Positions 1 to 64,000 of a stretch of DNA of 64,000 nt are shown here, one piece after another. Origin of the DNA: Flavobacteriaceae bacterium (GTDB taxonomy: Bacteria; Bacteroidota; Bacteroidia; Flavobacteriales; Flavobacteriaceae); assembly GCA_016744415.1 (NCBI GenBank), contig JADGEL010000001.1:496001-560000 (forward strand). Reading direction: 5' to 3'. Position 1 is the stretch's first letter, and each line of letters opens with the position of its first letter. A program made the translations under genes and the position numbers. The notes beneath the pieces were generated by a model. It was not told the DNA's origin. It saw only the letters and a list, made by a program, of their open reading frames with translations, and made no database searches.

Positions 1-162
1 GAAAGCCCTCAAGAAGAATATGGTAATAGACCTCCAGAAAATGAGGATAATATTCCATTTGATTTAACAGCAAAAGAAGCTATTATCAGTTACAAGGAAA
101 AAAATCAGACAAAATTTGTCAAGATACTTTTAACTCAAATTCAATCTCCGTTATATCAATAA
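1..162 (+). CDS. C-terminal fragment of an unidentified protein
   Basis: An open frame enters from the left edge and ends at a TAA at 160-162, giving 53 residues with no start in the window. The visible part is polar, with a Pro/Glu/Asn-rich beginning (ESPQEEYGNRPPEN) followed by a Lys-rich segment and the end SPLYQ. There is no recognisable domain and the protein cannot be identified from this piece. It reads in the same direction as the next gene at 322. That it is a real gene end is inferred from codon use that matches the neighbours and from the unbroken frame; a chance open frame of this length is possible. Confidence 0.5.
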   Translation, partial: ESPQEEYGNRPPENEDNIPFDLTAKEAIISYKEKNQTKFVKILLTQIQSPLYQ

Positions 163-321
163 GCCTTCTATTTTAAAACTCTTCAATTACTTAAAACTGT
201 TTTGGCACAGAATTTGGAAACTACTACCTGAATCATGAATCGAGTATGTTCAAATTTTAATTCAGAACCGAATGACTAATAGCGAACAGCATGTGACCGA
301 TTTAAAAAATAATATAGACAC
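163..321. other. Intergenic stretch without recognisable content
   Basis: About 160 bases between the partial first gene and the lipoprotein gene. I saw no clear hairpin terminator and no perfect TAnnTTTG element in it. Confidence 0.4.
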
Positions 322-1284
322 ATGAAACCAACCATTATGAAGACGATTAAAATATTTTTCACAGTTATATTATCAGCAACATTATTTACATCTTGTTATC
401 AAGATGATGATTATTACCCACCTGCTGGTCAACCAATTTCATTAGAAACTTTGCTGACCGATTATGAATTGTGGTATGTAGATTATAATCAAACAACTGG
501 TACAGGAGACATTCCTTTTATGTCATTCGCCTTTACTTTATCTTTTAGAAATGGTCGTTTATATGCCAATAACAATCTTGTCGGAATTGGAAGTGCCGGT
601 AATGGGTATGGAATCCCTGTAGGGCATTACACAACCTACGATATTTATAGTACAACATTAACCATAGATCATGATTTAGATGGTGTGATAGATTTTGAAG
701 TGCGTCAATTATCTAACAATCAAATTTCGTTGTATAGCAGACAATACAATGTTACATATTACTTAGAAGGTTATCAGCGAGACAACTTTGATTATGATAA
801 AGTTTTCTATGATAACATCGAATATTTTTTACAGGAATATGTAGGGTGGGAAAAAACTTTTAGAAGTGTTACTGGGGCTCTAAATTCTTTTGATTATGAA
901 AACTATTTGGCTTTTACAGCTGAAAATATCACAACTTTTTATTCATCAGAAGATGAATTAGGGATGAATATTGGAAGTATCTTTTGGGACTATGTTGGTA
1001 GTTATGAAATCTTTGATGTTGAAGGATATGACAACTTTAAAATTTTAACATTAGATTATGATTTGGGATACAATGAAGAGTTCGAATTAGTCGTTTTAGA
1101 TGATGGTACTATAGAGTTATACCATGTTAACTCAGAAACATTTTATGAGTTTTCTGGTAGAGATTTTATTTTGATTATGAAAGAGAGTAAAACAAAAAAA
1201 GAAGATGATGGTGTAAGTATTGAAGGAAGAAAACGTACTAAAGTGAAAAGAAATAAATTAGTTAGAGAAAAGCATTTAAGATAA
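322..1284 (+). CDS. Putative secreted lipoprotein, acidic, unknown function
   Basis: A 320-residue protein, or 315 if translation starts at the second Met (337), which gives a tidier signal peptide (MKTIKIFF then a hydrophobic stretch). The lipobox LFTSC is followed by an acidic DDDYYPP segment, the pattern that sends Bacteroidota lipoproteins to the outer membrane or cell surface. The body is rich in Asp, Tyr and Asn with several short beta-prone motifs. The last 40 residues are strikingly basic (KESKTKKEDDG, then KRTKVKRNK), unlike the acidic body. I do not recognise the family. The lipoprotein assignment is well supported by the signal; nothing here indicates a substrate. A strong hairpin terminator follows at 1333. 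Confidence 0.8.
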   Translation: MKPTIMKTIKIFFTVILSATLFTSCYQDDDYYPPAGQPISLETLLTDYELWYVDYNQTTGTGDIPFMSFAFTLSFRNGRLYANNNLVGIGSAGNGYGIPVGHYTTYDIYSTTLTIDHDLDGVIDFEVRQLSNNQISLYSRQYNVTYYLEGYQRDNFDYDKVFYDNIEYFLQEYVGWEKTFRSVTGALNSFDYENYLAFTAENITTFYSSEDELGMNIGSIFWDYVGSYEIFDVEGYDNFKILTLDYDLGYNEEFELVVLDDGTIELYHVNSETFYEFSGRDFILIMKESKTKKEDDGVSIEGRKRTKVKRNKLVREKHLR

Positions 1285-1332
1285 AGTTTGGTTAGTTGAT
1301 TTTTGGTTGGCTATTTATAGCCAATTGAATTT

Positions 1333-1363
1333 AAGCCGTCCGCCACAAGCGGACGGCTTTTTT
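1333..1363 (+). terminator. Rho-independent terminator after the lipoprotein gene
   Basis: An 11-bp perfect stem (AAGCCGTCCGC paired with GCGGACGGCTT) with a 5-nt loop is followed by a run of T. It is much more GC-rich than its surroundings and lies 48 nt after the stop at 1284. Just downstream, near 1369, TGTCATTCAGAC resembles one end of the dispersed repeats found between 53 and 60 kb. Confidence 0.85.
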
Positions 1364-1414
1364 GTACATGTCATTCAGACAAAGAGAGATTTAGAGCCTC
1401 ATCATTTTTAAGTA

Positions 1415-1442
1415 TTTGGTTGCTAATATTTCTTTACCTTTA
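1415..1442 (+). promoter_or_regulatory. Candidate promoter for the AlbA_2-domain gene
   Basis: TTTGG at 1415-1419 and TACCTTTA at 1435-1442 approximate the Bacteroidota -33 TTG and -7 TAnnTTTG elements, with a spacer of about 16 nt and one mismatch in the -7. The start codon follows 17 nt later. Confidence 0.4.
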
Positions 1443-1459
1443 AAAATCAATCAGCTAAC

Positions 1460-2599
1460 ATGATTAACAAGCGTCTTTTAATTAAAAAACTACTCACTCA
1501 TAATGATGAGAATAGCTTTTATGATAAAAAGCAACAGTTAGATCTTAGTCATAAAATAGCCAAAGCAAAATTTATTAAACATATCTGCGCTTTATCTAAT
1601 TCCAATCCAGAAAACAATTCTTATATAGTCATAGGGGTCAAAGATGAAACCAATAAAATTATAGGTGTAGATTTTTTTGATGACAGTAAAATACAACATT
1701 TAGTAAATGCTTATTTAGCAAACCCACCGAAAGTACAATACGAAAATGTGCGTTTTCCAAAACTACAGAAACACAAAGTTGTTGGTTTGGTTACAATTCA
1801 TCCTACACCCAAAATAAGTTCATTTAAAAAGAATGCATGGAAGTATAGAAGGGAAACTATTTTTTATAGAAGAGGCAGTAATTCAATTCCTATTATTGGT
1901 GATTTTGAAATGCCCAATTCCAACAAAAATATTGTTGCTGCCATTGAAAAAAGTGCACGGAATAATATTGAATTAACCTTAGATGGAGTATTTGAATTTT
2001 TTAGAAATCACGACCTAGAATATACTCCTAAATACAAAGTTTTTAAAGAGCAGTTTGTGGTTTGTTGGGCGGGTAAAAAGAAAATTGTTAATAAAAATAT
2101 ATTCTATTCGAGAGTTGATATCGAATTGATTAATGAACAAGTGCGCTTGTTTTATTCTGCCTTAGATGATGTAAAAATATCATTTAACAACTCCTCTTTT
2201 ATAATTACTGAATATGTGAAGCTCGGAATTAATGAGGCCTATGATTATTATCCTTTAGAAAAAACAGTGATACATTTTAAAGACAATGGCAAGCACGATA
2301 TTGTTTCAGAACTATTATTTATTGCCCCAAAATTTGATAAAACAGTTTTGCATCATATTTTTAATACTAACAATATTATTTTAGAAAAATTAAAATCAAA
2401 TCATCCATTGACAGATGAGGAACAAAAAGATATTGAAAATTTTCCCACTACATTTTTAATTTGCACATTAAACGGTTTTGAAAAAGCAAAATCAAAACTA
2501 CAAGAGTCTAAAGGCTACTTAAAAAGTTTAAAGAATAAAACCTCATATATTCAATATAAGGATTCAATGAGAATACTTAGAAAAGTAAAGTATCAATAA
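1460..2599 (+). CDS. AlbA_2 (Schlafen-type) domain protein
   Basis: A 379-residue soluble protein. The N-terminal about 150 residues look like an AlbA_2/Schlafen-type domain, the fold found at the N-terminus of many bacterial putative DNA-binding or ATP-binding proteins: visible are the segment SNSNPENNSYIVIGVKD with the expected strand ending in VIGV, then KIIGVDFFDD. The rest is Lys-rich and lacks a recognisable catalytic motif; no HTH_24 or AAA domain is evident. The gene stands alone between a terminator and a convergent gene, with its own candidate promoter. The domain call is family-level recognition by eye; the cellular role is unknown. No signal peptide or membrane segment is seen, so a cytoplasmic location is expected. 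Confidence 0.7.
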   Translation: MINKRLLIKKLLTHNDENSFYDKKQQLDLSHKIAKAKFIKHICALSNSNPENNSYIVIGVKDETNKIIGVDFFDDSKIQHLVNAYLANPPKVQYENVRFPKLQKHKVVGLVTIHPTPKISSFKKNAWKYRRETIFYRRGSNSIPIIGDFEMPNSNKNIVAAIEKSARNNIELTLDGVFEFFRNHDLEYTPKYKVFKEQFVVCWAGKKKIVNKNIFYSRVDIELINEQVRLFYSALDDVKISFNNSSFIITEYVKLGINEAYDYYPLEKTVIHFKDNGKHDIVSELLFIAPKFDKTVLHHIFNTNNIILEKLKSNHPLTDEEQKDIENFPTTFLICTLNGFEKAKSKLQESKGYLKSLKNKTSYIQYKDSMRILRKVKYQ

Positions 2600-2605
2600 A
2601 AACAA

Positions 2606-2633
2606 ACAGCCATTTTAGTTTTAAAATGGCTGT
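2606..2633. terminator. Bidirectional terminator between convergent genes
   Basis: A 12-bp perfect stem (ACAGCCATTTTA paired with TAAAATGGCTGT) with a 4-nt loop. On the minus strand it is followed by a T-rich tract, so it best serves the aldehyde dehydrogenase gene; it also lies 6 nt after the plus-strand stop at 2599. Confidence 0.8.
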
Positions 2634-2650
2634 AGTTTAAAAAAATTCTG

Positions 2651-4186
2651 CTATAAGTCAAACTTGATTCCTTGCGCTAAAGGTAATTCGTCAGAATAGT
2701 TTACCGTATTGGTTTGTCTTCTCATATATACTTTCCATGCATCAGATCCAGACTCACGGCCGCCACCTGTTTCTTTCTCACCACCAAAAGCACCTCCAAT
2801 TTCTGCACCAGAAGTACCGATATTTACATTTGCAATACCACAATCAGATCCTGCATAAGACAAGAATTTCTCTGCTTCTTTCAACTCATTAGTCATGATA
2901 GCAGAAGACAATCCTTGTACAACACCATTTTGTTGATCAATTGCATTTTCTACCTCGCCAGAATATTTCATTAAATATAATATTGGAGCAAATGTCTCAT
3001 GTTGTACAATTTCAAAATGATTTTCTGCTTCAATAATTGCAGGTTTTACATAGCATCCGCTTTCATATCCTTCTCCTTCTAAAACACCACCTTCTACTAA
3101 TACGTTTCCGCCTTCTGCTTTTGCTTTTTCAATAGCGGCCAGATAAGTATTTACAGAATCAATGTCAATCAATGGACCAATGTGATTTTTTTCATCTAAA
3201 GGATCTCCAATTGTTAATTGCCCATAAGCACCAACGATGGCATCTCTTACTTTATCATAAACAGATTCGTGTATAATTAATCTTCTAGTAGATGTACATC
3301 TTTGTCCGCAAGTTCCAACAGCACCAAATACAGCACCAGGAACAACCACTTTTAAGTCTGCCGTTGGTGTAATAATAATTGCATTATTACCTCCCAATTC
3401 TAATAAAGATTTACCAAATCGTTGTGCAACAGTTGCACCAACAATTCTTCCCATTCTTGTAGATCCTGTTGCTGAAACTAGAGGTATTCTAGTATCAGTA
3501 GTCATCATTTCACCTACTTTATAATCTCCATTTATAATACAAGAAATACCTTCTGGCAAATTATTTTCTTTTAAAACTGCTGCAATTATATTTTGACAAG
3601 CAACTGTACATAAAGGCGCTTTTTCAGAACCTTTCCAAACACATACATCACCACAAATCCATGCTAAAGCTGTGTTCCAAGCCCAAACAGCAACAGGAAA
3701 GTTAAATGCAGAGATAATACCAACAACACCAATTGGGTGCCATTGCTCTCTCATAACATGACCCGGACGTTCAGAAGGAATTGTTTGACCATTTAACTGT
3801 CTTGATAAGCCAACTGCAAAATCACAGATATCAATCATTTCTTGAACTTCACCATATCCTTCTTGTAATGATTTTCCCATTTCGTAAGAAACCAATTGTC
3901 CAAGAGGTTCTTTTAACTCTCTCAATTTATTTCCAAATTGACGAACAATTTCGCCTCTTTGAGGCGCTGGCATATTTCTAAAAGACAAATAAGCCTTTGT
4001 AGATGCTTGCATTACATTTTCGTAATCCTCTTTTGTTGCAGTTGTAACCTTACCAATTAGTTTACCATCAACAGGAGAGTAAGATTCGATAACTTCTCCA
4101 CTACCAAAATTATTAAGTCCAGTAGAAACCCCATAATTTAAAGCTTCTATACCAAGCTGTTTTAGTGATTCTGTAATATTTTTCAT
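2651..4186 (-). CDS. amaB: Aldehyde dehydrogenase, ALDH7 / L-piperidine-6-carboxylate dehydrogenase type
   Basis: A full-length 511-residue NAD-dependent aldehyde dehydrogenase. The catalytic Glu is in LLELGGNN (about residue 263) and the nucleophile Cys in GTCGQRCTST (about 297). The overall pattern (EMGKSLQEGYGEVQEMIDICDF, with FNFPVAVWAWN) fits the ALDH7/antiquitin family, whose bacterial members oxidise alpha-aminoadipate semialdehyde or its cyclic form, piperideine-6-carboxylate, to alpha-aminoadipate in lysine degradation. No other lysine-catabolic gene is nearby, so the substrate is inferred from family alone. The start at 4186 gives a normal N-terminus. On the minus strand a TATTTTTA element at 4210-4217 is a plausible -7, and terminator hairpins flank both sides, so it is probably monocistronic. 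Confidence 0.88.
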   Translation of the reverse strand: MKNITESLKQLGIEALNYGVSTGLNNFGSGEVIESYSPVDGKLIGKVTTATKEDYENVMQASTKAYLSFRNMPAPQRGEIVRQFGNKLRELKEPLGQLVSYEMGKSLQEGYGEVQEMIDICDFAVGLSRQLNGQTIPSERPGHVMREQWHPIGVVGIISAFNFPVAVWAWNTALAWICGDVCVWKGSEKAPLCTVACQNIIAAVLKENNLPEGISCIINGDYKVGEMMTTDTRIPLVSATGSTRMGRIVGATVAQRFGKSLLELGGNNAIIITPTADLKVVVPGAVFGAVGTCGQRCTSTRRLIIHESVYDKVRDAIVGAYGQLTIGDPLDEKNHIGPLIDIDSVNTYLAAIEKAKAEGGNVLVEGGVLEGEGYESGCYVKPAIIEAENHFEIVQHETFAPILYLMKYSGEVENAIDQQNGVVQGLSSAIMTNELKEAEKFLSYAGSDCGIANVNIGTSGAEIGGAFGGEKETGGGRESGSDAWKVYMRRQTNTVNYSDELPLAQGIKFDL

Positions 4187-4230
4187 TTTTTTTTATTAAT
4201 TTGAGAGTGTAAAAATACGAATTAAAAAAG

Positions 4231-4262
4231 AAAAACCGCCTACAATTAAGTAAGCGGTTTTT
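4231..4262 (-). terminator. Terminator after the sigma/barrel operon
   Basis: A 9-bp stem (AAAAACCGC paired with GCGGTTTTT) with three more inner pairs and a 6-nt loop. It lies 34 nt beyond the stop of the minus-strand gene that ends at 4297, and has T runs on both sides. Confidence 0.8.
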
Positions 4263-4296
4263 GACGTTTGGCGACCAAACCAAACGAACTAACCAA

Positions 4297-5820
4297 CTAA
4301 AATCGGTAATTCAATCCGGTGTAAACACCGAAGAGGTATGGTTTAAAATTATCTGAATTTTCATAATTTTCTGAAAACGTATTTGTATACACTTTTAACA
4401 TAGGAGATACATTTATATATAAATGTTTATTGATGCTGTAGTCAACATCAAATCCAAAGTTTCCACTAAAATCAACATTATTTAAATTTCTTGCTTCTCC
4501 TAGTTCTGAAGAGAATTCTGGAGTTTCTACAAAAACCTCATTACTATTTAAAAACAAAGTACTAAAACCACCTATAAGATGTACGCCTAACTTGCCATTG
4601 GTAAGACTATATTTTATTTCTAAAGGAACCTCAACATACCCATATTCTTGATTTAAACTTCCTTTGATTGGCTCTGTTAATGACGTTTCAATTTGATTAC
4701 TATTAATAATATTTTCAGTAGATACATTTAAAATTGTGGCTGTTGATATATAATCTACATTTGTTAACCTAGAAGCAAATTGCGGACTGGGATTGATATA
4801 TACATCTCCTACAGAATAACCCATGTCAACCATAGATACACCAGATTGTACACTCCATTTCTTGTTTAATTTAAATCCGACTTTTACACCATAAGAAACA
4901 GATTGACTCCCTTCTTTTGGACTATTCTGGAATTGTAAATCTAAGGGGGATCCTTTTGTACTAAATGAATTATAAAACACTGGGGCAACTACTGTTGCTA
5001 CCGACCATCGTTTACTAATTTCATCCGTTTTTTCTACAACCGGAATTTTATATTTATCATCTAAAGTATCTTCTAAGTTTTCAATATTTTCATAAGAAAC
5101 TTCTTGGGTTACTTTTTTATCTTCTGCTTTTTCTGTTTGATTCTCAATTGTATTAGAGGGTATCTCTGTAGCTACTATTACATTTGTGTTCGTTGTTTTA
5201 ACTAAAGGGTTTTTCAATACTTCTTTTGTTGATAAACCATCATTCACAACATTTAATTGATGCTCTTCCGTAGAATTATTTACATCTGTTTGCGCAATAA
5301 AATTGTTTTCATCTGTCGATTTATTTTCATCATTCAACATTGCAGTTTGAGTCTGTTCAGGTTTCAAATCTGGGTTTTCAGTATTATTTTTAACTACAAC
5401 AACGCCTTCATTTATAATAGCTTTGTCTTGTATTATTTCGCTCTTATCTTCAGCAAGATCTTCTTTATTAATGGTTAATGGTATTTGTTTTGCATCTACA
5501 TTATCAGAAGAAGTAACAATTATATTGTTTGGTTGGTTATTGTTGTCAATTAAAGGAGTATTGCTATTATCAACATCAACAATTGTATTGTCAATATTTG
5601 TTTTGCTATCTACAGTTTTAAAGTATTGAATTCCGTTAAAAGTGAGCAGTAATAAAATAACTGCAACTCCAGCATAACGCCACCATATAGGTATGATACG
5701 TCTTTTCTTTTTTCCGTTTAATTGTACTTCAATATTCTCCCAAACAATATCGGGAGGTGTCTCCTCAAAATCTCGAAGTTTCTCTTGAAACAGTCGATCT
5801 ATGTTTTTATTTGGTTTCAT
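4297..5820 (-). CDS. Inner-membrane-anchored protein with C-terminal beta-barrel-like domain, probable sigma-factor partner
   Basis: A 507-residue protein. The first about 40 residues (DRLFQEKLRDFEETPPDIVWENIE) are the motif seen in Bacteroidota at the start of membrane proteins encoded beside ECF sigma factors. A Lys/Arg patch and one membrane segment (about 45-62) follow, then a long polar Asn/Asp/Thr-rich linker (about 65-265). The C-terminal about 240 residues have alternating beta-prone strands (NKKWSVQSGVSMVDMGYS) and end in YTGLNYRF, an aromatic end like outer-membrane barrels of the PorT/OMP_b-brl type. It lies 74 nt after the sigma gene at 5895-6446. I infer an anti-sigma or signal-transfer role; this is not proven by the sequence. 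Confidence 0.72.
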   Translation of the reverse strand: MKPNKNIDRLFQEKLRDFEETPPDIVWENIEVQLNGKKKRRIIPIWWRYAGVAVILLLLTFNGIQYFKTVDSKTNIDNTIVDVDNSNTPLIDNNNQPNNIIVTSSDNVDAKQIPLTINKEDLAEDKSEIIQDKAIINEGVVVVKNNTENPDLKPEQTQTAMLNDENKSTDENNFIAQTDVNNSTEEHQLNVVNDGLSTKEVLKNPLVKTTNTNVIVATEIPSNTIENQTEKAEDKKVTQEVSYENIENLEDTLDDKYKIPVVEKTDEISKRWSVATVVAPVFYNSFSTKGSPLDLQFQNSPKEGSQSVSYGVKVGFKLNKKWSVQSGVSMVDMGYSVGDVYINPSPQFASRLTNVDYISTATILNVSTENIINSNQIETSLTEPIKGSLNQEYGYVEVPLEIKYSLTNGKLGVHLIGGFSTLFLNSNEVFVETPEFSSELGEARNLNNVDFSGNFGFDVDYSINKHLYINVSPMLKVYTNTFSENYENSDNFKPYLFGVYTGLNYRF

Positions 5821-5894
5821 CTTATTTTTTATTATTAATGTTTATACTAAAACATGCTCAGTACAATCCATAAAACATTTAATTATCCTAAAAA

Positions 5895-6446
5895 CTACTG
5901 AGAATAAGTTTTACTTTTTTTTTGAAAACTTTCTTCAATTTTTTCTTTCAAAATCACACGTGCTCTAGACAAGTTAGATTTTGATGTGCTATTGGTAATA
6001 TTTAATTCTTCTGCTATTTCTTTGTGTGAATATCCATCTAAAATATACATGTTAAAAACGAGTCGATACCTGTCTGGTAACTGCTGAATAATTTCTAACA
6101 GATAATCCATAGAAATTAATTCTTCATCAACCTCTATAATAATATCTTCAGGGATTTCTTCTGTAACAATACTTAAAAGGCTTTTACGTCTATACTTGTG
6201 TAAAGCTGTATTAATAACCACACGTTTCATCCAGCCTTCAAAAGAACCTTTGTGATTAAAACTTTGAATCTTATCAAAAATGGTAATAAATCCGTCTTGT
6301 AAATTGTCTTGAGCCTCTGCTCTATTTCTAGAATATTTTAAGCATAGCGCAAAAAGCTTACCTGAGTATATTTGGTAAACTTCGGCTTGTGCTTTTCGGT
6401 CATTTTTTGCACATTCTTCTATGAGTTTTTTTAAACTCATTGGCAT
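5895..6446 (-). CDS. ECF-type RNA polymerase sigma-70 factor
   Basis: A 183-residue extracytoplasmic-function sigma factor. Region 2 is visible at about 15-90 (YQIYSGKLFALCLKYSRNRAEAQDNLQDGF, with FEGWMKRVVINTAL binding the -10 region). Region 4 is at about 125-175 (LPDRYRLVFNMYILDGYSHKEIAEELNIT), with its helix-turn-helix. Met4 at 6437 is an alternative start and gives the more usual MSLKKLIEEC beginning. It lies between a small lipoprotein gene (12 nt upstream) and a membrane/barrel protein downstream, so the three are probably one operon. In Bacteroidota such trios usually respond to envelope or surface signals. The signal cannot be read from the sequence. Confidence 0.92.
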   Translation of the reverse strand: MPMSLKKLIEECAKNDRKAQAEVYQIYSGKLFALCLKYSRNRAEAQDNLQDGFITIFDKIQSFNHKGSFEGWMKRVVINTALHKYRRKSLLSIVTEEIPEDIIIEVDEELISMDYLLEIIQQLPDRYRLVFNMYILDGYSHKEIAEELNITNSTSKSNLSRARVILKEKIEESFQKKSKTYSQ

Positions 6447-6458
6447 TTATTGTTGGTT

Positions 6459-6863
6459 TTATTCTATTACAGGAACTTCAATCGTTAAATAAATTGGCTC
6501 TCCATCTGCATCTTCTCCTTGCCAAAAATTAAAAACATACGGTTCTAATTGTAAGGCTTTCACGTATATAAAAAACGAACCTTCGTATGGTACTTGTGTG
6601 CAAACTTCATCATCATTCACTATAGCAATTGGTGCAATCATTCTAGATGTGCCATTATAAATATAATCATAATTATAAAATGAATAACAATTATTTGGCA
6701 TTCCGTATGTTACAATAAGTCTATATGTTTGTCCGTAGACAAACTCTTCAGGAACATCCGCACTCACAACTGGTACATATTCAAAATGGTAATTATCATC
6801 ATCATTTGAAGAACAACTTACAAAAGTTATAACTATAAATAATAAGATTAAATAGTGTTTCAT
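6459..6863 (-). CDS. Small lipoprotein encoded ahead of the ECF sigma factor
   Basis: A 134-residue lipoprotein when started at the internal Met (6863), which gives a clean signal peptide MKHYLILLFIVITFV with the lipobox FVSC and the acidic tail SSNDDD. A longer frame from 6905 adds 14 residues ahead of the signal and is unlikely. The mature part is acidic and beta-prone with three further Cys. No family is recognised. It is 12 nt upstream of the sigma factor gene, suggesting co-transcription and perhaps a part in sensing. Confidence 0.75.
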   Translation of the reverse strand: MKHYLILLFIVITFVSCSSNDDDNYHFEYVPVVSADVPEEFVYGQTYRLIVTYGMPNNCYSFYNYDYIYNGTSRMIAPIAIVNDDEVCTQVPYEGSFFIYVKALQLEPYVFNFWQGEDADGEPIYLTIEVPVIE

Positions 6864-6935
6864 TGTTAATTTATTTAGAGGTTCATTTGTCTTATAAGGA
6901 TACATAAAACCAGTAAAGGTTGCGTAAATTTATAC

Positions 6936-6943
6936 TATTTTTG
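6936..6943 (+). promoter_or_regulatory. Perfect TAnnTTTG -7 element before the LuxE-like gene
   Basis: TATTTTTG ends 8 nt before the ATG at 6952. With transcription expected only a few bases after the element, the mRNA would have almost no 5' leader. No -33 TTG at standard spacing was seen. Confidence 0.6.
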
Positions 6944-6951
6944 TTGCAGAT

Positions 6952-7926
6952 ATGATACAATCTCCAATTTTTGATATAACTTCTAAAAAGCAATTTGAAC
7001 AAAGAGTGTTAGAACTTTTTAGGTTTCAGGCTAAACACTGTAAAGTATATAATGATTTCCTTCATTTTTTAAAGATTGACATTAATACCGTTTCTAATAT
7101 CAGAGAAATCCCTTTTTTACCCATTCAGTTTTTTAAATCGCATAAAGTTCTCTCTTCTAAAAAAACTATTAAACAAACTTTTTTAAGTAGTGGAACCACT
7201 GGTACTCAAAGTCGTCATTTAGTAACAGACCTTTCTTTGTATGAAGAAAGTTATAGAATTGGATTTTCTCATTTTTATGGAAATATTGAAGATTATATTG
7301 TATTGGCATTGTTGCCTAGTTATCTTGAACGCAAAGGCTCTTCATTGATTTATATGATTGATGATTTGATAAAAAAATCTAAGAACCCGTTGAGTGGTTT
7401 TTTTTTAGACGACATGGAGGCATTAATAAAAGCGTTGAATACGCATCAAAAATCTGGAAAAAAATTATTGCTTTTAGGAGTTTCTTACGCATTGTTAGAT
7501 TTAGTAGAAACGCAGCAATTTACATTACAAAATGCCATAGTGATGGAAACTGGGGGCATGAAAGGGCGGCGAAAAGAAATGATTAGAGAAGAGTTACATG
7601 CTATTTTAGCAAAAGGATTTGGCCTTAACGAAATTCACTCAGAATATGGCATGACCGAATTATTATCGCAAGCATATTCTAAAGGCAACGGAATTTTCGA
7701 ATGTCCGCCTTGGATGGATATTTTAATTCGCGATACAGAAGACCCTCTATCTTTATTGCCAAATGGAAAAGCTGGCGGAATTAATGTAATAGATTTAGCC
7801 AATATCAATTCATGCTCATTTATTGCTACACAAGATTTGGGGAAGAAATTTGATAATAACACTTTTGAAATTTTAGGACGTTTTGACAACTCAGACATCA
7901 GAGGCTGTAATTTATTAATTCAATAA
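6952..7926 (+). CDS. LuxE-family acyl-protein synthetase / adenylate-forming enzyme
   Basis: A 324-residue protein with hallmarks of LuxE/acyl-protein synthetase, a short member of the adenylate-forming superfamily. The phosphate-binding loop is SSGTTGTQSRH (about 81-91). Further marks are the acyl-activating motif HSEYGMTELLSQ (about 227-238) and TQDLGKKF with the late Asp and Gly. LuxE proteins activate fatty acids as acyl-AMP and take the acyl group onto a Cys. There is no luxC, luxD or luciferase gene nearby, so bioluminescence is not implied; in Flavobacteriia such genes are isolated and their acyl substrate is unknown to me. The start at 6952 is fixed by the promoter 8 nt before it. It faces the membrane protein gene at 7934, with only 7 nt between stops. 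Confidence 0.8.
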   Translation: MIQSPIFDITSKKQFEQRVLELFRFQAKHCKVYNDFLHFLKIDINTVSNIREIPFLPIQFFKSHKVLSSKKTIKQTFLSSGTTGTQSRHLVTDLSLYEESYRIGFSHFYGNIEDYIVLALLPSYLERKGSSLIYMIDDLIKKSKNPLSGFFLDDMEALIKALNTHQKSGKKLLLLGVSYALLDLVETQQFTLQNAIVMETGGMKGRRKEMIREELHAILAKGFGLNEIHSEYGMTELLSQAYSKGNGIFECPPWMDILIRDTEDPLSLLPNGKAGGINVIDLANINSCSFIATQDLGKKFDNNTFEILGRFDNSDIRGCNLLIQ

Positions 7927-7933
7927 ATTAATT

Positions 7934-8419
7934 TTACTTACTCATTAACTGGTTTGTGAAAACATAAAAACCCCCAATCAAAAAAATGATTGACCTTTTT
8001 AAGTATTCAAATATCAATGGAAGGGTATATCTCATTAGTAGATAAAACAACATATAAATTCCTAACAATTTCAAACTTCTGTTTTCATGCAACACTCTGG
8101 TTTTAATAAATAAATATATTGATACAATAAGCACACTCGTATTTAATGGAAAAAACCAAACAATATTTTCGTTATCCATATAACCAACTTCACATAATTT
8201 GTCAGAATCAAAACCACTTACAATGTAATCTGTAAGTGTAACAAAATCTATAAATAGTGGTATTGATAATGCTACCAAAAAAAGGTGTCTAAAAAAATAT
8301 CCGTTAAATTTATATTTTTTATATAGAAAATATATTGTCACAAAAGTTATTAAATCAATTAGTGGAAACAACAACAATTTCAAGTATCTATTATCAAAAT
8401 TGATTTCTACAGAAAACAA
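7934..8419 (-). CDS. Small integral membrane protein of unknown function
   Basis: A 161-residue, strongly hydrophobic protein with about four to five membrane segments (roughly 13-33, 43-64, 88-107, 118-135, 139-157). It has no signal sequence and no recognised family. A TATTTTTG element on the minus strand at 8478-8485 is a good -7, giving a leader of about 50 nt. The last 20 codons overlap a degenerate copy of the nrdA terminator sequence (7966-8000), so the present stop region may be of recent origin. The frame is open over its whole length and no competing frame is longer. Confidence 0.6.
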   Translation of the reverse strand: MFSVEINFDNRYLKLLLFPLIDLITFVTIYFLYKKYKFNGYFFRHLFLVALSIPLFIDFVTLTDYIVSGFDSDKLCEVGYMDNENIVWFFPLNTSVLIVSIYLFIKTRVLHENRSLKLLGIYMLFYLLMRYTLPLIFEYLKRSIIFLIGGFYVFTNQLMSK

Positions 8420-8477
8420 CTTGTAAATAAAAGGAATGGGAAAGCTTATTAATTTTATTAATATATAATATAAAATA

Positions 8478-8485
8478 CAAAAATA
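8478..8485 (-). promoter_or_regulatory. TAnnTTTG -7 element for the small membrane protein
   Basis: TATTTTTG on the minus strand, 58 nt before the ATG at 8419. No -33 TTG was recognised. The rest of 8420-8580 is very AT-rich and shows no other feature. Confidence 0.45.
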
Positions 8486-8583
8486 ATAATTTGATGCTTT
8501 TTATATAGCTCATTTACAATTTGGTTTTCTATTTTCCATGGTAAGTTATAAATTCCTGATTTAATATCTTTTAAAATAAATTA

Positions 8584-8619
8584 AAAACCCTCAATCAAAA
8601 AAATATGATTGAGGGTTTT
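8584..8619 (-). terminator. Terminator of the nrdB-nrdA operon
   Basis: A 14-bp perfect stem (AAAACCCTCAATCA paired with TGATTGAGGGTTTT) with an 8-nt A-rich loop, 26 nt beyond the nrdA stop on the minus strand, followed there by T-rich sequence. Confidence 0.85.
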
Positions 8620-8645
8620 CTCAGGCTTTGGAGCTTGATAAATTC

Positions 8646-11024
8646 TTACGAACCACACATGTCACAATCATCAGGATTGTTTTGAGACTCAATTAACATG
8701 GCTTTTAATTCTTCTGCAGAAAGTGGTTTTTCCTCTTCTTTCTTTTTAGAAACAGTAAATTGAATTGCGTTTACTGCCGATTTAGTTCTTAAATAATACA
8801 TTCCTGTTTTTAATCCAGATTTCCATGCATAAAAATGCATTGAAGTTAATTTAGCATAATCTGGATCTTGCATAAATAAGTTCATAGATTGAGATTGGTC
8901 TACAAAATATCCTCTATGGCGCGCCATATCAATAATGTCTTTCATGCTCAATTCCCAAACTGTTTTATACAGTTCTTTTAAATCTTGTGGAATCACATCA
9001 ATATGCTGAATAGATCCATTTGCACGCATAATATCTTCTTTCATTGAGTTGTCCCAAAGACCTAATTCAACCAAGTCTTCTAATAAATGTTTATTCACTA
9101 CAATGAATTCACCCGATAAAACTCTACGTGTATAAATGTTAGAAGTATAAGGTTCAAATGCTTCATTATTTCCTAAAATTTGCGAAGTAGATGCTGTTGG
9201 CATCGGCGCCACTAATAGTGAATTACGCACACCGTTTTTAAGAACTTGCTTACGCAATTTACCCCAATCCCAACGGCCGCTTAATTCATCATCTTTAATA
9301 TTCCACATATTATATTGGAACTCACCCTCACTCATTGGTGAACCTTTGTAGGTAGAATAAGGCTCTTTAGATTTTGCCATTTCCATAGACGCCGTAACAG
9401 CAGCAAAATAAATGGTTTCGAATATTTCTTGATTCAATTCTTTTGCTTCATCCGAAGTAAAAGGAAGTCTTAACAAAATAAACGCATCTGCCAATCCTTG
9501 AATTCCTAATCCTATCGGACGATGACGGAAATTAGAATTTTCTGCTTCTTTTACAGGATAATAATTACGGTCAATAACGGTATCTAAATTTTTGGTTACC
9601 TTTTTGGTAACATCAAATAATTTTTTATGATTAAAGAATTTCTTTCCGTCTTTATCTTCGCTCACAAACATAGAAACGGCAATAGACGCTAAGTTACAAA
9701 CAGCAACTTCATCTTTTGCTGTGTATTCCATAATCTCGGTACACAAGTTTGAAGAACGGATAGTTCCTAAGTTTTTTTGATTTGATTTACGATTGGCTGC
9801 ATCCTTATATAACATATAAGGATTCCCTGTTTCAATTTGAGCCTCTAAGATTTTTTCCCATAAATCACGTGCTTTAATTGTCTTGCGTCCTTTTCCTACT
9901 TTTTCATATCCTTCGTATAATTTCTCAAATTCATCTCCATAAGTATCAAATAAATGAGGGCACTCATTCGGGCACATCAAGGTCCACTGACCATCTTCTT
10001 GTACTCGTTTCATAAATAAATCTGGAATCCACATGGCATAAAATAAATCACGTGCACGCATTTCTTCAGCTCCAGTATTTTTTCTTAAATCTAAAAACTC
10101 AAAAACATCCGCATGCCAAGGCTCCATATACATTGCAAAAGAACCTTTACGTTTTCCTCCTCCTTGATCTACATAACGTGCTGTATCATTATACACTTTT
10201 AACATGGGTACAATTCCGTTAGATGTTCCATTTGTACCACGGATATATGAGCCAGTAGCTCTAACATTGTGAATAGACAAACCTATACCACCGGCCGATT
10301 GAGAAATCTTAGCAGTTTGTTTTAGGGTATCGTAAATTCCGTCTATGCTATCGTCTTGCATTTGCAATAAAAAACAAGAAGACATTTGTGGTTTTGGGGT
10401 ACCTGCATTAAATAATGTTGGAGTTGCATGGGTAAAGAATTTTTTACTCATCAACTCGTAAGTTGCAATTGCTTCATCAATATCTTCTAAGTGAATTCCG
10501 ATAGAAACACGCATCAACATGTGTTGAGGTCTCTCAGCAATTTCTCCATTTAACTTTAATAAATAAGAACGCTCTAAGGTTTTAAATCCGAAATAATCGT
10601 AATTAAAATCACGGTTATAAATAATGGTAGAATCTAATTTAGCAGCATTATCTTGTATTACTTTATACGTATCATCTGCAATAAGTGGTGCTTTTTTACC
10701 CGTTCTTGGATTTACATAGGTATATAAATCAGTTACAACTTCAGAAAAAGTTTTCTTGGTATTTTTATGCAAGTTAGATACAGCAACTCTTGCCGCAAGC
10801 TTTGCATAATCTGGATGTTGCACAGTCATTGTAGCGGCAGTTTCGGCAGCAAGGTTGTCTAACTCAGAAGTAGTTACTCCGTCATATAATCCTTCAATTA
10901 CACGCATTGCAACTTTTGTAGGTTCAACAATTTTATTTAATCCGTAACACATTTTACGAATTCTTGAGGTGATTTTGTCGAACATCACTGGTTCTTTTCT
11001 GCCATCTCTTTTAACTACAAACAT
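8646..11024 (-). CDS. nrdA: Ribonucleoside-diphosphate reductase, class I alpha subunit
   Basis: A full-length 792-residue catalytic subunit that reduces ribonucleoside diphosphates to deoxy forms. An ATP-cone regulatory domain is at the N-terminus ([20 protein letters not shown]). The first active-site Cys is in [12 protein letters not shown], and NLCTEIMEY with [10 protein letters not shown] supply the conserved loop and partner Cys. The radical-relay region includes the YTSNIYTRR segment, and a C-terminal CDMCGS pair accepts electrons from thioredoxin or glutaredoxin. The retained cone suggests allosteric ATP/dATP control. nrdB lies upstream on the same strand across 178 nt that hold several inverted repeats. 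A strong terminator follows. Confidence 0.96.
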
Positions 11025-11051
11025 ACTTTAATTGGTTTTTAAATTGGTTGT

Positions 11052-11154
11052 TTCTTTAAAATTCAAATGAATTTTAAAGAAGGTAAATTTTGTCCATCAG
11101 ATTAACACCTGATTTGCGTTTTGATTGTTTGGGGTTTTCAAAAAAGTTGAAAAC
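11052..11154 (-). other. Structured nrdB-nrdA spacer with three inverted repeats
   Basis: Within the 178-nt spacer are three inverted repeats. A perfect 13-bp A/T hairpin with a 4-nt loop is at 11052-11081, ATCAG/CTGAT is at 11096-11113, and a perfect 8-bp hairpin with a 5-nt loop (GTTTTCAA/TTGAAAAC) is at 11134-11154. None is followed by the T-run of a classic terminator on the minus strand. They could protect or attenuate the nrdA part of the transcript, or bind a protein. I do not recognise a known RNA class. Confidence 0.4.
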
Positions 11155-11202
11155 TAAACTATAAGTTCTTTTAATTAAAAAAGAAATGGGGATTTAGTAA
11201 AC

Positions 11203-12174
11203 TTAAAAGTCAGCATCAAAAGAGATGCTTCCGGTACCGCCAGATTTTACACCAGCTTTTTGGTATTCTGACACTCTTTTTTCAAAGAAATTAGTTTTTC
11301 CTTCTAATGAGATCATTTCCATAAAATCAAAAGGGTTTGAAGAATTATACACTTTATCACAACCAAATTCTTGTAATAGTCTGTCTGTAACAAACTCTAA
11401 ATATTGTGTCATTAATTTAGAATTCATTCCAATTAAACTTACAGGTAAAGATTCAGTAATAAACCCTCTTTCAATATCAAGTGCGTCAGTTAAAATTTTA
11501 GTAATTCTTTCTTTAGGTACTTTATTTATGATATGATTGTTGTGTAGATGCACTGCAAAATCACAATGCAAACCTTCATCACGAGAAATCAATTCGTTTG
11601 AAAAGGCAAGACCTGGTAATAACCCTCTTTTTTTCATCCAAAAGATTGAGCAGAAACTTCCTGAAAAGAAAATACCTTCTACAGCAGCAAAAGCAATTAA
11701 ACGTTCAGCAAAACTATCGCTATCTATCCATTGAAGTGCCCAATCTGCTTTTTCCTTAATTGCAGGAAATACTTCTATAGCTCTAAATAGTTCGTCCTTT
11801 TCAACTTCATTTTTTACATAAGTATCAATCAATAAAGAATACACTTCAGAGTGTACGTTTTCCATCATTATTTGAAATCCATAGAAAAATTTAGCCTCTG
11901 AATATTGTACTTCATTCACAAAATTTTCCGCTAAATTTTCATTTACAATTCCATCAGATGCTGCAAAAAAAGCAAGAATATGTTTTATAAAATAACGTTC
12001 ATCATCCGTCAGTTTACTTTCCCAATCTTTAACATCGGCCTCTAAATCGATTTCTTCAGCAGTCCAAATCATAGCTTGCTGTTTTTTATACCATTCCCAA
12101 ATATCATGATGTTGAATTGGAAAAATTACAAATCTGTCTTTATTTTCTTGTAAAATTGGTTCTACTACAGGCAT
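11203..12174 (-). CDS. nrdB: Ribonucleoside-diphosphate reductase, class I beta subunit
   Basis: A 323-residue radical-generating subunit. Di-iron ligands and the radical Tyr can be placed by comparison with the eukaryotic-type R2. These are Asp in [11 protein letters not shown] (about 47), Glu and His in [14 protein letters not shown] (about 105 and 108) with Tyr about 112, Glu in [10 protein letters not shown], and Glu/His in [10 protein letters not shown]. The C-terminal tail ends GSISFDADF, the acidic peptide that docks onto NrdA. The tyrosine is present, so this is the Tyr-radical kind rather than the Tyr-free class Ic. It is the first gene of the nrdB-nrdA pair; the upstream 286 nt contain a match to the DnaA box. 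Confidence 0.96.
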
Positions 12175-12460
12175 TGTTTTAGTTGGACTTAATTGAGGTT
12201 AAAAAATCGGTTTTTAGCTTTGATTAGGTTGAAACAAATATTTAAAATATTCGTCATAAATAAAAGTCTTACTTATTCACAATCAATATAAGTTCTTAAC
12301 AAAAATTTAAGATTTTGAGATTTTACTAAAACCTATTGATTTGTAAATACCTGATTGTCTTTTGTTTAAAAACTATATTTTTTGTAAAGCCCTAAATTTA
12401 TTGAGCTTTTTCAAAAACGTCAGATGAAGGGATTTTAAATTTTGAAAAAGGAGCTAATTT
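12175..12460. other. nrdB upstream region and end of the tyrosine operon
   Basis: This 286-nt AT-rich stretch separates the nrdB start from the end of the flavin reductase gene, both on the minus strand. It contains TTATTCACA at 12273-12281 and an 11-bp inverted repeat CTTTTTCAAAA/TTTTGAAAAAG (12406-12416 with 12440-12450, 23-nt loop). The repeat could end the upstream operon but has no T-run. No gene was seen. Confidence 0.4.
12273..12281 (+). promoter_or_regulatory. Match to the DnaA-box consensus upstream of nrdB
   Basis: TTATTCACA fits TTATnCACA exactly and lies about 100 nt before the nrdB start. DnaA is known to control nrdAB in Escherichia coli. A single 9-mer in AT-rich DNA can easily arise by chance, so this is only a candidate. 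Confidence 0.25.
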
Positions 12461-13357
12461 TTATACGATAGAAAAAATGACTTTTGAAGCAAGATTTATA
12501 GCATCGTTCTCAAGGTGTTTTTTTGCCAGCTTATGAAGCTCTAGAAGACGCATTTTAGCATTCTTCATTTGAAGTATTGTATTGAGCTCAGAATTACTTT
12601 TAAACGCATCTATTTCTTCTTTAGAGGGAATCTTCTCTACATTTCCAAGTCTACCAATATTGTTGTTTGATAATACTTCAGTTTCAAAAATATGCTTAGG
12701 TAATTGATCAACTCCTATTCCTTTTGTTACTATTGGTTTCGGAATCTCGAATAAAGAATCTTCCGTAACTCTAGAATACCAGCTACCTCCTAAACGAGCA
12801 ACTAAGTCTAATTTCTTCGTGTCTAAATCACCATTTGCATCAAGGTATTGATTGTTAATATGGATTTGAACGACCTTAGAAATAATCAAATTTCCAGCAC
12901 CACCTTCATCACCCAATTCAATAATATCATCCACCACACATTCAAAAGAAACCGGAGATTCTGCCACTCTTGGGGGTTTTATTTTTAAGGAAGGAACTTC
13001 CGTAAATCCTGCTTTTACAAATTCATTTTCACCTTTTTCATACTCGGTACTTGCCAAAGACATCTGCTCAACTATTGGATAATTCACAATGTTAATCACC
13101 ACTTCATTCACCTCTTTTACATTTTCTAAAGTGTGCTTTGTAGTGTTATCTCTAACACGCCTTGCCGGAGAAAAAATAAGAATTGGCGGATTTGCACTAA
13201 ACACATTAAAGAAACTAAATGGACTCAAATTTACATTCCCATTTGCACCAATAGTGCTTGCAAAAGCAATAGGTCTAGGCGCTACAGCAGTTAATAATAT
13301 TTTATGAACCTGAGCCGTGGTTAATGTAGTTGGGTCTATAGATGTGGTGTCTTTCAT
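12461..13357 (-). CDS. Flavin reductase-like, FMN-binding protein of the tyrosine operon
   Basis: A 298-residue protein. The first about 200 residues form a flavin-reductase-like FMN-binding split barrel. Visible are APRPIAFASTIGANGNVNLS and SPFSFFNVFSANPP, with the loop FSPARRVRDNTTKHT that usually contacts the flavin phosphate, then ESPVSFECVVDDI. The last about 90 residues are helical and charged, an extension beyond the basic domain. It is the last gene of the six-gene phenylalanine/tyrosine catabolic operon, 12 nt after fahA. Proteins of this family supply reduced flavin to a partner oxygenase or act alone on flavin. None of the oxygenases in this operon is known to need flavin, so its job here is open. 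Confidence 0.85.
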   Translation of the reverse strand: MKDTTSIDPTTLTTAQVHKILLTAVAPRPIAFASTIGANGNVNLSPFSFFNVFSANPPILIFSPARRVRDNTTKHTLENVKEVNEVVINIVNYPIVEQMSLASTEYEKGENEFVKAGFTEVPSLKIKPPRVAESPVSFECVVDDIIELGDEGGAGNLIISKVVQIHINNQYLDANGDLDTKKLDLVARLGGSWYSRVTEDSLFEIPKPIVTKGIGVDQLPKHIFETEVLSNNNIGRLGNVEKIPSKEEIDAFKSNSELNTILQMKNAKMRLLELHKLAKKHLENDAINLASKVIFSIV

Positions 13358-13369
13358 TAGTTTTTTTGT

Positions 13370-14605
13370 TTACAGCGCCGGTAATAATTTAGAACTTACT
13401 TCTCCAAAACCAACTCTAATTCCGTCTTTTTCACAATAGCCTCTCATAATAACAGTATCGTTATCCTGAATAAATTTTCGCTCTCCACCTTCATTGAGTT
13501 TTACAGTATGTTTTCCTGCCCAAGAAAGCTCTAACATAGATCCATAAGACGTGTCATCCTTACCGCTAATAGTTCCAGATGCCATTAAATCTCCAACTTT
13601 AACATTACAACCGTTTATAGTATGATGTGCTAATTGTTGCGACATATTCCAATACATGTATTTAAAATTGGATTTGCTCACTACAGTTTCTTCACAATTT
13701 TCTGGTTGAATTAATACTTCTAAATTAATATCATAATTTTTTAATCCATCACATTTTAAATATGGTAAAACTTCTGGTTCTTGATCTGGTCCTTGCAATT
13801 TAAACGGAGCTAGCGCTTCCATCGTTACAATCCATGGCGACATAGATGATCCAAAATTTTTGGCTAAAAATGGCCCCAGAGGAATGTATTCCCATTTTTG
13901 AATATCTCTTGCTGACCAGTCATTGAACAATACTTTTCCGAAAATATATTCTTCTGCCTTTTCGGTATTTATAGTTTCTCCTAGCTTTGTTTCTTTACCA
14001 ATTACAAATCCCATTTCTAATTCAAAATCAACCCTAGCAGATGCTTGAAAAATTGGAGTTGTGTGGTTTGGAGGCAACACTTGCCCTTTAGGACGATACA
14101 CCGGCTCACCACTAACAATTATAGAAGATGCTCTACCGTGATAACCAACAGGTAAGTGTTTCCAATTAGGCAATAAGGCATTTGCAGGGTCACGAAACAT
14201 TATGCCTACATTAGTTGCGTGTTCTATACTCGAATAAAAATCGGTATAATCACCTACCGAAACAGGTAAGTGCATGGTCACTTTATTTTGAAGAATCAAC
14301 ACATTATCTGTGTTCTTTAAAACAGAATTTTCATTACACAATTCTTGCTGAATAGTTTCGCGAATTTTAGATGTTATCTCTTTTCCTAAAGAGATAAAAT
14401 CATTTAGTGTTTTTGATTCTAAAACGTTAATGTCAAAAGAAATGTTTTTAAAAGCCCCTGCTTTTTCAGCAAGTACTAAATCTAACACTTCATCTCCAAT
14501 CGCAATACCAACGCGCATATTTGTATTGTTAGTTGAAAAAATTCCGAAAGGAATATTGTGTATGGTAAAATCTGAATTTTGTGGAATCTGTACCCAAGTG
14601 TTCAT
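13370..14605 (-). CDS. fahA: Fumarylacetoacetase
   Basis: A 411-residue full-length enzyme that hydrolyses fumarylacetoacetate to fumarate and acetoacetate, the final step of tyrosine breakdown. The SH3-like N-terminal domain (TIHNIPFGIFST) is followed by the catalytic domain. Metal-site and catalytic segments visible are VGDYTDFYSSIEHATNVG, PVGYHGRASSIIVSG, DFELEMGFVIG and FNDWSARDIQKWEYIPLGPF. These match the eukaryotic-type FAH rather than the short bacterial FAH-domain hydrolases. It lies 15 nt after the aromatic amino acid hydroxylase gene and 12 nt before the flavin reductase gene, so it is an internal operon gene. Confidence 0.95.
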   Translation of the reverse strand: MNTWVQIPQNSDFTIHNIPFGIFSTNNTNMRVGIAIGDEVLDLVLAEKAGAFKNISFDINVLESKTLNDFISLGKEITSKIRETIQQELCNENSVLKNTDNVLILQNKVTMHLPVSVGDYTDFYSSIEHATNVGIMFRDPANALLPNWKHLPVGYHGRASSIIVSGEPVYRPKGQVLPPNHTTPIFQASARVDFELEMGFVIGKETKLGETINTEKAEEYIFGKVLFNDWSARDIQKWEYIPLGPFLAKNFGSSMSPWIVTMEALAPFKLQGPDQEPEVLPYLKCDGLKNYDINLEVLIQPENCEETVVSKSNFKYMYWNMSQQLAHHTINGCNVKVGDLMASGTISGKDDTSYGSMLELSWAGKHTVKLNEGGERKFIQDNDTVIMRGYCEKDGIRVGFGEVSSKLLPAL

Positions 14606-14620
14606 GTCTTCTATTTATTT

Positions 14621-16390
14621 TTATACTGTTAGTGTATTTTTTGTAATCAAATTTAATCCGTCAGTAATTAATTTACTAATTTTTTTTTGTTCTTTTAATG
14701 TTACTAGATTTTGGTGAATTGCGTGTTTCAATACTGATTCTTTTGCATATAAAACTTCATACATTTCTAGTAACAACAGCCATTCATTTTGATAATTCTG
14801 TTGAATTTCATTAAAAATAACTTTTAATAGTTGTTCGTCAATTTGTTGATTTTCTCTCAATTCTCTAACTTTCTGATACAATTTATGTAATTTTAATTCA
14901 GTTTCAGAATAAACAAACTTATGTGTTTTAGTCTTAGAGATTTTATAAACATCCTTAAAAGATTCTGGTGATGCAGGTCCTGCAAAAGCTGAAATAATTT
15001 CTTTTCCAATTGCCATATCATACACACCCCATTCTGGTCTAAACAAAATTTGATCTTCAAAGGATACCGTACAATCTTCAAAGGAAATTAATATTATTTT
15101 TCCTTGTAAATCTCTGATGCCAGTAATTATTTTCCCAACTACTTTTACTCCGCCTTCAAACAAAAAACTAGCTTTTTTACCCTCACAAATTCCGTAAACT
15201 TCTAAATCTGTTGGCGACATATCTTCAATCGATAAGTTAATTCCTTCTAACTTTCCTATTGGGCTTCCAAATCCTTCAGCATGGTAATTAGTCCCGTGTC
15301 CTATTAATTCTTTGTTTCTAGAAGCAAGGGCTGTTTGGCCTGTAGTTTGTATATAAATTGGTTTATTTTCTGTACTCAGAACTTTTGTAAAAACTCCTGA
15401 GATCTGAATACCTGTACTCAATTCAATTGTTCCTAAGTTTTTAGAATTAATTAATTTTTGAACCCCATTTAGCCCTCCTTTTCGTAACGCCATTTTATTA
15501 GCAAATTTTTCAAGAACATAACTCAGGTGAGCAAAATTAGGAGTCACAAATAATTGTGGTTGTGGCTTGGTAATATCAAAATTAACTTTAGCAGCCTCAA
15601 TAGTATAAGGGCGTTTTCTAACATGCTCTTTTAAACACAATTCACTCTCTCCGATAGACGACAATAGTCCTGCTCCATAAATTTTCGGGTTTTCTAAACT
15701 GCCTATCAAACCATATTCAACCGTCCACCAATGTAGATTTCTTATCTGTGCCATTTCAGACAAATCACCCATATCGTTTTGAACAGCAAACACTTTTTCT
15801 GTTGCTTTTGTAATAGCACCTTCTGTTGTATTAGGGTCTTCTTTTAAAATAGATAAAAGGCGTACGGCTTCATATAATTCATAATCTTTTGATGATGATA
15901 TTGCCTTAGCTCCAATCTCTCCAAATCGTCTTAAATATTCAGCATATTCTGGACTTGCAATAATAGGTGCATGCCCTGCAGCTTCGTGAATAATATCTGG
16001 TGCCGGCGTATATTCAATATGATCTAGCGTTCTAATATCCGATGCAATGACCAATACATTATAAGCTTGAAATTCCATAAAAGCATTTGGCGGAATAAAG
16101 CCGTCTACTGAAACTGCCGCCCAACCAATTTCTTTCAAAATACGATTCATGCCTTCCATTTTTGGAATGTTATCAATAGAAATCCCAGCTTTTTCTAGGC
16201 CTTCTAAATAATATTCATGAGCTGTGTTTTTGAGATAATCAATATTTAAACGCATCACATAACGCCATACTGCTTGGTTCTGCGCCGTGTAATCATCATA
16301 CGGTTGCTTTACAATAAACTTATGTAAATGCTTGGGCAACCGTTTTGTTATGCTGTTTAACTCCGGTTGATATTCTAAATTATTAGACAT
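14621..16390 (-). CDS. Aromatic amino acid (phenylalanine 4-) hydroxylase, long form
   Basis: A 589-residue pterin- and iron-dependent hydroxylase, most likely converting phenylalanine to tyrosine. The iron triad can be placed at His135 and His140 in PDIIHEAAGHAPII and Glu225 in WWTVEYGLIG. The His-to-Glu distance (85 residues) is longer than in classic phenylalanine hydroxylase, pointing to an insertion of about 45 residues (165-215). Some 280 residues after the catalytic core are extra compared with the roughly 300-residue proteobacterial enzyme and show no domain I recognise. There is no regulatory ACT domain at the N-terminus. It sits between hppD (17 nt) and fahA (15 nt). No pterin carbinolamine dehydratase gene is in the operon. 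Confidence 0.88.
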   Translation of the reverse strand: MSNNLEYQPELNSITKRLPKHLHKFIVKQPYDDYTAQNQAVWRYVMRLNIDYLKNTAHEYYLEGLEKAGISIDNIPKMEGMNRILKEIGWAAVSVDGFIPPNAFMEFQAYNVLVIASDIRTLDHIEYTPAPDIIHEAAGHAPIIASPEYAEYLRRFGEIGAKAISSSKDYELYEAVRLLSILKEDPNTTEGAITKATEKVFAVQNDMGDLSEMAQIRNLHWWTVEYGLIGSLENPKIYGAGLLSSIGESELCLKEHVRKRPYTIEAAKVNFDITKPQPQLFVTPNFAHLSYVLEKFANKMALRKGGLNGVQKLINSKNLGTIELSTGIQISGVFTKVLSTENKPIYIQTTGQTALASRNKELIGHGTNYHAEGFGSPIGKLEGINLSIEDMSPTDLEVYGICEGKKASFLFEGGVKVVGKIITGIRDLQGKIILISFEDCTVSFEDQILFRPEWGVYDMAIGKEIISAFAGPASPESFKDVYKISKTKTHKFVYSETELKLHKLYQKVRELRENQQIDEQLLKVIFNEIQQNYQNEWLLLLEMYEVLYAKESVLKHAIHQNLVTLKEQKKISKLITDGLNLITKNTLTV

Positions 16391-16407
16391 TTATGATTAT
16401 AAATTAT

Positions 16408-17586
16408 TTATAAAGTTCCTCTTTTTTCTTGTTCTCTTTCAATAGATTCAAACAAAGCCTTAAAATTACCTGCACCAAAACCTCTAGCTCCCATTCTTTG
16501 AATAATTTCAAAAAACAACGTTGGTCTATCTTCAACTGGCTTCGTAAATATTTGTAACAAATACCCTTCCTCATCAGCGTCAATCATAATCCCTAAACTT
16601 TTTAAAGTTTCAATATCCTCTCTTAATTCATGACTATACTCCTCCAATCTTCCTGGTACAGATCTATAATATTCATCTGGTGGAGTACTCAAAAACTCTA
16701 CGCCTCTTGATCTTAATTTAGCGACAGTATAAATTATGTCATCAGTAGCTACAGCAATATGTTGAACACCTGACCCTTCATAAAAATCTAAATATTCTTC
16801 AATTTGAGATTTTTTTGCAGCTTTTGCTGGTTCGTTAATTGGAAATTTAATTCTTCCATTTCCATTGCTCATTACCTTACTCATTAAGGCTGAGTACTCT
16901 GTATGGATTTGTTTGTCATCAAATGAAAGAAAGTTTTCAAACCCCATTACATCTTCGTACCATTTCACCCAAACATCCATTTGTCCCCACCCAACATTAC
17001 CAACCATATGGTCAATAAATTTTAATCCGCAAGATTCTGGATTGTAATCAGATTCCCATTTTACAAATCCAGGTAAAAATTGTCCTTTGTAGTTTTTACG
17101 CTCCACAAACATATGAACGGTTTCTCCATAAGTATAAATCCCAGCTCTAACAACTTCACCATTTTCATCTTTTTCTACAGTTGGTTCCATATAAGATTTT
17201 GCTCCTCTTGAAGTAGTTTCTTCATAAGCTTTTCTAGCATCATCAACCCATAAAGCAACCACCTTTACACCATCTCCGTGTTTAACAATATGATCGTTAA
17301 TTGGATTTTTTGAATTTAAAGGAGTTGTTAAAACTAATTTAATTTTGTCCTGTTTTAACACGTATGAAACCGTTTCTTTACTTCCTGTTTCTAAACCTTT
17401 ATACGCATAAGATTGAAACCCAAACGCTGTCTTATAAAAGTGAGCTGCTTGTTTAGCGTTCCCTACATAAAACTCTACATAGTCCGTTCCTAACAACGGT
17501 AGGAAGTCTTGTGCTCCATCAAATATTTTTTCTAATCCGTATTCTACGTTTTGTAAATCTTTTAAACTTTTATTTTCTGTTGACAT
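16408..17586 (-). CDS. hppD: 4-hydroxyphenylpyruvate dioxygenase
   Basis: A 392-residue iron dioxygenase that turns 4-hydroxyphenylpyruvate into homogentisate. Two vicinal-oxygen-chelate halves are visible. The iron ligands are His193 (FIDHMVGNVG), His276 (SGVQHIAVATDD) and Glu360 (FFEIIQRMGARGFG). The last helix GNFKALFESIEREQ that closes the active site is present. The length is typical of the eukaryote-like enzymes. It lies 73 nt after hmgA and 17 nt before the hydroxylase gene. Assignment is secure from the ligands and the C-terminal motif. Confidence 0.96.
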   Translation of the reverse strand: MSTENKSLKDLQNVEYGLEKIFDGAQDFLPLLGTDYVEFYVGNAKQAAHFYKTAFGFQSYAYKGLETGSKETVSYVLKQDKIKLVLTTPLNSKNPINDHIVKHGDGVKVVALWVDDARKAYEETTSRGAKSYMEPTVEKDENGEVVRAGIYTYGETVHMFVERKNYKGQFLPGFVKWESDYNPESCGLKFIDHMVGNVGWGQMDVWVKWYEDVMGFENFLSFDDKQIHTEYSALMSKVMSNGNGRIKFPINEPAKAAKKSQIEEYLDFYEGSGVQHIAVATDDIIYTVAKLRSRGVEFLSTPPDEYYRSVPGRLEEYSHELREDIETLKSLGIMIDADEEGYLLQIFTKPVEDRPTLFFEIIQRMGARGFGAGNFKALFESIEREQEKRGTL

Positions 17587-17659
17587 GATATTTATTTTTT
17601 AAGAGAATAAGGTGATAGATAGTAAGTCACTTCTCTTTATTCTAAATTCTTTTTTCTAT

Positions 17660-18817
17660 TTATTGAATCCAAGATTTATGATAATCTTCTACTTGTAATT
17701 TTAATGCTTCTTCGGTTATTGACATCGGACTGAATGGGTCAATCATAACTGCTAATTCTCCTGTTTCTTTTTTACCTACACTACGCTCTATTGCCCCTGG
17801 ATGTGGCCCGTGAGGAACACCACCGGGGTGTAATGTAATTTGTCCTTTATCAATATTATTTCGACTCATAAAATCTCCATCAACATAATAGAGTAATTCT
17901 TCAGAATCTACATTGCTGTGGTGATAAGGTGCTGGAATTGATTTTGGGTGATAATCGTACATTCTTGGTACAAAACTACACACTACAAATCCGGCAGATT
18001 CCCATGTTTGATGAATTGGTGGTGGCATGTGAATGCGACCTGTAATCGGTTCAAAATCATGAATAGAAAATGCATACGGATAGTTAAATCCATCCCATCC
18101 AACTACATCAAATGGGTGATTACTATAGGTGTATTCCCACATGATTCCTTGCTTTTTAATTTTAACCAAAAAATTACCTTTTTCGTCATGTGCTTTTAAA
18201 TCTTGTGGCAATCGTATATCGCGCTCACAAAAAGGTGAGTGTTCTAATAATTGTCCAAAGTTGTTGCGATATCTTTTAGGTGTAAAAATAGGTTGAAAAG
18301 ATTCTACATATAAAATTCGATTTTCTTCCGTATCAAAATCCATTTGATAAATGGTTCCTTTTGGGATGATTAAATAATCACCATACTTAAAAGGAATGTT
18401 CCCGTAATTTGTTCTCAAAGTCCCTGAACCAACATGAATAAATAACATTTCATCGGCATCACCATTTTTATAAAAGTAATCTTTAGAAAAAGATTTAGGC
18501 GCTGCCAAACCAATATGTAAATCGCTGTTTACAAATAAGGTTTTTCTACTATCTAAAAAGTCATTTTCGGGCTGTAAAGAAAACCCTTTAAAGCTTAACG
18601 CTTTCATGTTTTTTTCAATTGCAACCTTAGGAGCAACAGATCCCAAATTTTTAATTTCAGAGACTACTGTTGGAGGATACAAGTGGTATAATAGAGATGA
18701 CATACCTGCAAAACCAGCAGTACCAAATAATTCTTCTTGATACAAGCCTCCTTCTGGATTCTCAAAAGTGGTGTGCCTTTTTGGTGGGATTTTTCCTAAA
18801 CTGTGATATCTTGACAT
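17660..18817 (-). CDS. hmgA: Homogentisate 1,2-dioxygenase
   Basis: A 385-residue cupin-type ring-cleaving dioxygenase that opens homogentisate to maleylacetoacetate. It starts MSRYHSLGKIPPKRHTTF, typical of the family. The iron-site segment RIHMPPPIHQTWESAGF (about 261-277) supplies His and Glu ligands, and TLHPGGVPHGPHPGA (about 331-345) supplies the late His. It is shorter than the human enzyme (about 445 residues), in line with the Bacteroidota forms. It lies 8 nt after the aminotransferase gene, so the two are probably translationally linked. Its product must be isomerised before fahA can act, yet no isomerase gene is in this cluster. Confidence 0.94.
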   Translation of the reverse strand: MSRYHSLGKIPPKRHTTFENPEGGLYQEELFGTAGFAGMSSLLYHLYPPTVVSEIKNLGSVAPKVAIEKNMKALSFKGFSLQPENDFLDSRKTLFVNSDLHIGLAAPKSFSKDYFYKNGDADEMLFIHVGSGTLRTNYGNIPFKYGDYLIIPKGTIYQMDFDTEENRILYVESFQPIFTPKRYRNNFGQLLEHSPFCERDIRLPQDLKAHDEKGNFLVKIKKQGIMWEYTYSNHPFDVVGWDGFNYPYAFSIHDFEPITGRIHMPPPIHQTWESAGFVVCSFVPRMYDYHPKSIPAPYHHSNVDSEELLYYVDGDFMSRNNIDKGQITLHPGGVPHGPHPGAIERSVGKKETGELAVMIDPFSPMSITEEALKLQVEDYHKSWIQ

Positions 18818-18825
18818 AATGTGTC

Positions 18826-19929
18826 TTATTTATAAATTGATGAAAGCCCTTTCATTAAAACAGTATTTGCTTTTCTATTTCCAATTGTGATTCGTACTCC
18901 ATTTGGTGCTCCAAACTTATCACATGGTCGTACCATAACTCCAAATTCAAGTAACTTGTTGGTAAACAAATGTAAGTCCATTGGTGGGTCAAGGAAAATA
19001 AAATTTGTTTGTGTTGGCCAATAATTGATTCCTAAATTTTCAAACTCTTTATACAACCACTCTTTTTCGGTTTTTATTAAATCAACTGTCTTTTTTAAAT
19101 GATCAAAATCTCCTAAAGCAGCAATTCCTGCAACTTGTGACAAGGTATTAATCATGAAGGGGCGTTGAATATTTTCGATATAAGCAGTGATTTTTTTAGT
19201 TGCTATTCCATATCCTAAACGGATTCCTGCCAATCCATATGACTTTGAAAAACTATGAACCCCAATCACGTTTTTACCTTGGTTAATATAATCAATTGCT
19301 CTTGGATAATCAAGCGCATCAGAAAAATGATAATAAACCTCATCATAAACTACTACAACATGATTCGGAACACTATTGATAAGAGCATCCATTTTCTCTT
19401 TGTTTGTATAGGTTCCAGTTGGATTGTTAGGGTTCGTAATAAAAATAATTCTTGTATTAGGTGTGATTGCATTCAGAATTGCTTCAACATCTAAAGTGTA
19501 ATTTACAGGTTCTAATGGCACATCAACAACAACAGCTCCTTCACTTTCTATCAAATTTTTGTATGCAATAAAAGTAGGAGTGCTAATAATACACTCTAAA
19601 CCTGGAGTTAAAAAAGCCCGAGTTATCAATTCTAAAATTTCACTTCCACCATTTGCTGTAAAAATAGTTTGAGGAGTAAATATAGGAGTGGCTTTACAAA
19701 TAGCATCTTTTAATAATGCGTCATCTCTAAATCCGTATTCATGTAAATTTGAAATATTATCTACGATAGCTTTCATCGCTTTTGGTGATGGCCCTAAGAT
19801 ATTTTCATTCGATGATAATTTCCATAATTCATCAAAACTTTTAGATTGTTTTAACTCGCTTCTTGTAATACCTCCATCATAATCTTTCTGATTAATGAAG
19901 GTTTTAAATATTGTATTTGTATCTCCCAT
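18826..19929 (-). CDS. Class I/II aminotransferase (HisC-like), probably aromatic amino acid transaminase
   Basis: A 367-residue PLP-dependent fold-type I aminotransferase resembling histidinol-phosphate aminotransferase. Visible are the NPNNPTGTY motif (Asn and Pro around the cofactor), DEVYYHF with the Asp that contacts the pyridine nitrogen, and the Schiff-base Lys in VHSFSKSYGLAGIRLGY. The C-terminal Arg region is GAPNGVRITIGNR. As the first gene of the tyrosine operon it most likely removes the amino group of tyrosine to give 4-hydroxyphenylpyruvate. The histidine biosynthetic role suggested by homology is less likely here because no his genes are near. A perfect 16-bp palindrome lies 10 nt upstream of its start. 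Confidence 0.85.
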   Translation of the reverse strand: MGDTNTIFKTFINQKDYDGGITRSELKQSKSFDELWKLSSNENILGPSPKAMKAIVDNISNLHEYGFRDDALLKDAICKATPIFTPQTIFTANGGSEILELITRAFLTPGLECIISTPTFIAYKNLIESEGAVVVDVPLEPVNYTLDVEAILNAITPNTRIIFITNPNNPTGTYTNKEKMDALINSVPNHVVVVYDEVYYHFSDALDYPRAIDYINQGKNVIGVHSFSKSYGLAGIRLGYGIATKKITAYIENIQRPFMINTLSQVAGIAALGDFDHLKKTVDLIKTEKEWLYKEFENLGINYWPTQTNFIFLDPPMDLHLFTNKLLEFGVMVRPCDKFGAPNGVRITIGNRKANTVLMKGLSSIYK

Positions 19930-19939
19930 AAAGGCTAAA

Positions 19940-19955
19940 TTACTTCAATAAGTAA
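19940..19955. promoter_or_regulatory. Perfect palindrome, candidate operator of the tyrosine operon
   Basis: TTACTT-CAAT-AAGTAA is a perfect 6-bp inverted repeat with a 4-nt centre, ending 10 nt before the aminotransferase start. It lies between that gene and the divergent Lrp/AsnC regulator, so it is a natural candidate for the regulator's binding site. A second, weaker pair (TATGC at 20010 and GCATA at 20027) lies nearer the regulator. Confidence 0.45.
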
Positions 19956-20038
19956 CTGTGTTTTTATTTTATCCTCGCTATTAAAAGATATTCAGTTTTT
20001 TATTCTGTATATGCTACTATTACTATGCATAAATTCTT

Positions 20039-20046
20039 TAAATTTG
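20039..20046 (+). promoter_or_regulatory. TAnnTTTG -7 element of the Lrp/AsnC gene
   Basis: TAAATTTG, a perfect match, lies 29 nt before the ATG at 20076, giving a leader of about 22 nt. No -33 TTG at standard spacing. Confidence 0.6.
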
Positions 20047-20075
20047 GAAAATTGATTGTTTAAACGAAAAATAAG

Positions 20076-20564
20076 ATGAGTTATAAGCTTGATAAAACCG
20101 ATTATAAAATTCTTGGATTATTACAAGAGAATTGCAGAATTACAACTAAAAAATTAGCCGAAAAACTAAACCTTTCAACTTCACCTGTTTTTGAACGGAT
20201 CAAAAAATTAGAAAATGAGGGGTATATTGATAATTATGTAGCTTTATTAAATGAGCGAAAAATAGGGCTAAAGCAAACTATTTTTATTGGAGTAACACTA
20301 AAAGGGCACACGAGAAGTTTTTTAGAGAAGTTTTTAAAACAAGTAAACTCTTTTCCTGAAGTAATGGAGTGTTATCAAGTTTCTGGAAACTTTGATTATC
20401 TATTAAAAATTGTTATTGCAGACATGGATGCCTATGAAAAATTTGTACAAACCAAACTGTCTTTAATTTCAGAATTGGGAAATGTGCATAGCTATATTGC
20501 TATCAAAAAAGGAAAGCAAACAACAAGGTTAGATTTAAAATCGGTTGCTGATGTGGTGAAATAA
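20076..20564 (+). CDS. Lrp/AsnC-family transcriptional regulator
   Basis: A 162-residue regulator. The N-terminal winged helix-turn-helix (about 5-60) shows the AsnC signature DKTDYKILGLLQENCRITTK then KLAEKLNLSTSPVFERIKKLENEGYI. The C-terminal RAM/effector-binding domain (about 68-150) contains GVTLKGHTRSF and VMECYQVSGNFDYLLKIVIADMDAY, the segment that binds amino acids. It is divergent from the phenylalanine/tyrosine catabolic operon, so it probably controls that operon in response to an aromatic amino acid or a pathway intermediate. This is inferred from position. It overlaps no other gene; the next gene is convergent and ends at 20565, the following base. Confidence 0.94.
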   Translation: MSYKLDKTDYKILGLLQENCRITTKKLAEKLNLSTSPVFERIKKLENEGYIDNYVALLNERKIGLKQTIFIGVTLKGHTRSFLEKFLKQVNSFPEVMECYQVSGNFDYLLKIVIADMDAYEKFVQTKLSLISELGNVHSYIAIKKGKQTTRLDLKSVADVVK

Positions 20565-21134
20565 TTATAATTTTTTGTATTCTCTAGCAACTACTTCTAA
20601 TTCAGCATACCAATCTTCACCAAATTTTCTTATGAGTGCTTGCTTTACAAATTTATACACAGGTACTTGTAGCTCTTTCCCTAATGTACAAGCATCTCCA
20701 CAGATATGCCACTTATGATAATTAACCGCAGCAAACTCAGAATACTGTTGCACTCTTACCGGATATAAATGACAGGAAATTGGTTTTTTCCATGAAATGG
20801 CTCCTTGATTATAGGCTTCTTCTATTCCGCAAAGTGCTATTTCATTATCATCAAAAATTACATAAGCACAGTCTTTTCCGTCAATTAAAGTAGTTTCATG
20901 TTCGCCATCAATTGTTGTAAACAAGCCTTGTTCTTCAATTGCTTTGATCCCTTCTTTTCGCAAAAAAGGTTTTACTTTTGGATAAATGTCGGTCAAAATT
21001 TTTAGTTCATCTTCTTCTAACGGGGCACCCGCATCACCATCAACACAGCAAGTACCTTTACAGGCTGAAAGATTACATACAAATTCTTTTTCGATAATGT
21101 CTTCAGACAAAATGGTTTTACCTAATTGTATCAT
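20565..21134 (-). CDS. DUF3109 family cysteine-rich protein
   Basis: A 189-residue cytoplasmic protein when started at MIQLGKT (21134); a frame from 21149 adds five residues but would overlap the promoter. Conserved Cys clusters are visible: FVCNLSACKGTCCVDGDAG near the N-terminus, then CAYV, CGIEEA, CHLYPVR and ICGDACTLG. These suggest a bound metal or iron-sulfur cluster. The family is widespread in Bacteroidota and its function is not established. A TAnnTTTG element ends only 4 nt before the chosen start, implying a leaderless transcript. It ends one base after the convergent Lrp gene. Confidence 0.85.
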   Translation of the reverse strand: MIQLGKTILSEDIIEKEFVCNLSACKGTCCVDGDAGAPLEEDELKILTDIYPKVKPFLRKEGIKAIEEQGLFTTIDGEHETTLIDGKDCAYVIFDDNEIALCGIEEAYNQGAISWKKPISCHLYPVRVQQYSEFAAVNYHKWHICGDACTLGKELQVPVYKFVKQALIRKFGEDWYAELEVVAREYKKL

Positions 21135-21138
21135 GGGG

Positions 21139-21146
21139 CAAAAATA
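21139..21146 (-). promoter_or_regulatory. TAnnTTTG -7 element of the DUF3109 gene
   Basis: TATTTTTG on the minus strand, immediately followed by CCCC and the ATG at 21134. Transcription would start at or within a few bases of the start codon. Confidence 0.6.
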
Positions 21147-21190
21147 CATTTTTTATTTACTATTTTTAACCGAGAATTTAGTTTGTTTCC

Positions 21191-21198
21191 TATTTTTG
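21191..21198 (+). promoter_or_regulatory. TAnnTTTG -7 element of the marC gene
   Basis: TATTTTTG, a perfect match, 20 nt before the ATG at 21219, giving a short leader of about 13 nt. Confidence 0.6.
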
Positions 21199-21218
21199 CA
21201 ACATAAAAAACCAACGAC

Positions 21219-21797
21219 ATGAATTTTAATTTTAAAGAAATTTTTACCGCTTTTATGATTTTATTTGCGGTGATTGATATTATCGGAAATATCCCTCTAG
21301 TAATCGATTTACGTAAAAAAGCAGGGCATATAGAATCTGGAAAAGCATCCTTTATTGCAGGAATTATTATGATCGCTTTCCTTTTTTTAGGAAAAAGTTT
21401 ACTAACTCTTATCGGAATAGACGTACACTCTTTTGCTGTAGCTGGTGCGTTTATCTTGTTTTTTATCGCATTAGAAATGATTTTAGGAATTACACTTTAT
21501 AAAGATGAAGAAACCAGTACAATGACTGCATCTGTTTTTCCATTGGCCTTTCCTTTGATTGCAGGCCCAGGGAGTTTAACCACACTACTTTCGTTAAGAG
21601 CAGAATTCAATCTTGAAAACATCATTATTGCAGTTTTATTAAATGTAATAGTAATTTTTATTGTGCTAAAAACATCCAAAAAAATAGAAAAGATAATTGG
21701 CCCTAACGGAATTCAAATCGTTAGAAAAATATTTGGAGTTATTTTATTAGCAATTGCCGTAAAACTTTTTGCAGCAAATATTAAGATGTTGTTTTAA
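21219..21797 (+). CDS. MarC family integral membrane protein
   Basis: A 192-residue inner-membrane protein with six predicted membrane segments. Family hallmarks are visible: an early acidic/Asn turn in FAVIDIIGNIPLVIDLRKK, and FPLAFPLIAGPGSLTTLLSL in the middle, the conserved PLaxPGPG-type loop. MarC was once linked to multidrug resistance, a claim later withdrawn for the E. coli protein, so the transported substrate is unknown. It is monocistronic, with its own promoter and a bidirectional terminator shared with glmS. Confidence 0.88.
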   Translation: MNFNFKEIFTAFMILFAVIDIIGNIPLVIDLRKKAGHIESGKASFIAGIIMIAFLFLGKSLLTLIGIDVHSFAVAGAFILFFIALEMILGITLYKDEETSTMTASVFPLAFPLIAGPGSLTTLLSLRAEFNLENIIIAVLLNVIVIFIVLKTSKKIEKIIGPNGIQIVRKIFGVILLAIAVKLFAANIKMLF

Positions 21798-21815
21798 TTA
21801 AAACTTTGCCCAAAC

Positions 21816-21859
21816 AAAAAAGAGTTGAATAATCTAAAATGGTTACTCAACTCTTTTTT
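21816..21859. terminator. Bidirectional terminator between marC and glmS
   Basis: A 13-bp stem (AAAAAAGAGTTGA paired with TCAACTCTTTTTT) with an 18-nt loop. Both strands end in T runs, and it serves both convergent genes. Confidence 0.82.
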
Positions 21860-21876
21860 ATTATTTCAGAAATTTA

Positions 21877-23727
21877 TTATTCTACCGTAACCGATTTTGC
21901 TAAATTTCTTGGCTGATCAACATTACAATTTCTCATAACCGCAATATGATATGATAATAATTGTAACGGAATTGTAGTCAATAATGGAGTAAATGCTTCT
22001 TCTGTTTCAGGGATCTCAATTACATGATCTGCAATTTCTTTTACCTGTGTATCTCCTTCGGTAACAACTGCAATAATTTTCCCTTTTCTAGATTTTATCT
22101 CCTGAATATTACTTACCACTTTTTCATAATGGCCCTTATTTATCGCAATCACAAATACTGGCATTCTATCATCAATTAAAGCAATTGGTCCGTGTTTCAT
22201 TTCTGCTGCAGGATACCCTTCGGCATGTATATAAGAAATTTCTTTCAATTTTAATGCGCCTTCTAAAGCAACAGGGAAATTAAATCCTCTACCTAAATAC
22301 AAACAGTTATTAGAAAGTAAATATGTTTTTGCAATTTCTTTAATATGGTCATCAATTTTTAAAAGACTTGCTATTTTTTGAGGAATCAATTCTAATTCTT
22401 GCAAATACATATGATATTTTGAAGATGACATTGTTCCTTTTACATTTGCCAATCTCAATGCCATCAAACTTAAAACTGTAATTTGGGTTGTAAATGCTTT
22501 GGTTGAAGCTACACCAATCTCTGGTCCTGCATGTGTATATGATCCTGCATCTGATTCTCTTGCAATAGACGAGCCCACTACGTTACAAACACCATACACA
22601 AAAGCTCCTTTTTCTTTAGCTAATTTTATTGCAGCTAAAGTATCTGCCGTTTCACCAGACTGCGATATAGCAATTACAATATCTTTTTCTGTTAAAATTG
22701 GATTTCGATATCTAAACTCAGATGCATATTCTACCTCAACAGGGATTCTTGCAAAATCCTCAAAAAGGTATTCTGCAACCAAACCTGCGTGCCATGAAGT
22801 GCCACATGCTACAATTATAATACGATTTGCATTGGTAAATTTTTCTAAATTATTATCCACCCCACTCAATCTAATTATACCTTGGTCTGCTATTAATCTT
22901 CCTCTATAGGTATCCGTTATTGCATTAGGCTGTTCATGAATCTCTTTGAGCATAAAGTGATCATATCCACCTTTTTCAATCTGCTCAAGATTCATTTTTA
23001 ACTCTTGAACTTGTGGGGTAATTAAAGAATCATCTTTTATTTTACGAATCTTAATTTCTTTGTTTTTTCTGATAATTGCCATTTCTTCATCCTCCAAATA
23101 AATAGCGTCTTTGGTATATTCAATAAAAGGTGAAGCGTCAGAAGCAACAAAGAATTCTTTATTTTCTTTTCCTATACCTATTGCAATTGGGCTTCCTAAT
23201 TTTGCTACAATTATCTCATCTGGTTTTGCTTTATCAAAAACAGCAATAGCATAAGCACCAATAACTTGATTTAAGGCTATTTGAACTGCCTTTCCTAATT
23301 TGCAATCATGTGTTTTTTTAACTTCTTCGATAAGGTTAACTAAAACCTCTGTGTCTGTGTCACTTTGAAAAGTATAACCTCTTTTTATGAGTTCCTTTTT
23401 TATTGCATCGTAATTTTCGATGATTCCATTATGGATAATCACCAATTCACCAGAATTAGAAACATGTGGGTGAGAATTTACATTATTAGGAACTCCATGG
23501 GTTGCCCAACGTGTGTGACCAAAACCGATGCTTCCTTTTTTAAAAATTCCGTTAATCATAATAGCTTCTAAGTCAGAAACCTTTCCTTTTGTTTTTGATA
23601 TAGAAACATCTTTATCAAAAAGCAAAATTCCTGCGCTATCATAACCGCGATACTCTAAACGTTGTAATCCTTTTATTACTATTGGATACGCATCTCGGTA
23701 TCCAATATAACCTGCAATTCCACACAT
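21877..23727 (-). CDS. glmS: Glutamine--fructose-6-phosphate aminotransferase (isomerizing)
   Basis: A 616-residue enzyme that makes glucosamine-6-phosphate, the first committed step to peptidoglycan and lipopolysaccharide amino sugars. The N-terminal glutaminase domain starts MCGIAGYIG with the catalytic Cys after Met removal; GFGHTRWATHG and HNGIIENY follow. Two SIS isomerase domains come next (IVACGTSWHAGLVAEY, then AISQSGETADTLAA and STKAFTTQI), and the C-terminus reads RNLAKSVTVE. The length is standard. It is 17 nt after the DUF4270 gene, in an operon with that gene and a glycogen-synthase-like gene. I saw no glmS ribozyme, which is expected outside Firmicutes. Confidence 0.97.
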   Translation of the reverse strand: MCGIAGYIGYRDAYPIVIKGLQRLEYRGYDSAGILLFDKDVSISKTKGKVSDLEAIMINGIFKKGSIGFGHTRWATHGVPNNVNSHPHVSNSGELVIIHNGIIENYDAIKKELIKRGYTFQSDTDTEVLVNLIEEVKKTHDCKLGKAVQIALNQVIGAYAIAVFDKAKPDEIIVAKLGSPIAIGIGKENKEFFVASDASPFIEYTKDAIYLEDEEMAIIRKNKEIKIRKIKDDSLITPQVQELKMNLEQIEKGGYDHFMLKEIHEQPNAITDTYRGRLIADQGIIRLSGVDNNLEKFTNANRIIIVACGTSWHAGLVAEYLFEDFARIPVEVEYASEFRYRNPILTEKDIVIAISQSGETADTLAAIKLAKEKGAFVYGVCNVVGSSIARESDAGSYTHAGPEIGVASTKAFTTQITVLSLMALRLANVKGTMSSSKYHMYLQELELIPQKIASLLKIDDHIKEIAKTYLLSNNCLYLGRGFNFPVALEGALKLKEISYIHAEGYPAAEMKHGPIALIDDRMPVFVIAINKGHYEKVVSNIQEIKSRKGKIIAVVTEGDTQVKEIADHVIEIPETEEAFTPLLTTIPLQLLSYHIAVMRNCNVDQPRNLAKSVTVE

Positions 23728-23744
23728 AGCAATGTTTGTATTAG

Positions 23745-25265
23745 TTAGTTGTTTATTTCTGTATAAGTAATTTCTAGTTTTACTCTTTTTTCTATATCGG
23801 TAGTAGTATTACCGTGTAAAATAATTCCTTTAGGGTTCCAGCTATAATCTTTTACTTCAAAATCAGTAAAGTCAATTGGGAAATCAGAATTATTAAAAAC
23901 CTTCAACGCTAATTTAGATGGCTCTATTGCATCTTCAGACGCTAATATTTTTGAAACATAATCTGTTATATTTATTTTATATAAGATTGGGGTTGGATTG
24001 TCTTCGTCATCATCATACTCTATACCGCCTCCAAAAGAAGCTACGCCTTCAAATAAAAAGTCTGTTAAATGAATGCTTTCATCATAATTGTACAAAAGTA
24101 AACGATCAGGAATTATAGATAAGTCTGCTGTTTGATCTATATAAAATATCAAGTTTGCATCATTTATTAACCAATTATTACTTCTCAATTCTGCTAAATC
24201 ATCTTCAGTAAATAAATCTAGTAAAGCTATTGACCCAGCAGCACCTTGAACAAATAGTTGAGCATCGCCAAATACTTCATCAGGATTGTTTATTATTGGT
24301 TCTGCATTAGAACCTGTATAGTCTCTTGTATATTTATTATTTGTAACACCTCCAAAATTAAATGAAACTGTTTGCTTTGTTCTTTTTTCAAACTCAGTAT
24401 TTGTATAATAAATAGTCATCGTAGCGCCTGAAAAATCTAATGTCATTAATGATGCTTCTGGATCCATCATTTCTGGACTTGCCTCTATATACAAGCCGTT
24501 GAAAAAATCAACAAACGCTGCTGTAGATTCAAATACTGCAGGATTGTTCAAAAAATTAGTTGCAAACCATTCCTCATTTAATGGAATTTTTAATGTTGGT
24601 GCAGCATCAACTCTTTTTATCGTATCAACATTGTAAATGCCATTCTCAAGGTCTTGTGTAATTTCTCTTCTTTCAACATACAAAACAGTATCTTTTTCAT
24701 TCGGAATAAATGTTCCTGAATAAAAGGGCGTCATATGCTGATTAAAGTCATCATCTGTATAATAGTTTAATTCTTCAGACGGATTATCAGGGTCTAAGGT
24801 GTTTAAATAGGTTTGTAATTCTGATATTTTTAACCTAAATGCAACATCTTGATTACCAATAATAGAATCTAACTCAAATTCTGGAGAACCATTTTCATAA
24901 TCTCCAATTTGGGTAGCATAATAAGGAATATTCAAAATAATAGTGTCTATTGATGGATCTAAACCAAAATCAATATCAGTGTTAAAAGTTAATTGACCAA
25001 TAACCGAAGCATCAATTTGCCCAAAATCATCATTCTTATAAACGCCTAATAAATATTGATTTAATTTATTTGCTAATCTTTTTTCTATGTTTTTATTATA
25101 CGTTATAACTTCTGAAGTGTATTTTCCTTCTTCAAAAACATTATTGTCAACTATGTTAACACCAACATCATCAATTGAACCTTCGCAAGCCAGTAATCCT
25201 ATAATTAAAAACAAAGAAATCCCTCCTTGTTTTAAAACATTCACAACTTTTGTTGTCATAAACAA
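23745..25265 (-). CDS. DUF4270 family lipoprotein
   Basis: A 506-residue exported lipoprotein of the Bacteroidota-specific DUF4270 family. The signal peptide ends in LIIGLLACEG, with the lipobox Cys followed by an acidic EGSIDDVG segment. The start may be Met1 (25265) or Met3 (25259). The body is beta-rich with family-type segments (RLANKLNQYLLGVYKNDDFG, IDTIILNIPYY, and a late DYSWNPKGIILHG). The function is not established. It lies between the glycogen-synthase-like gene (14 nt upstream) and glmS (17 nt downstream). This arrangement, repeated in many Flavobacteriia as I recall, hints at a link to envelope sugar metabolism. Confidence 0.88.
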   Translation of the reverse strand: MFMTTKVVNVLKQGGISLFLIIGLLACEGSIDDVGVNIVDNNVFEEGKYTSEVITYNKNIEKRLANKLNQYLLGVYKNDDFGQIDASVIGQLTFNTDIDFGLDPSIDTIILNIPYYATQIGDYENGSPEFELDSIIGNQDVAFRLKISELQTYLNTLDPDNPSEELNYYTDDDFNQHMTPFYSGTFIPNEKDTVLYVERREITQDLENGIYNVDTIKRVDAAPTLKIPLNEEWFATNFLNNPAVFESTAAFVDFFNGLYIEASPEMMDPEASLMTLDFSGATMTIYYTNTEFEKRTKQTVSFNFGGVTNNKYTRDYTGSNAEPIINNPDEVFGDAQLFVQGAAGSIALLDLFTEDDLAELRSNNWLINDANLIFYIDQTADLSIIPDRLLLYNYDESIHLTDFLFEGVASFGGGIEYDDDEDNPTPILYKINITDYVSKILASEDAIEPSKLALKVFNNSDFPIDFTDFEVKDYSWNPKGIILHGNTTTDIEKRVKLEITYTEINN

Positions 25266-25279
25266 TGGTAATTTTTATT

Positions 25280-26083
25280 TTATTGTAAAATTTGAGTTTG
25301 GTAAAATTCTAGATATGCATCAGCAAAATCATCAACAGGATAATAATCTAAAACAGGTTTGTTTAATGATTTAGCATACTCAATCAAATCAGTGTTTAAA
25401 TCTTCGCTTCCTATAATAATTGCATCAGAATTTTCTATGGCAATTTTTTGAAGATTTTCGTGAATCGGTTCATTGATGCTTTCCAAGTTTTCGACTTTGT
25501 CAAAACTAACTTTGTCTTTTAACCCTTGGTTTAACGCTCCAGAAAATCCGTTATTGTATAATGAAGTTACAATTTTACTGTTAGAAAAAAGTGCGTCGTC
25601 TTTGTAATATTCTTTTAAATAGATTGGTAATAAAGATGCCATCCAACCATGAACATGAATAATATCTGGAGCCCAGTTTAATTTTTTTACAGTTTCAACA
25701 ACTCCCTTTACAAAGAAAATCATTCGTTCATCATTATCATCAAACATCTTTCCATCAGCACCTGTATAAGTTGCTTTACGTTTAAAATATTCTTCATTAT
25801 CAATAAAATAAACTTGCATTCTCTCTTTAGGTATCGATGCCACTTTAATAATCAACGGCATGTCCATATCGTTAATTATCATATTCATTCCTGATAGCCT
25901 AATCACTTCATGCAATTGGTGTCTTCTCTCATTAATCACCCCAAACCTTGGCATAAATATTCTTGTTTGTCCACTTTTACCATGAACCATTCTTGCAGTC
26001 TCAAAGGACATTTTTGCCATTTCTGTTTCTGGTAAATAAGGAACGACCTCTGAAGAAACACACAATACTCTCTTATCTTTCAT
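25280..26083 (-). CDS. Truncated glycogen/starch synthase-like protein (GT5 N-terminal domain only)
   Basis: A 267-residue protein matching only the first domain of glycogen/starch synthase. VLCVSSEVVPY opens like the GT5 family and WAPDIIHVHGWMASLLPIYLK matches its conserved DIIHxHdW segment. Two things are missing. The usual KTGGLaDV sugar-nucleotide loop after the first strand is replaced by LPETEMAKMSF, and the whole C-terminal GT-B domain is absent, since a full enzyme has about 470 residues. It is therefore unlikely to make glycogen by itself. It is divergent from panC and heads the operon with DUF4270 and glmS. Whether it is a regulatory or binding protein is unknown. The frame ends in a clean stop, with no sign of recent disruption. 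Confidence 0.85.
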   Translation of the reverse strand: MKDKRVLCVSSEVVPYLPETEMAKMSFETARMVHGKSGQTRIFMPRFGVINERRHQLHEVIRLSGMNMIINDMDMPLIIKVASIPKERMQVYFIDNEEYFKRKATYTGADGKMFDDNDERMIFFVKGVVETVKKLNWAPDIIHVHGWMASLLPIYLKEYYKDDALFSNSKIVTSLYNNGFSGALNQGLKDKVSFDKVENLESINEPIHENLQKIAIENSDAIIIGSEDLNTDLIEYAKSLNKPVLDYYPVDDFADAYLEFYQTQILQ

Positions 26084-26108
26084 CTTGTATTCTGATAATT
26101 AATTTTCG

Positions 26109-26116
26109 CAAAAATA
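26109..26116 (-). promoter_or_regulatory. TAnnTTTG -7 element for the GT5-like/DUF4270/glmS operon
   Basis: TATTTTTG on the minus strand, 25 nt before the ATG at 26083. It is divergent from the panC promoter about 35 nt away. Confidence 0.55.
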
Positions 26117-26149
26117 CGAAAATATATACAGATTTATGTTGTAAAAGAG

Positions 26150-26157
26150 TAAGTTTG
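26150..26157 (+). promoter_or_regulatory. TAnnTTTG -7 element for the panC-panD group
   Basis: TAAGTTTG, perfect match, 30 nt before the panC ATG at 26188. Confidence 0.58.
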
Positions 26158-26187
26158 CACCCCTTTAACAGTAATTAACAGAATCAA

Positions 26188-27027
26188 ATGTTAGTTTTCA
26201 AAAGCATAAAAAACTTACAAGACCATTTATCTTCATTTTCTGCTGATATAAACATCGGCTTTGTTCCGACTATGGGAGCATTGCATAAAGGACATTTATC
26301 TTTAATTAATAGCGCTTCATTAAACAACGATCTTGTAATTGTTAGCATATTTGTTAACCCAACTCAATTTGATAAGCCTGAAGATTTGAAAAAATATCCG
26401 CGGACCTTAGCTGCTGACATATCACTTTTAAAAGAGGTGAAATGCGATGTGGTTTTTTCTCCAACAGCTACTGAAATATATGCTGATAAAGTGGAGTCTT
26501 CAATATTTAATTTTGACGGACTGGAACATTTGATGGAGGGTAAATATAGAACTGGACATTTTAACGGAATGGGCACCATTGTAAAAAAATTCTTTGAAAT
26601 TGTGAATCCTACCAATGCTTATTTTGGTGAAAAAGATTTTCAGCAATTGCAAATCATCAAAAAAATGGTTGGTAAAAATCAGCTACCAGTCAATGTAATT
26701 GGATGTGAAATTTTTAGAGAAAAAGATGGGTTGGCAATGAGCTCTAGAAATATCATGTTAACTTCTGAGCAAAGAAAAGTGGTGCCATTTATTTATAATA
26801 CCTTAAAAGGTGTTCATAAAAGGTTTAAAACAGACTGTATTGATGATTGTATAAGTTGGGTTAAAAGTGAATTTGAAAAGCAACCACTACTTAAATTAGA
26901 GTATTTTCAAATTGCAGATGAAGAGACCTTACAACAAACTCAAAACAAAAACTCAACAAAAAATTACCGCGCTTTTATTGCAATTTTTGCAGGTAAAGTA
27001 AGATTGATTGACAATATTAAATTATAG
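26188..27027 (+). CDS. panC: Pantothenate synthetase (pantoate--beta-alanine ligase)
   Basis: A 279-residue ATP-dependent ligase for the last step of pantothenate synthesis. Visible are [16 protein letters not shown] with the class I nucleotidyltransferase HxGH motif (about residues 34-37), [50 protein letters not shown], and the KMSKS-like AMSSRN loop. The length is normal. It is followed after 35 nt by panD, which supplies its beta-alanine substrate, so the two genes act together, although panD also has its own promoter. Confidence 0.96.
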
Positions 27028-27050
27028 CTTCAAAACATCCTAAAAAAAAC

Positions 27051-27058
27051 TATTTTTG
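27051..27058 (+). promoter_or_regulatory. TAnnTTTG -7 element just before panD
   Basis: TATTTTTG ends 4 nt before the panD ATG at 27063, implying a leaderless mRNA if used. Confidence 0.55.
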
Positions 27059-27062
27059 CAGC

Positions 27063-27413
27063 ATGCAAGTAACAGTAGTAAAATCTAAAATTCACCGTGT
27101 TAAAGTAACAGGAGCTGAATTAAATTATATTGGCAGCATCACTATTGATGAGGATTTAATGGATGCCGCTAACATTATTGAGGGAGAAAAAGTTCAGATT
27201 GTAAACAATAATAATGGAGAGCGATTAGAGACCTATGCAATTCCCGGAACTAGAAAAAGCGGTGAAATTACCTTGAACGGAGCCGCCGCTAGAAAAGTAG
27301 CTGTGGGTGATGTTTTAATTTTGATTACTTACGGAATTCTAGAAATGGAGATTGCTAAAAATTTTAAACCTTCATTAGTATTCCCTAATGAAGGCACTAA
27401 CTTATTGAATTAG
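27063..27413 (+). CDS. panD: Aspartate 1-decarboxylase
   Basis: A 116-residue pyruvoyl-dependent enzyme that makes beta-alanine from aspartate for pantothenate. The self-cleavage site Gly24-Ser25 is visible in [12 protein letters not shown], giving the small beta and larger alpha chains. The conserved [19 protein letters not shown]-type region and [12 protein letters not shown] follow. The length is standard. Self-processing in other bacteria can need a maturation factor; none is seen here. It overlaps nothing; the next gene starts 4 nt after the stop. Confidence 0.96.
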
Positions 27414-27417
27414 TCTT

Positions 27418-28377
27418 TTGAATAAGAAACTAAGAAAAATAATTTTTACATTACTCCCGGTGCTTTTGGGAACAATACTAATATGGTATTATTTAGGTAA
27501 ATTTTCTGACAAACAATTAGATCAAATAATTTATGACTTAAAAAATGCAAATTACTCTTGGATTATTCTTTCTTTAGTTTTTGGCGCTTTGAGTCATTTA
27601 TCACGTGCTTATCGTTGGCATTTTATGCTCGAGCCAATAGGTTATAAACCAAGATTCGCAAATAGTGTAATGGCTGTACTTGTGGCTTATCTTTTAAATT
27701 TAGTTGTTCCTAGATCTGGAGAAATAGGAAGAGCAGCAACAATGACAAAATATGAAGGTATTCCTTTTGAAAAAGGATTTGGAACTATCGTTGCTGAACG
27801 GGTTTCAGATATTATAATGTTATTACTAATTTTAGGGGTTGTTTTCTTTTTACAGACAGATCTTATTTTAGATTATTTTTCAAATACCAATCCTATTCAA
27901 AAAATTATATTTTTAAGTATCTTATTAGTTGTCTTTCTAGTTGTTTTTAAACTGGTTAAGAAATCTAGCATTCCAATTCTTGTTAAAATAAAAGTATTTA
28001 TTAAAGGATTAATTGAAGGAATGAGCAGTGTTTTTAAAATGAAAAAAAAGTGGGCTTTTGTTTTCCATACTGTTTTTATTTGGGCAATGTATATTCTTAT
28101 GTTTTGGGTTGTAACTTTTACAATTCCAGAAACATCTAATCTTTCATTTGAAGCAATTCTAGTTGGATTCATTGCAGGGGCAATAGCAATGTCAATTACA
28201 AATGGAGGGTTTGGAGCCTATCCTGTTTTTGTATCACAAGCATTATTACTTTACGGAATTAATCAAGAATCCGGAACTTCTTTTGGGTTATTAATGTGGG
28301 CATCACAAACCTTGATGGTGTTAACTTTCGGTGGGTTCTCATTTTTAATTCTCCCTATTTATAACAAAGAAAAATAA
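27418..28377 (+). CDS. Lysylphosphatidylglycerol synthase/flippase-like membrane protein (UPF0104 type)
   Basis: A 319-residue integral membrane protein with about eight predicted membrane segments, of the family of the LPG synthase transmembrane region. Visible are LSHLSRAYRWHFMLEPIGYKP, the RSGEIGRAATMTKYEGIPFEKGFGTIVAERVSDI region with conserved charged residues, and the FGAYPVF and GFSFLILP ends. It lacks the cytoplasmic lysyl-transferase domain, so it probably acts as a lipid or polyprenyl carrier. The best start is TTG at 27418, 4 nt after the panD stop; no ATG gives the full first segment. This spacing suggests coupling to panD. Confidence 0.82.
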   Translation: MNKKLRKIIFTLLPVLLGTILIWYYLGKFSDKQLDQIIYDLKNANYSWIILSLVFGALSHLSRAYRWHFMLEPIGYKPRFANSVMAVLVAYLLNLVVPRSGEIGRAATMTKYEGIPFEKGFGTIVAERVSDIIMLLLILGVVFFLQTDLILDYFSNTNPIQKIIFLSILLVVFLVVFKLVKKSSIPILVKIKVFIKGLIEGMSSVFKMKKKWAFVFHTVFIWAMYILMFWVVTFTIPETSNLSFEAILVGFIAGAIAMSITNGGFGAYPVFVSQALLLYGINQESGTSFGLLMWASQTLMVLTFGGFSFLILPIYNKEK

Positions 28378-28449
28378 TTGATTATTTTTGATGAAATTAC
28401 AAGTGAATCAAAATGGTAATTTCTTTTTTATCCGAAATATATAAATAGA

Positions 28450-29808
28450 ATGGCAAAAACTAAAACAACTTTTTTCTGTCAAAATTGTGGCACTCAATAT
28501 GCCAAATGGATTGGTAAGTGTACCGCTTGTAACGAATGGAATACTATTGCTGAAGAAATAATTCAAAAGGAAGAAAAGCGCGCTTGGAAACAATCAACAT
28601 CAATTAAAAAAACTCAGAAAGCCTTAAAAATTGTAGATATTGTTTTAAACGACGAAGACAGAATCACTACAAAAAACAATGAACTAGACCGAGTTTTAGG
28701 AGGTGGTTTGGTGAGGGGCTCAATAACTTTATTGGGCGGTGAACCGGGAATAGGAAAATCTACCTTGCTTTTACAAGTTGCCTTGTCAATTGAAAAAAAA
28801 GTACTGTATGTTTCTGGAGAAGAAAGTCAGAATCAAATAAAAATGCGTGCTGAAAGGCTGGAAAGTAAAAATGAAGATTGCTTAATTTTAACAGAAACAA
28901 AGACTCAAAATATCTTTAAAAATATTGAAGAAGCTCAACCGGATGTTTTAATTATTGATTCCATTCAAACCCTACATACTGATTTTATTGATGCTTCTCC
29001 TGGAAGTATTTCGCAAATAAGAGAAACCACCGCAGAGTTAATAAAATTTGCTAAAGAAACATCAACACCAGTTTTATTAATTGGTCATATCACCAAGGAT
29101 GGTCATATTGCCGGCCCAAAAATTTTGGAGCATATGGTTGATGTTGTTTTGCAATTTGAAGGTGATAGAAACCATACTTACCGAATTTTAAGAGCACAAA
29201 AAAATCGCTTTGGCTCAACATCAGAATTAGGGATTTATGAAATGCAAAGTATTGGTTTGCGCGAGGTTGAAAATCCATCAGAAATATTAATCTCTCAAAA
29301 AGATGAATCACTCAGCGGAACAGCAATTTCAGCAACTTTAGAGGGAATGCGTCCCTTGATGATTGAGGTTCAGGCTTTGGTAAGTACCGCGGTTTATGGA
29401 ACACCTCAACGTTCATCAACTGGTTATAATATTAAAAGATTGAATATGTTGTTAGCGGTTTTAGAAAAACGAGCAGGATTTAGACTAGGGGCAAAAGATG
29501 TGTTTTTGAATATTACTGGAGGAATTAAAGTAGATGATCCAGCAATTGATTTGGCTGTTGTCGCGGCCATACTTTCGTCAAATGATGACGAATCAATTCC
29601 GCAAGAATTTTGTTTTGCTGCAGAGGTAGGATTGGCAGGAGAAATTAGACCAGTCAATAGAGTTGATCGAAGAATTTTAGAAGCAGAAAAATTAGGGTTT
29701 ACAAAAATATTTGTTTCAAAATTCAATAAAATTTCAAAAAAAAATTACTCCATTAAAATTGTCTTGGTTTCAAAAATTGAAGATATTTATAATAACCTTT
29801 TTGTATAA
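28450..29808 (+). CDS. radA: DNA repair protein RadA
   Basis: A 452-residue RecA-like ATPase that speeds branch migration in recombinational repair. A four-Cys zinc finger is at Cys10, 13, 24 and 27 (CQNC and CTAC). Walker A GEPGIGKS is at about 97-104, followed by VLIIDSIQT (Walker B). The RadA-specific KNRFG motif is in RAQKNRFGSTSELG, and a C-terminal Lon-like domain contains GGIKVDDPAIDLAV. The length is standard. It follows the flippase-like gene by 72 nt; it is likely the last gene of the panC group, ended by the hairpin at 29811. Confidence 0.96.
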   Translation: MAKTKTTFFCQNCGTQYAKWIGKCTACNEWNTIAEEIIQKEEKRAWKQSTSIKKTQKALKIVDIVLNDEDRITTKNNELDRVLGGGLVRGSITLLGGEPGIGKSTLLLQVALSIEKKVLYVSGEESQNQIKMRAERLESKNEDCLILTETKTQNIFKNIEEAQPDVLIIDSIQTLHTDFIDASPGSISQIRETTAELIKFAKETSTPVLLIGHITKDGHIAGPKILEHMVDVVLQFEGDRNHTYRILRAQKNRFGSTSELGIYEMQSIGLREVENPSEILISQKDESLSGTAISATLEGMRPLMIEVQALVSTAVYGTPQRSSTGYNIKRLNMLLAVLEKRAGFRLGAKDVFLNITGGIKVDDPAIDLAVVAAILSSNDDESIPQEFCFAAEVGLAGEIRPVNRVDRRILEAEKLGFTKIFVSKFNKISKKNYSIKIVLVSKIEDIYNNLFV

Positions 29809-29810
29809 AA

Positions 29811-29841
29811 AAAACCGTTTTGCAAATGCAAAACGGTTTTT
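29811..29841. terminator. Bidirectional terminator between radA and hemD
   Basis: A 13-bp perfect stem (AAAACCGTTTTGC paired with GCAAAACGGTTTT) with a 4-nt loop and T runs on both strands, directly after the radA stop. Confidence 0.85.
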
Positions 29842-29862
29842 AAAAATTATATAGTTTACTAC

Positions 29863-30609
29863 TTATCTTTTATTTACATCAACAATATACCTTTCTAAAG
29901 CCATTGTCATTGAAGGCATTTCAGGTGTTGGAACTTTAATATTACAATCCAATCCTGCATCTTCAGCAGCTTTTACAGTTGAGTTTCCAAAAACTGCAAT
30001 GCGTGTTTTGTTTTGTTCAAATTCAGGAAAATTCTTAAATAAAGAATCAATACCAGATGGGCTAAAAAACACTAAAATGTCATAAAACACATCTTCTAAG
30101 TCCGATAAATCACTTACCACTGTTTTGTAAAAAATAGCTTTTTCCCAGTCAATATTAAGAGCATCTAATTCTTGAGGAACCAATGCCTTTAATTTATCTG
30201 AACACGGTATTAAGAATTTTTCGTCTTTATGTTTTTTAATCAATTTGATTAATTCTTGGAAGGTCTTTTTACCAACATAAATTTTTCTCTTTCTATACAC
30301 AACATACTTTTGTAGATAGAAAGCAATTGCCTCTGATTGGCAAAAATACTTTAAATCGTCTGGCACTTTATGTCGCATTTCTTCGGCAATTCTAAAAAAA
30401 TGGTCTACAGCATTTCTACTTGTAAAAATGATTGCTGAATATTTGTTGAGGTCTATTTTTTGACTTCTAACTTCTTTCGCTGATACACCTTCAACATGAA
30501 TAAATGGTCTAAAATCAATTTTTACTTTTTGTTTGTCAGATAACTCGAAGTAAGGTGAACTTTCTGATTTAGGGGCTGGTTGAGAAACCAGGATTGTTTT
30601 CACTTTCAT
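29863..30609 (-). CDS. hemD: Uroporphyrinogen-III synthase-like protein
   Basis: A 248-residue protein, counting from the internal Met at 30609 (MKVKTILVSQPAPKSE); a frame from 30663 adds 18 residues that are unlikely to be translated. The bilobed HemD fold is suggested by ILVSQP at the start, SAIIFTSRNAVDHFF in lobe one, and VFFSPSGIDSLFKNF with RIAVFGNSTVKAAEDAG in lobe two, the conserved loops of this otherwise variable family. It closes hydroxymethylbilane into uroporphyrinogen III in heme synthesis. It is encoded 66 nt after a DUF4271 membrane protein, a pairing that I associate with Bacteroidota. Confidence 0.85.
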   Translation of the reverse strand: MKVKTILVSQPAPKSESSPYFELSDKQKVKIDFRPFIHVEGVSAKEVRSQKIDLNKYSAIIFTSRNAVDHFFRIAEEMRHKVPDDLKYFCQSEAIAFYLQKYVVYRKRKIYVGKKTFQELIKLIKKHKDEKFLIPCSDKLKALVPQELDALNIDWEKAIFYKTVVSDLSDLEDVFYDILVFFSPSGIDSLFKNFPEFEQNKTRIAVFGNSTVKAAEDAGLDCNIKVPTPEMPSMTMALERYIVDVNKR

Positions 30610-30675
30610 ATGTATAGCTTTTTTGGTATTTGCAAATGCGAGAAAATTGAAATCCCAAATCAATTAAGCTCACAC

Positions 30676-31338
30676 TTATATTACTATTTTAAGAATTAGC
30701 AGTAATGGTGCTATTTCTAAGGCGCAAAGATATAAAAAAAAATTAGACCAATGTTTGTGTAATAGGCTTTTATTCGTTCTAAATATAAATATGTATCTGA
30801 TAATTAATAGTGTAGAAAAAAGAAACAAAGTGAATTGAAACACTAAAAAATTATGTTTTTTAATAAAAAAAGTAAAAAGCAAAAATGGGAGTATAAAAAG
30901 CACATTGTTAAACAAATAGCTGATTTTGGAAAATGATAATAGTAACTGCTCTTGTTTTACATCAAACAACACTCCTAAAACGTACCCTAAAAAAAATCTA
31001 AAAAAGAAAAATAATGCAACACCAAAATTGATTTTTATAAACAAATAGATGCTTTGATTCTGAATCAGTTCGGGTTTGTATTCAACAATAAATACTAAAA
31101 GAAACAGCGATAATATTATAGTAAGTACTGTAAATAAAAGTGTGTTAAATCCGTTAAAAATCAATGGGCTCTCTTTGCTGTATTTTAGAAAATATTTTTT
31201 AGAAAAAAAAAGAATTAATAATTCAAAGAGTCGCTCTTTATAAATAAGTTTGGCAACTACTAACAGTAAGAAAATAACTAAAAACACAAGAGTAATCCAA
31301 TCTTCGTTTAAGAGTAAATTCAATTTTAAAAAGTTCAT
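30676..31338 (-). CDS. DUF4271 family membrane protein
   Basis: A 220-residue integral membrane protein, mostly hydrophobic with about six predicted membrane segments and a short basic loop (KKYFLKYSKES). It matches the DUF4271 type, found next to hemD in this phylum; function unknown. The frame runs from ATG at 31338. A perfect minus-strand -7 TAATTTTG lies at 31370-31377, about 32 nt upstream of the start, and hemD follows on the same strand, so an operon of two is likely. Confidence 0.82.
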   Translation of the reverse strand: MNFLKLNLLLNEDWITLVFLVIFLLLVVAKLIYKERLFELLILFFSKKYFLKYSKESPLIFNGFNTLLFTVLTIILSLFLLVFIVEYKPELIQNQSIYLFIKINFGVALFFFFRFFLGYVLGVLFDVKQEQLLLSFSKISYLFNNVLFILPFLLFTFFIKKHNFLVFQFTLFLFSTLLIIRYIFIFRTNKSLLHKHWSNFFLYLCALEIAPLLLILKIVI

Positions 31339-31369
31339 TAAATGGTTGGTTTTCCTTATAAAGTTAACA

Positions 31370-31399
31370 CAAAATTAGGAATAAAAAACCGTACATTTG
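31370..31399. promoter_or_regulatory. Divergent pair of -7 elements (DUF4271 / mannosyltransferase-like)
   Basis: On the minus strand TAATTTTG (31370-31377) serves DUF4271-hemD. On the plus strand TACATTTG (31392-31399) serves the glycosyltransferase at 31417. The two are 14 nt apart. Confidence 0.58.
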
Positions 31400-31416
31400 C
31401 CTTATAACATCAATTT

Positions 31417-32145
31417 ATGTCCGACACGCTGGTTATTATTCCTACCTATAACGAAAAGGAAAATATTGAATTAATTATTCGCGCAGTTTTTTCGAAAACA
31501 AAAACGTTTCATATTTTAGTTGTCGATGACAATTCGCCTGATGGAACTTCAAAAATAGTTACTAACTTAATGACCGAGTTTCCAGATCAATTGTTTTTAG
31601 AAATAAGAAATGAAAAAACAGGTTTGGGGGCAGCTTATATCCACGGATTTAAATGGGCGCTGAAAAAAGATTATGAATTTATTATAGAAATGGATGCTGA
31701 TTTTTCTCATGACCCAAATGATTTAATTAGATTGTATAGTGAATGTGCTACAAATAATACCGATATTTCTGTTGGTTCTCGCTATATGAATGAGAAAATT
31801 GGAGTGGTCCATTGGGATATCAAACGAATTTTACTGTCTTATTTTGCATCGAAATATGTCCGTATCATAACAGGTATCCCTGTAAAAGATACTACTGCAG
31901 GTTTTGTTTGTTACAAACGAAAAGTTTTAGAAACAGTAGTATTAGATAAAATTCAATTTGTAGGATATGCTTTTCAAATTGAATTAAAATACAAAGCTTG
32001 GAAACACAATTTCAAAATAAAAGAAATTCCGATTATTTTTACTGATAGAATTAGAGGGAAGTCAAAAATGAATGGCTCTATTATTTCAGAAGCTGTTTTT
32101 GGCGTATTAAAAATGAGATTTGAAGAATTACCAAAACATGATTAA
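31417..32145 (+). CDS. Polyprenol monophosphomannose synthase-like glycosyltransferase (GT2)
   Basis: A 242-residue GT-A fold protein. Visible are LVIIPTYNEKENIELIIRAV at the N-terminus, the VVDDNSPDGT segment that contacts the nucleotide sugar, the metal-binding DADFSHDP (DxD type) and SRYMNE. No C-terminal membrane segments are present, unlike bacterial proteins with a GtrA domain. The family transfers mannose or glucose from a nucleotide sugar to polyprenyl phosphate. The real donor and acceptor are unknown here. The stop overlaps the possible upstream start of dihydroorotase, so the two are coupled. Confidence 0.85.
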   Translation: MSDTLVIIPTYNEKENIELIIRAVFSKTKTFHILVVDDNSPDGTSKIVTNLMTEFPDQLFLEIRNEKTGLGAAYIHGFKWALKKDYEFIIEMDADFSHDPNDLIRLYSECATNNTDISVGSRYMNEKIGVVHWDIKRILLSYFASKYVRIITGIPVKDTTAGFVCYKRKVLETVVLDKIQFVGYAFQIELKYKAWKHNFKIKEIPIIFTDRIRGKSKMNGSIISEAVFGVLKMRFEELPKHD

Positions 32146-32146
32146 A

Positions 32147-33487
32147 ATGGCAAAAACACTTATAAAAAATGCACAAATAGTCAATGAAAATCAAATTTTA
32201 AAAGGTGATGTTCTTATTGAGGATGAGTTGATTATCCAAATTGATGGGTCAATTGACATTTCAGAAAATGGAGTCAATATTATCGATGCAAACGGTTCTT
32301 ATTTAATTCCAGGAGTTATAGACGATCAAGTGCATTTTAGAGAGCCTGGGCTTACTCAAAAAGCAAATATTGCAACTGAAAGTAAAGCTGCTGTTGCTGG
32401 TGGAATTACCTCTTTTATCGAAATGCCAAATACAGTTCCGCAAGCAACTACTCAAAAATTATTAGAAGATAAGTTTGATATTGCTACAGCAACATCTTAT
32501 GCAAATTATTCTTTTATGTTTGGTGGTACCAATGATAACTTAGATGAATTATTAAAAACAGATCCTAAAAAAGTAGCCGCAATCAAATTGTTTTTAGGTT
32601 CGTCAACAGGGAATATGTTGGTAGATAATGAAGAAGTATTAGAAAAAATATTCTCATCCACTGATATGTTAATTGCAGTTCATTGTGAAGATGAAGCAAC
32701 CATTCAAAAGAATTTAAAAAAGCAAATAGATATATATGGAGATGACATCCCTATTAGGCTGCATCCAAAAATAAGAAGTGTTGACGCTTGCTATATATCT
32801 TCTTCAAAAGCAATTGCTTTAGCAAAAAAGACAGGAGCAAGACTACATGTTTTTCATTTATCAACAGCAAAAGAAACAGCGCTGTTTAGAAATGACATTC
32901 CGTTAGAGGATAAAAAAATTACGGCAGAAGTTTGTGTGCATCATCTTTGGTTCGAAGAAAATGATTATGACACAAAGGGAACATTCATTAAATGGAATCC
33001 TGCAGTAAAATCCGCTTCAGATAAAGAGGGTTTATGGGCAGCCTTACTAGATGATAGAATTGATGTTATTGCTACAGATCATGCTCCACACACCTTAGAG
33101 GAAAAAGAAAACGTATACACCAAAGCGCCAAGTGGTGGTCCTTTAGTTCAACATGCATTGCCTGCAATTCTAAATAAACATCTTGAAGGGAAAATATCAT
33201 TAGAAAAGATTGTCGAAAAAATGTGTCACAATCCTGCTATCTTATTTCAGGTCCATAAAAGAGGGTTTGTTAAGGAAGGTTATTTTGCAGATTTGGTTTT
33301 AATAGACCCTTCAAGTCCTTGGACAGTTGATAAAAGTAATATTTTGTACAAATGCGGATGGTCGCCTTTTGAGGGGGTTACATTTCAATCAAAAATTACA
33401 CATACCTTTGTAAATGGAAATCTTATTTATAACAATGGTGAGTTTAATAACGGCATCAAAGGAAAACGTTTAGAGTTTAATCGATAA
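32147..33487 (+). CDS. pyrC: Dihydroorotase (amidohydrolase family)
   Basis: A 446-residue cyclic amidohydrolase starting at 32147 (MAKTLIKNAQIVNE). A longer frame begins at 32120 and an alternative Met at 32138 overlaps the previous stop. It closes carbamoyl aspartate to dihydroorotate in pyrimidine synthesis. Metal-site motifs are visible: the expected HxH after strand one reads DDQVHFREPG, with the first His replaced by Gln. KLFLGSS carries the bridging Lys; HCEDEATI, LHVFHLSTAKE and ATDHAPH complete the site. The altered HxH is notable but I believe it recurs in Bacteroidota homologues. It follows the glycosyltransferase with no gap and DUF4296 by 23 nt. Confidence 0.88.
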   Translation: MAKTLIKNAQIVNENQILKGDVLIEDELIIQIDGSIDISENGVNIIDANGSYLIPGVIDDQVHFREPGLTQKANIATESKAAVAGGITSFIEMPNTVPQATTQKLLEDKFDIATATSYANYSFMFGGTNDNLDELLKTDPKKVAAIKLFLGSSTGNMLVDNEEVLEKIFSSTDMLIAVHCEDEATIQKNLKKQIDIYGDDIPIRLHPKIRSVDACYISSSKAIALAKKTGARLHVFHLSTAKETALFRNDIPLEDKKITAEVCVHHLWFEENDYDTKGTFIKWNPAVKSASDKEGLWAALLDDRIDVIATDHAPHTLEEKENVYTKAPSGGPLVQHALPAILNKHLEGKISLEKIVEKMCHNPAILFQVHKRGFVKEGYFADLVLIDPSSPWTVDKSNILYKCGWSPFEGVTFQSKITHTFVNGNLIYNNGEFNNGIKGKRLEFNR

Positions 33488-33510
33488 GTAGTTGTCTAAA
33501 AAGAGATATA

Positions 33511-33936
33511 ATGAAAAAATTAATAGTGCTGCTTTTTGTTAGTGTTTTTGTGCTTTCTTGCACGAGTAATACCATTTACGAAAAACCTAAAAACCTTATT
33601 CCAAAAGATTCAATGATTGATTTACTCGTTGACATGCAACTTGCGGTTGGTGCAAGATCAGGTAAAAATATCGATGAAAAATACGGATTAGATTATATGC
33701 CTTTGATATATGAAAAATATAATATTGACAGTACTCGTTTTGCTGAGAGTAGTTTTTATTATGCTACCGACGTTGATCATTATACCAAAATTCTTAAAAA
33801 AGTAAAATCGACATTAAAAAAATTAAAGGATGAAAATGAGGCTATTTTAGAAGAGCAAGATTCTATAAAAAAAGCAAATAACCCTGAGTTGAAAAAGAAA
33901 AAATTTGTGCCAGTTAACGATTCTTTAGTGAAGTAA
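33511..33936 (+). CDS. DUF4296 family lipoprotein
   Basis: A 141-residue exported lipoprotein with signal MKKLIVLLFVSVFVLSC. The mature part starts TSNTIYEKPKNLIPKDSMIDLLVDMQLA, the signature of DUF4296, and is rich in charged helices ending in a Lys-rich tail. The family is confined to Bacteroidota and has no known function. It is often found, as here, after dihydroorotase and the mannosyltransferase, so these three form a conserved cluster. A convergent gene ends 2 nt away. Confidence 0.85.
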   Translation: MKKLIVLLFVSVFVLSCTSNTIYEKPKNLIPKDSMIDLLVDMQLAVGARSGKNIDEKYGLDYMPLIYEKYNIDSTRFAESSFYYATDVDHYTKILKKVKSTLKKLKDENEAILEEQDSIKKANNPELKKKKFVPVNDSLVK

Positions 33937-33937
33937 T

Positions 33938-34939
33938 TTAACTGTCAAACTCTTTACAAACACGCTTTATAGTTTCATTTACAGGAATAAAATCAAATCC
34001 AATAGCTTCCTTTATTTTATCATTAGAAAATTGATTGTTCTTGTGAATTGACTGTGCAGAGTGTTTTGTGAGCATAGGTTTTTTCCCTGTAATAGCTGTA
34101 ATTACTGATGAAAATCTCCATAATATTTCACTCATTAATTTAGAAACTTTGACGGTTGGTTCTTTTTTATCAAAGCCTTTTGCAATTAGATTAAATACTT
34201 CTTTAAAACTTAAATTTTGTGATACTAAAAGAAAGCGTTCGTTTTTAATGTTGCTATCCATTAATTGTTGCATTGCTTTTACAACATCTTTTACATCAAC
34301 ATATCCTGTAACTCCTTCGGTATAAAACTTAAGTCCTTTATTCACGGTTTTAAACAAGCTTCCAGACCCTGAGTCAAAAAAACCTGCACCAAAAATAATT
34401 CCGGGATTAACAATTACTGCATCTAACCCTTCTTGTGTTCCTCGCCATACTTCCATCTCAGCACCGTGTTTTGTAATAGCATATCCATAGTTGCTATTTT
34501 CAACCGTCCATTCACAATTTTCATCAATTAGATTATTTTTAATTGCTTTTCCTACAGCTGCAACTGAACTCACAAAACATAATTTTTTTACTTTTTGAAC
34601 AATAGAAAGATTGACAATATTGGCAGTCCCCTCAATATTTACTTTTCGCATTTTATAATATGCCTTCGGGTGAAAAGAAATAATAGCCGCACAATGATAC
34701 ACATAACTAATCCCCTGAAAGGGTTTTTCTAATGAAGGGATGTCAGTAATGTCGGCTTCAACCCACTCTATCTTTGAAAAATAAGGATTGATGTCATTAA
34801 AGTAATATGAAAATACACGCTTAACATCATCAATATTGCTATTCTTTCTATGAATAGCCCTAACTTTATCATTACTTTTTGTGAGTGCCACTAACAAATG
34901 AGCTCCTACCAAACCGGTACCTCCTGTAACTAATATCAT
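33938..34939 (-). CDS. NAD-dependent epimerase/dehydratase (extended SDR)
   Basis: A 333-residue extended short-chain dehydrogenase/reductase. The N-terminal nucleotide-binding motif VTGGTGLVGAHL (about 4-15) and the catalytic Tyr-Lys in NYGYAITKHGAEMEVW (Tyr, then Lys four on) are visible. The pattern FVSSVAAVGKA supplies the Ser. The sugar or steroid-type substrate cannot be read from the sequence. A one-mismatch -7 TATTTTCG lies at 34944-34951, close to the start. It shares the intergenic spacer with tyrS, which is divergent. Confidence 0.85.
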   Translation of the reverse strand: MILVTGGTGLVGAHLLVALTKSNDKVRAIHRKNSNIDDVKRVFSYYFNDINPYFSKIEWVEADITDIPSLEKPFQGISYVYHCAAIISFHPKAYYKMRKVNIEGTANIVNLSIVQKVKKLCFVSSVAAVGKAIKNNLIDENCEWTVENSNYGYAITKHGAEMEVWRGTQEGLDAVIVNPGIIFGAGFFDSGSGSLFKTVNKGLKFYTEGVTGYVDVKDVVKAMQQLMDSNIKNERFLLVSQNLSFKEVFNLIAKGFDKKEPTVKVSKLMSEILWRFSSVITAITGKKPMLTKHSAQSIHKNNQFSNDKIKEAIGFDFIPVNETIKRVCKEFDS

Positions 34940-35037
34940 ATAACGAAAATACTAAATAAGATGCAAAGGGGCAAAATCTATTGATTTGATAACTCAAAAG
35001 AATTTTACATTATTCATTTTAATTGTTCATTGATTTT

Positions 35038-35045
35038 TATCTTTG
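35038..35045 (+). promoter_or_regulatory. TAnnTTTG -7 element of tyrS
   Basis: TATCTTTG, perfect match, 18 nt before the ATG at 35064. No T-box or other leader is possible in such a short 5' region. Confidence 0.6.
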
Positions 35046-35063
35046 CCAAAATTAATTTTTTAG

Positions 35064-36350
35064 ATGAAAGATTTTGTACAAGAATTAAAATGGCGTGGAC
35101 TTTTACACGACATAATACCTGGGACTGAAGAACAACTTGCTAAAGAAAAAACAACAGCATATATCGGTTTTGATCCAACTGCTGATTCTTTGCATATTGG
35201 TAGTTTGGTACAGATTTTTATTTTAAAACATTTTCAGTTAGCAGGTCATAAACCAATTGCTTTGGTAGGTGGAGCTACTGGTATGGTGGGTGATCCTTCA
35301 GGGAAATCTGCTGAAAGAAACTTATTAGATGAAGAAACTTTAGCAATAAATATTGCTGGCGTAAAAGAGCAATTAGAGCGTTATATTGATTTTTCTGATG
35401 CAGAAAATGGTGCTGAGTTGGTGAACAATTACAATTGGATGAAAGATATTTCTCTTATCGATTTTGTGCGTGATACCGGAAAACATTTGACTGTAAACTA
35501 TATGATGGCAAAGGATTCTGTTAAAAAAAGAATTTCTGGGGAGAATACCGAAGGAATGAGTTTTACAGAATTTACTTATCAATTATTTCAAGGCTATGAC
35601 TTCTATCATTTATATAAAGAAAAAAACTGTAAACTACAGATGGGTGGTTCTGACCAATGGGGAAATATCACTACTGGTACCGAATTAATTCGTAGAAAAG
35701 CACAAGGAAAAGCATTTGCAATTACAGTTCCGTTGGTTACAAAAGCCGATGGTACCAAATTTGGGAAAACCGAAGGTGGTAATGTTTGGTTAGATGCCAA
35801 TAGAACGTCGCCTTATAAATTTTACCAATATTGGTTGAATTCTTCTGATAATGATGCTGAAAAATACATTAAAATATTTACTTTTTTAGATCAAGAAACT
35901 GTTGAAAAGTTAATCGCTAAGCATAAAGAAGCTCCACACTTAAGATTGTTACAAAAGAAAATAGGTGAAGAGGTCACCATACTTACGCACGGACAAGCAG
36001 CATATGATAATGCTATTAAAGCATCAAACATCTTGTTTGGAAAATCAACTTCTGACGATTTAAAATCGTTGGATGAACAAACCTTTTTAGATATTTTTAG
36101 TGGTGTGCCACAAGCCGAAATTTCAACAACACAAATTAAAAATGGATTAGAGATTGTTGCTGCATTTTCTGAAACAGGGTTTTTAAAATCAAATGGAGAA
36201 GTTAGAAGGGCTTTAAAAGAAAACTCTATTTCGGTAAACAAAACCAAAGTAAAAGAAGATTTTGTTGTTACTACTGATGATTTAATTGCCAATAAATATG
36301 TGCTGCTACAACGCGGTAAAAAGAGTTACTTTTTATTGAAAGTTGTTTAA
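35064..36350 (+). CDS. tyrS: Tyrosyl-tRNA synthetase
   Basis: A 428-residue class I aminoacyl-tRNA synthetase of the bacterial TyrRS type. Visible are [17 protein letters not shown] with the HIGH-like HIGS, the KFGKTEGG variant of [16 protein letters not shown] with the tyrosine-binding Gln/Asp, and a C-terminal S4-type tRNA-binding domain ([18 protein letters not shown]). The length is standard. It has its own promoter and a strong terminator, so it is monocistronic. Confidence 0.97.
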
Positions 36351-36365
36351 AACAGTAATAATATT

Positions 36366-36401
36366 AAAAAGCCTCAAACTAAAAATAGTTTGAGGCTTTT
36401 T
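36366..36401. terminator. Bidirectional terminator between tyrS and the phosphate transporter
   Basis: A 16-bp perfect stem (AAAAAGCCTCAAACTA with its complement) with a 4-nt A loop and T runs on both strands; serves tyrS and the convergent PiT gene ending at 36431. Confidence 0.88.
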
Positions 36402-36430
36402 AAATTCAAATAATTGGAGAATTACAACTC

Positions 36431-38689
36431 CTATTTCTTAGCAGCATAAAGCTCTAATAAACTAATTGTAGCTTTAATCAAGTCTTCCGTTTCTAACAAA
36501 ATACTAAAGTATAGTGTTGTGTTTTTCGGGCTCGATTCTGTAGTTCTTGTTCTTTCTACTTGAATCTGAGCAAACTCTGAAACTGTTTTTAACAAGGCTT
36601 GTTTTTCTTCTAACAATTCAGATATTTGATCAAAAGCACGTAAGTCAAAAGCAGCTCTTGTTTTTGTAAATAGTGCACATAATTCTTTATCTATTTTTTT
36701 TAATTCTTTTGATTGATTTACCTTGAGCCCTTTATGATTATTATTAATATGCTTATGACTCACTTTAGAAATAAACCCAACAGACTGAGCAATATCTTGT
36801 AAATCTCCCATCACTTGCATGTAAAAAGTACTTGCATTAACTGAGGTTTCATCTAAATTTTTGATAAAGTAGAATATGTTGTTTTGCAAATCTTCAATTT
36901 CATCTTCTAATTTAAGTACTGTTTTTCTACCTTTTTTAAGTAATGCTAAATCTTGATTAATCAGTCCGTTAATAGTGCTTTCATTAATCTTGCTTACACG
37001 TTTTAATACCTTAGAAATAGTATCAGCACTTTCTTCAATTACCCCTTGTACAGATTTGCTTTCGGCTCTAATCAAACTATCTTCTGTTCTTGCATCTTTC
37101 TTTTTATTAATATGTCTTATTGAGTTGCGCACTAATAAAAAGACAGCGACTAACAATAAGATAGGAATCATTACTTCCTTATTCCAATTAATTAAAAATG
37201 CGGCAATTGCTGCAGCAATAAACGCTGTTATCGCAGTTCCAAACCAACCACCAATTACATTTAATACACCAGCAACTCTATACACAGCACTTTCGCTACC
37301 CCAAGCTCTATCTGCCAAAGAGGTACCCATGGCAACCATAAATGTTACATAAGTTGTAGAAAGAGGCAATTTGTATGAAGTCGCAATTGAAATTAGCACT
37401 CCAGCAACCATCAGGTTAACCGCAGCACGAACCATATCAAAAGCTGGTAATTCATGTGTTTTGCCTTGCATTAATTCTATTACAGGCTTTTCAAATTGTT
37501 CATCAGCTTTCTTTTGAAAAGATTTTGGAGTAATAATCGCTAAGTATTTTGTAGTCATCATTGCTCCTCTAACTAATCCTCTTGATAAAAAATTAGGTTG
37601 AAAACGTTCTTTTGTTTCTCCTTGAGATGATAAATCTATTGATGTTTTTAATACTTCTCTTGATTTACTAGAAAACCATAATGTTAGTACCATAATTAAA
37701 CCCGCAATAAATAACATCAATGTAGGTGTTGGTACTTTTTTACCTAAAACATCCATCATAAATTCAGTTGCTGGAACTCCTGTTCCAGTCCAAGCTTGAA
37801 AGGATTGCCACGCAGCAATTGGTACACCAATAAAGTTAACCAAATCATTCCCTGCAAATGCCAATGCCAATGCAAAAGTACCTACCCCGATGATTAGTTT
37901 GTAAATGTTCATTTTTAAGAAATTAACAAATACGTACGATAATGCTGACCAAATAACAAAACTAACTGCTACAATTGATAATACATTGTTTTCTAAAAAA
38001 TCTTTAATCGTTGATCCGTTTAAAATATCTAAGTTTTGTTTTGCAATTTCTGCTCCTTTGATTCCTTTCATCAAAATAAAGTAAACCATGGCAGTTAAGG
38101 CAACACCTCCAAATAGAGCACCAACCCATTTAGCTTTCTTTTCAAAATTAAAAGACAATAATAGTCTGGAAATATATTGTACAAGCGCACCTACAGAAAA
38201 TGCGACAACTACCGATAATAAAATTCCAAATATGATTTGAGTGGCTTTAGCAGTATTTATATATTCTGTAATAGTAGAAAAATCTCCAGTTGTAGCACTA
38301 ATTTTAATCAATGCCATTGCTACAGCTGCACCTAATAATTCAAAAACAATAGAAACCGTAGTTGATGTTGGCATCCCAAGGGTATTGAAAAAATCGAGTA
38401 GTAAAATATCGGTAATCATCACTGCCATAAAGATGACCATAATATTATCAAAATTAAACATGGCAGGAACAAAAATTCCTTTACGCGCCACCTCCATCAT
38501 CCCACTAGAAAAAATTGCCCCAAAAGCAATTCCTAAACTTGCAACAATCATAATGGTTCTAAAAGAAATTGCTTTTGATCCGATTGCAGAATTTAAAAAG
38601 TTTACTGCATCATTACTCACACCAACTATTAAGTCAGCAATTGCTAAAACCGCTAAGGCAATAACCATTAATAAGTAAATATTATCCAT
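36431..38689 (-). CDS. PiT-family inorganic phosphate transporter with C-terminal PhoU-like tail
   Basis: A 752-residue inner-membrane symporter. The two signature repeats of the family are visible: VGVSNDAVNFLNSAIGSKAIS near the N-terminus and LAFAGNDLVNFIGVPIAAWQ at about residue 275-295. There are about 12 membrane segments through residue 525. The last about 200 residues are soluble and helical (ESADTISKVLKRVSKIN, LKLEDEIEDLQNNIF) and resemble PhoU/DUF47-type helical bundles. Most PiT proteins are about 500 residues, so this is a fused form. A -7-like TATATTTA is at 38711-38718 and Pho-box-like repeats are at 38736-38754. A porin gene lies upstream on the same strand. Confidence 0.9.
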   Translation of the reverse strand: MDNIYLLMVIALAVLAIADLIVGVSNDAVNFLNSAIGSKAISFRTIMIVASLGIAFGAIFSSGMMEVARKGIFVPAMFNFDNIMVIFMAVMITDILLLDFFNTLGMPTSTTVSIVFELLGAAVAMALIKISATTGDFSTITEYINTAKATQIIFGILLSVVVAFSVGALVQYISRLLLSFNFEKKAKWVGALFGGVALTAMVYFILMKGIKGAEIAKQNLDILNGSTIKDFLENNVLSIVAVSFVIWSALSYVFVNFLKMNIYKLIIGVGTFALALAFAGNDLVNFIGVPIAAWQSFQAWTGTGVPATEFMMDVLGKKVPTPTLMLFIAGLIMVLTLWFSSKSREVLKTSIDLSSQGETKERFQPNFLSRGLVRGAMMTTKYLAIITPKSFQKKADEQFEKPVIELMQGKTHELPAFDMVRAAVNLMVAGVLISIATSYKLPLSTTYVTFMVAMGTSLADRAWGSESAVYRVAGVLNVIGGWFGTAITAFIAAAIAAFLINWNKEVMIPILLLVAVFLLVRNSIRHINKKKDARTEDSLIRAESKSVQGVIEESADTISKVLKRVSKINESTINGLINQDLALLKKGRKTVLKLEDEIEDLQNNIFYFIKNLDETSVNASTFYMQVMGDLQDIAQSVGFISKVSHKHINNNHKGLKVNQSKELKKIDKELCALFTKTRAAFDLRAFDQISELLEEKQALLKTVSEFAQIQVERTRTTESSPKNTTLYFSILLETEDLIKATISLLELYAAKK

Positions 38690-38735
38690 AATTTTATTTT
38701 TTTAAGATTGTAAATATAATTTTAATTTATTGTCC

Positions 38736-38754
38736 CTATGTTATGTAATAGTTA
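38736..38754 (-). promoter_or_regulatory. Weak Pho-box-like direct repeat before the PiT gene
   Basis: Read on the minus strand, TAACTATT and TAACATAG occur 11 bp apart (plus-strand starts 38736 and 38747), similar to the TTAACAT repeats before the porin and TonB receptor. Only two copies are seen and the -7 geometry differs, so confidence is modest. It lies between the porin stop and the PiT start. Confidence 0.4.
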
Positions 38755-38763
38755 TCATTGTGG

Positions 38764-39960
38764 TTAAAAATGAACTTCTAATTGTAGTCTAAACATTAAG
38801 TTATCGCCTAAAGTATTAAGGGTTAAATAACTTAAATCTGATTGGATTTTTAATTTATGACCAACAAAATATTTCGAAAATCCAAGTGTATATTGATTGG
38901 TAGTATCTTTATTTTTAATATCAATTGTTGAAAACCTCCCTGTTAATTCGAAATTTTTTAGAAATAAATATCCAGACATAAGATTGACACCACTTCCTTC
39001 ATTAACAATAACACCTGTTTCAGATCCATCTGAGTTTTTTACAATAGGGTCATCGGCTTCTCTGTTAGAGTATTCGGCCATAAAGGAAAATCCTTTGTAT
39101 TTAAACATAGCATCAATAAACAACGTGTTGATATCCGTTTCATGCAAGCCTATATCGGTTTCCATATACAAGCCCCGATTACTTAAATTTCTTACGGCAT
39201 CTTTATTCATATCATAAGAAATACCTACAGCTAATTTTGGGGTTGCTTCTCTTTGCAATGAACTTCCTAAATAATCACCTTTACTTTTAAAGATTCCGAA
39301 CGGCAAAAATTCTAAACGCCCTGTATATTGATGTCCTCCTATATTTCCGGTAACAACATTTCTACCTTCACCTTGGGCAATAGATATGATCTCTCTAACA
39401 ACAAATTTATCTGATAACTTGATATGATGCCTAAGTTGAATTCCTAAATCCCTATCAATATTAAAATTAGCATTTAACAAAGACCTATCTACAAGCTGCA
39501 AATTTGCTGAAGAAATTACACGCTCTCTATTACCAGGTAGTTTGGCTTGTCCTGCCCAAAGAACAAAATTTTCATAAAAATTCCACTTTATAACAGCATC
39601 TAAAATATACCTAGAAGAGTTAGCAGTATATTTTGTTGCGCCAGAGATATCTTTATTTGACAATCCTATTTCTAATTTATATTGCAATTTTGGTGAAAAT
39701 GCAAAGCCACTAAATTTGAATCTTGCTCTTCTAATTAAAAAACTTGTATTTGCTTTACCAAACTGGTCTCCTTCATAATTCCAATTTGTAGATGACAGCA
39801 TTTGTATTCTTGGGGCAAATTTTACACTCCATGAGCTGTCCTTAGCTACATGATTTACCATGCCTTTTCCAAATTTTGTTTCGCTAATTTTTTTTGATTG
39901 GGCATTTACAAAGAGGAAAGAAAATACAAGTACAAGCGATAGTGCTTTATTAAGTTTCAT
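38764..39960 (-). CDS. Porin of the phosphate-selective OprO/OprP type
   Basis: A 398-residue outer-membrane porin from the internal Met at 39960 (MKLNKALSLVLVFSFLFVNA); the frame from 39987 would put nine residues before the signal and its start lies within the promoter core at 39982-39992. A Sec signal peptide without lipobox ends at FVNAQ. The mature part has alternating beta strands (SWSVKFAPRIQMLSS and RARFKFSGFAFSPKLQYKLEIGLS) as in OprO/P-type porins and ends LQLEVHF with a C-terminal Phe. The Arg/Lys rich constriction ladder cannot be confirmed by eye. It lies between PiT (75 nt) and the beta-helix lipoprotein, with a strong 11-bp repeat array upstream, so I infer phosphate-starvation control and a role in phosphate passage. 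Confidence 0.85.
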   Translation of the reverse strand: MKLNKALSLVLVFSFLFVNAQSKKISETKFGKGMVNHVAKDSSWSVKFAPRIQMLSSTNWNYEGDQFGKANTSFLIRRARFKFSGFAFSPKLQYKLEIGLSNKDISGATKYTANSSRYILDAVIKWNFYENFVLWAGQAKLPGNRERVISSANLQLVDRSLLNANFNIDRDLGIQLRHHIKLSDKFVVREIISIAQGEGRNVVTGNIGGHQYTGRLEFLPFGIFKSKGDYLGSSLQREATPKLAVGISYDMNKDAVRNLSNRGLYMETDIGLHETDINTLFIDAMFKYKGFSFMAEYSNREADDPIVKNSDGSETGVIVNEGSGVNLMSGYLFLKNFELTGRFSTIDIKNKDTTNQYTLGFSKYFVGHKLKIQSDLSYLTLNTLGDNLMFRLQLEVHF

Positions 39961-39981
39961 AAAAAATATTAGTTTTTGTCG

Positions 39982-40031
39982 CTGCAAATAACCAATCCTA
40001 ATGTTATCTTAATGTTAAGTTGAGGTTATTT
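39982..40031 (-). promoter_or_regulatory. Pho-box-like promoter of the porin gene
   Basis: On the minus strand, three 11-bp units with cores TTAACAT, ATAACAT and a weaker ATAACCT (plus-strand unit starts 39999, 40010, 40021) are followed by 6 nt and then GTTATTTGCAG (39982-39992). The two best units are identical over 8 bases (TAATGTTA on the plus strand). The same layout and the same 11-mer occur before the TonB-dependent receptor. The core resembles the E. coli PhoB half-site CTGTCAT in its CAT end and 11-bp period. Confidence 0.7.
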
Positions 40032-40041
40032 TAACAATAAA

Positions 40042-40064
40042 AAAGGCTGCCAATGGCAGCCTTT
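40042..40064 (-). terminator. Terminator after the receptor/lipoprotein operon
   Basis: A 10-bp perfect stem (AAAGGCTGCC with GGCAGCCTTT) and a 3-nt loop. On the minus strand it is followed by a T run; it ends the operon whose last gene stops at 40136 and isolates the porin promoter. Confidence 0.82.
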
Positions 40065-40135
40065 AACATTTCAAAATATAGTCGACAAAAACTAATAAAT
40101 AAATGAAATGGTTCTTAATTCAAATTAATATTGTT

Positions 40136-41329
40136 CTATTCTACAGTCCAACGTGCGCCCCAAAATGCAAAATCAGTTCCGTTTCCATTACCATCTCCTT
40201 GAATAAAATCAAGCTCTGGAAAAGACACGCCTGTATCGTTTTTAAGTTTAATATTTACATCTACAAAAGAAATGTTGATTGCGTTTGTTTTGTCTAACAA
40301 AACACCATTGCCAGTTGGATTATTAGTATCATCGCCATCCATATCAAAACCTTCGTTAAAGCCTTCTATATAAGCATTTATAATAGTCACTCTTGTACCA
40401 GCTCTCAACCTGATAGCTTCGTTACCAGTATCAGAACCCAAGCCAATAATTGTTAAGTTTTCAATTGTTGGTGCAGACCAAAATACTGGATTAGAGTTGT
40501 TTCCAATATCAGTATTATAACCATCAGCTTCTACACCTTTATCGTGCTCTGGACCATGAACAACATGTGCATTTGTGATAGTACCAACATAGCCTTCTGT
40601 CCAGTCAATTGAATCATCTTGTGCATTAACTGCAACTAAGAAATCAACATTTACTGTTCCTCCAAAAAACTCAAAACCATCATCCAATCCTTCAAACATT
40701 TCTACGTATTGCACTACCGTTGCATCACCAACACCATAAAATGAAAACCCATTATTTTCTGATTGACCATCGGCTTTACCACCAGAGTACTCAACTCTAA
40801 TATATCTCAATACGCCTGAATCATCATTAGGATTGTTGCCACCATAAGGCAATGATCCAATTTCAGATGTTGCAGTTTCTGTTCCTCCAGTAACTGAATT
40901 GATAGGTGCTTTTCCTAAAAGGATTAAGCCTCCCCAATCACCAGCTTGGGGCGAACTAGAATTTGATGTAAATACAATTGGCATATCGGCAGTACCGTTA
41001 GCAATAATTTTTGCTCCTTGCGAAATAGCAACATAAACATCAGAACCAGCAGCTAAAGCTTTAATTGTCATTCCTGCAGGAATTGTCAATGTAGTACCTT
41101 CAGTCATTACTAGCGGTCCATTTATAATGTATGAGTTATTTGCGTCTAAGGTTAAATCATCTACATAAGTACCTGATAAATTAATTTGTTGACCAATTGG
41201 TGTGTTATCTCCACCGTTATTTATTACACTATTATCATAAATGATGATATCTGCAGTGTCATCAGCTCCACAAGAATTTAATGTGATTATAACTGATAAT
41301 AAGAATAATAATTTAATTGTTGTTTTCAT
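40136..41329 (-). CDS. Beta-helix-like lipoprotein encoded with a TonB-dependent receptor
   Basis: A 397-residue lipoprotein. The signal peptide ends LITLNSCGADD with a lipobox Cys and acidic tail, so surface or outer-membrane location is expected. The body is rich in Gly, Asn, Asp and Thr and seems built of short turns of a right-handed parallel beta-helix (LTIPAGMTIKALAAG, IIANGTADMPIVFTS, LRYIRVEYSGG). It ends WGARWTVE. It is 28 nt downstream of a TonB-dependent receptor and takes the place where a SusD-type partner would be, though it is not SusD. I do not know the ligand; the Pho-like promoter of the operon suggests a phosphorus compound. Confidence 0.75.
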   Translation of the reverse strand: MKTTIKLLFLLSVIITLNSCGADDTADIIIYDNSVINNGGDNTPIGQQINLSGTYVDDLTLDANNSYIINGPLVMTEGTTLTIPAGMTIKALAAGSDVYVAISQGAKIIANGTADMPIVFTSNSSSPQAGDWGGLILLGKAPINSVTGGTETATSEIGSLPYGGNNPNDDSGVLRYIRVEYSGGKADGQSENNGFSFYGVGDATVVQYVEMFEGLDDGFEFFGGTVNVDFLVAVNAQDDSIDWTEGYVGTITNAHVVHGPEHDKGVEADGYNTDIGNNSNPVFWSAPTIENLTIIGLGSDTGNEAIRLRAGTRVTIINAYIEGFNEGFDMDGDDTNNPTGNGVLLDKTNAINISFVDVNIKLKNDTGVSFPELDFIQGDGNGNGTDFAFWGARWTVE

Positions 41330-41357
41330 TTTTTTTGAGTTTAATAATTTGATTTGT

Positions 41358-44186
41358 TTAAAATTTATAGTTGAATTGTATTCCGAAGTTTATTCCTCTT
41401 TTATAGTTACTTAGTAGTACTTCATCGCCATTTTGCACTTCTCTGATGATTTGTACATCAGGGTTTAATAAATTTTTTGCGGTGAAATTGAGTTCTATGT
41501 TTTCGCCAATATGGTTTTTCCAGATAAAGTCTAGCGCAGTAAATCCTTTTTCAATTTTGTTTCCTAATTGCCCAGAACCTAAAGCATAAATTCTGTCAAA
41601 ATAATAGTTTGCCACTACATTAAAAGTTGATTTGATACTCTTTCCGAAAGTTGTGTTATAACTAACATCTGCATTTAAAATAAAAGGAGATGCTCCTTGT
41701 AATTGATCGGTAGACCTTGCAAAACTGGTACTATAAGTACCACTAATTGTGGTATACAAATCTTGTTCTGTATGCATATAAGTGGCGTTTAAACCCGCTG
41801 TTAATTTGGCTTGTTGGTCAGCATCTAAAAGAATATTCTTTCTGAGTTCTAACTCAATCCCATAAACACTTGCCTTATCGCCAGTTCTAAAATAACGCTG
41901 TGTTCCTGTAGCATCATTTGCCACTACCAAGTTTACCGGATTTTTTATTTGTTTGGCAAAACCTGCGATTGAAACTATTTGTCCACTACCCATAAACCAT
42001 TCGTACTTTAAATCGAAATTTAAGATTTCTGAATACGAAACATCCTTTACATTGGTGTATAAAACACCTTCTTGATGTCCTAATAAATCAGGGTTACCAC
42101 CAACTCTTTCAGTAACGCTTTCATAAACATAAGGTGCCATTTCTTTAAACTCTGGTGTCGAAATTGTTTGACTTGCTGAGACTCTTAAATTTTGAGAATC
42201 ATTTAGGGAATAGCGCACATTTAAATTTGGCAAATAAAAATCTTCTGTTACTTTTAACGAGCTTGGATTATTTACCAAATTAATTACATCATATTTTATT
42301 TCTTGTGTAAAATATTCTGTTCTAAAACCTGGAACGATTAACCATTTATCATTTATGTTGAATTCTGCTGAGATAAACCCACCATTTGCATCCATATTTC
42401 CGGTATATGTATTTTCAGGTAAACCGGGTCTGTTTGTTGGGCTCATCCCTGGAATTGGTCTAAATACATCGGTCTGCACCAAACTATCTATCAAAATATT
42501 TTGACTATTAAATATGGTGTTTAAATTTCTTGGATCTACGATTAAGCTATCATCAATATTTTTATACCCATAACGGATATTTTCAAAGTCTCTAGATTTT
42601 GTTCTTCCAGTATAACCAACATTTACTTTTGTGTTTTCAGTAACTTGATAGCTCATTTTAAAACGTCCATTCAATTCATCATCAGTCATTTTTTGAAAAT
42701 AACGCTGATTATCGAAAGAGTTATTTGTTAACAAAACAGGATGTGTATTTGGATCATCATCTAAAGCAAAGAAATAATCTTCTATAGAGATTCTTTTTCT
42801 ATCTGGTTCATGAGAATAGACATTGTTATAACCAATACCCCAGTCAATTTTAATTTTTTCAGTTAGTGTATGATTTCCTAATAATTGATTTACAAAAATC
42901 AAATCCTGATTAAATTGAACATTCATTTGATAAAATCCACGATCAGTATCAACCATAGATCTAGAATCTCTGTAATACCCATCGCCTTGTGTTCCATAAA
43001 AACCAACCTCATCACCAGAGCTGTTAATGAATAATGAATTAAATGAAATTTTATGGTCGTTGTTAAAACGATAAATAGCACTTCCTAACATGGTCGTGTT
43101 AGTGCTGTATTTATAACGATCGACATTAGGGAAAATCTTGTTGTAATCATTTGTATAATCAATTTCACTACCTTCATATAATGTGTAATTAGTATCAAAC
43201 GATGCCGATATAAACAAACTTAATCTAGAATTTTCTCCAATATCAAAAGACTTTCCTCCCGCTACACTAACTGCGTAAGCAATTAGTGTGCCTGCACTTA
43301 CGGGATCAACGCCATGAGAAAGAACAACTGCATAAGGGTTGCTATCATAACGATTGTAAAAACCAAAACTTCCAGTTCCTTCACTTTTTACAAAGTCACT
43401 ACCAATAGCATTCGTGTTGATTTCTGATTTTACTGAAGCTTCAAAAAAACTATTTCCTATATATTCTTTAGAAGATATGTTTACATTTCCAGCTGAAAAA
43501 TCAGCAAAGAAATGAGGGGAATAAGATTTACTTATAGATACATTTTCAATGATATCAGTTGTAAATAAATCAAGGTTAATATTTTTCTTATTAATACTAT
43601 TTGATGGTAATGTTAACCCATTCATAGTCGTATTTAAATAACGATCACCTAAACCACGGACATATATATTATTTGAACTTTCCTCTTTAGAAACTCCTGA
43701 AATTTTTGTGACCGCACCAGAAGCGTCACTCACACTTTTTTCTGACAACTCATCAGCACCAATGGATGTTTTTAGTTCAATTGCTTTCTTTTGTTCTGTC
43801 AATAAAGATTGTACGGATTCTTTTTTGGTTGTTGTTACAATTGCAACCTCATCTAAAGCAACACCTTCATCAGCTTTTAAAATGATAGGCTCTAATTGAA
43901 CCATTTCTCCTGCCACAACATTGATGTTTTCAATTTCAACAGTCTGATATCCAATAAAACTAAATACCAGTGTATATGTTCCTTCAGTTATATTAAAGGT
44001 ATAAACTCCACCAAAGTCAGAGGTGGCTCCGGTTTCGGTTCCTTTTATAAATGCATTTGCAAAAGGCAGTGGTTCATTGTTCATTTCACCATCTAATATT
44101 TTTCCAGTAATACTTCCTTTTTCTTGCGCATACATTGCACTATTGATTAATGTAAAAAGGACTACTAGAATTTTAATTAATTTCAT
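41358..44186 (-). CDS. TonB-dependent outer-membrane receptor, phosphate-regulon candidate
   Basis: A 942-residue receptor. A Sec signal peptide (MKLIKILVVLFTLINSAMYAQ) is followed by a carboxypeptidase-regulatory-like domain (about 25-110, GSITGKILDGEMNNEPLPFANAFIKGT). The plug comes next (DASGAVTKISGVSKEESSNNIYVRGLGDRYLNTTMNG), then a 22-strand-type barrel with late motifs RYSLNDSQNLRVSASQTISTPEF and the aromatic end NFGIQFNYKF. The sequence is longer than a simple siderophore receptor and has no visible SusD partner. It leads the operon with the beta-helix lipoprotein. The upstream 11-bp repeats imply phosphate-starvation induction, so uptake of a phosphate-containing ligand is my inference. 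Confidence 0.9.
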   Translation of the reverse strand: MKLIKILVVLFTLINSAMYAQEKGSITGKILDGEMNNEPLPFANAFIKGTETGATSDFGGVYTFNITEGTYTLVFSFIGYQTVEIENINVVAGEMVQLEPIILKADEGVALDEVAIVTTTKKESVQSLLTEQKKAIELKTSIGADELSEKSVSDASGAVTKISGVSKEESSNNIYVRGLGDRYLNTTMNGLTLPSNSINKKNINLDLFTTDIIENVSISKSYSPHFFADFSAGNVNISSKEYIGNSFFEASVKSEINTNAIGSDFVKSEGTGSFGFYNRYDSNPYAVVLSHGVDPVSAGTLIAYAVSVAGGKSFDIGENSRLSLFISASFDTNYTLYEGSEIDYTNDYNKIFPNVDRYKYSTNTTMLGSAIYRFNNDHKISFNSLFINSSGDEVGFYGTQGDGYYRDSRSMVDTDRGFYQMNVQFNQDLIFVNQLLGNHTLTEKIKIDWGIGYNNVYSHEPDRKRISIEDYFFALDDDPNTHPVLLTNNSFDNQRYFQKMTDDELNGRFKMSYQVTENTKVNVGYTGRTKSRDFENIRYGYKNIDDSLIVDPRNLNTIFNSQNILIDSLVQTDVFRPIPGMSPTNRPGLPENTYTGNMDANGGFISAEFNINDKWLIVPGFRTEYFTQEIKYDVINLVNNPSSLKVTEDFYLPNLNVRYSLNDSQNLRVSASQTISTPEFKEMAPYVYESVTERVGGNPDLLGHQEGVLYTNVKDVSYSEILNFDLKYEWFMGSGQIVSIAGFAKQIKNPVNLVVANDATGTQRYFRTGDKASVYGIELELRKNILLDADQQAKLTAGLNATYMHTEQDLYTTISGTYSTSFARSTDQLQGASPFILNADVSYNTTFGKSIKSTFNVVANYYFDRIYALGSGQLGNKIEKGFTALDFIWKNHIGENIELNFTAKNLLNPDVQIIREVQNGDEVLLSNYKRGINFGIQFNYKF

Positions 44187-44243
44187 CTGTTTTTTTATTG
44201 TTTTTATTGATTCTTCGAAACAATTTTTCTCTTAATTTTTATA

Positions 44244-44326
44244 CTGCAAATAACATGGGCAGATGTAAAGTGAATGTTAACGACTCATTAAAATAATGTG
44301 ATTGTTATGTTTCTTTTATGTTAAGA
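44244..44326 (-). promoter_or_regulatory. Pho-box-like promoter of the TonB receptor operon
   Basis: Six 11-bp-phased units start at plus positions 44261, 44272, 44283, 44294, 44305 and 44316. Read on the minus strand their cores are TTAACAT or close variants in five of six; the unit at 44283 is poor. After 6 nt comes GTTATTTGCAG (44244-44254), the same 11-mer at the same spacing as in the porin promoter. No -33 TTG is present, as expected if an activator replaces it. Confidence 0.7.
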
Positions 44327-44381
44327 GAGGTCTATTTTATCTCAATGAAAGCTGTATCTTGCCAACACTAAATTTTTTACT

Positions 44382-45722
44382 ATGAATTGGGAACAACTCC
44401 TATCATTGAAACGCTATGGCGATACTGAAATCAGATTAAGAAAAAATCAAGACGAAACTCGTTTGGGCTTTGAAGTAGATTACGACCGTATTATCTTTTC
44501 AGATTCTTTTAGAAGCTTGCAAGATAAAACACAAGTAGTACCATTATCTAAAACCGATTTTGTGCATACCCGATTAACTCATAGTTTAGAGGTAAGTGTT
44601 GTAGCGAGATCTCTAGGTAGAATTATCGGAAAAAAATTGATCGAAAAATATCCAGACTTAAAAGAAAAAGGATATCAAGCCAATGATTTTGGAGCTATCG
44701 TTGCTGCTGCAGCTTTAGCACACGATATTGGAAACCCTCCTTTTGGACACTCTGGAGAAAAAGCAATTGGCGAATATTTTAAAACAGGAAACGGACAACA
44801 GTTTAAAAAAGAATTGACCGATAAACAATGGCAAGATTTAATCGATTTTGAAGGGAATGCCAATGGATTTAAAATTTTAACCGAAAACAGAGAAGGAGTT
44901 AAGGGAGGCTTACGATTGTCTTACGCCACATTAGGTGCTTTTATGAAATACCCAAAAGAATCACTTCCAAAAAAACCGAGCAGTCATATTGTAGATAAAA
45001 AATACGGTGTCTTTCAATCAGAAGTAGAAGCATTTAAAGATGTTGTTGAAACCTTAGGCTTACCAACTCTTAGAGAAAATAAAGATTTAGCTTTTCAAAG
45101 ACACCCTTTGGCATTTTTAGTTGAAGCTGCTGATGATATTTGTTATACAATCATTGATTTTGAAGACGGAATAAACCTTGGGTTGATAGAAGAAGAATTT
45201 GCCTTAGAGTATCTTATCAATTTGGTTAGAGATAACATCAATACAGAAAAATATTACCAATTAAAATCTAAAAAAGACAGAGTCAGTTATTTGAGAGCTC
45301 TGGCTATTGGAAATTTAATAAATGAAGCCGCAACCATTTTTTTAGAAAATGAAACTCTTATTTTAAATGGTGATTATAATAATTCTTTGTTAGATAAGTG
45401 TAAGTATGAAGCACAGGTTAACGATATTATTAAAATAAGTATTGAGCGTATTTATAGAAGCAAAGAAGTTGTTGAAAAAGAAGTTGCAGGCTACAGAGTA
45501 TTGTCCGATTTATTAGACGTATTTATTACCGCAATTAATAACACGTATAATGGAACCGCATCTAATTATGATAAATTGATCTTGCAATTTTTGCCAGAAA
45601 ACTACAGAATACAAAGAGAATACTTATACGATCGAATAAGTATTGCTTGTAGCTTTCTCTCTATTATGTCTGATAGTTACGCAATCTTAATACACAAAAA
45701 GATTAAAGGAGAGGTTTTTTAA
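44382..45722 (+). CDS. dgt: Deoxyguanosinetriphosphate triphosphohydrolase (dNTPase)
   Basis: A 446-residue HD-superfamily enzyme that hydrolyses dGTP or other dNTPs to nucleoside and triphosphate. The metal-binding HD motif is in AALAHDIGNPPFGHSGEKAIG, preceded by the His in DFVHTRLTHSLEVS; the later Asp is in EAADDICYTIIDFEDG. The length fits the type 1 dNTPases. The start at 44382 gives MNWEQLLSLKRYGD, typical of the family. A near -7 TATCTTG is at 44355-44361. The gene shares its spacer with the receptor promoter but reads the other way. Confidence 0.93.
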   Translation: MNWEQLLSLKRYGDTEIRLRKNQDETRLGFEVDYDRIIFSDSFRSLQDKTQVVPLSKTDFVHTRLTHSLEVSVVARSLGRIIGKKLIEKYPDLKEKGYQANDFGAIVAAAALAHDIGNPPFGHSGEKAIGEYFKTGNGQQFKKELTDKQWQDLIDFEGNANGFKILTENREGVKGGLRLSYATLGAFMKYPKESLPKKPSSHIVDKKYGVFQSEVEAFKDVVETLGLPTLRENKDLAFQRHPLAFLVEAADDICYTIIDFEDGINLGLIEEEFALEYLINLVRDNINTEKYYQLKSKKDRVSYLRALAIGNLINEAATIFLENETLILNGDYNNSLLDKCKYEAQVNDIIKISIERIYRSKEVVEKEVAGYRVLSDLLDVFITAINNTYNGTASNYDKLILQFLPENYRIQREYLYDRISIACSFLSIMSDSYAILIHKKIKGEVF

Positions 45723-45737
45723 TTTAACATTGTTTAA

Positions 45738-45767
45738 TTGGCAATAAACACATTATTAGTATATTTG
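45738..45767 (+). promoter_or_regulatory. Full-consensus promoter of the T9SS-exported protein
   Basis: TTG at 45738-45740, a 19-nt spacer and TATATTTG at 45760-45767 fit the Bacteroidota sigma-A promoter (-33 TTG, -7 TAnnTTTG) exactly. The ATG at 45806 gives a leader of about 32 nt. Confidence 0.72.
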
Positions 45768-45805
45768 CTAACACTCAAAAAAAACGAACTACAAAATTAA
45801 CAAAA

Positions 45806-48800
45806 ATGAAAAAAAAATTACTTATTGCAAGTAGTATTGCAACATTGATAATTTTAGGATTGGTATTACAAACCAACTCTAAATCGACAAACGAAATTGA
45901 TGCTTTAAGAGAAAAGCATATATCTTTTTTAGATAACAGTCCTTTTAAAGAAAGTCAAAAACTTTCTAAAAAAGATAGAAAGGCTAATGGACTACCTCCT
46001 AATAGCTACAATGAGATGATGTGGGATTTAACGATGGACCCTGCAACTGGAAAGCCAGAAAAAGAACGCTTATTTGCCTTACAAGAATCATTGACAGAGC
46101 AATTTAATCGTGTTCCTGGAGAAAACACCAACAGTTGGGAAGAAAGAGGTCCAGACAATGTAGGTGGTAGAACAAGAGCTATTATGTACGATCCAAACGA
46201 TGGAGCTAATGGATACAAACGTGTTTTTGCAGCTGGTGTTAGTGGAGGATTGTGGGTAATGGACGATATTACAAATGCTGCCTCTACTTGGGCTGAAGTT
46301 GGAATTCCACAAAATTTAGCAATTACATGTATAGCCTACGACCCAAATGATACTCAAACTTTTTATGTAGGTACAGGTGAATCGTATGTTGGTGGTGATG
46401 TTAACGGAAACGGTGTTTGGAAATCTTCTGATGGTGGTACCTCTTGGTCTCATGTTTTTGGAGGCACAACTGGAGCAACTGTTTTTCAAGCAAATGCGGC
46501 TGTTACTGTAAATAGCCCTGGAAGTATTGCAGGTGATTATCCTGCCATTTTAGCTACGGCATTTGGAGGTCAATTAGGTTCTCCGGTTACTGGAAACTTA
46601 GTGTTAGTTGCTGATGGTACAGGAGTCTCTGAAGATGCGTGTGAAGCATTAACTAATGGAGCTGCTCTTAATGGAAATATTGCAGTAATTAGAAGAGGGG
46701 ATTGTGCTTTTGTAGATAAAATAAACAGAGCTCAAAATGCAGGTGCAATTGGTGTAATTATGGTAAATAATATTGCCGGTTTACCAATTTCAATGGGTGG
46801 TACTGACGCAGGTATTACGATTCCTTCGGTTATGATTTCTAGAGATGAAGGAAATATAATTATTGCTGAATTAGCTAGTGGCGTTAATGCAACACTAGAC
46901 CTTTCTGGAGCAAGTTTTGCAGGGACAAACGTACCTGGAGTTCATCATATTAATGATATTAAAGTTCGTGACGCTGGTGAAGGTGTAAGCGAAGTATATG
47001 TAGCCGCATCTTCTACAGTTTATGCAGATGCAAACCCTCGAAATTGGTTTGGTATAGAAGATTTTGGTTTGTATAAATCTTCTGATGATGGTGCTAATTG
47101 GGGTAAAATGGATCTAGGTTTAACAACTGAAGGAACTACTTTTGAACCAAACGATATTGAAATTAGTGTTGATAATACTATTTGGATAGGTACAGAAGTT
47201 AATCCTTTTGGTCATGGTGGCGGAACTGTACTAACATCAACTGATGGTGTTACGTTTACTAAAGCATGGTCTAGAGTATTAGCAACTAATGAAATAGGAA
47301 GTCGTACACAAATCGCTGTTTCAGGCACCAATGCCAATGTTATTTATGTATTAATGACACAATCAACAGGTGATGCCTTGTATATGGCAAAAACTAACAA
47401 TGCGTTTACAAATAGAATTACTTTTGTTGCACAACCTGAAGATGATGATACCGCTACACGAGTTGATGGTGATTTTACTGGAGGTCAAGGTTTTTATGAT
47501 TTAATGTTAGAAGTAGACCCTACTGATGACACCATAGTTTATGTTGGTGGAATTAATTTGTTTAGAGCAACAAGTTCAGGTAATATCGTTGGAAATTGGG
47601 ATCAATTATCTCATTGGTATGGTGGTTTTGGATATCAATCTGTACACTCTGATCAACATGCTTTAGCCTTCCACCCAACTGATCCTGACCAAGGAGTATT
47701 TGGTAATGATGGAGGAATTTATTTTGCAAGCACATTGTCTTCTGGAACAACTGGAATATCTGCACGAAATAATAATTACAATACTTTACAATTTTATAAA
47801 GGAGCTATTGGACAAGAAGTTGGTAACGAAAAATTATTAGCTGGAGCTCAAGATAATGGTTCCCAATTAATTAATAATGCATCTGCAGGTATTGGTGGCT
47901 CTACAGAAATTGGCGGCGGTGATGGTGCCTATGTGTTTATTGATAGAGATAATGAATATATGATTAGCTCATATGTATATAATGTGTATAGATATCATAA
48001 TTACACTACCGGAAATCAAATTTATTCGATTTCAGGAGATCAGGCAAATGGAGCATTTATCAATCCTGCTGCACTAGATAGTGATAATAATATTTTATAT
48101 GCCGATGGTACTTCTGGAGGAACAACATATCAAATTTTTAGATATACATTAGGAGGTGCATCAGCAGCAAAAGCTACTTTAGCAAATGCTGAATTAACTA
48201 GACAACCAACAGCATTTAAACCATCCACATTTACTACAACTACGTTATTTGTGGGGCAAAATGATGGTAAATTAATAAAAATGCTCAATGCAAATGCATC
48301 ACCAACATGGTCAGATCTTACAGGTCCAGATTTTGTGGGTAGTATTTCTTGTATCGAGCTAGGTGAAACCGAGAATGATATTTTTGTAACCTTTTATAAT
48401 TATGGTGTTAAAAGTATTTATTACTCTGCAGACGGTGGAACTAGTTGGGCAAGTAAAGAAGGAAATTTACCAGACATTCCTGTAAGAGCAATTTTACAAA
48501 ATCCTTTAAACGCTGAAGAAGTAATTGTAGGAACAGATTTAGGTGTTTGGGCAACAAAAGATTTTTCTAGCGTAAACCCTACTTGGTATCAATCACAAGA
48601 TGGAATGAAAGATGTTGTAGTAACTAGTTTTGATTTAAGAACAGCAGACAACACTGTTTTAGCATCTACTTATGGTAGAGGAATGTTTACAGGTACATTT
48701 GATGCGACAGCATCAGGATTATCCGTTGATGATTTTTCTCAAAATAACTTGATTAAAATCTATCCAACAGTTTCTAGTGGAGAGATTACAATTGCTCCAA

Positions 48801-48985
48801 CGTCAGAAGTTAGAGCTGGTGATTTAAATATTTTTGATGTAAACGGAAGAGAAGTTCATGCTTCTAATCTTGATTTTGCAACAGGCGCAACACAACATTT
48901 ATCATTGAATTTAGCAAGTGGAGTTTATATTGTAAAATTCACTGCCAATGATGTTCAATCTACTCAAAAGATTATTATTGAGTAA
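45806..48985 (+). CDS. Large secreted protein with sialidase/VPS10-like repeats, PA domain and T9SS type A sorting domain
   Basis: A 1059-residue exported protein. The N-terminal signal (MKKKLLIASSIATLIILGLVLQ) is followed by beta-propeller-type repeats like those of VPS10/sortilin or BNR proteins (WEERGPDNVGGRTRAIMYDPN, GVWKSSDGGTSWSHVF, GLYKSSDDGANWGKM and YYSADGGTSWAS). A protease-associated domain is inserted at about 235-355 (ALNGNIAVIRRGDCAFVDKINRAQNAGAIGVIMVNN). The last about 75 residues (LIKIYPTVSSGEITI, then GREVHASNLD and SGVYIVKFT ending IIIE) are a T9SS type A sorting domain. No protease active site is seen; a surface-bound or secreted adhesion or recognition role is likely. It has its own promoter and terminator. 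Confidence 0.92.
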   Translation: MKKKLLIASSIATLIILGLVLQTNSKSTNEIDALREKHISFLDNSPFKESQKLSKKDRKANGLPPNSYNEMMWDLTMDPATGKPEKERLFALQESLTEQFNRVPGENTNSWEERGPDNVGGRTRAIMYDPNDGANGYKRVFAAGVSGGLWVMDDITNAASTWAEVGIPQNLAITCIAYDPNDTQTFYVGTGESYVGGDVNGNGVWKSSDGGTSWSHVFGGTTGATVFQANAAVTVNSPGSIAGDYPAILATAFGGQLGSPVTGNLVLVADGTGVSEDACEALTNGAALNGNIAVIRRGDCAFVDKINRAQNAGAIGVIMVNNIAGLPISMGGTDAGITIPSVMISRDEGNIIIAELASGVNATLDLSGASFAGTNVPGVHHINDIKVRDAGEGVSEVYVAASSTVYADANPRNWFGIEDFGLYKSSDDGANWGKMDLGLTTEGTTFEPNDIEISVDNTIWIGTEVNPFGHGGGTVLTSTDGVTFTKAWSRVLATNEIGSRTQIAVSGTNANVIYVLMTQSTGDALYMAKTNNAFTNRITFVAQPEDDDTATRVDGDFTGGQGFYDLMLEVDPTDDTIVYVGGINLFRATSSGNIVGNWDQLSHWYGGFGYQSVHSDQHALAFHPTDPDQGVFGNDGGIYFASTLSSGTTGISARNNNYNTLQFYKGAIGQEVGNEKLLAGAQDNGSQLINNASAGIGGSTEIGGGDGAYVFIDRDNEYMISSYVYNVYRYHNYTTGNQIYSISGDQANGAFINPAALDSDNNILYADGTSGGTTYQIFRYTLGGASAAKATLANAELTRQPTAFKPSTFTTTTLFVGQNDGKLIKMLNANASPTWSDLTGPDFVGSISCIELGETENDIFVTFYNYGVKSIYYSADGGTSWASKEGNLPDIPVRAILQNPLNAEEVIVGTDLGVWATKDFSSVNPTWYQSQDGMKDVVVTSFDLRTADNTVLASTYGRGMFTGTFDATASGLSVDDFSQNNLIKIYPTVSSGEITIAPTSEVRAGDLNIFDVNGREVHASNLDFATGATQHLSLNLASGVYIVKFTANDVQSTQKIIIE

Positions 48986-49017
48986 TTAAATAAAGACAAT
49001 GGGCCTTTGCCCTAAAT

Positions 49018-49049
49018 AAAAAAAGGGAAGCAATTGCTTCCCTTTTTTT
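49018..49049. terminator. Bidirectional terminator between the T9SS gene and dxs
   Basis: A 14-bp stem (AAAAAAAGGGAAGC with GCTTCCCTTTTTTT) and a 4-nt AATT loop; T runs on both strands. It serves both convergent genes (stops at 48985 and 49097). Confidence 0.85.
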
Positions 49050-49096
49050 GTCATTATGAATTTATTTCAAAAACTAATACTCCTTTACTTTAAGGA

Positions 49097-50869
49097 TTAA
49101 AGAATGCCTTCAATTGCCTTTAAAATAGATTTTTTATCCAACCCAACAATTTCTTGAAGTTCAGACATTTTTCCCTGTTCAATAAAATTATCAGGAACCC
49201 CTAAAATCTTAATGGTTTTGTTTTGATAATTATTTTCTGATGTAAATTCTAAAATTGCACTTCCAAATCCACCAACAATAGTTCCATCTTCAATGGTGAT
49301 GATTTTATCAAATTTTTTAAAGATTTGATGTAGTTTTTTTACATCCAAAGGTTTCACAAAACGCATATTAAAATGTGAGATGGTATTTTTTGGTAGCGCT
49401 TTTTCTAATTCAAAAATTGTATTTCCGATTGTTCCAATTGTTAAAACAGCAACTCTATTTCCTGATGATAATTTCTCAGCTACACTAATTTCCATTTTTT
49501 CAAAAGGAGTTTTCCAATCAATTGTAGTTCCTCTTCCTCTCGGGTAACGAATTGCAATTGGATGCTTCAATCCTAATTGAGCAGTGTACATTATATTGCG
49601 TAATTCTCTTTCGTTCATCGGAGCAAAAATGATGAGATTTGGAATTAATCGTAAATAGGAAATATCAAAAACTCCATGATGTGTTGCGCCATCTTCGCCT
49701 ACCAATCCTGCTCTGTCTAAACAAAATATCACCGGTAAATTTTGTAATGCGACATCATGAATTATTTGGTCATATGCCCGCTGTAAAAAAGTAGAGTAAA
49801 TATTACAGAAAGGAATCATTCCTTGAGTTGCTAATCCAGCTGACAGCGTTACAGCATGTTGCTCAGCAATACCAACATCAAAAGCTCTTTCAGAAAATTC
49901 TGACAGCATATATTTTAATGAGCTACCTGTTGGCATTGCAGGAGTAATCCCTACAATGTTTTTATTTATTTTAGCTAATTCCACCAATGTCAATCCAAAT
50001 ACATCTTGGTATTTAGGTGCTAAAACTTCATTGGCATTAGTGATAATCTCTCCTGTTTTTACATCAAATTTTCCAGGTGCATGATATGTAACCTGATCAT
50101 TTTCGGCTTTTTCTAAGCCCTTTCCTTTAGTAGTAATGATGTGTAAAAACTTAGGGCCTTTAACCGATTTTAATCTTTCTAATTCAGATAAAACCGCATC
50201 CAAATTATTCCCATCTATTGGGCCGGAATAATTAAAGTTTAACGCTTCAATAATATTATTTTTCCGAACAGATTTACCCGCTTTTACATTGGTGAAATAT
50301 TCTTTCAAAGCTCCAACACTTGGGTCTATTCCCATAGCGTTATCATTTAAGATAATCAACAGGTTTGCATCTGAAACACCCGCATGATTTAAACCTTCAA
50401 ATGCCATTCCTGAAGCTATAGAAGCATCACCAATAACCGCGATGTGCTGTTTTTTAAAATCGCCTTTTAATTTTGATGCGATTGCCATTCCGAGTGCTGC
50501 TGATATTGAAGTAGAGCTATGTCCAACTCCAAAAGCATCATATTCGCTTTCGCTTATTTTTGGGAAACCTGAGATTCCACCCAACTGTCGGTTGGTATGA
50601 AAAATGTTTTTTCTCCCAGTTAAAATTTTATGACCATAAGCTTGATGTCCAACATCCCAAACTAACAAATCATTTGGCGTATCAAAAATATAGTGAAGTG
50701 CAACCGTTAATTCTACAACGCCTAAACTCGCACCTAAATGCCCTTCTTTTGTTGCTACAATTTCAATAATAAATTGTCGTAATTCTTTGGCAACTTTATG
50801 CAACTCTTTTTTAGAAAGTTTACGTAAATCGTATGGATTGTTAATATGTTGTAGTGGCCTGCTTTTCAC
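49097..50869 (-). CDS. dxs: 1-deoxy-D-xylulose-5-phosphate synthase
   Basis: A 590-residue thiamine-diphosphate enzyme that starts the MEP isoprenoid pathway from pyruvate and glyceraldehyde-3-phosphate. Visible are EGHLGASLGVVELTVALHY, the VGHQAYGHKILTGR region, the thiamine motif GDASIASGMAFEGLN ending in LNDNAMGID, and the transketolase central segment DVGIAEQHAVTLSAGLA. The length is slightly under the usual 620. Start at 50869 fits MKSRPLQHINNPYDLRKL, typical of Bacteroidota. It is divergent from the tryptophanase gene and monocistronic. Confidence 0.96.
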   Translation of the reverse strand: MKSRPLQHINNPYDLRKLSKKELHKVAKELRQFIIEIVATKEGHLGASLGVVELTVALHYIFDTPNDLLVWDVGHQAYGHKILTGRKNIFHTNRQLGGISGFPKISESEYDAFGVGHSSTSISAALGMAIASKLKGDFKKQHIAVIGDASIASGMAFEGLNHAGVSDANLLIILNDNAMGIDPSVGALKEYFTNVKAGKSVRKNNIIEALNFNYSGPIDGNNLDAVLSELERLKSVKGPKFLHIITTKGKGLEKAENDQVTYHAPGKFDVKTGEIITNANEVLAPKYQDVFGLTLVELAKINKNIVGITPAMPTGSSLKYMLSEFSERAFDVGIAEQHAVTLSAGLATQGMIPFCNIYSTFLQRAYDQIIHDVALQNLPVIFCLDRAGLVGEDGATHHGVFDISYLRLIPNLIIFAPMNERELRNIMYTAQLGLKHPIAIRYPRGRGTTIDWKTPFEKMEISVAEKLSSGNRVAVLTIGTIGNTIFELEKALPKNTISHFNMRFVKPLDVKKLHQIFKKFDKIITIEDGTIVGGFGSAILEFTSENNYQNKTIKILGVPDNFIEQGKMSELQEIVGLDKKSILKAIEGIL

Positions 50870-50950
50870 AAAACAAAACTACAATATTTTATTGCTGATT
50901 TACACATAAGATTTATAATATAATGACCTTATAATTTTATAAATAAAGTA

Positions 50951-50958
50951 TACCTTTG
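50951..50958 (+). promoter_or_regulatory. TAnnTTTG -7 element of the tnaA leader transcript
   Basis: TACCTTTG, perfect match, 21 nt before the small leader ORF at 50979 and 166 nt before the tnaA start. This long leader contrasts with the short leaders elsewhere in the window. Confidence 0.6.
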
Positions 50959-50978
50959 CGGGTATAGATTTATATTTT

Positions 50979-51053
50979 ATGAGTGCTATCATTAAAAATA
51001 TTTTTTTAAAGGATGTGGGTCTGAACATCAAAAGACCCGATGACTTGGTTTAA
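50979..51053 (+). CDS. Candidate leader peptide upstream of tryptophanase
   Basis: A 24-codon ORF with ATG and TAA, starting MSAIIKN and ending KRPDDLV. It lies about 14 nt after the expected transcription start and stops 70 nt before tnaA. A 6-bp hairpin (GGGTCT at 51017-51022 with AGACCC at 51033-51038) falls inside its second half. The stretch after its stop is pyrimidine-rich and poor in G. It has no Trp and no terminal Pro, so it is not the TnaC peptide of enterobacteria. I infer a translated leader that senses an unknown signal; an RNA element or a chance ORF are alternatives. Confidence 0.42.
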   Translation: MSAIIKNIFLKDVGLNIKRPDDLV

Positions 51054-51123
51054 AATTTCTTCATTTTTTAGAGATTCTTTTCTCTTTTATTTTACTACTT
51101 ATTATTAATATTTAAATTACGCA

Positions 51124-52503
51124 ATGATGAATTTACCATACGCAGAACCATACAAAATTAAAATGGTTGAATACATAAAAAAATCAACTGTTGAGCAACG
51201 AAAAGAATGGATTAAAGAAGCCGACTATAATTTATTTAACCTTTCTTCTGATAAGGTTTTTATTGACTTATTAACTGATTCTGGAACGGGAGCAATGAGC
51301 AATAATCAATGGGCTGCAATGATGAGCGGAGATGAAAGTTATGCAGGTTCATCATCTTTTTTAAAGCTAAAGGAAGTTGTTAAAAAAATAACAGGGTTCT
51401 CTCATTTTTTACCTACTCATCAAGGGAGGGCTGCAGAAAATGTTTTGTTTTCAGCAATAGTAAAAGAGGGAGATATTATCCCTGGAAATTCACATTTTGA
51501 TACAACTAAAGGGCATATAGAATTTAGGAAAGCAACAGCTATTGATTGTACAATTAATGAGGCTTTTGACACTTCTGTTATTCATCCTTTTAAAGGAAAC
51601 GTTGATTTAGAAAAGCTCAAAAAAGTATTAAAAGAAAACTCAAAAGAGAAAATACCATTTGTAATCCTCACAATAACATGTAATAGTTCTGGCGGTCAAC
51701 CTGTTTCTATGCAGAATGTAAAAGAGGTGTCAAGTGTCTGTAAATCCTTTAATATACCATTATATTTTGATTCTGCAAGATTTGCTGAAAATGCCTATTT
51801 TATTAAAAAGAGAGAAAAGGGTTATGAAGATAAAACGATTAAAGAAATAGCCAAAGAGCTTTTTAGTTATGGTGATGGAATGACTATGAGTGCCAAAAAA
51901 GATGGGTTGGTAAATATGGGTGGGTTTATAGCTTTGAATGATGAAGAAGTATATAAAAAAGCTACGGTATACAATATTATGTTTGAAGGGTTTATTACCT
52001 ATGGAGGCATGAATGGTAGAGATATGGCTGCCTTAGCGGTAGGTCTTGATGAAGCAACTGAATTTGTTTATTTAGAAAGCAGAATTGGACAAGTCTCTTA
52101 TTTAGGAGAAAAACTAATAGAACTTGATATCCCTGTACAGCATCCTATTGGAGGACATGCGATTTTTATTGATGCAAATAAATTTGTTCCTACTATTCCA
52201 AGAAATGAATATAGAGCTCAAGCTTTGGCAATTGAACTTTATATTTTAGGCGGAATAAGAGGTGTTGAAATAGGAACAGTTTTGGCAGATAGAGATCCGT
52301 TTACTCGTAAAAACAGATATCCAGAACTAGAATTAGTTAGATTGGCAATTCCACGCAGAACCTACTCACAGAATCATATGGATTATATAGTAGCTGTTTT
52401 AAAAAACATACATGATACAAGAGATCAAGCCAAGACAGGTTATAGAATAATTGATGAAGCACCAATTATGAGACATTTCACTGTGAAATTTGAAAAAATA
52501 TAA
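51124..52503 (+). CDS. tnaA: Tryptophanase (tryptophan indole-lyase)
   Basis: A 459-residue PLP enzyme that splits tryptophan into indole, pyruvate and ammonia. It aligns by eye with E. coli TnaA along its length: FIDLLTDSGTGAMS, PTHQGRAAENVLFS, SSGGQPVSMQNVKEV, YFDSARFAENAYFI, and the Schiff-base Lys in MSAKKDG (about 258). Late segments are EGFITYGGMNGRDMAALAVGL and LAIPRRTYSQNHMDYI. Tyrosine phenol-lyase is the closest alternative; the resemblance to TnaA is greater. Either ATG of the tandem pair may be used. A 24-codon leader ORF precedes it, and the promoter for tadA lies at its 3' end. No tryptophan permease (tnaB) gene follows. Confidence 0.9.
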   Translation: MMNLPYAEPYKIKMVEYIKKSTVEQRKEWIKEADYNLFNLSSDKVFIDLLTDSGTGAMSNNQWAAMMSGDESYAGSSSFLKLKEVVKKITGFSHFLPTHQGRAAENVLFSAIVKEGDIIPGNSHFDTTKGHIEFRKATAIDCTINEAFDTSVIHPFKGNVDLEKLKKVLKENSKEKIPFVILTITCNSSGGQPVSMQNVKEVSSVCKSFNIPLYFDSARFAENAYFIKKREKGYEDKTIKEIAKELFSYGDGMTMSAKKDGLVNMGGFIALNDEEVYKKATVYNIMFEGFITYGGMNGRDMAALAVGLDEATEFVYLESRIGQVSYLGEKLIELDIPVQHPIGGHAIFIDANKFVPTIPRNEYRAQALAIELYILGGIRGVEIGTVLADRDPFTRKNRYPELELVRLAIPRRTYSQNHMDYIVAVLKNIHDTRDQAKTGYRIIDEAPIMRHFTVKFEKI

Positions 52504-52517
52504 TTTTGTTATTTTTG
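52490..52517 (+). promoter_or_regulatory. Promoter of tadA overlapping the end of tnaA
   Basis: TTG at 52490-52492, a 17-nt spacer and TATTTTTG at 52510-52517. The -33 lies in the last codons of tnaA, and the ATG of tadA follows 18 nt after the -7 element. Confidence 0.65.
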
Positions 52518-52535
52518 TTGTTGAATTTATAAACT

Positions 52536-52985
52536 ATGCATAACCCATTCGACGATACTTATTTTATGAAACGCGCTTTGCAAGAAGCGCAACAAGCCTA
52601 TGATTTAGGAGAAGTTCCTGTTGGGGCAGTTATTGTTTGTAAAGATCAAATTATTGCCAGAGCTCATAACTTAACAGAAACATTGAATGATGTTACAGCA
52701 CATGCCGAAATGCAAGCTTTTACATCTGCTTCTGATTTTTTAGGCGGCAAATATTTAAATGACTGCACCTTATATGTAACTATAGAACCTTGTCAAATGT
52801 GTGCAGGTGCGAGTTATTGGGCACAGATCGGAAAAATTGTTTTTGGGGCAAGAGATGTACAACGTGGTTGTATTACAATGAAAACGACATTGCATCCTAA
52901 AACAAAAATGATAGGTGGAATATTAGAAGAAGAATGTGGAAAACTGTTATCTCGGTTTTTTGTGGAGAAACGTAATTTGAATTGA
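52536..52985 (+). CDS. tadA: tRNA-specific adenosine deaminase
   Basis: A 149-residue zinc deaminase that converts the wobble adenosine of tRNA-Arg(ACG) to inosine. The zinc and catalytic residues are His56 and Glu58 in THAEMQ-type AHAEMQAF, and Cys86/Cys89 in EPCQMC. EVPVGAVIV precedes the active site as usual. The C-terminus (LLSRFFVEKR) is normal. It is separated from tnaA by 32 nt with a promoter of its own, so it can be expressed apart from tnaA. Confidence 0.93.
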   Translation: MHNPFDDTYFMKRALQEAQQAYDLGEVPVGAVIVCKDQIIARAHNLTETLNDVTAHAEMQAFTSASDFLGGKYLNDCTLYVTIEPCQMCAGASYWAQIGKIVFGARDVQRGCITMKTTLHPKTKMIGGILEEECGKLLSRFFVEKRNLN

Positions 52986-52986
52986 T

Positions 52987-53058
52987 TGTCATTCCTGCAA
53001 AAGCAGGAATCTATTTGTAAGTAGCAAGTTATGGATTCCCGTTTTCACGGGAATGACA
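52987..53058. repeat. Dispersed intergenic repeat with two hairpins
   Basis: Ends form an inverted repeat (TGTCATTCC and GGAATGACA). Inside are two hairpins: ATTCCTGC-AAAA-GCAGGAAT at 52991-53010 and ATTCCCGT-TTTC-ACGGGAAT at 53035-53054. The second hairpin recurs at 58879 and 60212. Located just after tadA; it may also slow or end transcription. Confidence 0.7.
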
Positions 53059-53065
53059 AAGCTAT

Positions 53066-53290
53066 CTATTTTTGGCTATCTCGCATCTTTTCCAAACTCT
53101 CTTTGGTAATCATATATTTTTTAACATCCTTTCCTTTCCAATGATGATAAGAAAATAGTGGAATCACAATAAAAAAGATTCCTAAAACACCAAAACCAAT
53201 AAACTTTTCTGAAAATTCACTTTCAATTAAAAACCCTGTAATGATACTTCCAAAAGAAAGAATTGTAAATACTATAATAATATATTTCAT
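53066..53290 (-). CDS. Small membrane protein, unknown
   Basis: A 74-residue protein with two hydrophobic segments (about 1-22 and 30-48) followed by a basic, soluble tail (HHWKGKDVKKYMITKESLEKMRDSQK). No family is recognised. It is 19 nt downstream of the chloride-channel gene on the same strand, so it may be co-transcribed. The ORF is short; the membrane pattern and the basic tail make it more likely real than chance. Confidence 0.55.
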   Translation of the reverse strand: MKYIIIVFTILSFGSIITGFLIESEFSEKFIGFGVLGIFFIVIPLFSYHHWKGKDVKKYMITKESLEKMRDSQK

Positions 53291-53309
53291 TGTTCAAAAA
53301 ATTAAAAAT

Positions 53310-55091
53310 TCAATTTGAAAATTCAACCAATTTACGTCGATAAACTGATAATAATTTTGATTTAGAAATGAATCCAAAATATTCTCCTCCTTTTATTACA
53401 GGTAAATTCCAAGCACCACTATATTTAAATTTTTTCATGATTTGCGCAACAGAGTCGTTGTCATAATCAATAATATCTGGAGAGCTATGCATCAATTCTT
53501 TTACTTTTACTTTCTCATACAAGTCCGTATCAAACATCATACTTCTAATATTATCAAGTAATAAAATTCCTAAAAATTCATTTTCATCATTCACCACTGG
53601 AAAATGATTTCGAGAAGATTTAGCTACAGCGTTTTTAAGTACATTTCCTAATTTCATTTCTGGAGTTAATGAAATAAAATTTCGTTCAATAATCTTATCA
53701 ATCTTCATCATCATTAATACATGACTGTCTTTATTATGTGTAATTAATTGTCCTTTTTTTGCCAGCTCAGATGTGTAAATAGAATTTGGAACAAAATATT
53801 TAGTAAACCCAAAAGAGATTGCTGCAACAATCATTAACGGAAGAAACAACTCATAACCTCCTGTTATTTCGGCAATTAAAAAAATGGCTGTGAGGGGTGT
53901 GTGCAAAACTCCTGCTAACAACCCTGTCATACCAACTAAAGTAAAGCTAGATTCGTCTACATGAAATCCAAACCCAATATTGTTAATAACCTTTGCAACA
54001 ATATTACCTATGGTGCTTCCCATAAATAGTGTTGGAATAAAAATTCCTCCTACACCACCTGCAGCAAATGTTGTTGTCATGGCTATTGCTTTAAAAAAAG
54101 TGATACCAACTAACAATGCAATTACAATCCAAATATTGGTTAAATCAGCATTAAATGGAGTTTGATTTAAGGCTCTAATATCGTTTCCTAACAACAAATC
54201 ATTCATCAAATCAAAACCCTCACCATATAATGGTGGAATGAAATAAAGCATTATACCAATGGCACCACCTCCAATTAATAATTTTTGAATTGGATTTTTA
54301 AATCGCTTAAAAAAATCAGTAATAAAAAAATACATTTTATTAAAATATACAGATGCTATTCCGGTTCCTACCCCTAGTATAATATAAAAGAATAAGTCTT
54401 TCATTTCGAAAGTGTCTTGTAAATCAAAACCAAAAAAAGAATCGGAGCCTAAAAATAAATAGGAGGTCATTATTGCCGAAACAGAAGCGAGTAATAATGG
54501 TATTAATGATACAAATGCTAAATCTAAACTAAAAATTTCTACTGCAAAAATAATGGCAGCTACAGGGGCTTTAAACATAGCGGCTAAAGAACCAGCGGTT
54601 GCACAACCAATAAGTAACATTCTTGTTTTTGCATTGATATGAAAAACTTGTGATATATTAGATCCTATTGCCGAAGCTACAGTAACAGCTGGCCCTTGAA
54701 GCCCAACAGACCCTCCAAAACCAACGGTTAATGGTGCAGCAATTAATGGTGCATAAATTTTAAAAGGCTTTATAATTCCGTTACGCCTAGAAATAGAATG
54801 AAGCGCTGAGGTTATACCGTGACTAATATTTTTTTTAAGAATGTATTTCTGAAAAATAAAAACCAGTGACAAGCCAATAATTGGAAAAATAAAATAAAAG
54901 GCAGATGAACCTTCAATGATTTTACCCTCTAGCAATGCCTGAATAAAATGTGTAATATTTTTTAGAGTTACAATGCCTAATCCTGCTAACAGACCAACTA
55001 ATACACTTAATATATAAACAAAATTCCTTTCAGAAATATGCTTGTATTTCCAAATCAAAAATTTACGAAGGAGTAAAGTAATTTTTGGCAT
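53310..55091 (-). CDS. ClC-type chloride channel/transporter with CBS domains
   Basis: A 593-residue protein: a ClC membrane domain (about 1-430) and a pair of CBS domains (about 455-585). Motifs are visible: VGFGGSVGLQGPAVTVASAIGSN corresponds to the GREGP motif, but the gating Glu (E148 of the E. coli protein) is Gln132 here. GIFIPTLFMGSTIG corresponds to GIFAPMLALG. Glu in FKAPVAAIIFAVEIF matches the internal proton Glu. The serine-filter GSGIP motif reads SHGITSALH. Gln at the gate is the very substitution that makes E148Q mutants lose proton coupling, so this may be an ungated anion channel. It heads a possible unit with the small membrane protein. Confidence 0.88.
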   Translation of the reverse strand: MPKITLLLRKFLIWKYKHISERNFVYILSVLVGLLAGLGIVTLKNITHFIQALLEGKIIEGSSAFYFIFPIIGLSLVFIFQKYILKKNISHGITSALHSISRRNGIIKPFKIYAPLIAAPLTVGFGGSVGLQGPAVTVASAIGSNISQVFHINAKTRMLLIGCATAGSLAAMFKAPVAAIIFAVEIFSLDLAFVSLIPLLLASVSAIMTSYLFLGSDSFFGFDLQDTFEMKDLFFYIILGVGTGIASVYFNKMYFFITDFFKRFKNPIQKLLIGGGAIGIMLYFIPPLYGEGFDLMNDLLLGNDIRALNQTPFNADLTNIWIVIALLVGITFFKAIAMTTTFAAGGVGGIFIPTLFMGSTIGNIVAKVINNIGFGFHVDESSFTLVGMTGLLAGVLHTPLTAIFLIAEITGGYELFLPLMIVAAISFGFTKYFVPNSIYTSELAKKGQLITHNKDSHVLMMMKIDKIIERNFISLTPEMKLGNVLKNAVAKSSRNHFPVVNDENEFLGILLLDNIRSMMFDTDLYEKVKVKELMHSSPDIIDYDNDSVAQIMKKFKYSGAWNLPVIKGGEYFGFISKSKLLSVYRRKLVEFSN

Positions 55092-55167
55092 TTATATTTA
55101 ATATAAATAATGTCGATTAGCTTTAAACTAAAGGGGTATAGGTTAGACTCCTAAAATGAGTTTTAAC

Positions 55168-55668
55168 TTACTCTTTATTAACGGCTATATTTTCGATGTC
55201 TCTATCAAACAAATACAAGCCTCCTTTATCGCTACCAATAATTTTAAACTTGTCTAAAATAGTTCTTGCTAAGGCTTCTTCTTCTGCCTGTTCAGAAACA
55301 TACCATTGCATAAAATTATGCACTGTATAATCTTTAGCCTCCAAACATTGAAACACTATTTTATTGACGTTGTTGGTAACAGTTTCTTCACTCTCTAAAA
55401 AGGTTGTAAAAATATCTTGTAAAGAATCAAATTCACTTTTTGATTTATCTAGTGCCGGAATTACCGCTTTTTCACCACGTTCATTAATAAATTTCACCAA
55501 CTTAATCATGTGCATTCGCTCTTCTTCTGATTGGCCAAAGAAAAAATTTGCGACTCCATTAAATCCGTTTATTTCTGCCCAAGAAGCCATCGATAAATAT
55601 TGCATAGAAGCATTTGCTTCTAATTTTATTTGCGAGTTTAAAGCCTCAACTATCGTTTTTGATATCAT
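55168..55668 (-). CDS. ftnA: Ferritin
   Basis: A 166-residue ferritin subunit, a four-helix bundle that stores iron. Ferroxidase-centre residues are visible in EANASMQYLSMASWAE (Glu and Tyr), QSEEERMHMIKLVKFINERG (Glu, Glu and His) and QWYVSEQAEEEALARTILDKF (Glu/Gln). No haem-binding Met typical of bacterioferritin is apparent. It starts at 55668 with MISKTIVEALNSQIKLEANAS. It is monocistronic, and I see no Fur box. Confidence 0.93.
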   Translation of the reverse strand: MISKTIVEALNSQIKLEANASMQYLSMASWAEINGFNGVANFFFGQSEEERMHMIKLVKFINERGEKAVIPALDKSKSEFDSLQDIFTTFLESEETVTNNVNKIVFQCLEAKDYTVHNFMQWYVSEQAEEEALARTILDKFKIIGSDKGGLYLFDRDIENIAVNKE

Positions 55669-55766
55669 AATAAAAAAGGTATTGCGTTTAGTAGGTGTAA
55701 AGTTAAAAAAAATCCCATTGCCAATAACTTGGAAACAGGATTTTAAAAATTTGTGTTTTAATGTTT

Positions 55767-56432
55767 TTATTCTACTATATAAGAATCTAATTTTTTAATC
55801 TTAATGGGAGGGGAACTACTACTAACAAATGATTCTGACTCGTAAATTAGTCCAATTCCATTTGAAAAATTTAAATTGTTTATTCCTGGTAAAATTTCTC
55901 CAGTAGCATTAACCTTCAAATAAATTTCCATATCCAAACATTCAAAATTACCAGCTTCAGTAGAGATAGTAACACTATTTTCATTTAATCTAGCATAAAA
56001 TGTCATATCACGTAAAGATGTATTTACGATTCGTTCTCTATAATCATTAGTTGTATACGCTATTTTTCCAGCATCCGTAATTAAATAACCTAAAGAATCT
56101 CTAAAAAACCTATGATATTCACCATTTGGTTGAACTAAAGTTGTACCAGGATTATCATTCCCAGAAATTCTTGATCTAAAATTAAAATATGTATTCCCGT
56201 TAATTTCAGTTCTAGCTACAATTTTAACTGAATCGATGATACCCATATAATCATAAGTATCATTAAAACTTCTATACTTGTAATATTTATATTCCCAAGT
56301 ATTCCCAACCGTTAAGGCGTAAAAATTATCTTCAATAGGATCTTCGGTTGTGACTTCAATTATTTCATCATTTGTATTACAAGAAGATAAAGTAACCCCA
56401 AAAGTAAGTAGTGTAAAAAGTAATCGTTTCAT
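55767..56432 (-). CDS. Putative lipoprotein, unknown function
   Basis: A 221-residue exported protein with a signal peptide ending LSSCNTNDE, giving a lipobox Cys and an acidic surface tail. The mature part begins NFYALTVGNTWEYKYYKY and is mostly beta strands with aromatic turns (NGEYHRFFRDSLGYLIT and AGNFECLDMEIYLKVNA). Its pattern (a calycin-like or lipocalin-like set of strands, WEYKYY motif) is often seen in Bacteroidota lipoproteins of unknown function. No family is assigned with confidence. It lies between ferritin (98 nt) and aspS on the same strand. Confidence 0.75.
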   Translation of the reverse strand: MKRLLFTLLTFGVTLSSCNTNDEIIEVTTEDPIEDNFYALTVGNTWEYKYYKYRSFNDTYDYMGIIDSVKIVARTEINGNTYFNFRSRISGNDNPGTTLVQPNGEYHRFFRDSLGYLITDAGKIAYTTNDYRERIVNTSLRDMTFYARLNENSVTISTEAGNFECLDMEIYLKVNATGEILPGINNLNFSNGIGLIYESESFVSSSSPPIKIKKLDSYIVE

Positions 56433-56547
56433 AGTAAGTTATTTGAGTTAGTGATTTTAAAACGGGCAAATAACTTTATTATTTTATATATCTCAGAGTA
56501 TAAAAAAATCCTGCTCAAAATTTAAACAGGATAATTTTATATAAAGG

Positions 56548-56572
56548 CCCTTCGACTACGCTTAGGGTGACA
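56548..56572. repeat. Fragment of a dispersed intergenic repeat
   Basis: CCCTTCGACTACGCTTAGGG-TGACA, one half of a common flavobacterial-type repeat with a short CCCT/AGGG hairpin, located 8 nt after the aspS stop. Confidence 0.5.
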
Positions 56573-56579
56573 ATTAATT

Positions 56580-58334
56580 TTATGATTTTAAATTGAGCTT
56601 TAAGCTTAACTCGGTCAGTTGCTCATCATCGATAGGAGCAGGTGCATCTATCATAACATCTCTACCCGAATTGTTTTTAGGGAATGCAATAAAATCACGT
56701 ATGGTTTCTTGCCCTCCTAAAATTGATACCAATCTATCCAATCCAAATGCCAAACCTCCATGAGGTGGCGCACCATATTCAAAAGCATCCATTAAAAATC
56801 CAAACTGTGCTTTTGCATCTTCATCAGAAAAACCTAAATGCTTTAACATAGTTGCTTGAATTTGCTTGTCGTGAATTCTGATAGAACCACCACCAATTTC
56901 ATTTCCGTTCAACACCAAGTCATAGGCATTTGCTTTTACATCTCCAGGATTGGTTTCAAGCAATTCTAATTGACCTGGTTTTGGTGATGTAAATGGATGA
57001 TGCATCGCATGATAATTCCCAGTCTCTTCATCTAGTTCTAACAATGGGAAATCTACAACCCAAAGTGGCACAAAAACTTTAGGGTCTCTTAATCCTAAAC
57101 GCTCTGCCAATTCCATTCTTAAGGCGCTCAATTGTGCTCTCACTTTATTTGTATCTCCTGATAAAATGCAGATTAGATCTCCTGTTTTGGCTCCAGTAAC
57201 TTTTGCCCATTTAGCCAAATCTTCTTGATCGTAAAATTTATCTACGGATGATTTGAAAGAACCATCATCGTTACAACGAGAATACACCATTCCCAAAGCT
57301 CCAACTTGAGGTCTTCTTACCCAATCAATGATTTTATCAATTTCTTTTCTGCTATATGAATTTCCTCCAGGAACTGCGATTCCAACCACTAATTCGGCGT
57401 TGTTAAATACCCCAAAATCTTTGTGTTGAGTTACTTCATTCAATTCGCCAAACTGCATTCCAAATCTAATATCCGGCTTGTCGTTTCCATACAAACGCAT
57501 AGCATCATCATATTGCATTCTAGGGAAATCTCCAACCTCAACTCCATTAATTTCTTTTAATAAATGACGTGTCATTCCTTCAAAAGCATTCAAGATATCT
57601 TCTTGTTCAATAAATGCCATTTCACAGTCAATCTGTGTAAATTCTGGTTGTCTATCGGCACGTAAATCTTCATCTCTAAAGCATTTTACAATCTGAAAAT
57701 ATTTGTCCATTCCTCCCACCATCAATAGCTGTTTAAAGGTTTGAGGTGATTGTGGTAAGGCATAAAATTGTCCTTCATTCATACGACTTGGTACCACAAA
57801 ATCTCGTGCTCCTTCAGGTGTCGATTTAATTAAATAAGGCGTTTCTACTTCAATAAATCCATCCGAAGATAAATAGTTGCGAACCTCTTGTGTAACCTTA
57901 GATCTGAAAATTAAATTCTCTTTTACAGGATTTCTACGAATATCCAAATAGCGATATTTCATTCGTAATTCTTCACCACCATCTGTGTCATCTTCAATCG
58001 TAAAAGGAGGTGTTTTAGAAGCGTTCAAAATAGTAAGTTCAGAAGCTGAAATCTCGATATCACCCGTTTCCATTTTTGGATTTTTTGACTGACGCTCAAT
58101 GACAGTTCCTTTAACTTGAATCACAAACTCACGCCCCAGAGTTTTTGCCATTTCAAAAACTGCAACATCCGTTCTTTCTTCATCAAAAATTAATTGTGTA
58201 ATTCCGTAACGATCACGTAAATCTACCCAAACCATAAAACCTTTATTCCTTACTTTTTGCACCCAACCAGCAAGTGTAACTTCTTCATTTACATTGGCTA
58301 AACGCAACGCTCCATTTGTATGACTTCTATACAT
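56580..58334 (-). CDS. aspS: Aspartyl-tRNA synthetase
   Basis: A 584-residue bacterial-type class II enzyme. The N-terminal OB-fold anticodon-binding domain (about 1-110: [26 protein letters not shown]) is followed by the catalytic core with motif 2 [21 protein letters not shown], and motif 3 [15 protein letters not shown] near the C-terminus. The GAD insertion typical of bacteria lies in between. The length is normal and the start at 58334 gives [17 protein letters not shown] short repeat fragment follows the stop. Charging is expected to be discriminating unless Asn-tRNA is made indirectly; gatCAB is not in the window. Confidence 0.96.
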
Positions 58335-58396
58335 ATCTATCTTAAAAAATTGACTGCAAATTTAGTGATTAAACTAATGGTGTAAAAGATAGTTTC

Positions 58397-58404
58397 TATA
58401 TTTG
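58397..58404 (+). promoter_or_regulatory. TAnnTTTG -7 element of the small membrane protein gene
   Basis: TATATTTG, perfect match, 20 nt before the ATG at 58425. Confidence 0.58.
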
Positions 58405-58424
58405 TTTTAAAACCTGATGATTTT

Positions 58425-58775
58425 ATGCCATCTAGAAAAACCATACATCAAATCGCTACTTATTCGTTATTCTGTTTGTTGATTCTAACAGGTGTTTTGT
58501 ATGTTGTTTATTATGATGTAATGGTTCTATATTTTAAACGATACGGTTATCCCACTTATTTGATTTATCCTTTAGTAGGAGCAAAAATCATAGGGTCTTT
58601 TGTTATATTAAAAAGTAAAAATCGATTGTTGGTTGATTTTACCTATGCTGGATTTTTCTTCAATTTTGTGTTGGCTTTTTTTGTACATTTAATGGTGAGA
58701 GAGCTAGATCCGTTTCCAACAATTTCATTGGTGCTTTTGTTGACATCTTATTTTACCAGGGGTAATACGTCTTAG
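58425..58775 (+). CDS. DoxX-like small membrane protein
   Basis: A 116-residue protein with four membrane segments (about 8-29, 44-60, 68-88 and 95-113). The layout and the YPLVGAKIIGSFVIL segment with a conserved Lys resemble DoxX-like proteins, whose bacterial members are tied to redox or respiratory functions in some species. Exact function here is unknown. It has its own promoter and reads divergently from aspS; a cluster of repeats follows. Confidence 0.65.
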   Translation: MPSRKTIHQIATYSLFCLLILTGVLYVVYYDVMVLYFKRYGYPTYLIYPLVGAKIIGSFVILKSKNRLLVDFTYAGFFFNFVLAFFVHLMVRELDPFPTISLVLLLTSYFTRGNTS

Positions 58776-58804
58776 CGGTAAACGAAGTGACAAAGCAATC
58801 TGTT

Positions 58805-58854
58805 TGTCATTATCCTAGTGAGATTGCCACGTCGCTACTCTCCTCGTAATGACA
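58805..58854. repeat. Dispersed intergenic repeat (TGTCATTA ends)
   Basis: Terminal inverted repeat TGTCATTA/TAATGACA. The body contains GAGATTGCCACGTCGCTAC, a common chromosomal repeat in many bacteria. The bases just before it (58784-58800) echo the GTGACAAAGCAATC part. Confidence 0.6.
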
Positions 58855-58878
58855 TAATCTGAAAATTGAAATTATAGA

Positions 58879-58896
58879 TTCCCGTTTGCACGGGAA
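58879..58896. repeat. Hairpin repeat TTCCCGT
   Basis: TTCCCGT-TTGC-ACGGGAA, the same hairpin as within the repeats at 52987 and 60187; here followed by AAACA. Confidence 0.6.
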
Positions 58897-58906
58897 AAAC
58901 AATAAT

Positions 58907-58995
58907 TGTCATATCGAACGAATGTGAGATATCTCATTATTGTTGAATATTCGTTGTGCGATTTCTCAATCACTTACGTTCATTTCGAAATGACA
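58907..58995. repeat. Dispersed intergenic repeat with TCGAA ends
   Basis: Starts TGTCATATCGAACG and ends CGTTCATTTCGAAATGACA, so the ends are inverted copies. The inside contains GTGAGATATCTCATTA, a further small inverted pair. It stops about 20 nt before the rsmI promoter region. Confidence 0.62.
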
Positions 58996-59016
58996 TAATT
59001 CAAATTTTTTTCTTTG

Positions 59017-59024
59017 TAACTTCG
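59017..59024 (+). promoter_or_regulatory. Possible -7 element of rsmI
   Basis: TAACTTCG, one mismatch from TAnnTTTG, 19 nt before the ATG at 59044. No -33 TTG at standard spacing was recognised. Confidence 0.35.
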
Positions 59025-59043
59025 CATTTTAGAAAACGTACAA

Positions 59044-59715
59044 ATGTCCAAACTATATTTAGTTCCAACACCTATCGGAAACCTTGATGACATGACTTTT
59101 AGAGCTATTAAGGTTTTAAAAGAAGTTTATTTAATTTTAGCAGAAGATACCCGAACTTCAGGAAAATTATTAAAGCACTTTGAGATTGCTACACATATGC
59201 AATCGCATCATATGCATAACGAGCATAAGATGGTAAACAGAATTGTTGAGCGAATTAAAAACGGAGAAACTGTGGCTTTAATTTCTGATGCTGGAACTCC
59301 CGCAATTTCAGATCCTGGATTTTTATTAACGCGTGCTTGTATTGAAAACAATATAGAAGTGGATTGTTTACCTGGAGCAACTGCTTTTGTACCTGCTTTG
59401 GTAAATAGTGGGTTTCCAAATGATAAGTTTGTTTTTGAAGGTTTTTTACCTGTAAAAAAAGGACGACAAACACGACTTTTATTATTGGCTAAGGAAACTC
59501 GCACGATGATTTTTTATGAATCTCCTCATAAATTAGTAAAAACATTGGGGAATTTTGCTGAGTATTTTGGAAGTGATAGGCAGGTATCTGTTTCACGAGA
59601 ATTAACCAAATTATTTGAAGAAACTATTAGAGGAACCTCAACAGAAGTGTTGGCATATTATACCAACAAACCGCCCAAAGGTGAAATTGTGATTGTGGTT
59701 GCGGGGAAGAAATAG
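59044..59715 (+). CDS. rsmI: 16S rRNA (cytidine(1402)-2'-O)-methyltransferase
   Basis: A 223-residue SAM-dependent methyltransferase of the tetrapyrrole methylase fold that modifies C1402 of 16S rRNA. Visible are YLVPTPIGNLDDMTFRAIKVL, LAEDTRTSGKLL, SHHMHNEHKM, and SDAGTPAISDPGFLLTRAC, all RsmI-specific. It ends GEIVIVVAGKK; bacterial RsmI usually goes on for 50-60 further residues, so this is a short form like others in Bacteroidota. It is not evidently in an operon. Confidence 0.93.
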   Translation: MSKLYLVPTPIGNLDDMTFRAIKVLKEVYLILAEDTRTSGKLLKHFEIATHMQSHHMHNEHKMVNRIVERIKNGETVALISDAGTPAISDPGFLLTRACIENNIEVDCLPGATAFVPALVNSGFPNDKFVFEGFLPVKKGRQTRLLLLAKETRTMIFYESPHKLVKTLGNFAEYFGSDRQVSVSRELTKLFEETIRGTSTEVLAYYTNKPPKGEIVIVVAGKK

Positions 59716-59772
59716 ATAAATGTCATTCATGCGGAGTCAGAAATCTAAAAACTACCAGAACCACAAAATGGG

Positions 59773-59976
59773 TCAAATATCATTTTTAGATAAAAATTTA
59801 GGTTTTGATTTCTTTTCATAATTTCCAATAGCTTCAATTTTTGAATTGTCTAATTTAATTGATTCTCTAAAACGAGTCAATTTATATGATTCTTCAATTT
59901 TTGTTCTTATCGTCATTCCTATTTGAATGATGACATTTGTAATAATACATATTATTATGATTTCCAAATACTCCAT
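59773..59976 (-). CDS. Small putative membrane protein
   Basis: A 67-residue frame with one N-terminal hydrophobic segment (LEIIIICIITNVIIQIGMTI) and a basic, polar tail (TRTK-like KIEESYKLTRFRESIK and KKSKPKF). No family is recognised. It lies in a repeat-rich spacer, so it may be a remnant rather than a working gene; no perfect promoter was found in front of it. Confidence 0.35.
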   Translation of the reverse strand: MEYLEIIIICIITNVIIQIGMTIRTKIEESYKLTRFRESIKLDNSKIEAIGNYEKKSKPKFLSKNDI

Positions 59977-60070
59977 AATTTTAATTTTTTGCTAAACTAA
60001 TTCAAGTCAAATACTTTTTTAAGACAGACAAGTTTTGAAGAATTAACTCTTTAATTATATGGTTACAAAT

Positions 60071-60176
60071 GTGTACCCGTGTCCATTAAAAAAATAGGAC
60101 AAAAAAAAACACCTATAACTTTGAACAAAAATAGATGTTGAAAAAGTGTTTTACCGTTAACAATTTTGACAATTAA
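60071..60176 (+). mobile_element. Possible left end of a degraded insertion sequence
   Basis: GTGTACCCGTGTCC at 60071-60084 is followed by TGTCC/GGACA (60080-60101) as a small hairpin, a perfect -7 element TAACTTTG at 60116-60123, and an ATG at 60135 whose frame stops after 13 codons (MLKKCFTVNNFDN). This order, end sequence then promoter then start codon, fits the end of an insertion sequence cut off by deletion. No transposase motif is left, so this is uncertain. Confidence 0.25.
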
Positions 60177-60186
60177 TAGTATATGT

Positions 60187-60234
60187 TGTCATTCTTTTTG
60201 AATAGTCTAGATTCCCGTTTGCACGGGAAAGACA
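60187..60234. repeat. Dispersed intergenic repeat with TTCCCGT hairpin
   Basis: TGTCATTC at 60187, hairpin TTCCCGT-TTGC-ACGGGAA at 60212-60229 and AGACA at the end. It is 12 nt beyond the adenine deaminase stop and could serve as that gene's transcript end. Confidence 0.6.
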
Positions 60235-60246
60235 AAAAAGTATAAT

Positions 60247-61872
60247 TTATTCTATCTGTAAATCAACAAATTCAAATTTAGAGCCACTAAACAAGCCTTT
60301 ATCCGATAGTTTTAAATCAGGAATTACCAATAAGGCCATAAATGAAAGTGTCATAAATGGTGCTTTTAAATCAGAGCCTAATTCTTTTGCCATGGCATCA
60401 ATTTCTTGGTACGCTTTTCCAGTAGTCCAACCATCTTTATCGCTCATGATTCCTGCAACTGGTAGTGCCAAGGATTTTTGATATTCGCCATCAACAGCAC
60501 AAACTCCGCCTTTATTTTTTATGATTAAGTTTACCGCTTTGCAAATTTCTTCATCACTTGTTCCAACCACAACTATATTGTGGCAGTCATGAGCAACAGA
60601 ACTAGCGATAGCCCCTTTCTTTAATCCAATATTTTTAATAAAAGCAATCGATGGTTTTACATTCTGATAACGATTAACCACGGTCATTTTTAATATATCA
60701 TTTTCAACATCCGAAACTAAATTTCCATTTTCAATTATTGAATCAGCTTGAACTTCATTGGTTATCAATTGTCCTTCTAAAGCTTCAATCACTCTAATTT
60801 TATTTTCTGTTGCTTCTACACTAAAATCATTCACATATTTAAAATCAACATTGAAATTATTAGGAGATTCAAACGAAACCTGTTTAACAAATGATTGTCC
60901 ATTTTCTGCAACTAATTCTCCATCAATATATGTTTGTAAAACTTTGAAATTGGTCAAATCTTCTACCACAATAAAATCGGCGTCATCACCAATATTTAAC
61001 AATCCAACATTCATATTGTAATGTTTAACTGGATTGATACATGCCGCATTTAATACTTTAAAAACGTCAATTCCTTTTGCAACTGCTCGAGCACATAGTT
61101 GATTTATATGTCCAATAATTAAATCATCAGGGTGTTTATCATCAGAACAAAACATCATGTTTTCATAATATTCAGGTAATAAATCTATGAGGGCCTCAAA
61201 GTTTTTAGCAGCAGATCCTTCTCTAATTAAGATTTTCATTCCATAAGATAATTTCTCTTTTGCCTCATCATACGTAAAACATTCATGATCGGTAGAAATC
61301 CCTGCATCTATATATTTTTTAGCATCTGCACCTCTTAATCCTGGCGCATGACCATCAACTGGTTTTCCGAAATGTTTTGCCCAAGCAATTTTTTTGAGAA
61401 CTTCTTCATCATCAAATAAAACTCCTGGGTAGTTCATCATCTCCGCCAAATAGTTAATATCAGGAGAAGCCATTAATTCTTTAATTCCGTCAGAGTCAAT
61501 CACCGCACCGGCAGTTTCAAAAGAAGTAGCTGGGACACATGATGGTGCTCCAAAATGAAATTTTAGTGGGGCTTTTTTTCCGTTTTCTACCATATAATAC
61601 ACCCCATCTTTACCTAAAACATTTGCAATCTCATGAGGATCAGAAATGGTGGCAACAGTACCATGTAACACTGCGATTCTAGCAAATTCTGAAGGAACTA
61701 ACATAGAACTTTCTATATGAATATGAGCATCTACAAAACCAGGAAGAATATAATTTTTTACTTGATGCTCTTTTTCTACAACTTCTTTTATCTTTCCATT
61801 TTCAATACTTACTTCGGCTGAAAAAATACGCTTACTTAATATATCTACAAATTGCCCTTGAATCTTTTTCAT
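60247..61872 (-). CDS. ade: Adenine deaminase
   Basis: A 541-residue amidohydrolase that converts adenine to hypoxanthine for purine salvage. Motifs are visible: [14 protein letters not shown] with the HxH metal site, [47 protein letters not shown] with the Asp/His, and [12 protein letters not shown]. The C-terminal domain contains [12 protein letters not shown], a family-specific pair of His residues. The length and arrangement match the bacterial AdeC/Ade type. It lies alone between a repeat and the OsmC gene. A bacterium that salvages adenine would need hpt and a nucleobase carrier; neither is in the window. Confidence 0.94.
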
Positions 61873-61930
61873 GAAAAATAAAATTTAAAAATTGTAAACA
61901 ATATTACGAAAAACCGACACAATATTTGCT

Positions 61931-61938
61931 TAATTTTG
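61931..61938 (+). promoter_or_regulatory. TAnnTTTG -7 element of the OsmC-family gene
   Basis: TAATTTTG, perfect match, 20 nt before the ATG at 61959. A TTG at 61902-61904 is 26 nt upstream, longer than usual. Confidence 0.5.
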
Positions 61939-61958
61939 AAACTTAATAAACTTATAAT

Positions 61959-62372
61959 ATGGCAAAAATAGAATTGAATTGGAAGGGTGAAAATTTGTTT
62001 GAATCTAACCAGGGTGATGGTAGTGTTACAATTGATAATCCCGTAGAAGGAATTGAAACTAGTGGTGTTCGTCCTAAGGCATTGATGCTAAGTTCACTTG
62101 CAGGATGTGGAGCGTTAGATATCGTTTCACTCTTAAAAAAAATGCGTGCTGAAGTAGATGATTTTAAAGTAGTGGTGACAGCTGAGTTGACTGATGAGCA
62201 TCCAAAAATATATAAAGATGTAGTGGTGAGCTATCAGTTTTTCGGATCGGATTTTAAAAAGGATAAGATTCAGAAAGCAGTTGATTTATCAGTTGAACGC
62301 TATTGTGGAGTGATGGAAATGTTTCGTAAATTTACAGATGTAACTGTCAATGTTGAGTATATAGAACAATAG
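61959..62372 (+). CDS. OsmC family protein
   Basis: A 137-residue OsmC/Ohr-type protein. The two redox Cys of the family are visible in SLAGCGALDIVSLLKK (about residue 50) and VERYCGVMEMF (about 114). Ohr-type members reduce organic hydroperoxides; without a clear Ohr signature this belongs to the wider OsmC group, so a peroxide role is likely but not certain. It is upstream of recJ by 48 nt on the same strand; the two may be co-transcribed. Confidence 0.88.
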   Translation: MAKIELNWKGENLFESNQGDGSVTIDNPVEGIETSGVRPKALMLSSLAGCGALDIVSLLKKMRAEVDDFKVVVTAELTDEHPKIYKDVVVSYQFFGSDFKKDKIQKAVDLSVERYCGVMEMFRKFTDVTVNVEYIEQ

Positions 62373-62420
62373 TCGTTCTAAGCTTATTTCAGAATATCAT
62401 CAAATAAATTGCTATAAAAA

Positions 62421-64000
62421 ATGCGTTGGATTCTTAAAGAGCAACCAAGTGCTGAAAAAGTAAATGCTCTCTCAAAATCTTTGGGAGTAGATATACTTAT
62501 TTCCAAATTATTAGTGCAACGAGGTATTGAAACTTATGAAGAAGCAAAACAATTTTTTAGGCCTAAGTTAGATGATTTGCACAATCCGTATTTGATGAAA
62601 AATATGGATGTGGCAGTTGCACGAATTGAAAAAGCAATTGCCAACAACGAAAATATTTTGGTATATGGCGATTATGATGTGGATGGAACCACGGCAGTAT
62701 CGTTGATGTCTTCCTATTTATTATCATTGTATCCTAATGTTTCAACCTATATTCCTGATAGATATGAAGAGGGGTACGGAATCTCTTTTAAAGGAATTGA
62801 TTTTGCAGATGACAATGATTTCTCATTAATTATTGCCTTGGATTGTGGTATTAAAGCCATTGATAAAGTTGAATATGCATCAGAAAAAAACATAGATTTT
62901 ATTATTTGTGACCATCACAGGCCGGGAAATGAAATTCCAAAAGCAATCGCTGTTTTAGACCCAAAACAAGAAGATTGCAAGTATCCTTATGATGAATTAT
63001 GTGGATGCGGTGTTGGATTTAAATTGATTCAGGCATTGGCAGTAAATCAAAATCAAACTATAGATGATTTGATTCCGTATTTAGATTTGGTTGCTACAGC
63101 AATTGCTGCAGATATTGTTCCGATGACAGGAGAAAATCGTGTGTTAGCTTATCACGGATTACAAGTTATCAATAAAAGTCCTAGGGTTGGAATTAAAGCC
63201 TTGATTCATCAATTAGACAGAAAAAAACTAACGATTACTGATGTGGTTTTTGTAATTGCCCCTCGGATTAATGCTGCAGGACGAATGAAACACGGTCAGC
63301 ATGCTGTTGATATTTTAACGGAACCAAATTTTGAATCAGCCTTAAAATTGGCAAGTGGAATTGAAACGTTTAATTCTGATAGGAAAGAACTAGATAAAAA
63401 AATAACAGATGAAGCTCTACAACAAATTAAAGAAACTAATGAAGAACAGAACCTTGCAACTGTTGTTTATAGCGAAACTTGGCATAAAGGTGTTATTGGT
63501 ATTGTGGCTTCTAGATTGATAGAGACCTATTATCGCCCTACTTTAGTTTTTACTAAGAGTGGTAATAAATATGCTGCATCAGCAAGATCTGTAAAAGGTT
63601 TTGATGTCTATAATGCTATTGGTCAATGCTCAGAATTTGTAGAGCAATTTGGTGGACATAAATATGCAGCAGGTTTAACATTACTGCCAGAAAACTATGA
63701 GAGGTTTAAATTGAAGTTTGAAGAAATTGTAAAAAAAACAATGCCAGATGAGTTGAAAACTCCTCAATTATCTATCAGCTCGGAAATGGAATTGAGTGAA
63801 ATTTCTCCAAAAATATTTAGAGTTTTAAAACAATTTGCCCCTTTTGGGCCTTTAAATATGCATCCCCTTTTTATGTCGAGCGGTTTACGAGATAATGGCT
63901 ATGGCAAACAAGTAGGCGCAGACAAGAGTCATTTAAAATTAAATATTATAGATGGGGCAAATCAAAAAACATACAATGCTATCGGTTTTGGTTTGGGTGA
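62421..64000 (+). CDS. recJ: Single-stranded-DNA-specific exonuclease RecJ, start of gene
   Basis: About 526 codons are inside the window and the frame is open to the right edge. RecJ degrades single-stranded DNA 5' to 3' in repair and recombination. The DHH-family motifs are visible: NILVYGDYDVDGTTAVSL (motif I), LIIALDCGI and IICDHHRPG (motif III), and IAPRINAAGRM in the middle; the DHHA1-type region includes FGGHKYAAGLTL. No frameshift was seen on reading through. The start at 62421 (MRWILKEQPSAEKV) is typical of the family. About 40 further residues are expected beyond the edge. Confidence 0.95.
   Translation, partial: MRWILKEQPSAEKVNALSKSLGVDILISKLLVQRGIETYEEAKQFFRPKLDDLHNPYLMKNMDVAVARIEKAIANNENILVYGDYDVDGTTAVSLMSSYLLSLYPNVSTYIPDRYEEGYGISFKGIDFADDNDFSLIIALDCGIKAIDKVEYASEKNIDFIICDHHRPGNEIPKAIAVLDPKQEDCKYPYDELCGCGVGFKLIQALAVNQNQTIDDLIPYLDLVATAIAADIVPMTGENRVLAYHGLQVINKSPRVGIKALIHQLDRKKLTITDVVFVIAPRINAAGRMKHGQHAVDILTEPNFESALKLASGIETFNSDRKELDKKITDEALQQIKETNEEQNLATVVYSETWHKGVIGIVASRLIETYYRPTLVFTKSGNKYAASARSVKGFDVYNAIGQCSEFVEQFGGHKYAAGLTLLPENYERFKLKFEEIVKKTMPDELKTPQLSISSEMELSEISPKIFRVLKQFAPFGPLNMHPLFMSSGLRDNGYGKQVGADKSHLKLNIIDGANQKTYNAIGFGLG

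Follow-up and report, generated by a model that had tools for sequence, protein, structure and literature searches.

The TonB-dependent receptor gene in the analysed Flavobacteriaceae DNA (a stretch of 64,000 nucleotides, hereafter the window) was found to be preceded on the minus strand by six TTAACAT-like half-sites with an exact 11-bp step (44324-44263), behind which a -7-like element follows. We assign a probability of ca. 0.88 to the reading that this arrangement is a PHO operator and promoter of three boxes, putatively bound by PhoB, which would make up for the missing -33 contact at a promoter with a degenerate -7. The array is kept in many flavobacteria and is most likely a switch through which PhoB, the regulator of the phosphate-starvation response, would activate genes for phosphate uptake.

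The 7-bp cores start at minus-strand positions 44324, 44313, 44302, 44291, 44280, and 44269, and the 11-mers containing them read, in order, TTAACAT-AAAA, GAAACAT-AACA, ATCACAT-TATT, TTAATGA-GTCG, TTAACAT-TCAC, and TTTACAT-CTGC. Counted from the -7-like element, half-sites 1 (TTAACAT, 44318-44324), 2 (GAAACAT, 44307-44313), 3 (ATCACAT, 44296-44302), 4 (TTAATGA, 44285-44291), 5 (TTAACAT, 44274-44280), and 6 (TTTACAT, 44263-44269), all on the minus strand, occupy the registers -72, -61, -50, -39, -28, and -17, respectively. Five of the six end in CAT, the exception being the fourth. The last 11-mer is followed by 6 nt and then by GTTATTTGCAG (44244-44254, minus strand), within which TATTTGC begins 10 nt past half-site 6. 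The first-pass annotation had described six units in 11-bp phase with plus-strand starts from 44261 to 44316, five units sharing a core, and a gap of 6 nt before GTTATTTGCAG. This description was confirmed: the starts are those of the 11-mers that hold the cores, the deviating unit is the fourth, and both positions and spacing are correct.

Bacteroidota promoters have the consensus TAnnTTTG at -7 and TTTG at -33. The receptor promoter lacks a -33 TTTG element, and half-site 5 sits roughly where that element would be expected. The earlier idea of a shortened -7 was set aside, as the element can also be read as a TAnnTTTG of normal length with a degenerate TA, the second base of which was T in 96% of 73 aligned regions. 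In place of this TA, the window has GT and most of the aligned regions have T-T; the TTTG was fixed by the alignment anchor. As in a PHO box, direct repeats of about seven conserved and four variable bases recur at an 11-bp step, and the proximal half-site lies about 10 nt before the -10/-7 and overlaps the -35/-33, with the start site being predicted.

The receptor gene (41358-44186, minus strand) encodes CarbopepD_reg_2, Plug, and beta-barrel domains. Directly 3' of it lies a lipoprotein-like gene without a Pfam match (40136-41329, minus strand), which was kept next to the receptor gene in 79 of 80 loci. A Porin_O_P family porin gene (38764-39960) and a gene for a PHO4/PiT-type phosphate transporter (36431-38689) are encoded on the same strand, and a dGTP triphosphohydrolase gene (44382-45722, plus strand) is divergent from the receptor gene. 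The ATG at 39960 was adopted as the porin start because the alternative TTG at 39987 would fall within the promoter.

This second promoter, 4.2 kb from that of the receptor, reads TTAACAT-N4-ATAACAT-N8-GTTATTTGCAG on the minus strand. Its array (40001-40029) consists of ATAACCT (40029-40023), TTAACAT (40018-40012), and ATAACAT (40007-40001), and the spacing to GTTATTTGCAG (39982-39992) is identical to that in the receptor promoter. When a matrix was built from the receptor promoters of other genomes, the receptor and porin promoters of the window scored 32.6 and 24.9 bits, respectively, and the only further site above 9 bits in the 64 kb scored 10.2 bits. The exact architecture occurred at just these two places in the window's own genome (3.13-Mb assembly). 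Allowing up to three mismatches gave 19 places against 11 in the reversed control, and a wider pattern with up to two mismatches gave 14 against 6. These inexact matches are near the reversed-control counts and are little informative; 15 of 17 inexact places with up to three mismatches fell within reading frames. Separately, CAGCGACAAAAACTAA or a similar stretch was seen directly 3' of the -7 in porin promoters of many genera (39969-39984, minus strand, in the window, and many of L020-L027 and L064-L138); it may belong to the start region or to a leader.

Six units scored against TTAACAT at an 11-bp step reached 34 of 42 at the receptor array, a partly circular result since the consensus was drawn from the array itself, and the next values on the same strand (30, 29, and 27) were shifted registers of that array. 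When the window was simulated 60 times with a first-order Markov model, the best scores ranged from 25 to 29, and in the real window all other periods between 7 and 15 stayed at or below 29. A pattern of three units, with at most two mismatches, matched five times in the window against 5.08 expected; its only match without a mismatch was the receptor array, and its only match with one mismatch was the porin promoter. The receptor array was absent from the output of Tandem Repeats Finder, which contained an 11-bp repeat at 39995-40017, inside the porin promoter. Conservation in relatives was the decisive test.

For this comparison, the window and 80 named loci holding the receptor gene provided 81 upstream regions; the closest named receptor relatives, at 85% identity, were found in a Flavobacteriaceae MAG and a Urechidicola MAG. 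The regions were aligned solely on the anchor T[AC]TTTG[CT], which was present in 73 of them, and the eight in which no such motif lay 85 nt or more from the beginning of the stretch were left out. Mean matches to TTAACAT in the 73 regions were 5.5, 4.8, 3.2, 5.3, 5.6, and 5.2 of 7 at -72, -61, -50, -39, -28, and -17, respectively, and the highest off-phase mean was 3.96. Five registers stood out and -50 did not: this weak register did not exceed some off-phase positions, yet its column -47 was A in 95%. The T, A, A, and C of half-site 1 each reached at least 0.96 in this -7-anchored alignment. Leave-one-out scoring was carried out with a matrix limited to the two proximal half-sites plus the -7 element. 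It covered -330 to +720 relative to the start of the match, as certain receptor matches set in ahead of the true start. Scores above 14 bits were obtained in 75 of the 80 receptor loci; L077, L079, L100, L105, and L108 were missed, the last barely (13.6 bits). The receptor loci contained 122 sites above 14 bits against one in Markov sequence, although these loci are related to one another and the counts are not independent events. These results show that the array is not due to chance and is conserved across flavobacterial receptor loci. In L113, L136, and L142, a further array promoter was noticed ca. 4.2 kb after the receptor start, in front of a protein of 134-135 aa that resembles the receptor N-terminal domain.

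Whole-genome evidence came from pattern searches of the own genome and of relatives. The first exact pattern was found at 11 places in 10 of 299 family genomes and a wider exact pattern at 37 places in 33 of 219, with no reversed-control match in either search. The strict architecture is rare, most of the family genomes searched having no strict match. Thirty-five of the 39 distinct exact places, including the two of the window, were classed, and all of them precede genes of three kinds: 22 porin genes, ten genes whose products match the TonB receptor, and three lipoprotein-like genes. Some of these assignments rest on weak matches with 27-34% identity, and among the ten receptor-matching proteins, one is 135 aa long and shares only a stretch with the receptor. 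Among the named loci, the matrix exceeded 12 bits before 32 of 42 porin genes and gave no match before 79 lipoprotein genes, and the array preceded 4 of 48 PiT genes.

PstS was encoded in 11 of 149 family genomes and was absent from the window's own genome. The array stood before a porin or porin-like gene directly upstream of pstS at 8 of 12 pstS places; in one of them (L221), the porin-like frame does not match the porin of the window. An additional array was located ca. 30-40 nt before the pstS frame at three of the eight, and the remaining 4 of the 12 places had no array. In L219 (1-18001), the genes for the receptor, the lipoprotein, the porin, PstS with four frames behind it, and PiT form one cluster. 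The pst block between porin and PiT was either lost in the lineage of the window or gained in that of L219. When 346 genomes of the class were searched, 332 of them outside the family, the sole exact non-family match (L258, 1501-1534) lay before a PstS domain (PF12849, 152.6 bits). We gave this match little weight: the open frame continues through the site, so that the gene start is uncertain and 1542 was chosen, and the neighbouring frame that follows had no Pfam match.

Phosphatase genes were examined in the same way. Thirty-two PhoX-family places and more than 30 alkaline-phosphatase places were found, and 30 loci of each were checked. No array preceded the gene in any of the 30 PhoX-family loci or the 30 alkaline-phosphatase loci; the latter contained one matrix match above 10, on the opposite strand and beyond the end of the gene. 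Four phased units without the -7 scored at most 16.5 at PhoX loci and 17.5 at alkaline-phosphatase loci (L285), compared with a range of 15.5-20 at receptor promoters and of 11.5-16 in simulated sequence. Individual loci thus come within the receptor range, in a scan that took in both strands and a longer stretch. A wider regulon with phosphatases among its members was unsupported (no array in front of the gene in 30 loci of either set). The first-pass annotation had proposed to look for enrichment of the repeat before other phosphate genes, and this expectation was borne out for porin and pst genes and failed for PhoX-family and alkaline-phosphatase genes. As for a PHO box, the genes behind the array are those of phosphate acquisition (porin, receptor, pst, and 4 of 48 PiT genes), phosphatases excepted. 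The comparison points to a narrow promoter class for phosphate uptake, which need not be the whole Pho regulon.

The half-site pair without the -7 was also tried as a test for Pho promoters and was found in 72 of 249 genomes, at 94 places altogether, against 12 in the reversed control. It was dropped as it is not Pho-specific and is common before other genes. None of the 30 of these places that were viewed by the first residues of the neighbouring frames resembled the phosphate cluster, and at least two of the remaining 64 are porin promoters of the exact-pattern set. Another conserved element, TTAACATT-N3-TTAACATT followed by a TAGTTACATTTGGGTAATTAATTAATTAAA-like sequence, was observed near 1501 in L034, L037, L038, L044, L057, and L060, with variants in L035, L056, and L062, and mostly precedes a protein family of ca. 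180 aa (..GSIIATLIAITPYLFYLYESVP). A plain TTAACATT pair was seen also before repeat-containing secreted proteins (L046, L050, and L051). Away from the phosphate cluster, a single exact TTAACATT-N3-TTAACATT pair was seen in the own genome (L289, ca. 1550-1570; G000 C4:597849-597867), located between frames that by eye are TRAP-transporter-like and TonB-receptor-like, and without the T(A/C)TTTGC spacing.

Four proteins of the own genome carry an OmpR-type DNA-binding domain: a PhoB-like protein encoded beside a PhoR-like kinase (L029), two proteins that best fit RprY, and one without a receiver domain. The three regulators that were scanned all fell below the curated cut-offs of the models tried; for the PhoB-like protein, the PhoB model was the best fit, yet the score was 206 bits against a cut-off of 296. 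By best match and linkage, we regard it and the kinase as a putative PhoB/PhoR pair, the regulators expected in an organism with PHO boxes. The PhoB-like protein shares 36% identity with E. coli PhoB, and its recognition helix (RTIDVHIRKLR) is almost the same as RTVDVHIRRLR of E. coli PhoB. W184, G185, and V190 of E. coli PhoB, which are polymerase-contact residues (PMC3348028), are kept, and E191 and D192, likewise at the polymerase contact, are both replaced by G. A PhoB-like gene was present in 138 of 149 family genomes. The phoB-phoR genes are divergent across the array in 18 of the 80 loci, with PhoB proteins 74-76% identical to that of the own genome. In 30 further phoB loci, the divergent gene matched the receptor or the lipoprotein in nine, and the array was directed toward it in seven. 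The suggestion of the first-pass annotation that a PhoB-type activator binds the 11-bp repeats covering the -33 is supported by this comparative evidence, namely the conserved array, its porin copy, the arrays of porin-pstS loci, the phoB-phoR divergence, and the PhoB-like recognition helix.

Based on these observations, the promoter is proposed to work as described below. Under phosphate starvation, phosphorylated PhoB (L029) would bind head to tail, one monomer per half-site, so that the six TTAAC-core half-sites in 11-bp phase would make up three tandem PHO boxes, the number of dimers being predicted from the layout. The two proximal half-sites would cover the -33 region, where PhoB may substitute for the absent -33 contact and recruit RNA polymerase carrying the Bacteroidota primary sigma factor, which it would presumably contact. 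The -7 with its degenerate TA (TAnnTTTG read as GTTATTTG) fits a promoter that would depend on an activator. The receptor array would drive the receptor and lipoprotein genes, and the shorter, equally spaced porin array would drive the porin gene and probably the PiT gene behind it. A stronger version, which we hold only tentatively and at somewhat less than even odds, is that a lineage-specific class is involved, in which a rigid six-register array and an altered PhoB surface (GG at 191-192) fully replace -33 recognition in a narrow module. In this same tentative version, the module would comprise the TonB receptor, the lipoprotein, the porin, and Pst where present, apart from phosphatase genes.

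It is improbable that another OmpR-family regulator, for instance one of the RprY type, binds the array in response to a signal other than phosphate such as envelope stress. Regulators of this family often bind direct repeats, and two of those in the own genome fit RprY best. The authors of a study on Riemerella anatipestifer PhoP also noted a strong similarity between its motif and the one bound by E. coli ArcA (PMC9603813). However, the recognition helices of the two RprY-like proteins differ (RSMDVFISKLR and RSMDVYIAKLR), the regulator divergent across the array in the 18 loci mentioned above is phoB-phoR, and the genes behind the array encode porins, the receptor, the lipoprotein, and Pst proteins.

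Even less likely is the possibility that a PhoB site here represses, or that it serves the divergent dGTPase or phoBR genes and not the receptor. The array does lie within a divergent intergenic region, and in Riemerella, PhoP binds in front of its own operon, between -156 and -121 (PMC9603813). In contrast, the spacing to the -7-like element is fixed at 10 nt on the receptor side, the porin copies read toward the porin, and no matrix match was obtained on the dGTPase side (0 of 55 genes) or on the phoB side (0 of 18 genes) of the named loci. Service of the dGTPase gene by the array was rejected on this count, and the gene is outside the system. Autoregulation of phoB through the array was likewise not found, as no array was present on the phoB side in the 30 further loci or in the 18. 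Chance periodicity in AT-rich intergenic DNA, with which the chance-level count of the relaxed three-unit pattern in the window would agree, has a negligible probability because the exact registers are conserved across the named loci and reversed controls gave no match in 299 and 219 genomes.

The preferred reading, a PhoB-dependent PHO promoter, would give a searchable promoter model for a large bacterial family and would tie a TonB receptor without an assigned role, together with its lipoprotein, to phosphate uptake. The cooperation of PhoB with the Bacteroidota sigma factor would also become directly testable on one short promoter.

The first-pass annotation knew of no description of such a layout for this group. 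No PHO-box layout for Flavobacteriaceae (array, phase, or -7 spacing) was found in searches of open-access literature, a scope outside which most subscription papers lie. A similar gene set is that of the Flavobacterium johnsoniae phoBR / PUSIV cluster, which resembles that of the window by gene listing in having a TonB transporter, a lipoprotein, and OprP. Its 'PhoBR operon' list includes phoBR, the TonB transporter Fjoh_0545, the FII lipoprotein Fjoh_0546, and OprP (PMC8115612). The first expression column, taken here to be log2 change on Pi depletion, gives 8.02 for Fjoh_0545 and 9.91 for Fjoh_0546, a strong rise, and OprP of this cluster was not raised (-1.3, p 0.25) (PMC8115612). The lipoprotein-like gene of the window recalls the Pi-induced FII lipoprotein by position alone, and the F. 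johnsoniae transporter carries pf14905, a Pfam domain absent from the window receptor. Neither 'pho box' nor 'promoter' is used in the main text of that paper (PMC8115612). PhoB of Bacteroides fragilis bound a 512-bp fragment of the pstC promoter, for which the accessible text of the report gives no box sequence (PMC3547664).

Closer parallels exist at the level of the DNA motif. Riemerella belongs to the order Flavobacteriales. The most conserved letters of the DAP-seq motif of R. anatipestifer PhoP are TTTAACA (PMC9603813, Fig. 2 legend), and the study lists an EMSA with a TonB-receptor promoter and stresses redox and virulence targets; its accessible text sets out no array, phase, or -7 spacing. 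This motif agrees with the core of the array and lends indirect support to the predicted binding by phosphorylated PhoB; the two regulators are likened by motif only. In cyanobacteria, the SphR box CTTAACCT has 8 bp and a 3-bp linker and occurs in at least three tandem copies (PMC1906773). The likeness to the E. coli half-site CTGTCAT noted in the first-pass annotation should be corrected in that the core is closer to SphR CTTAACCT (PMC1906773) and to Riemerella TTTAACA (PMC9603813). SphR boxes have a near-identical core and step to the array reported here; they belong to another phylum and sigma factor, and the present array differs in its six registers and its constant distance of 10 nt to the -7.

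With the -10 of the E. coli phoA promoter where we take it to be, the step from half-site to -10 is 10 nt, the same as here. It has been stated as a rule that the -10 follows the proximal half-site after 10 nt (PMC1906773), the E. coli PHO box overlaps the -35 region (PMC3348028), and its half-sites have seven conserved and four less conserved bases in head-to-tail order (PMC4415409). The receptor promoter resembles that of phoA in its head-to-tail half-sites, 10-nt step, and overlap with the -35/-33; by analogy, its half-sites would lie on one face of the helix with the proximal pair over the -35/-33, a layout equal to that of the E. coli class. It differs from phoA in having TTAACAT instead of CTGTCAT, six registers, and a Bacteroidota -7 instead of a sigma-70 -10, and PhoB of the window's genome differs from E. 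coli PhoB in having GG at residues 191-192. Taken together, these comparisons suggest that the array is a lineage variant of the known PHO-box kind.
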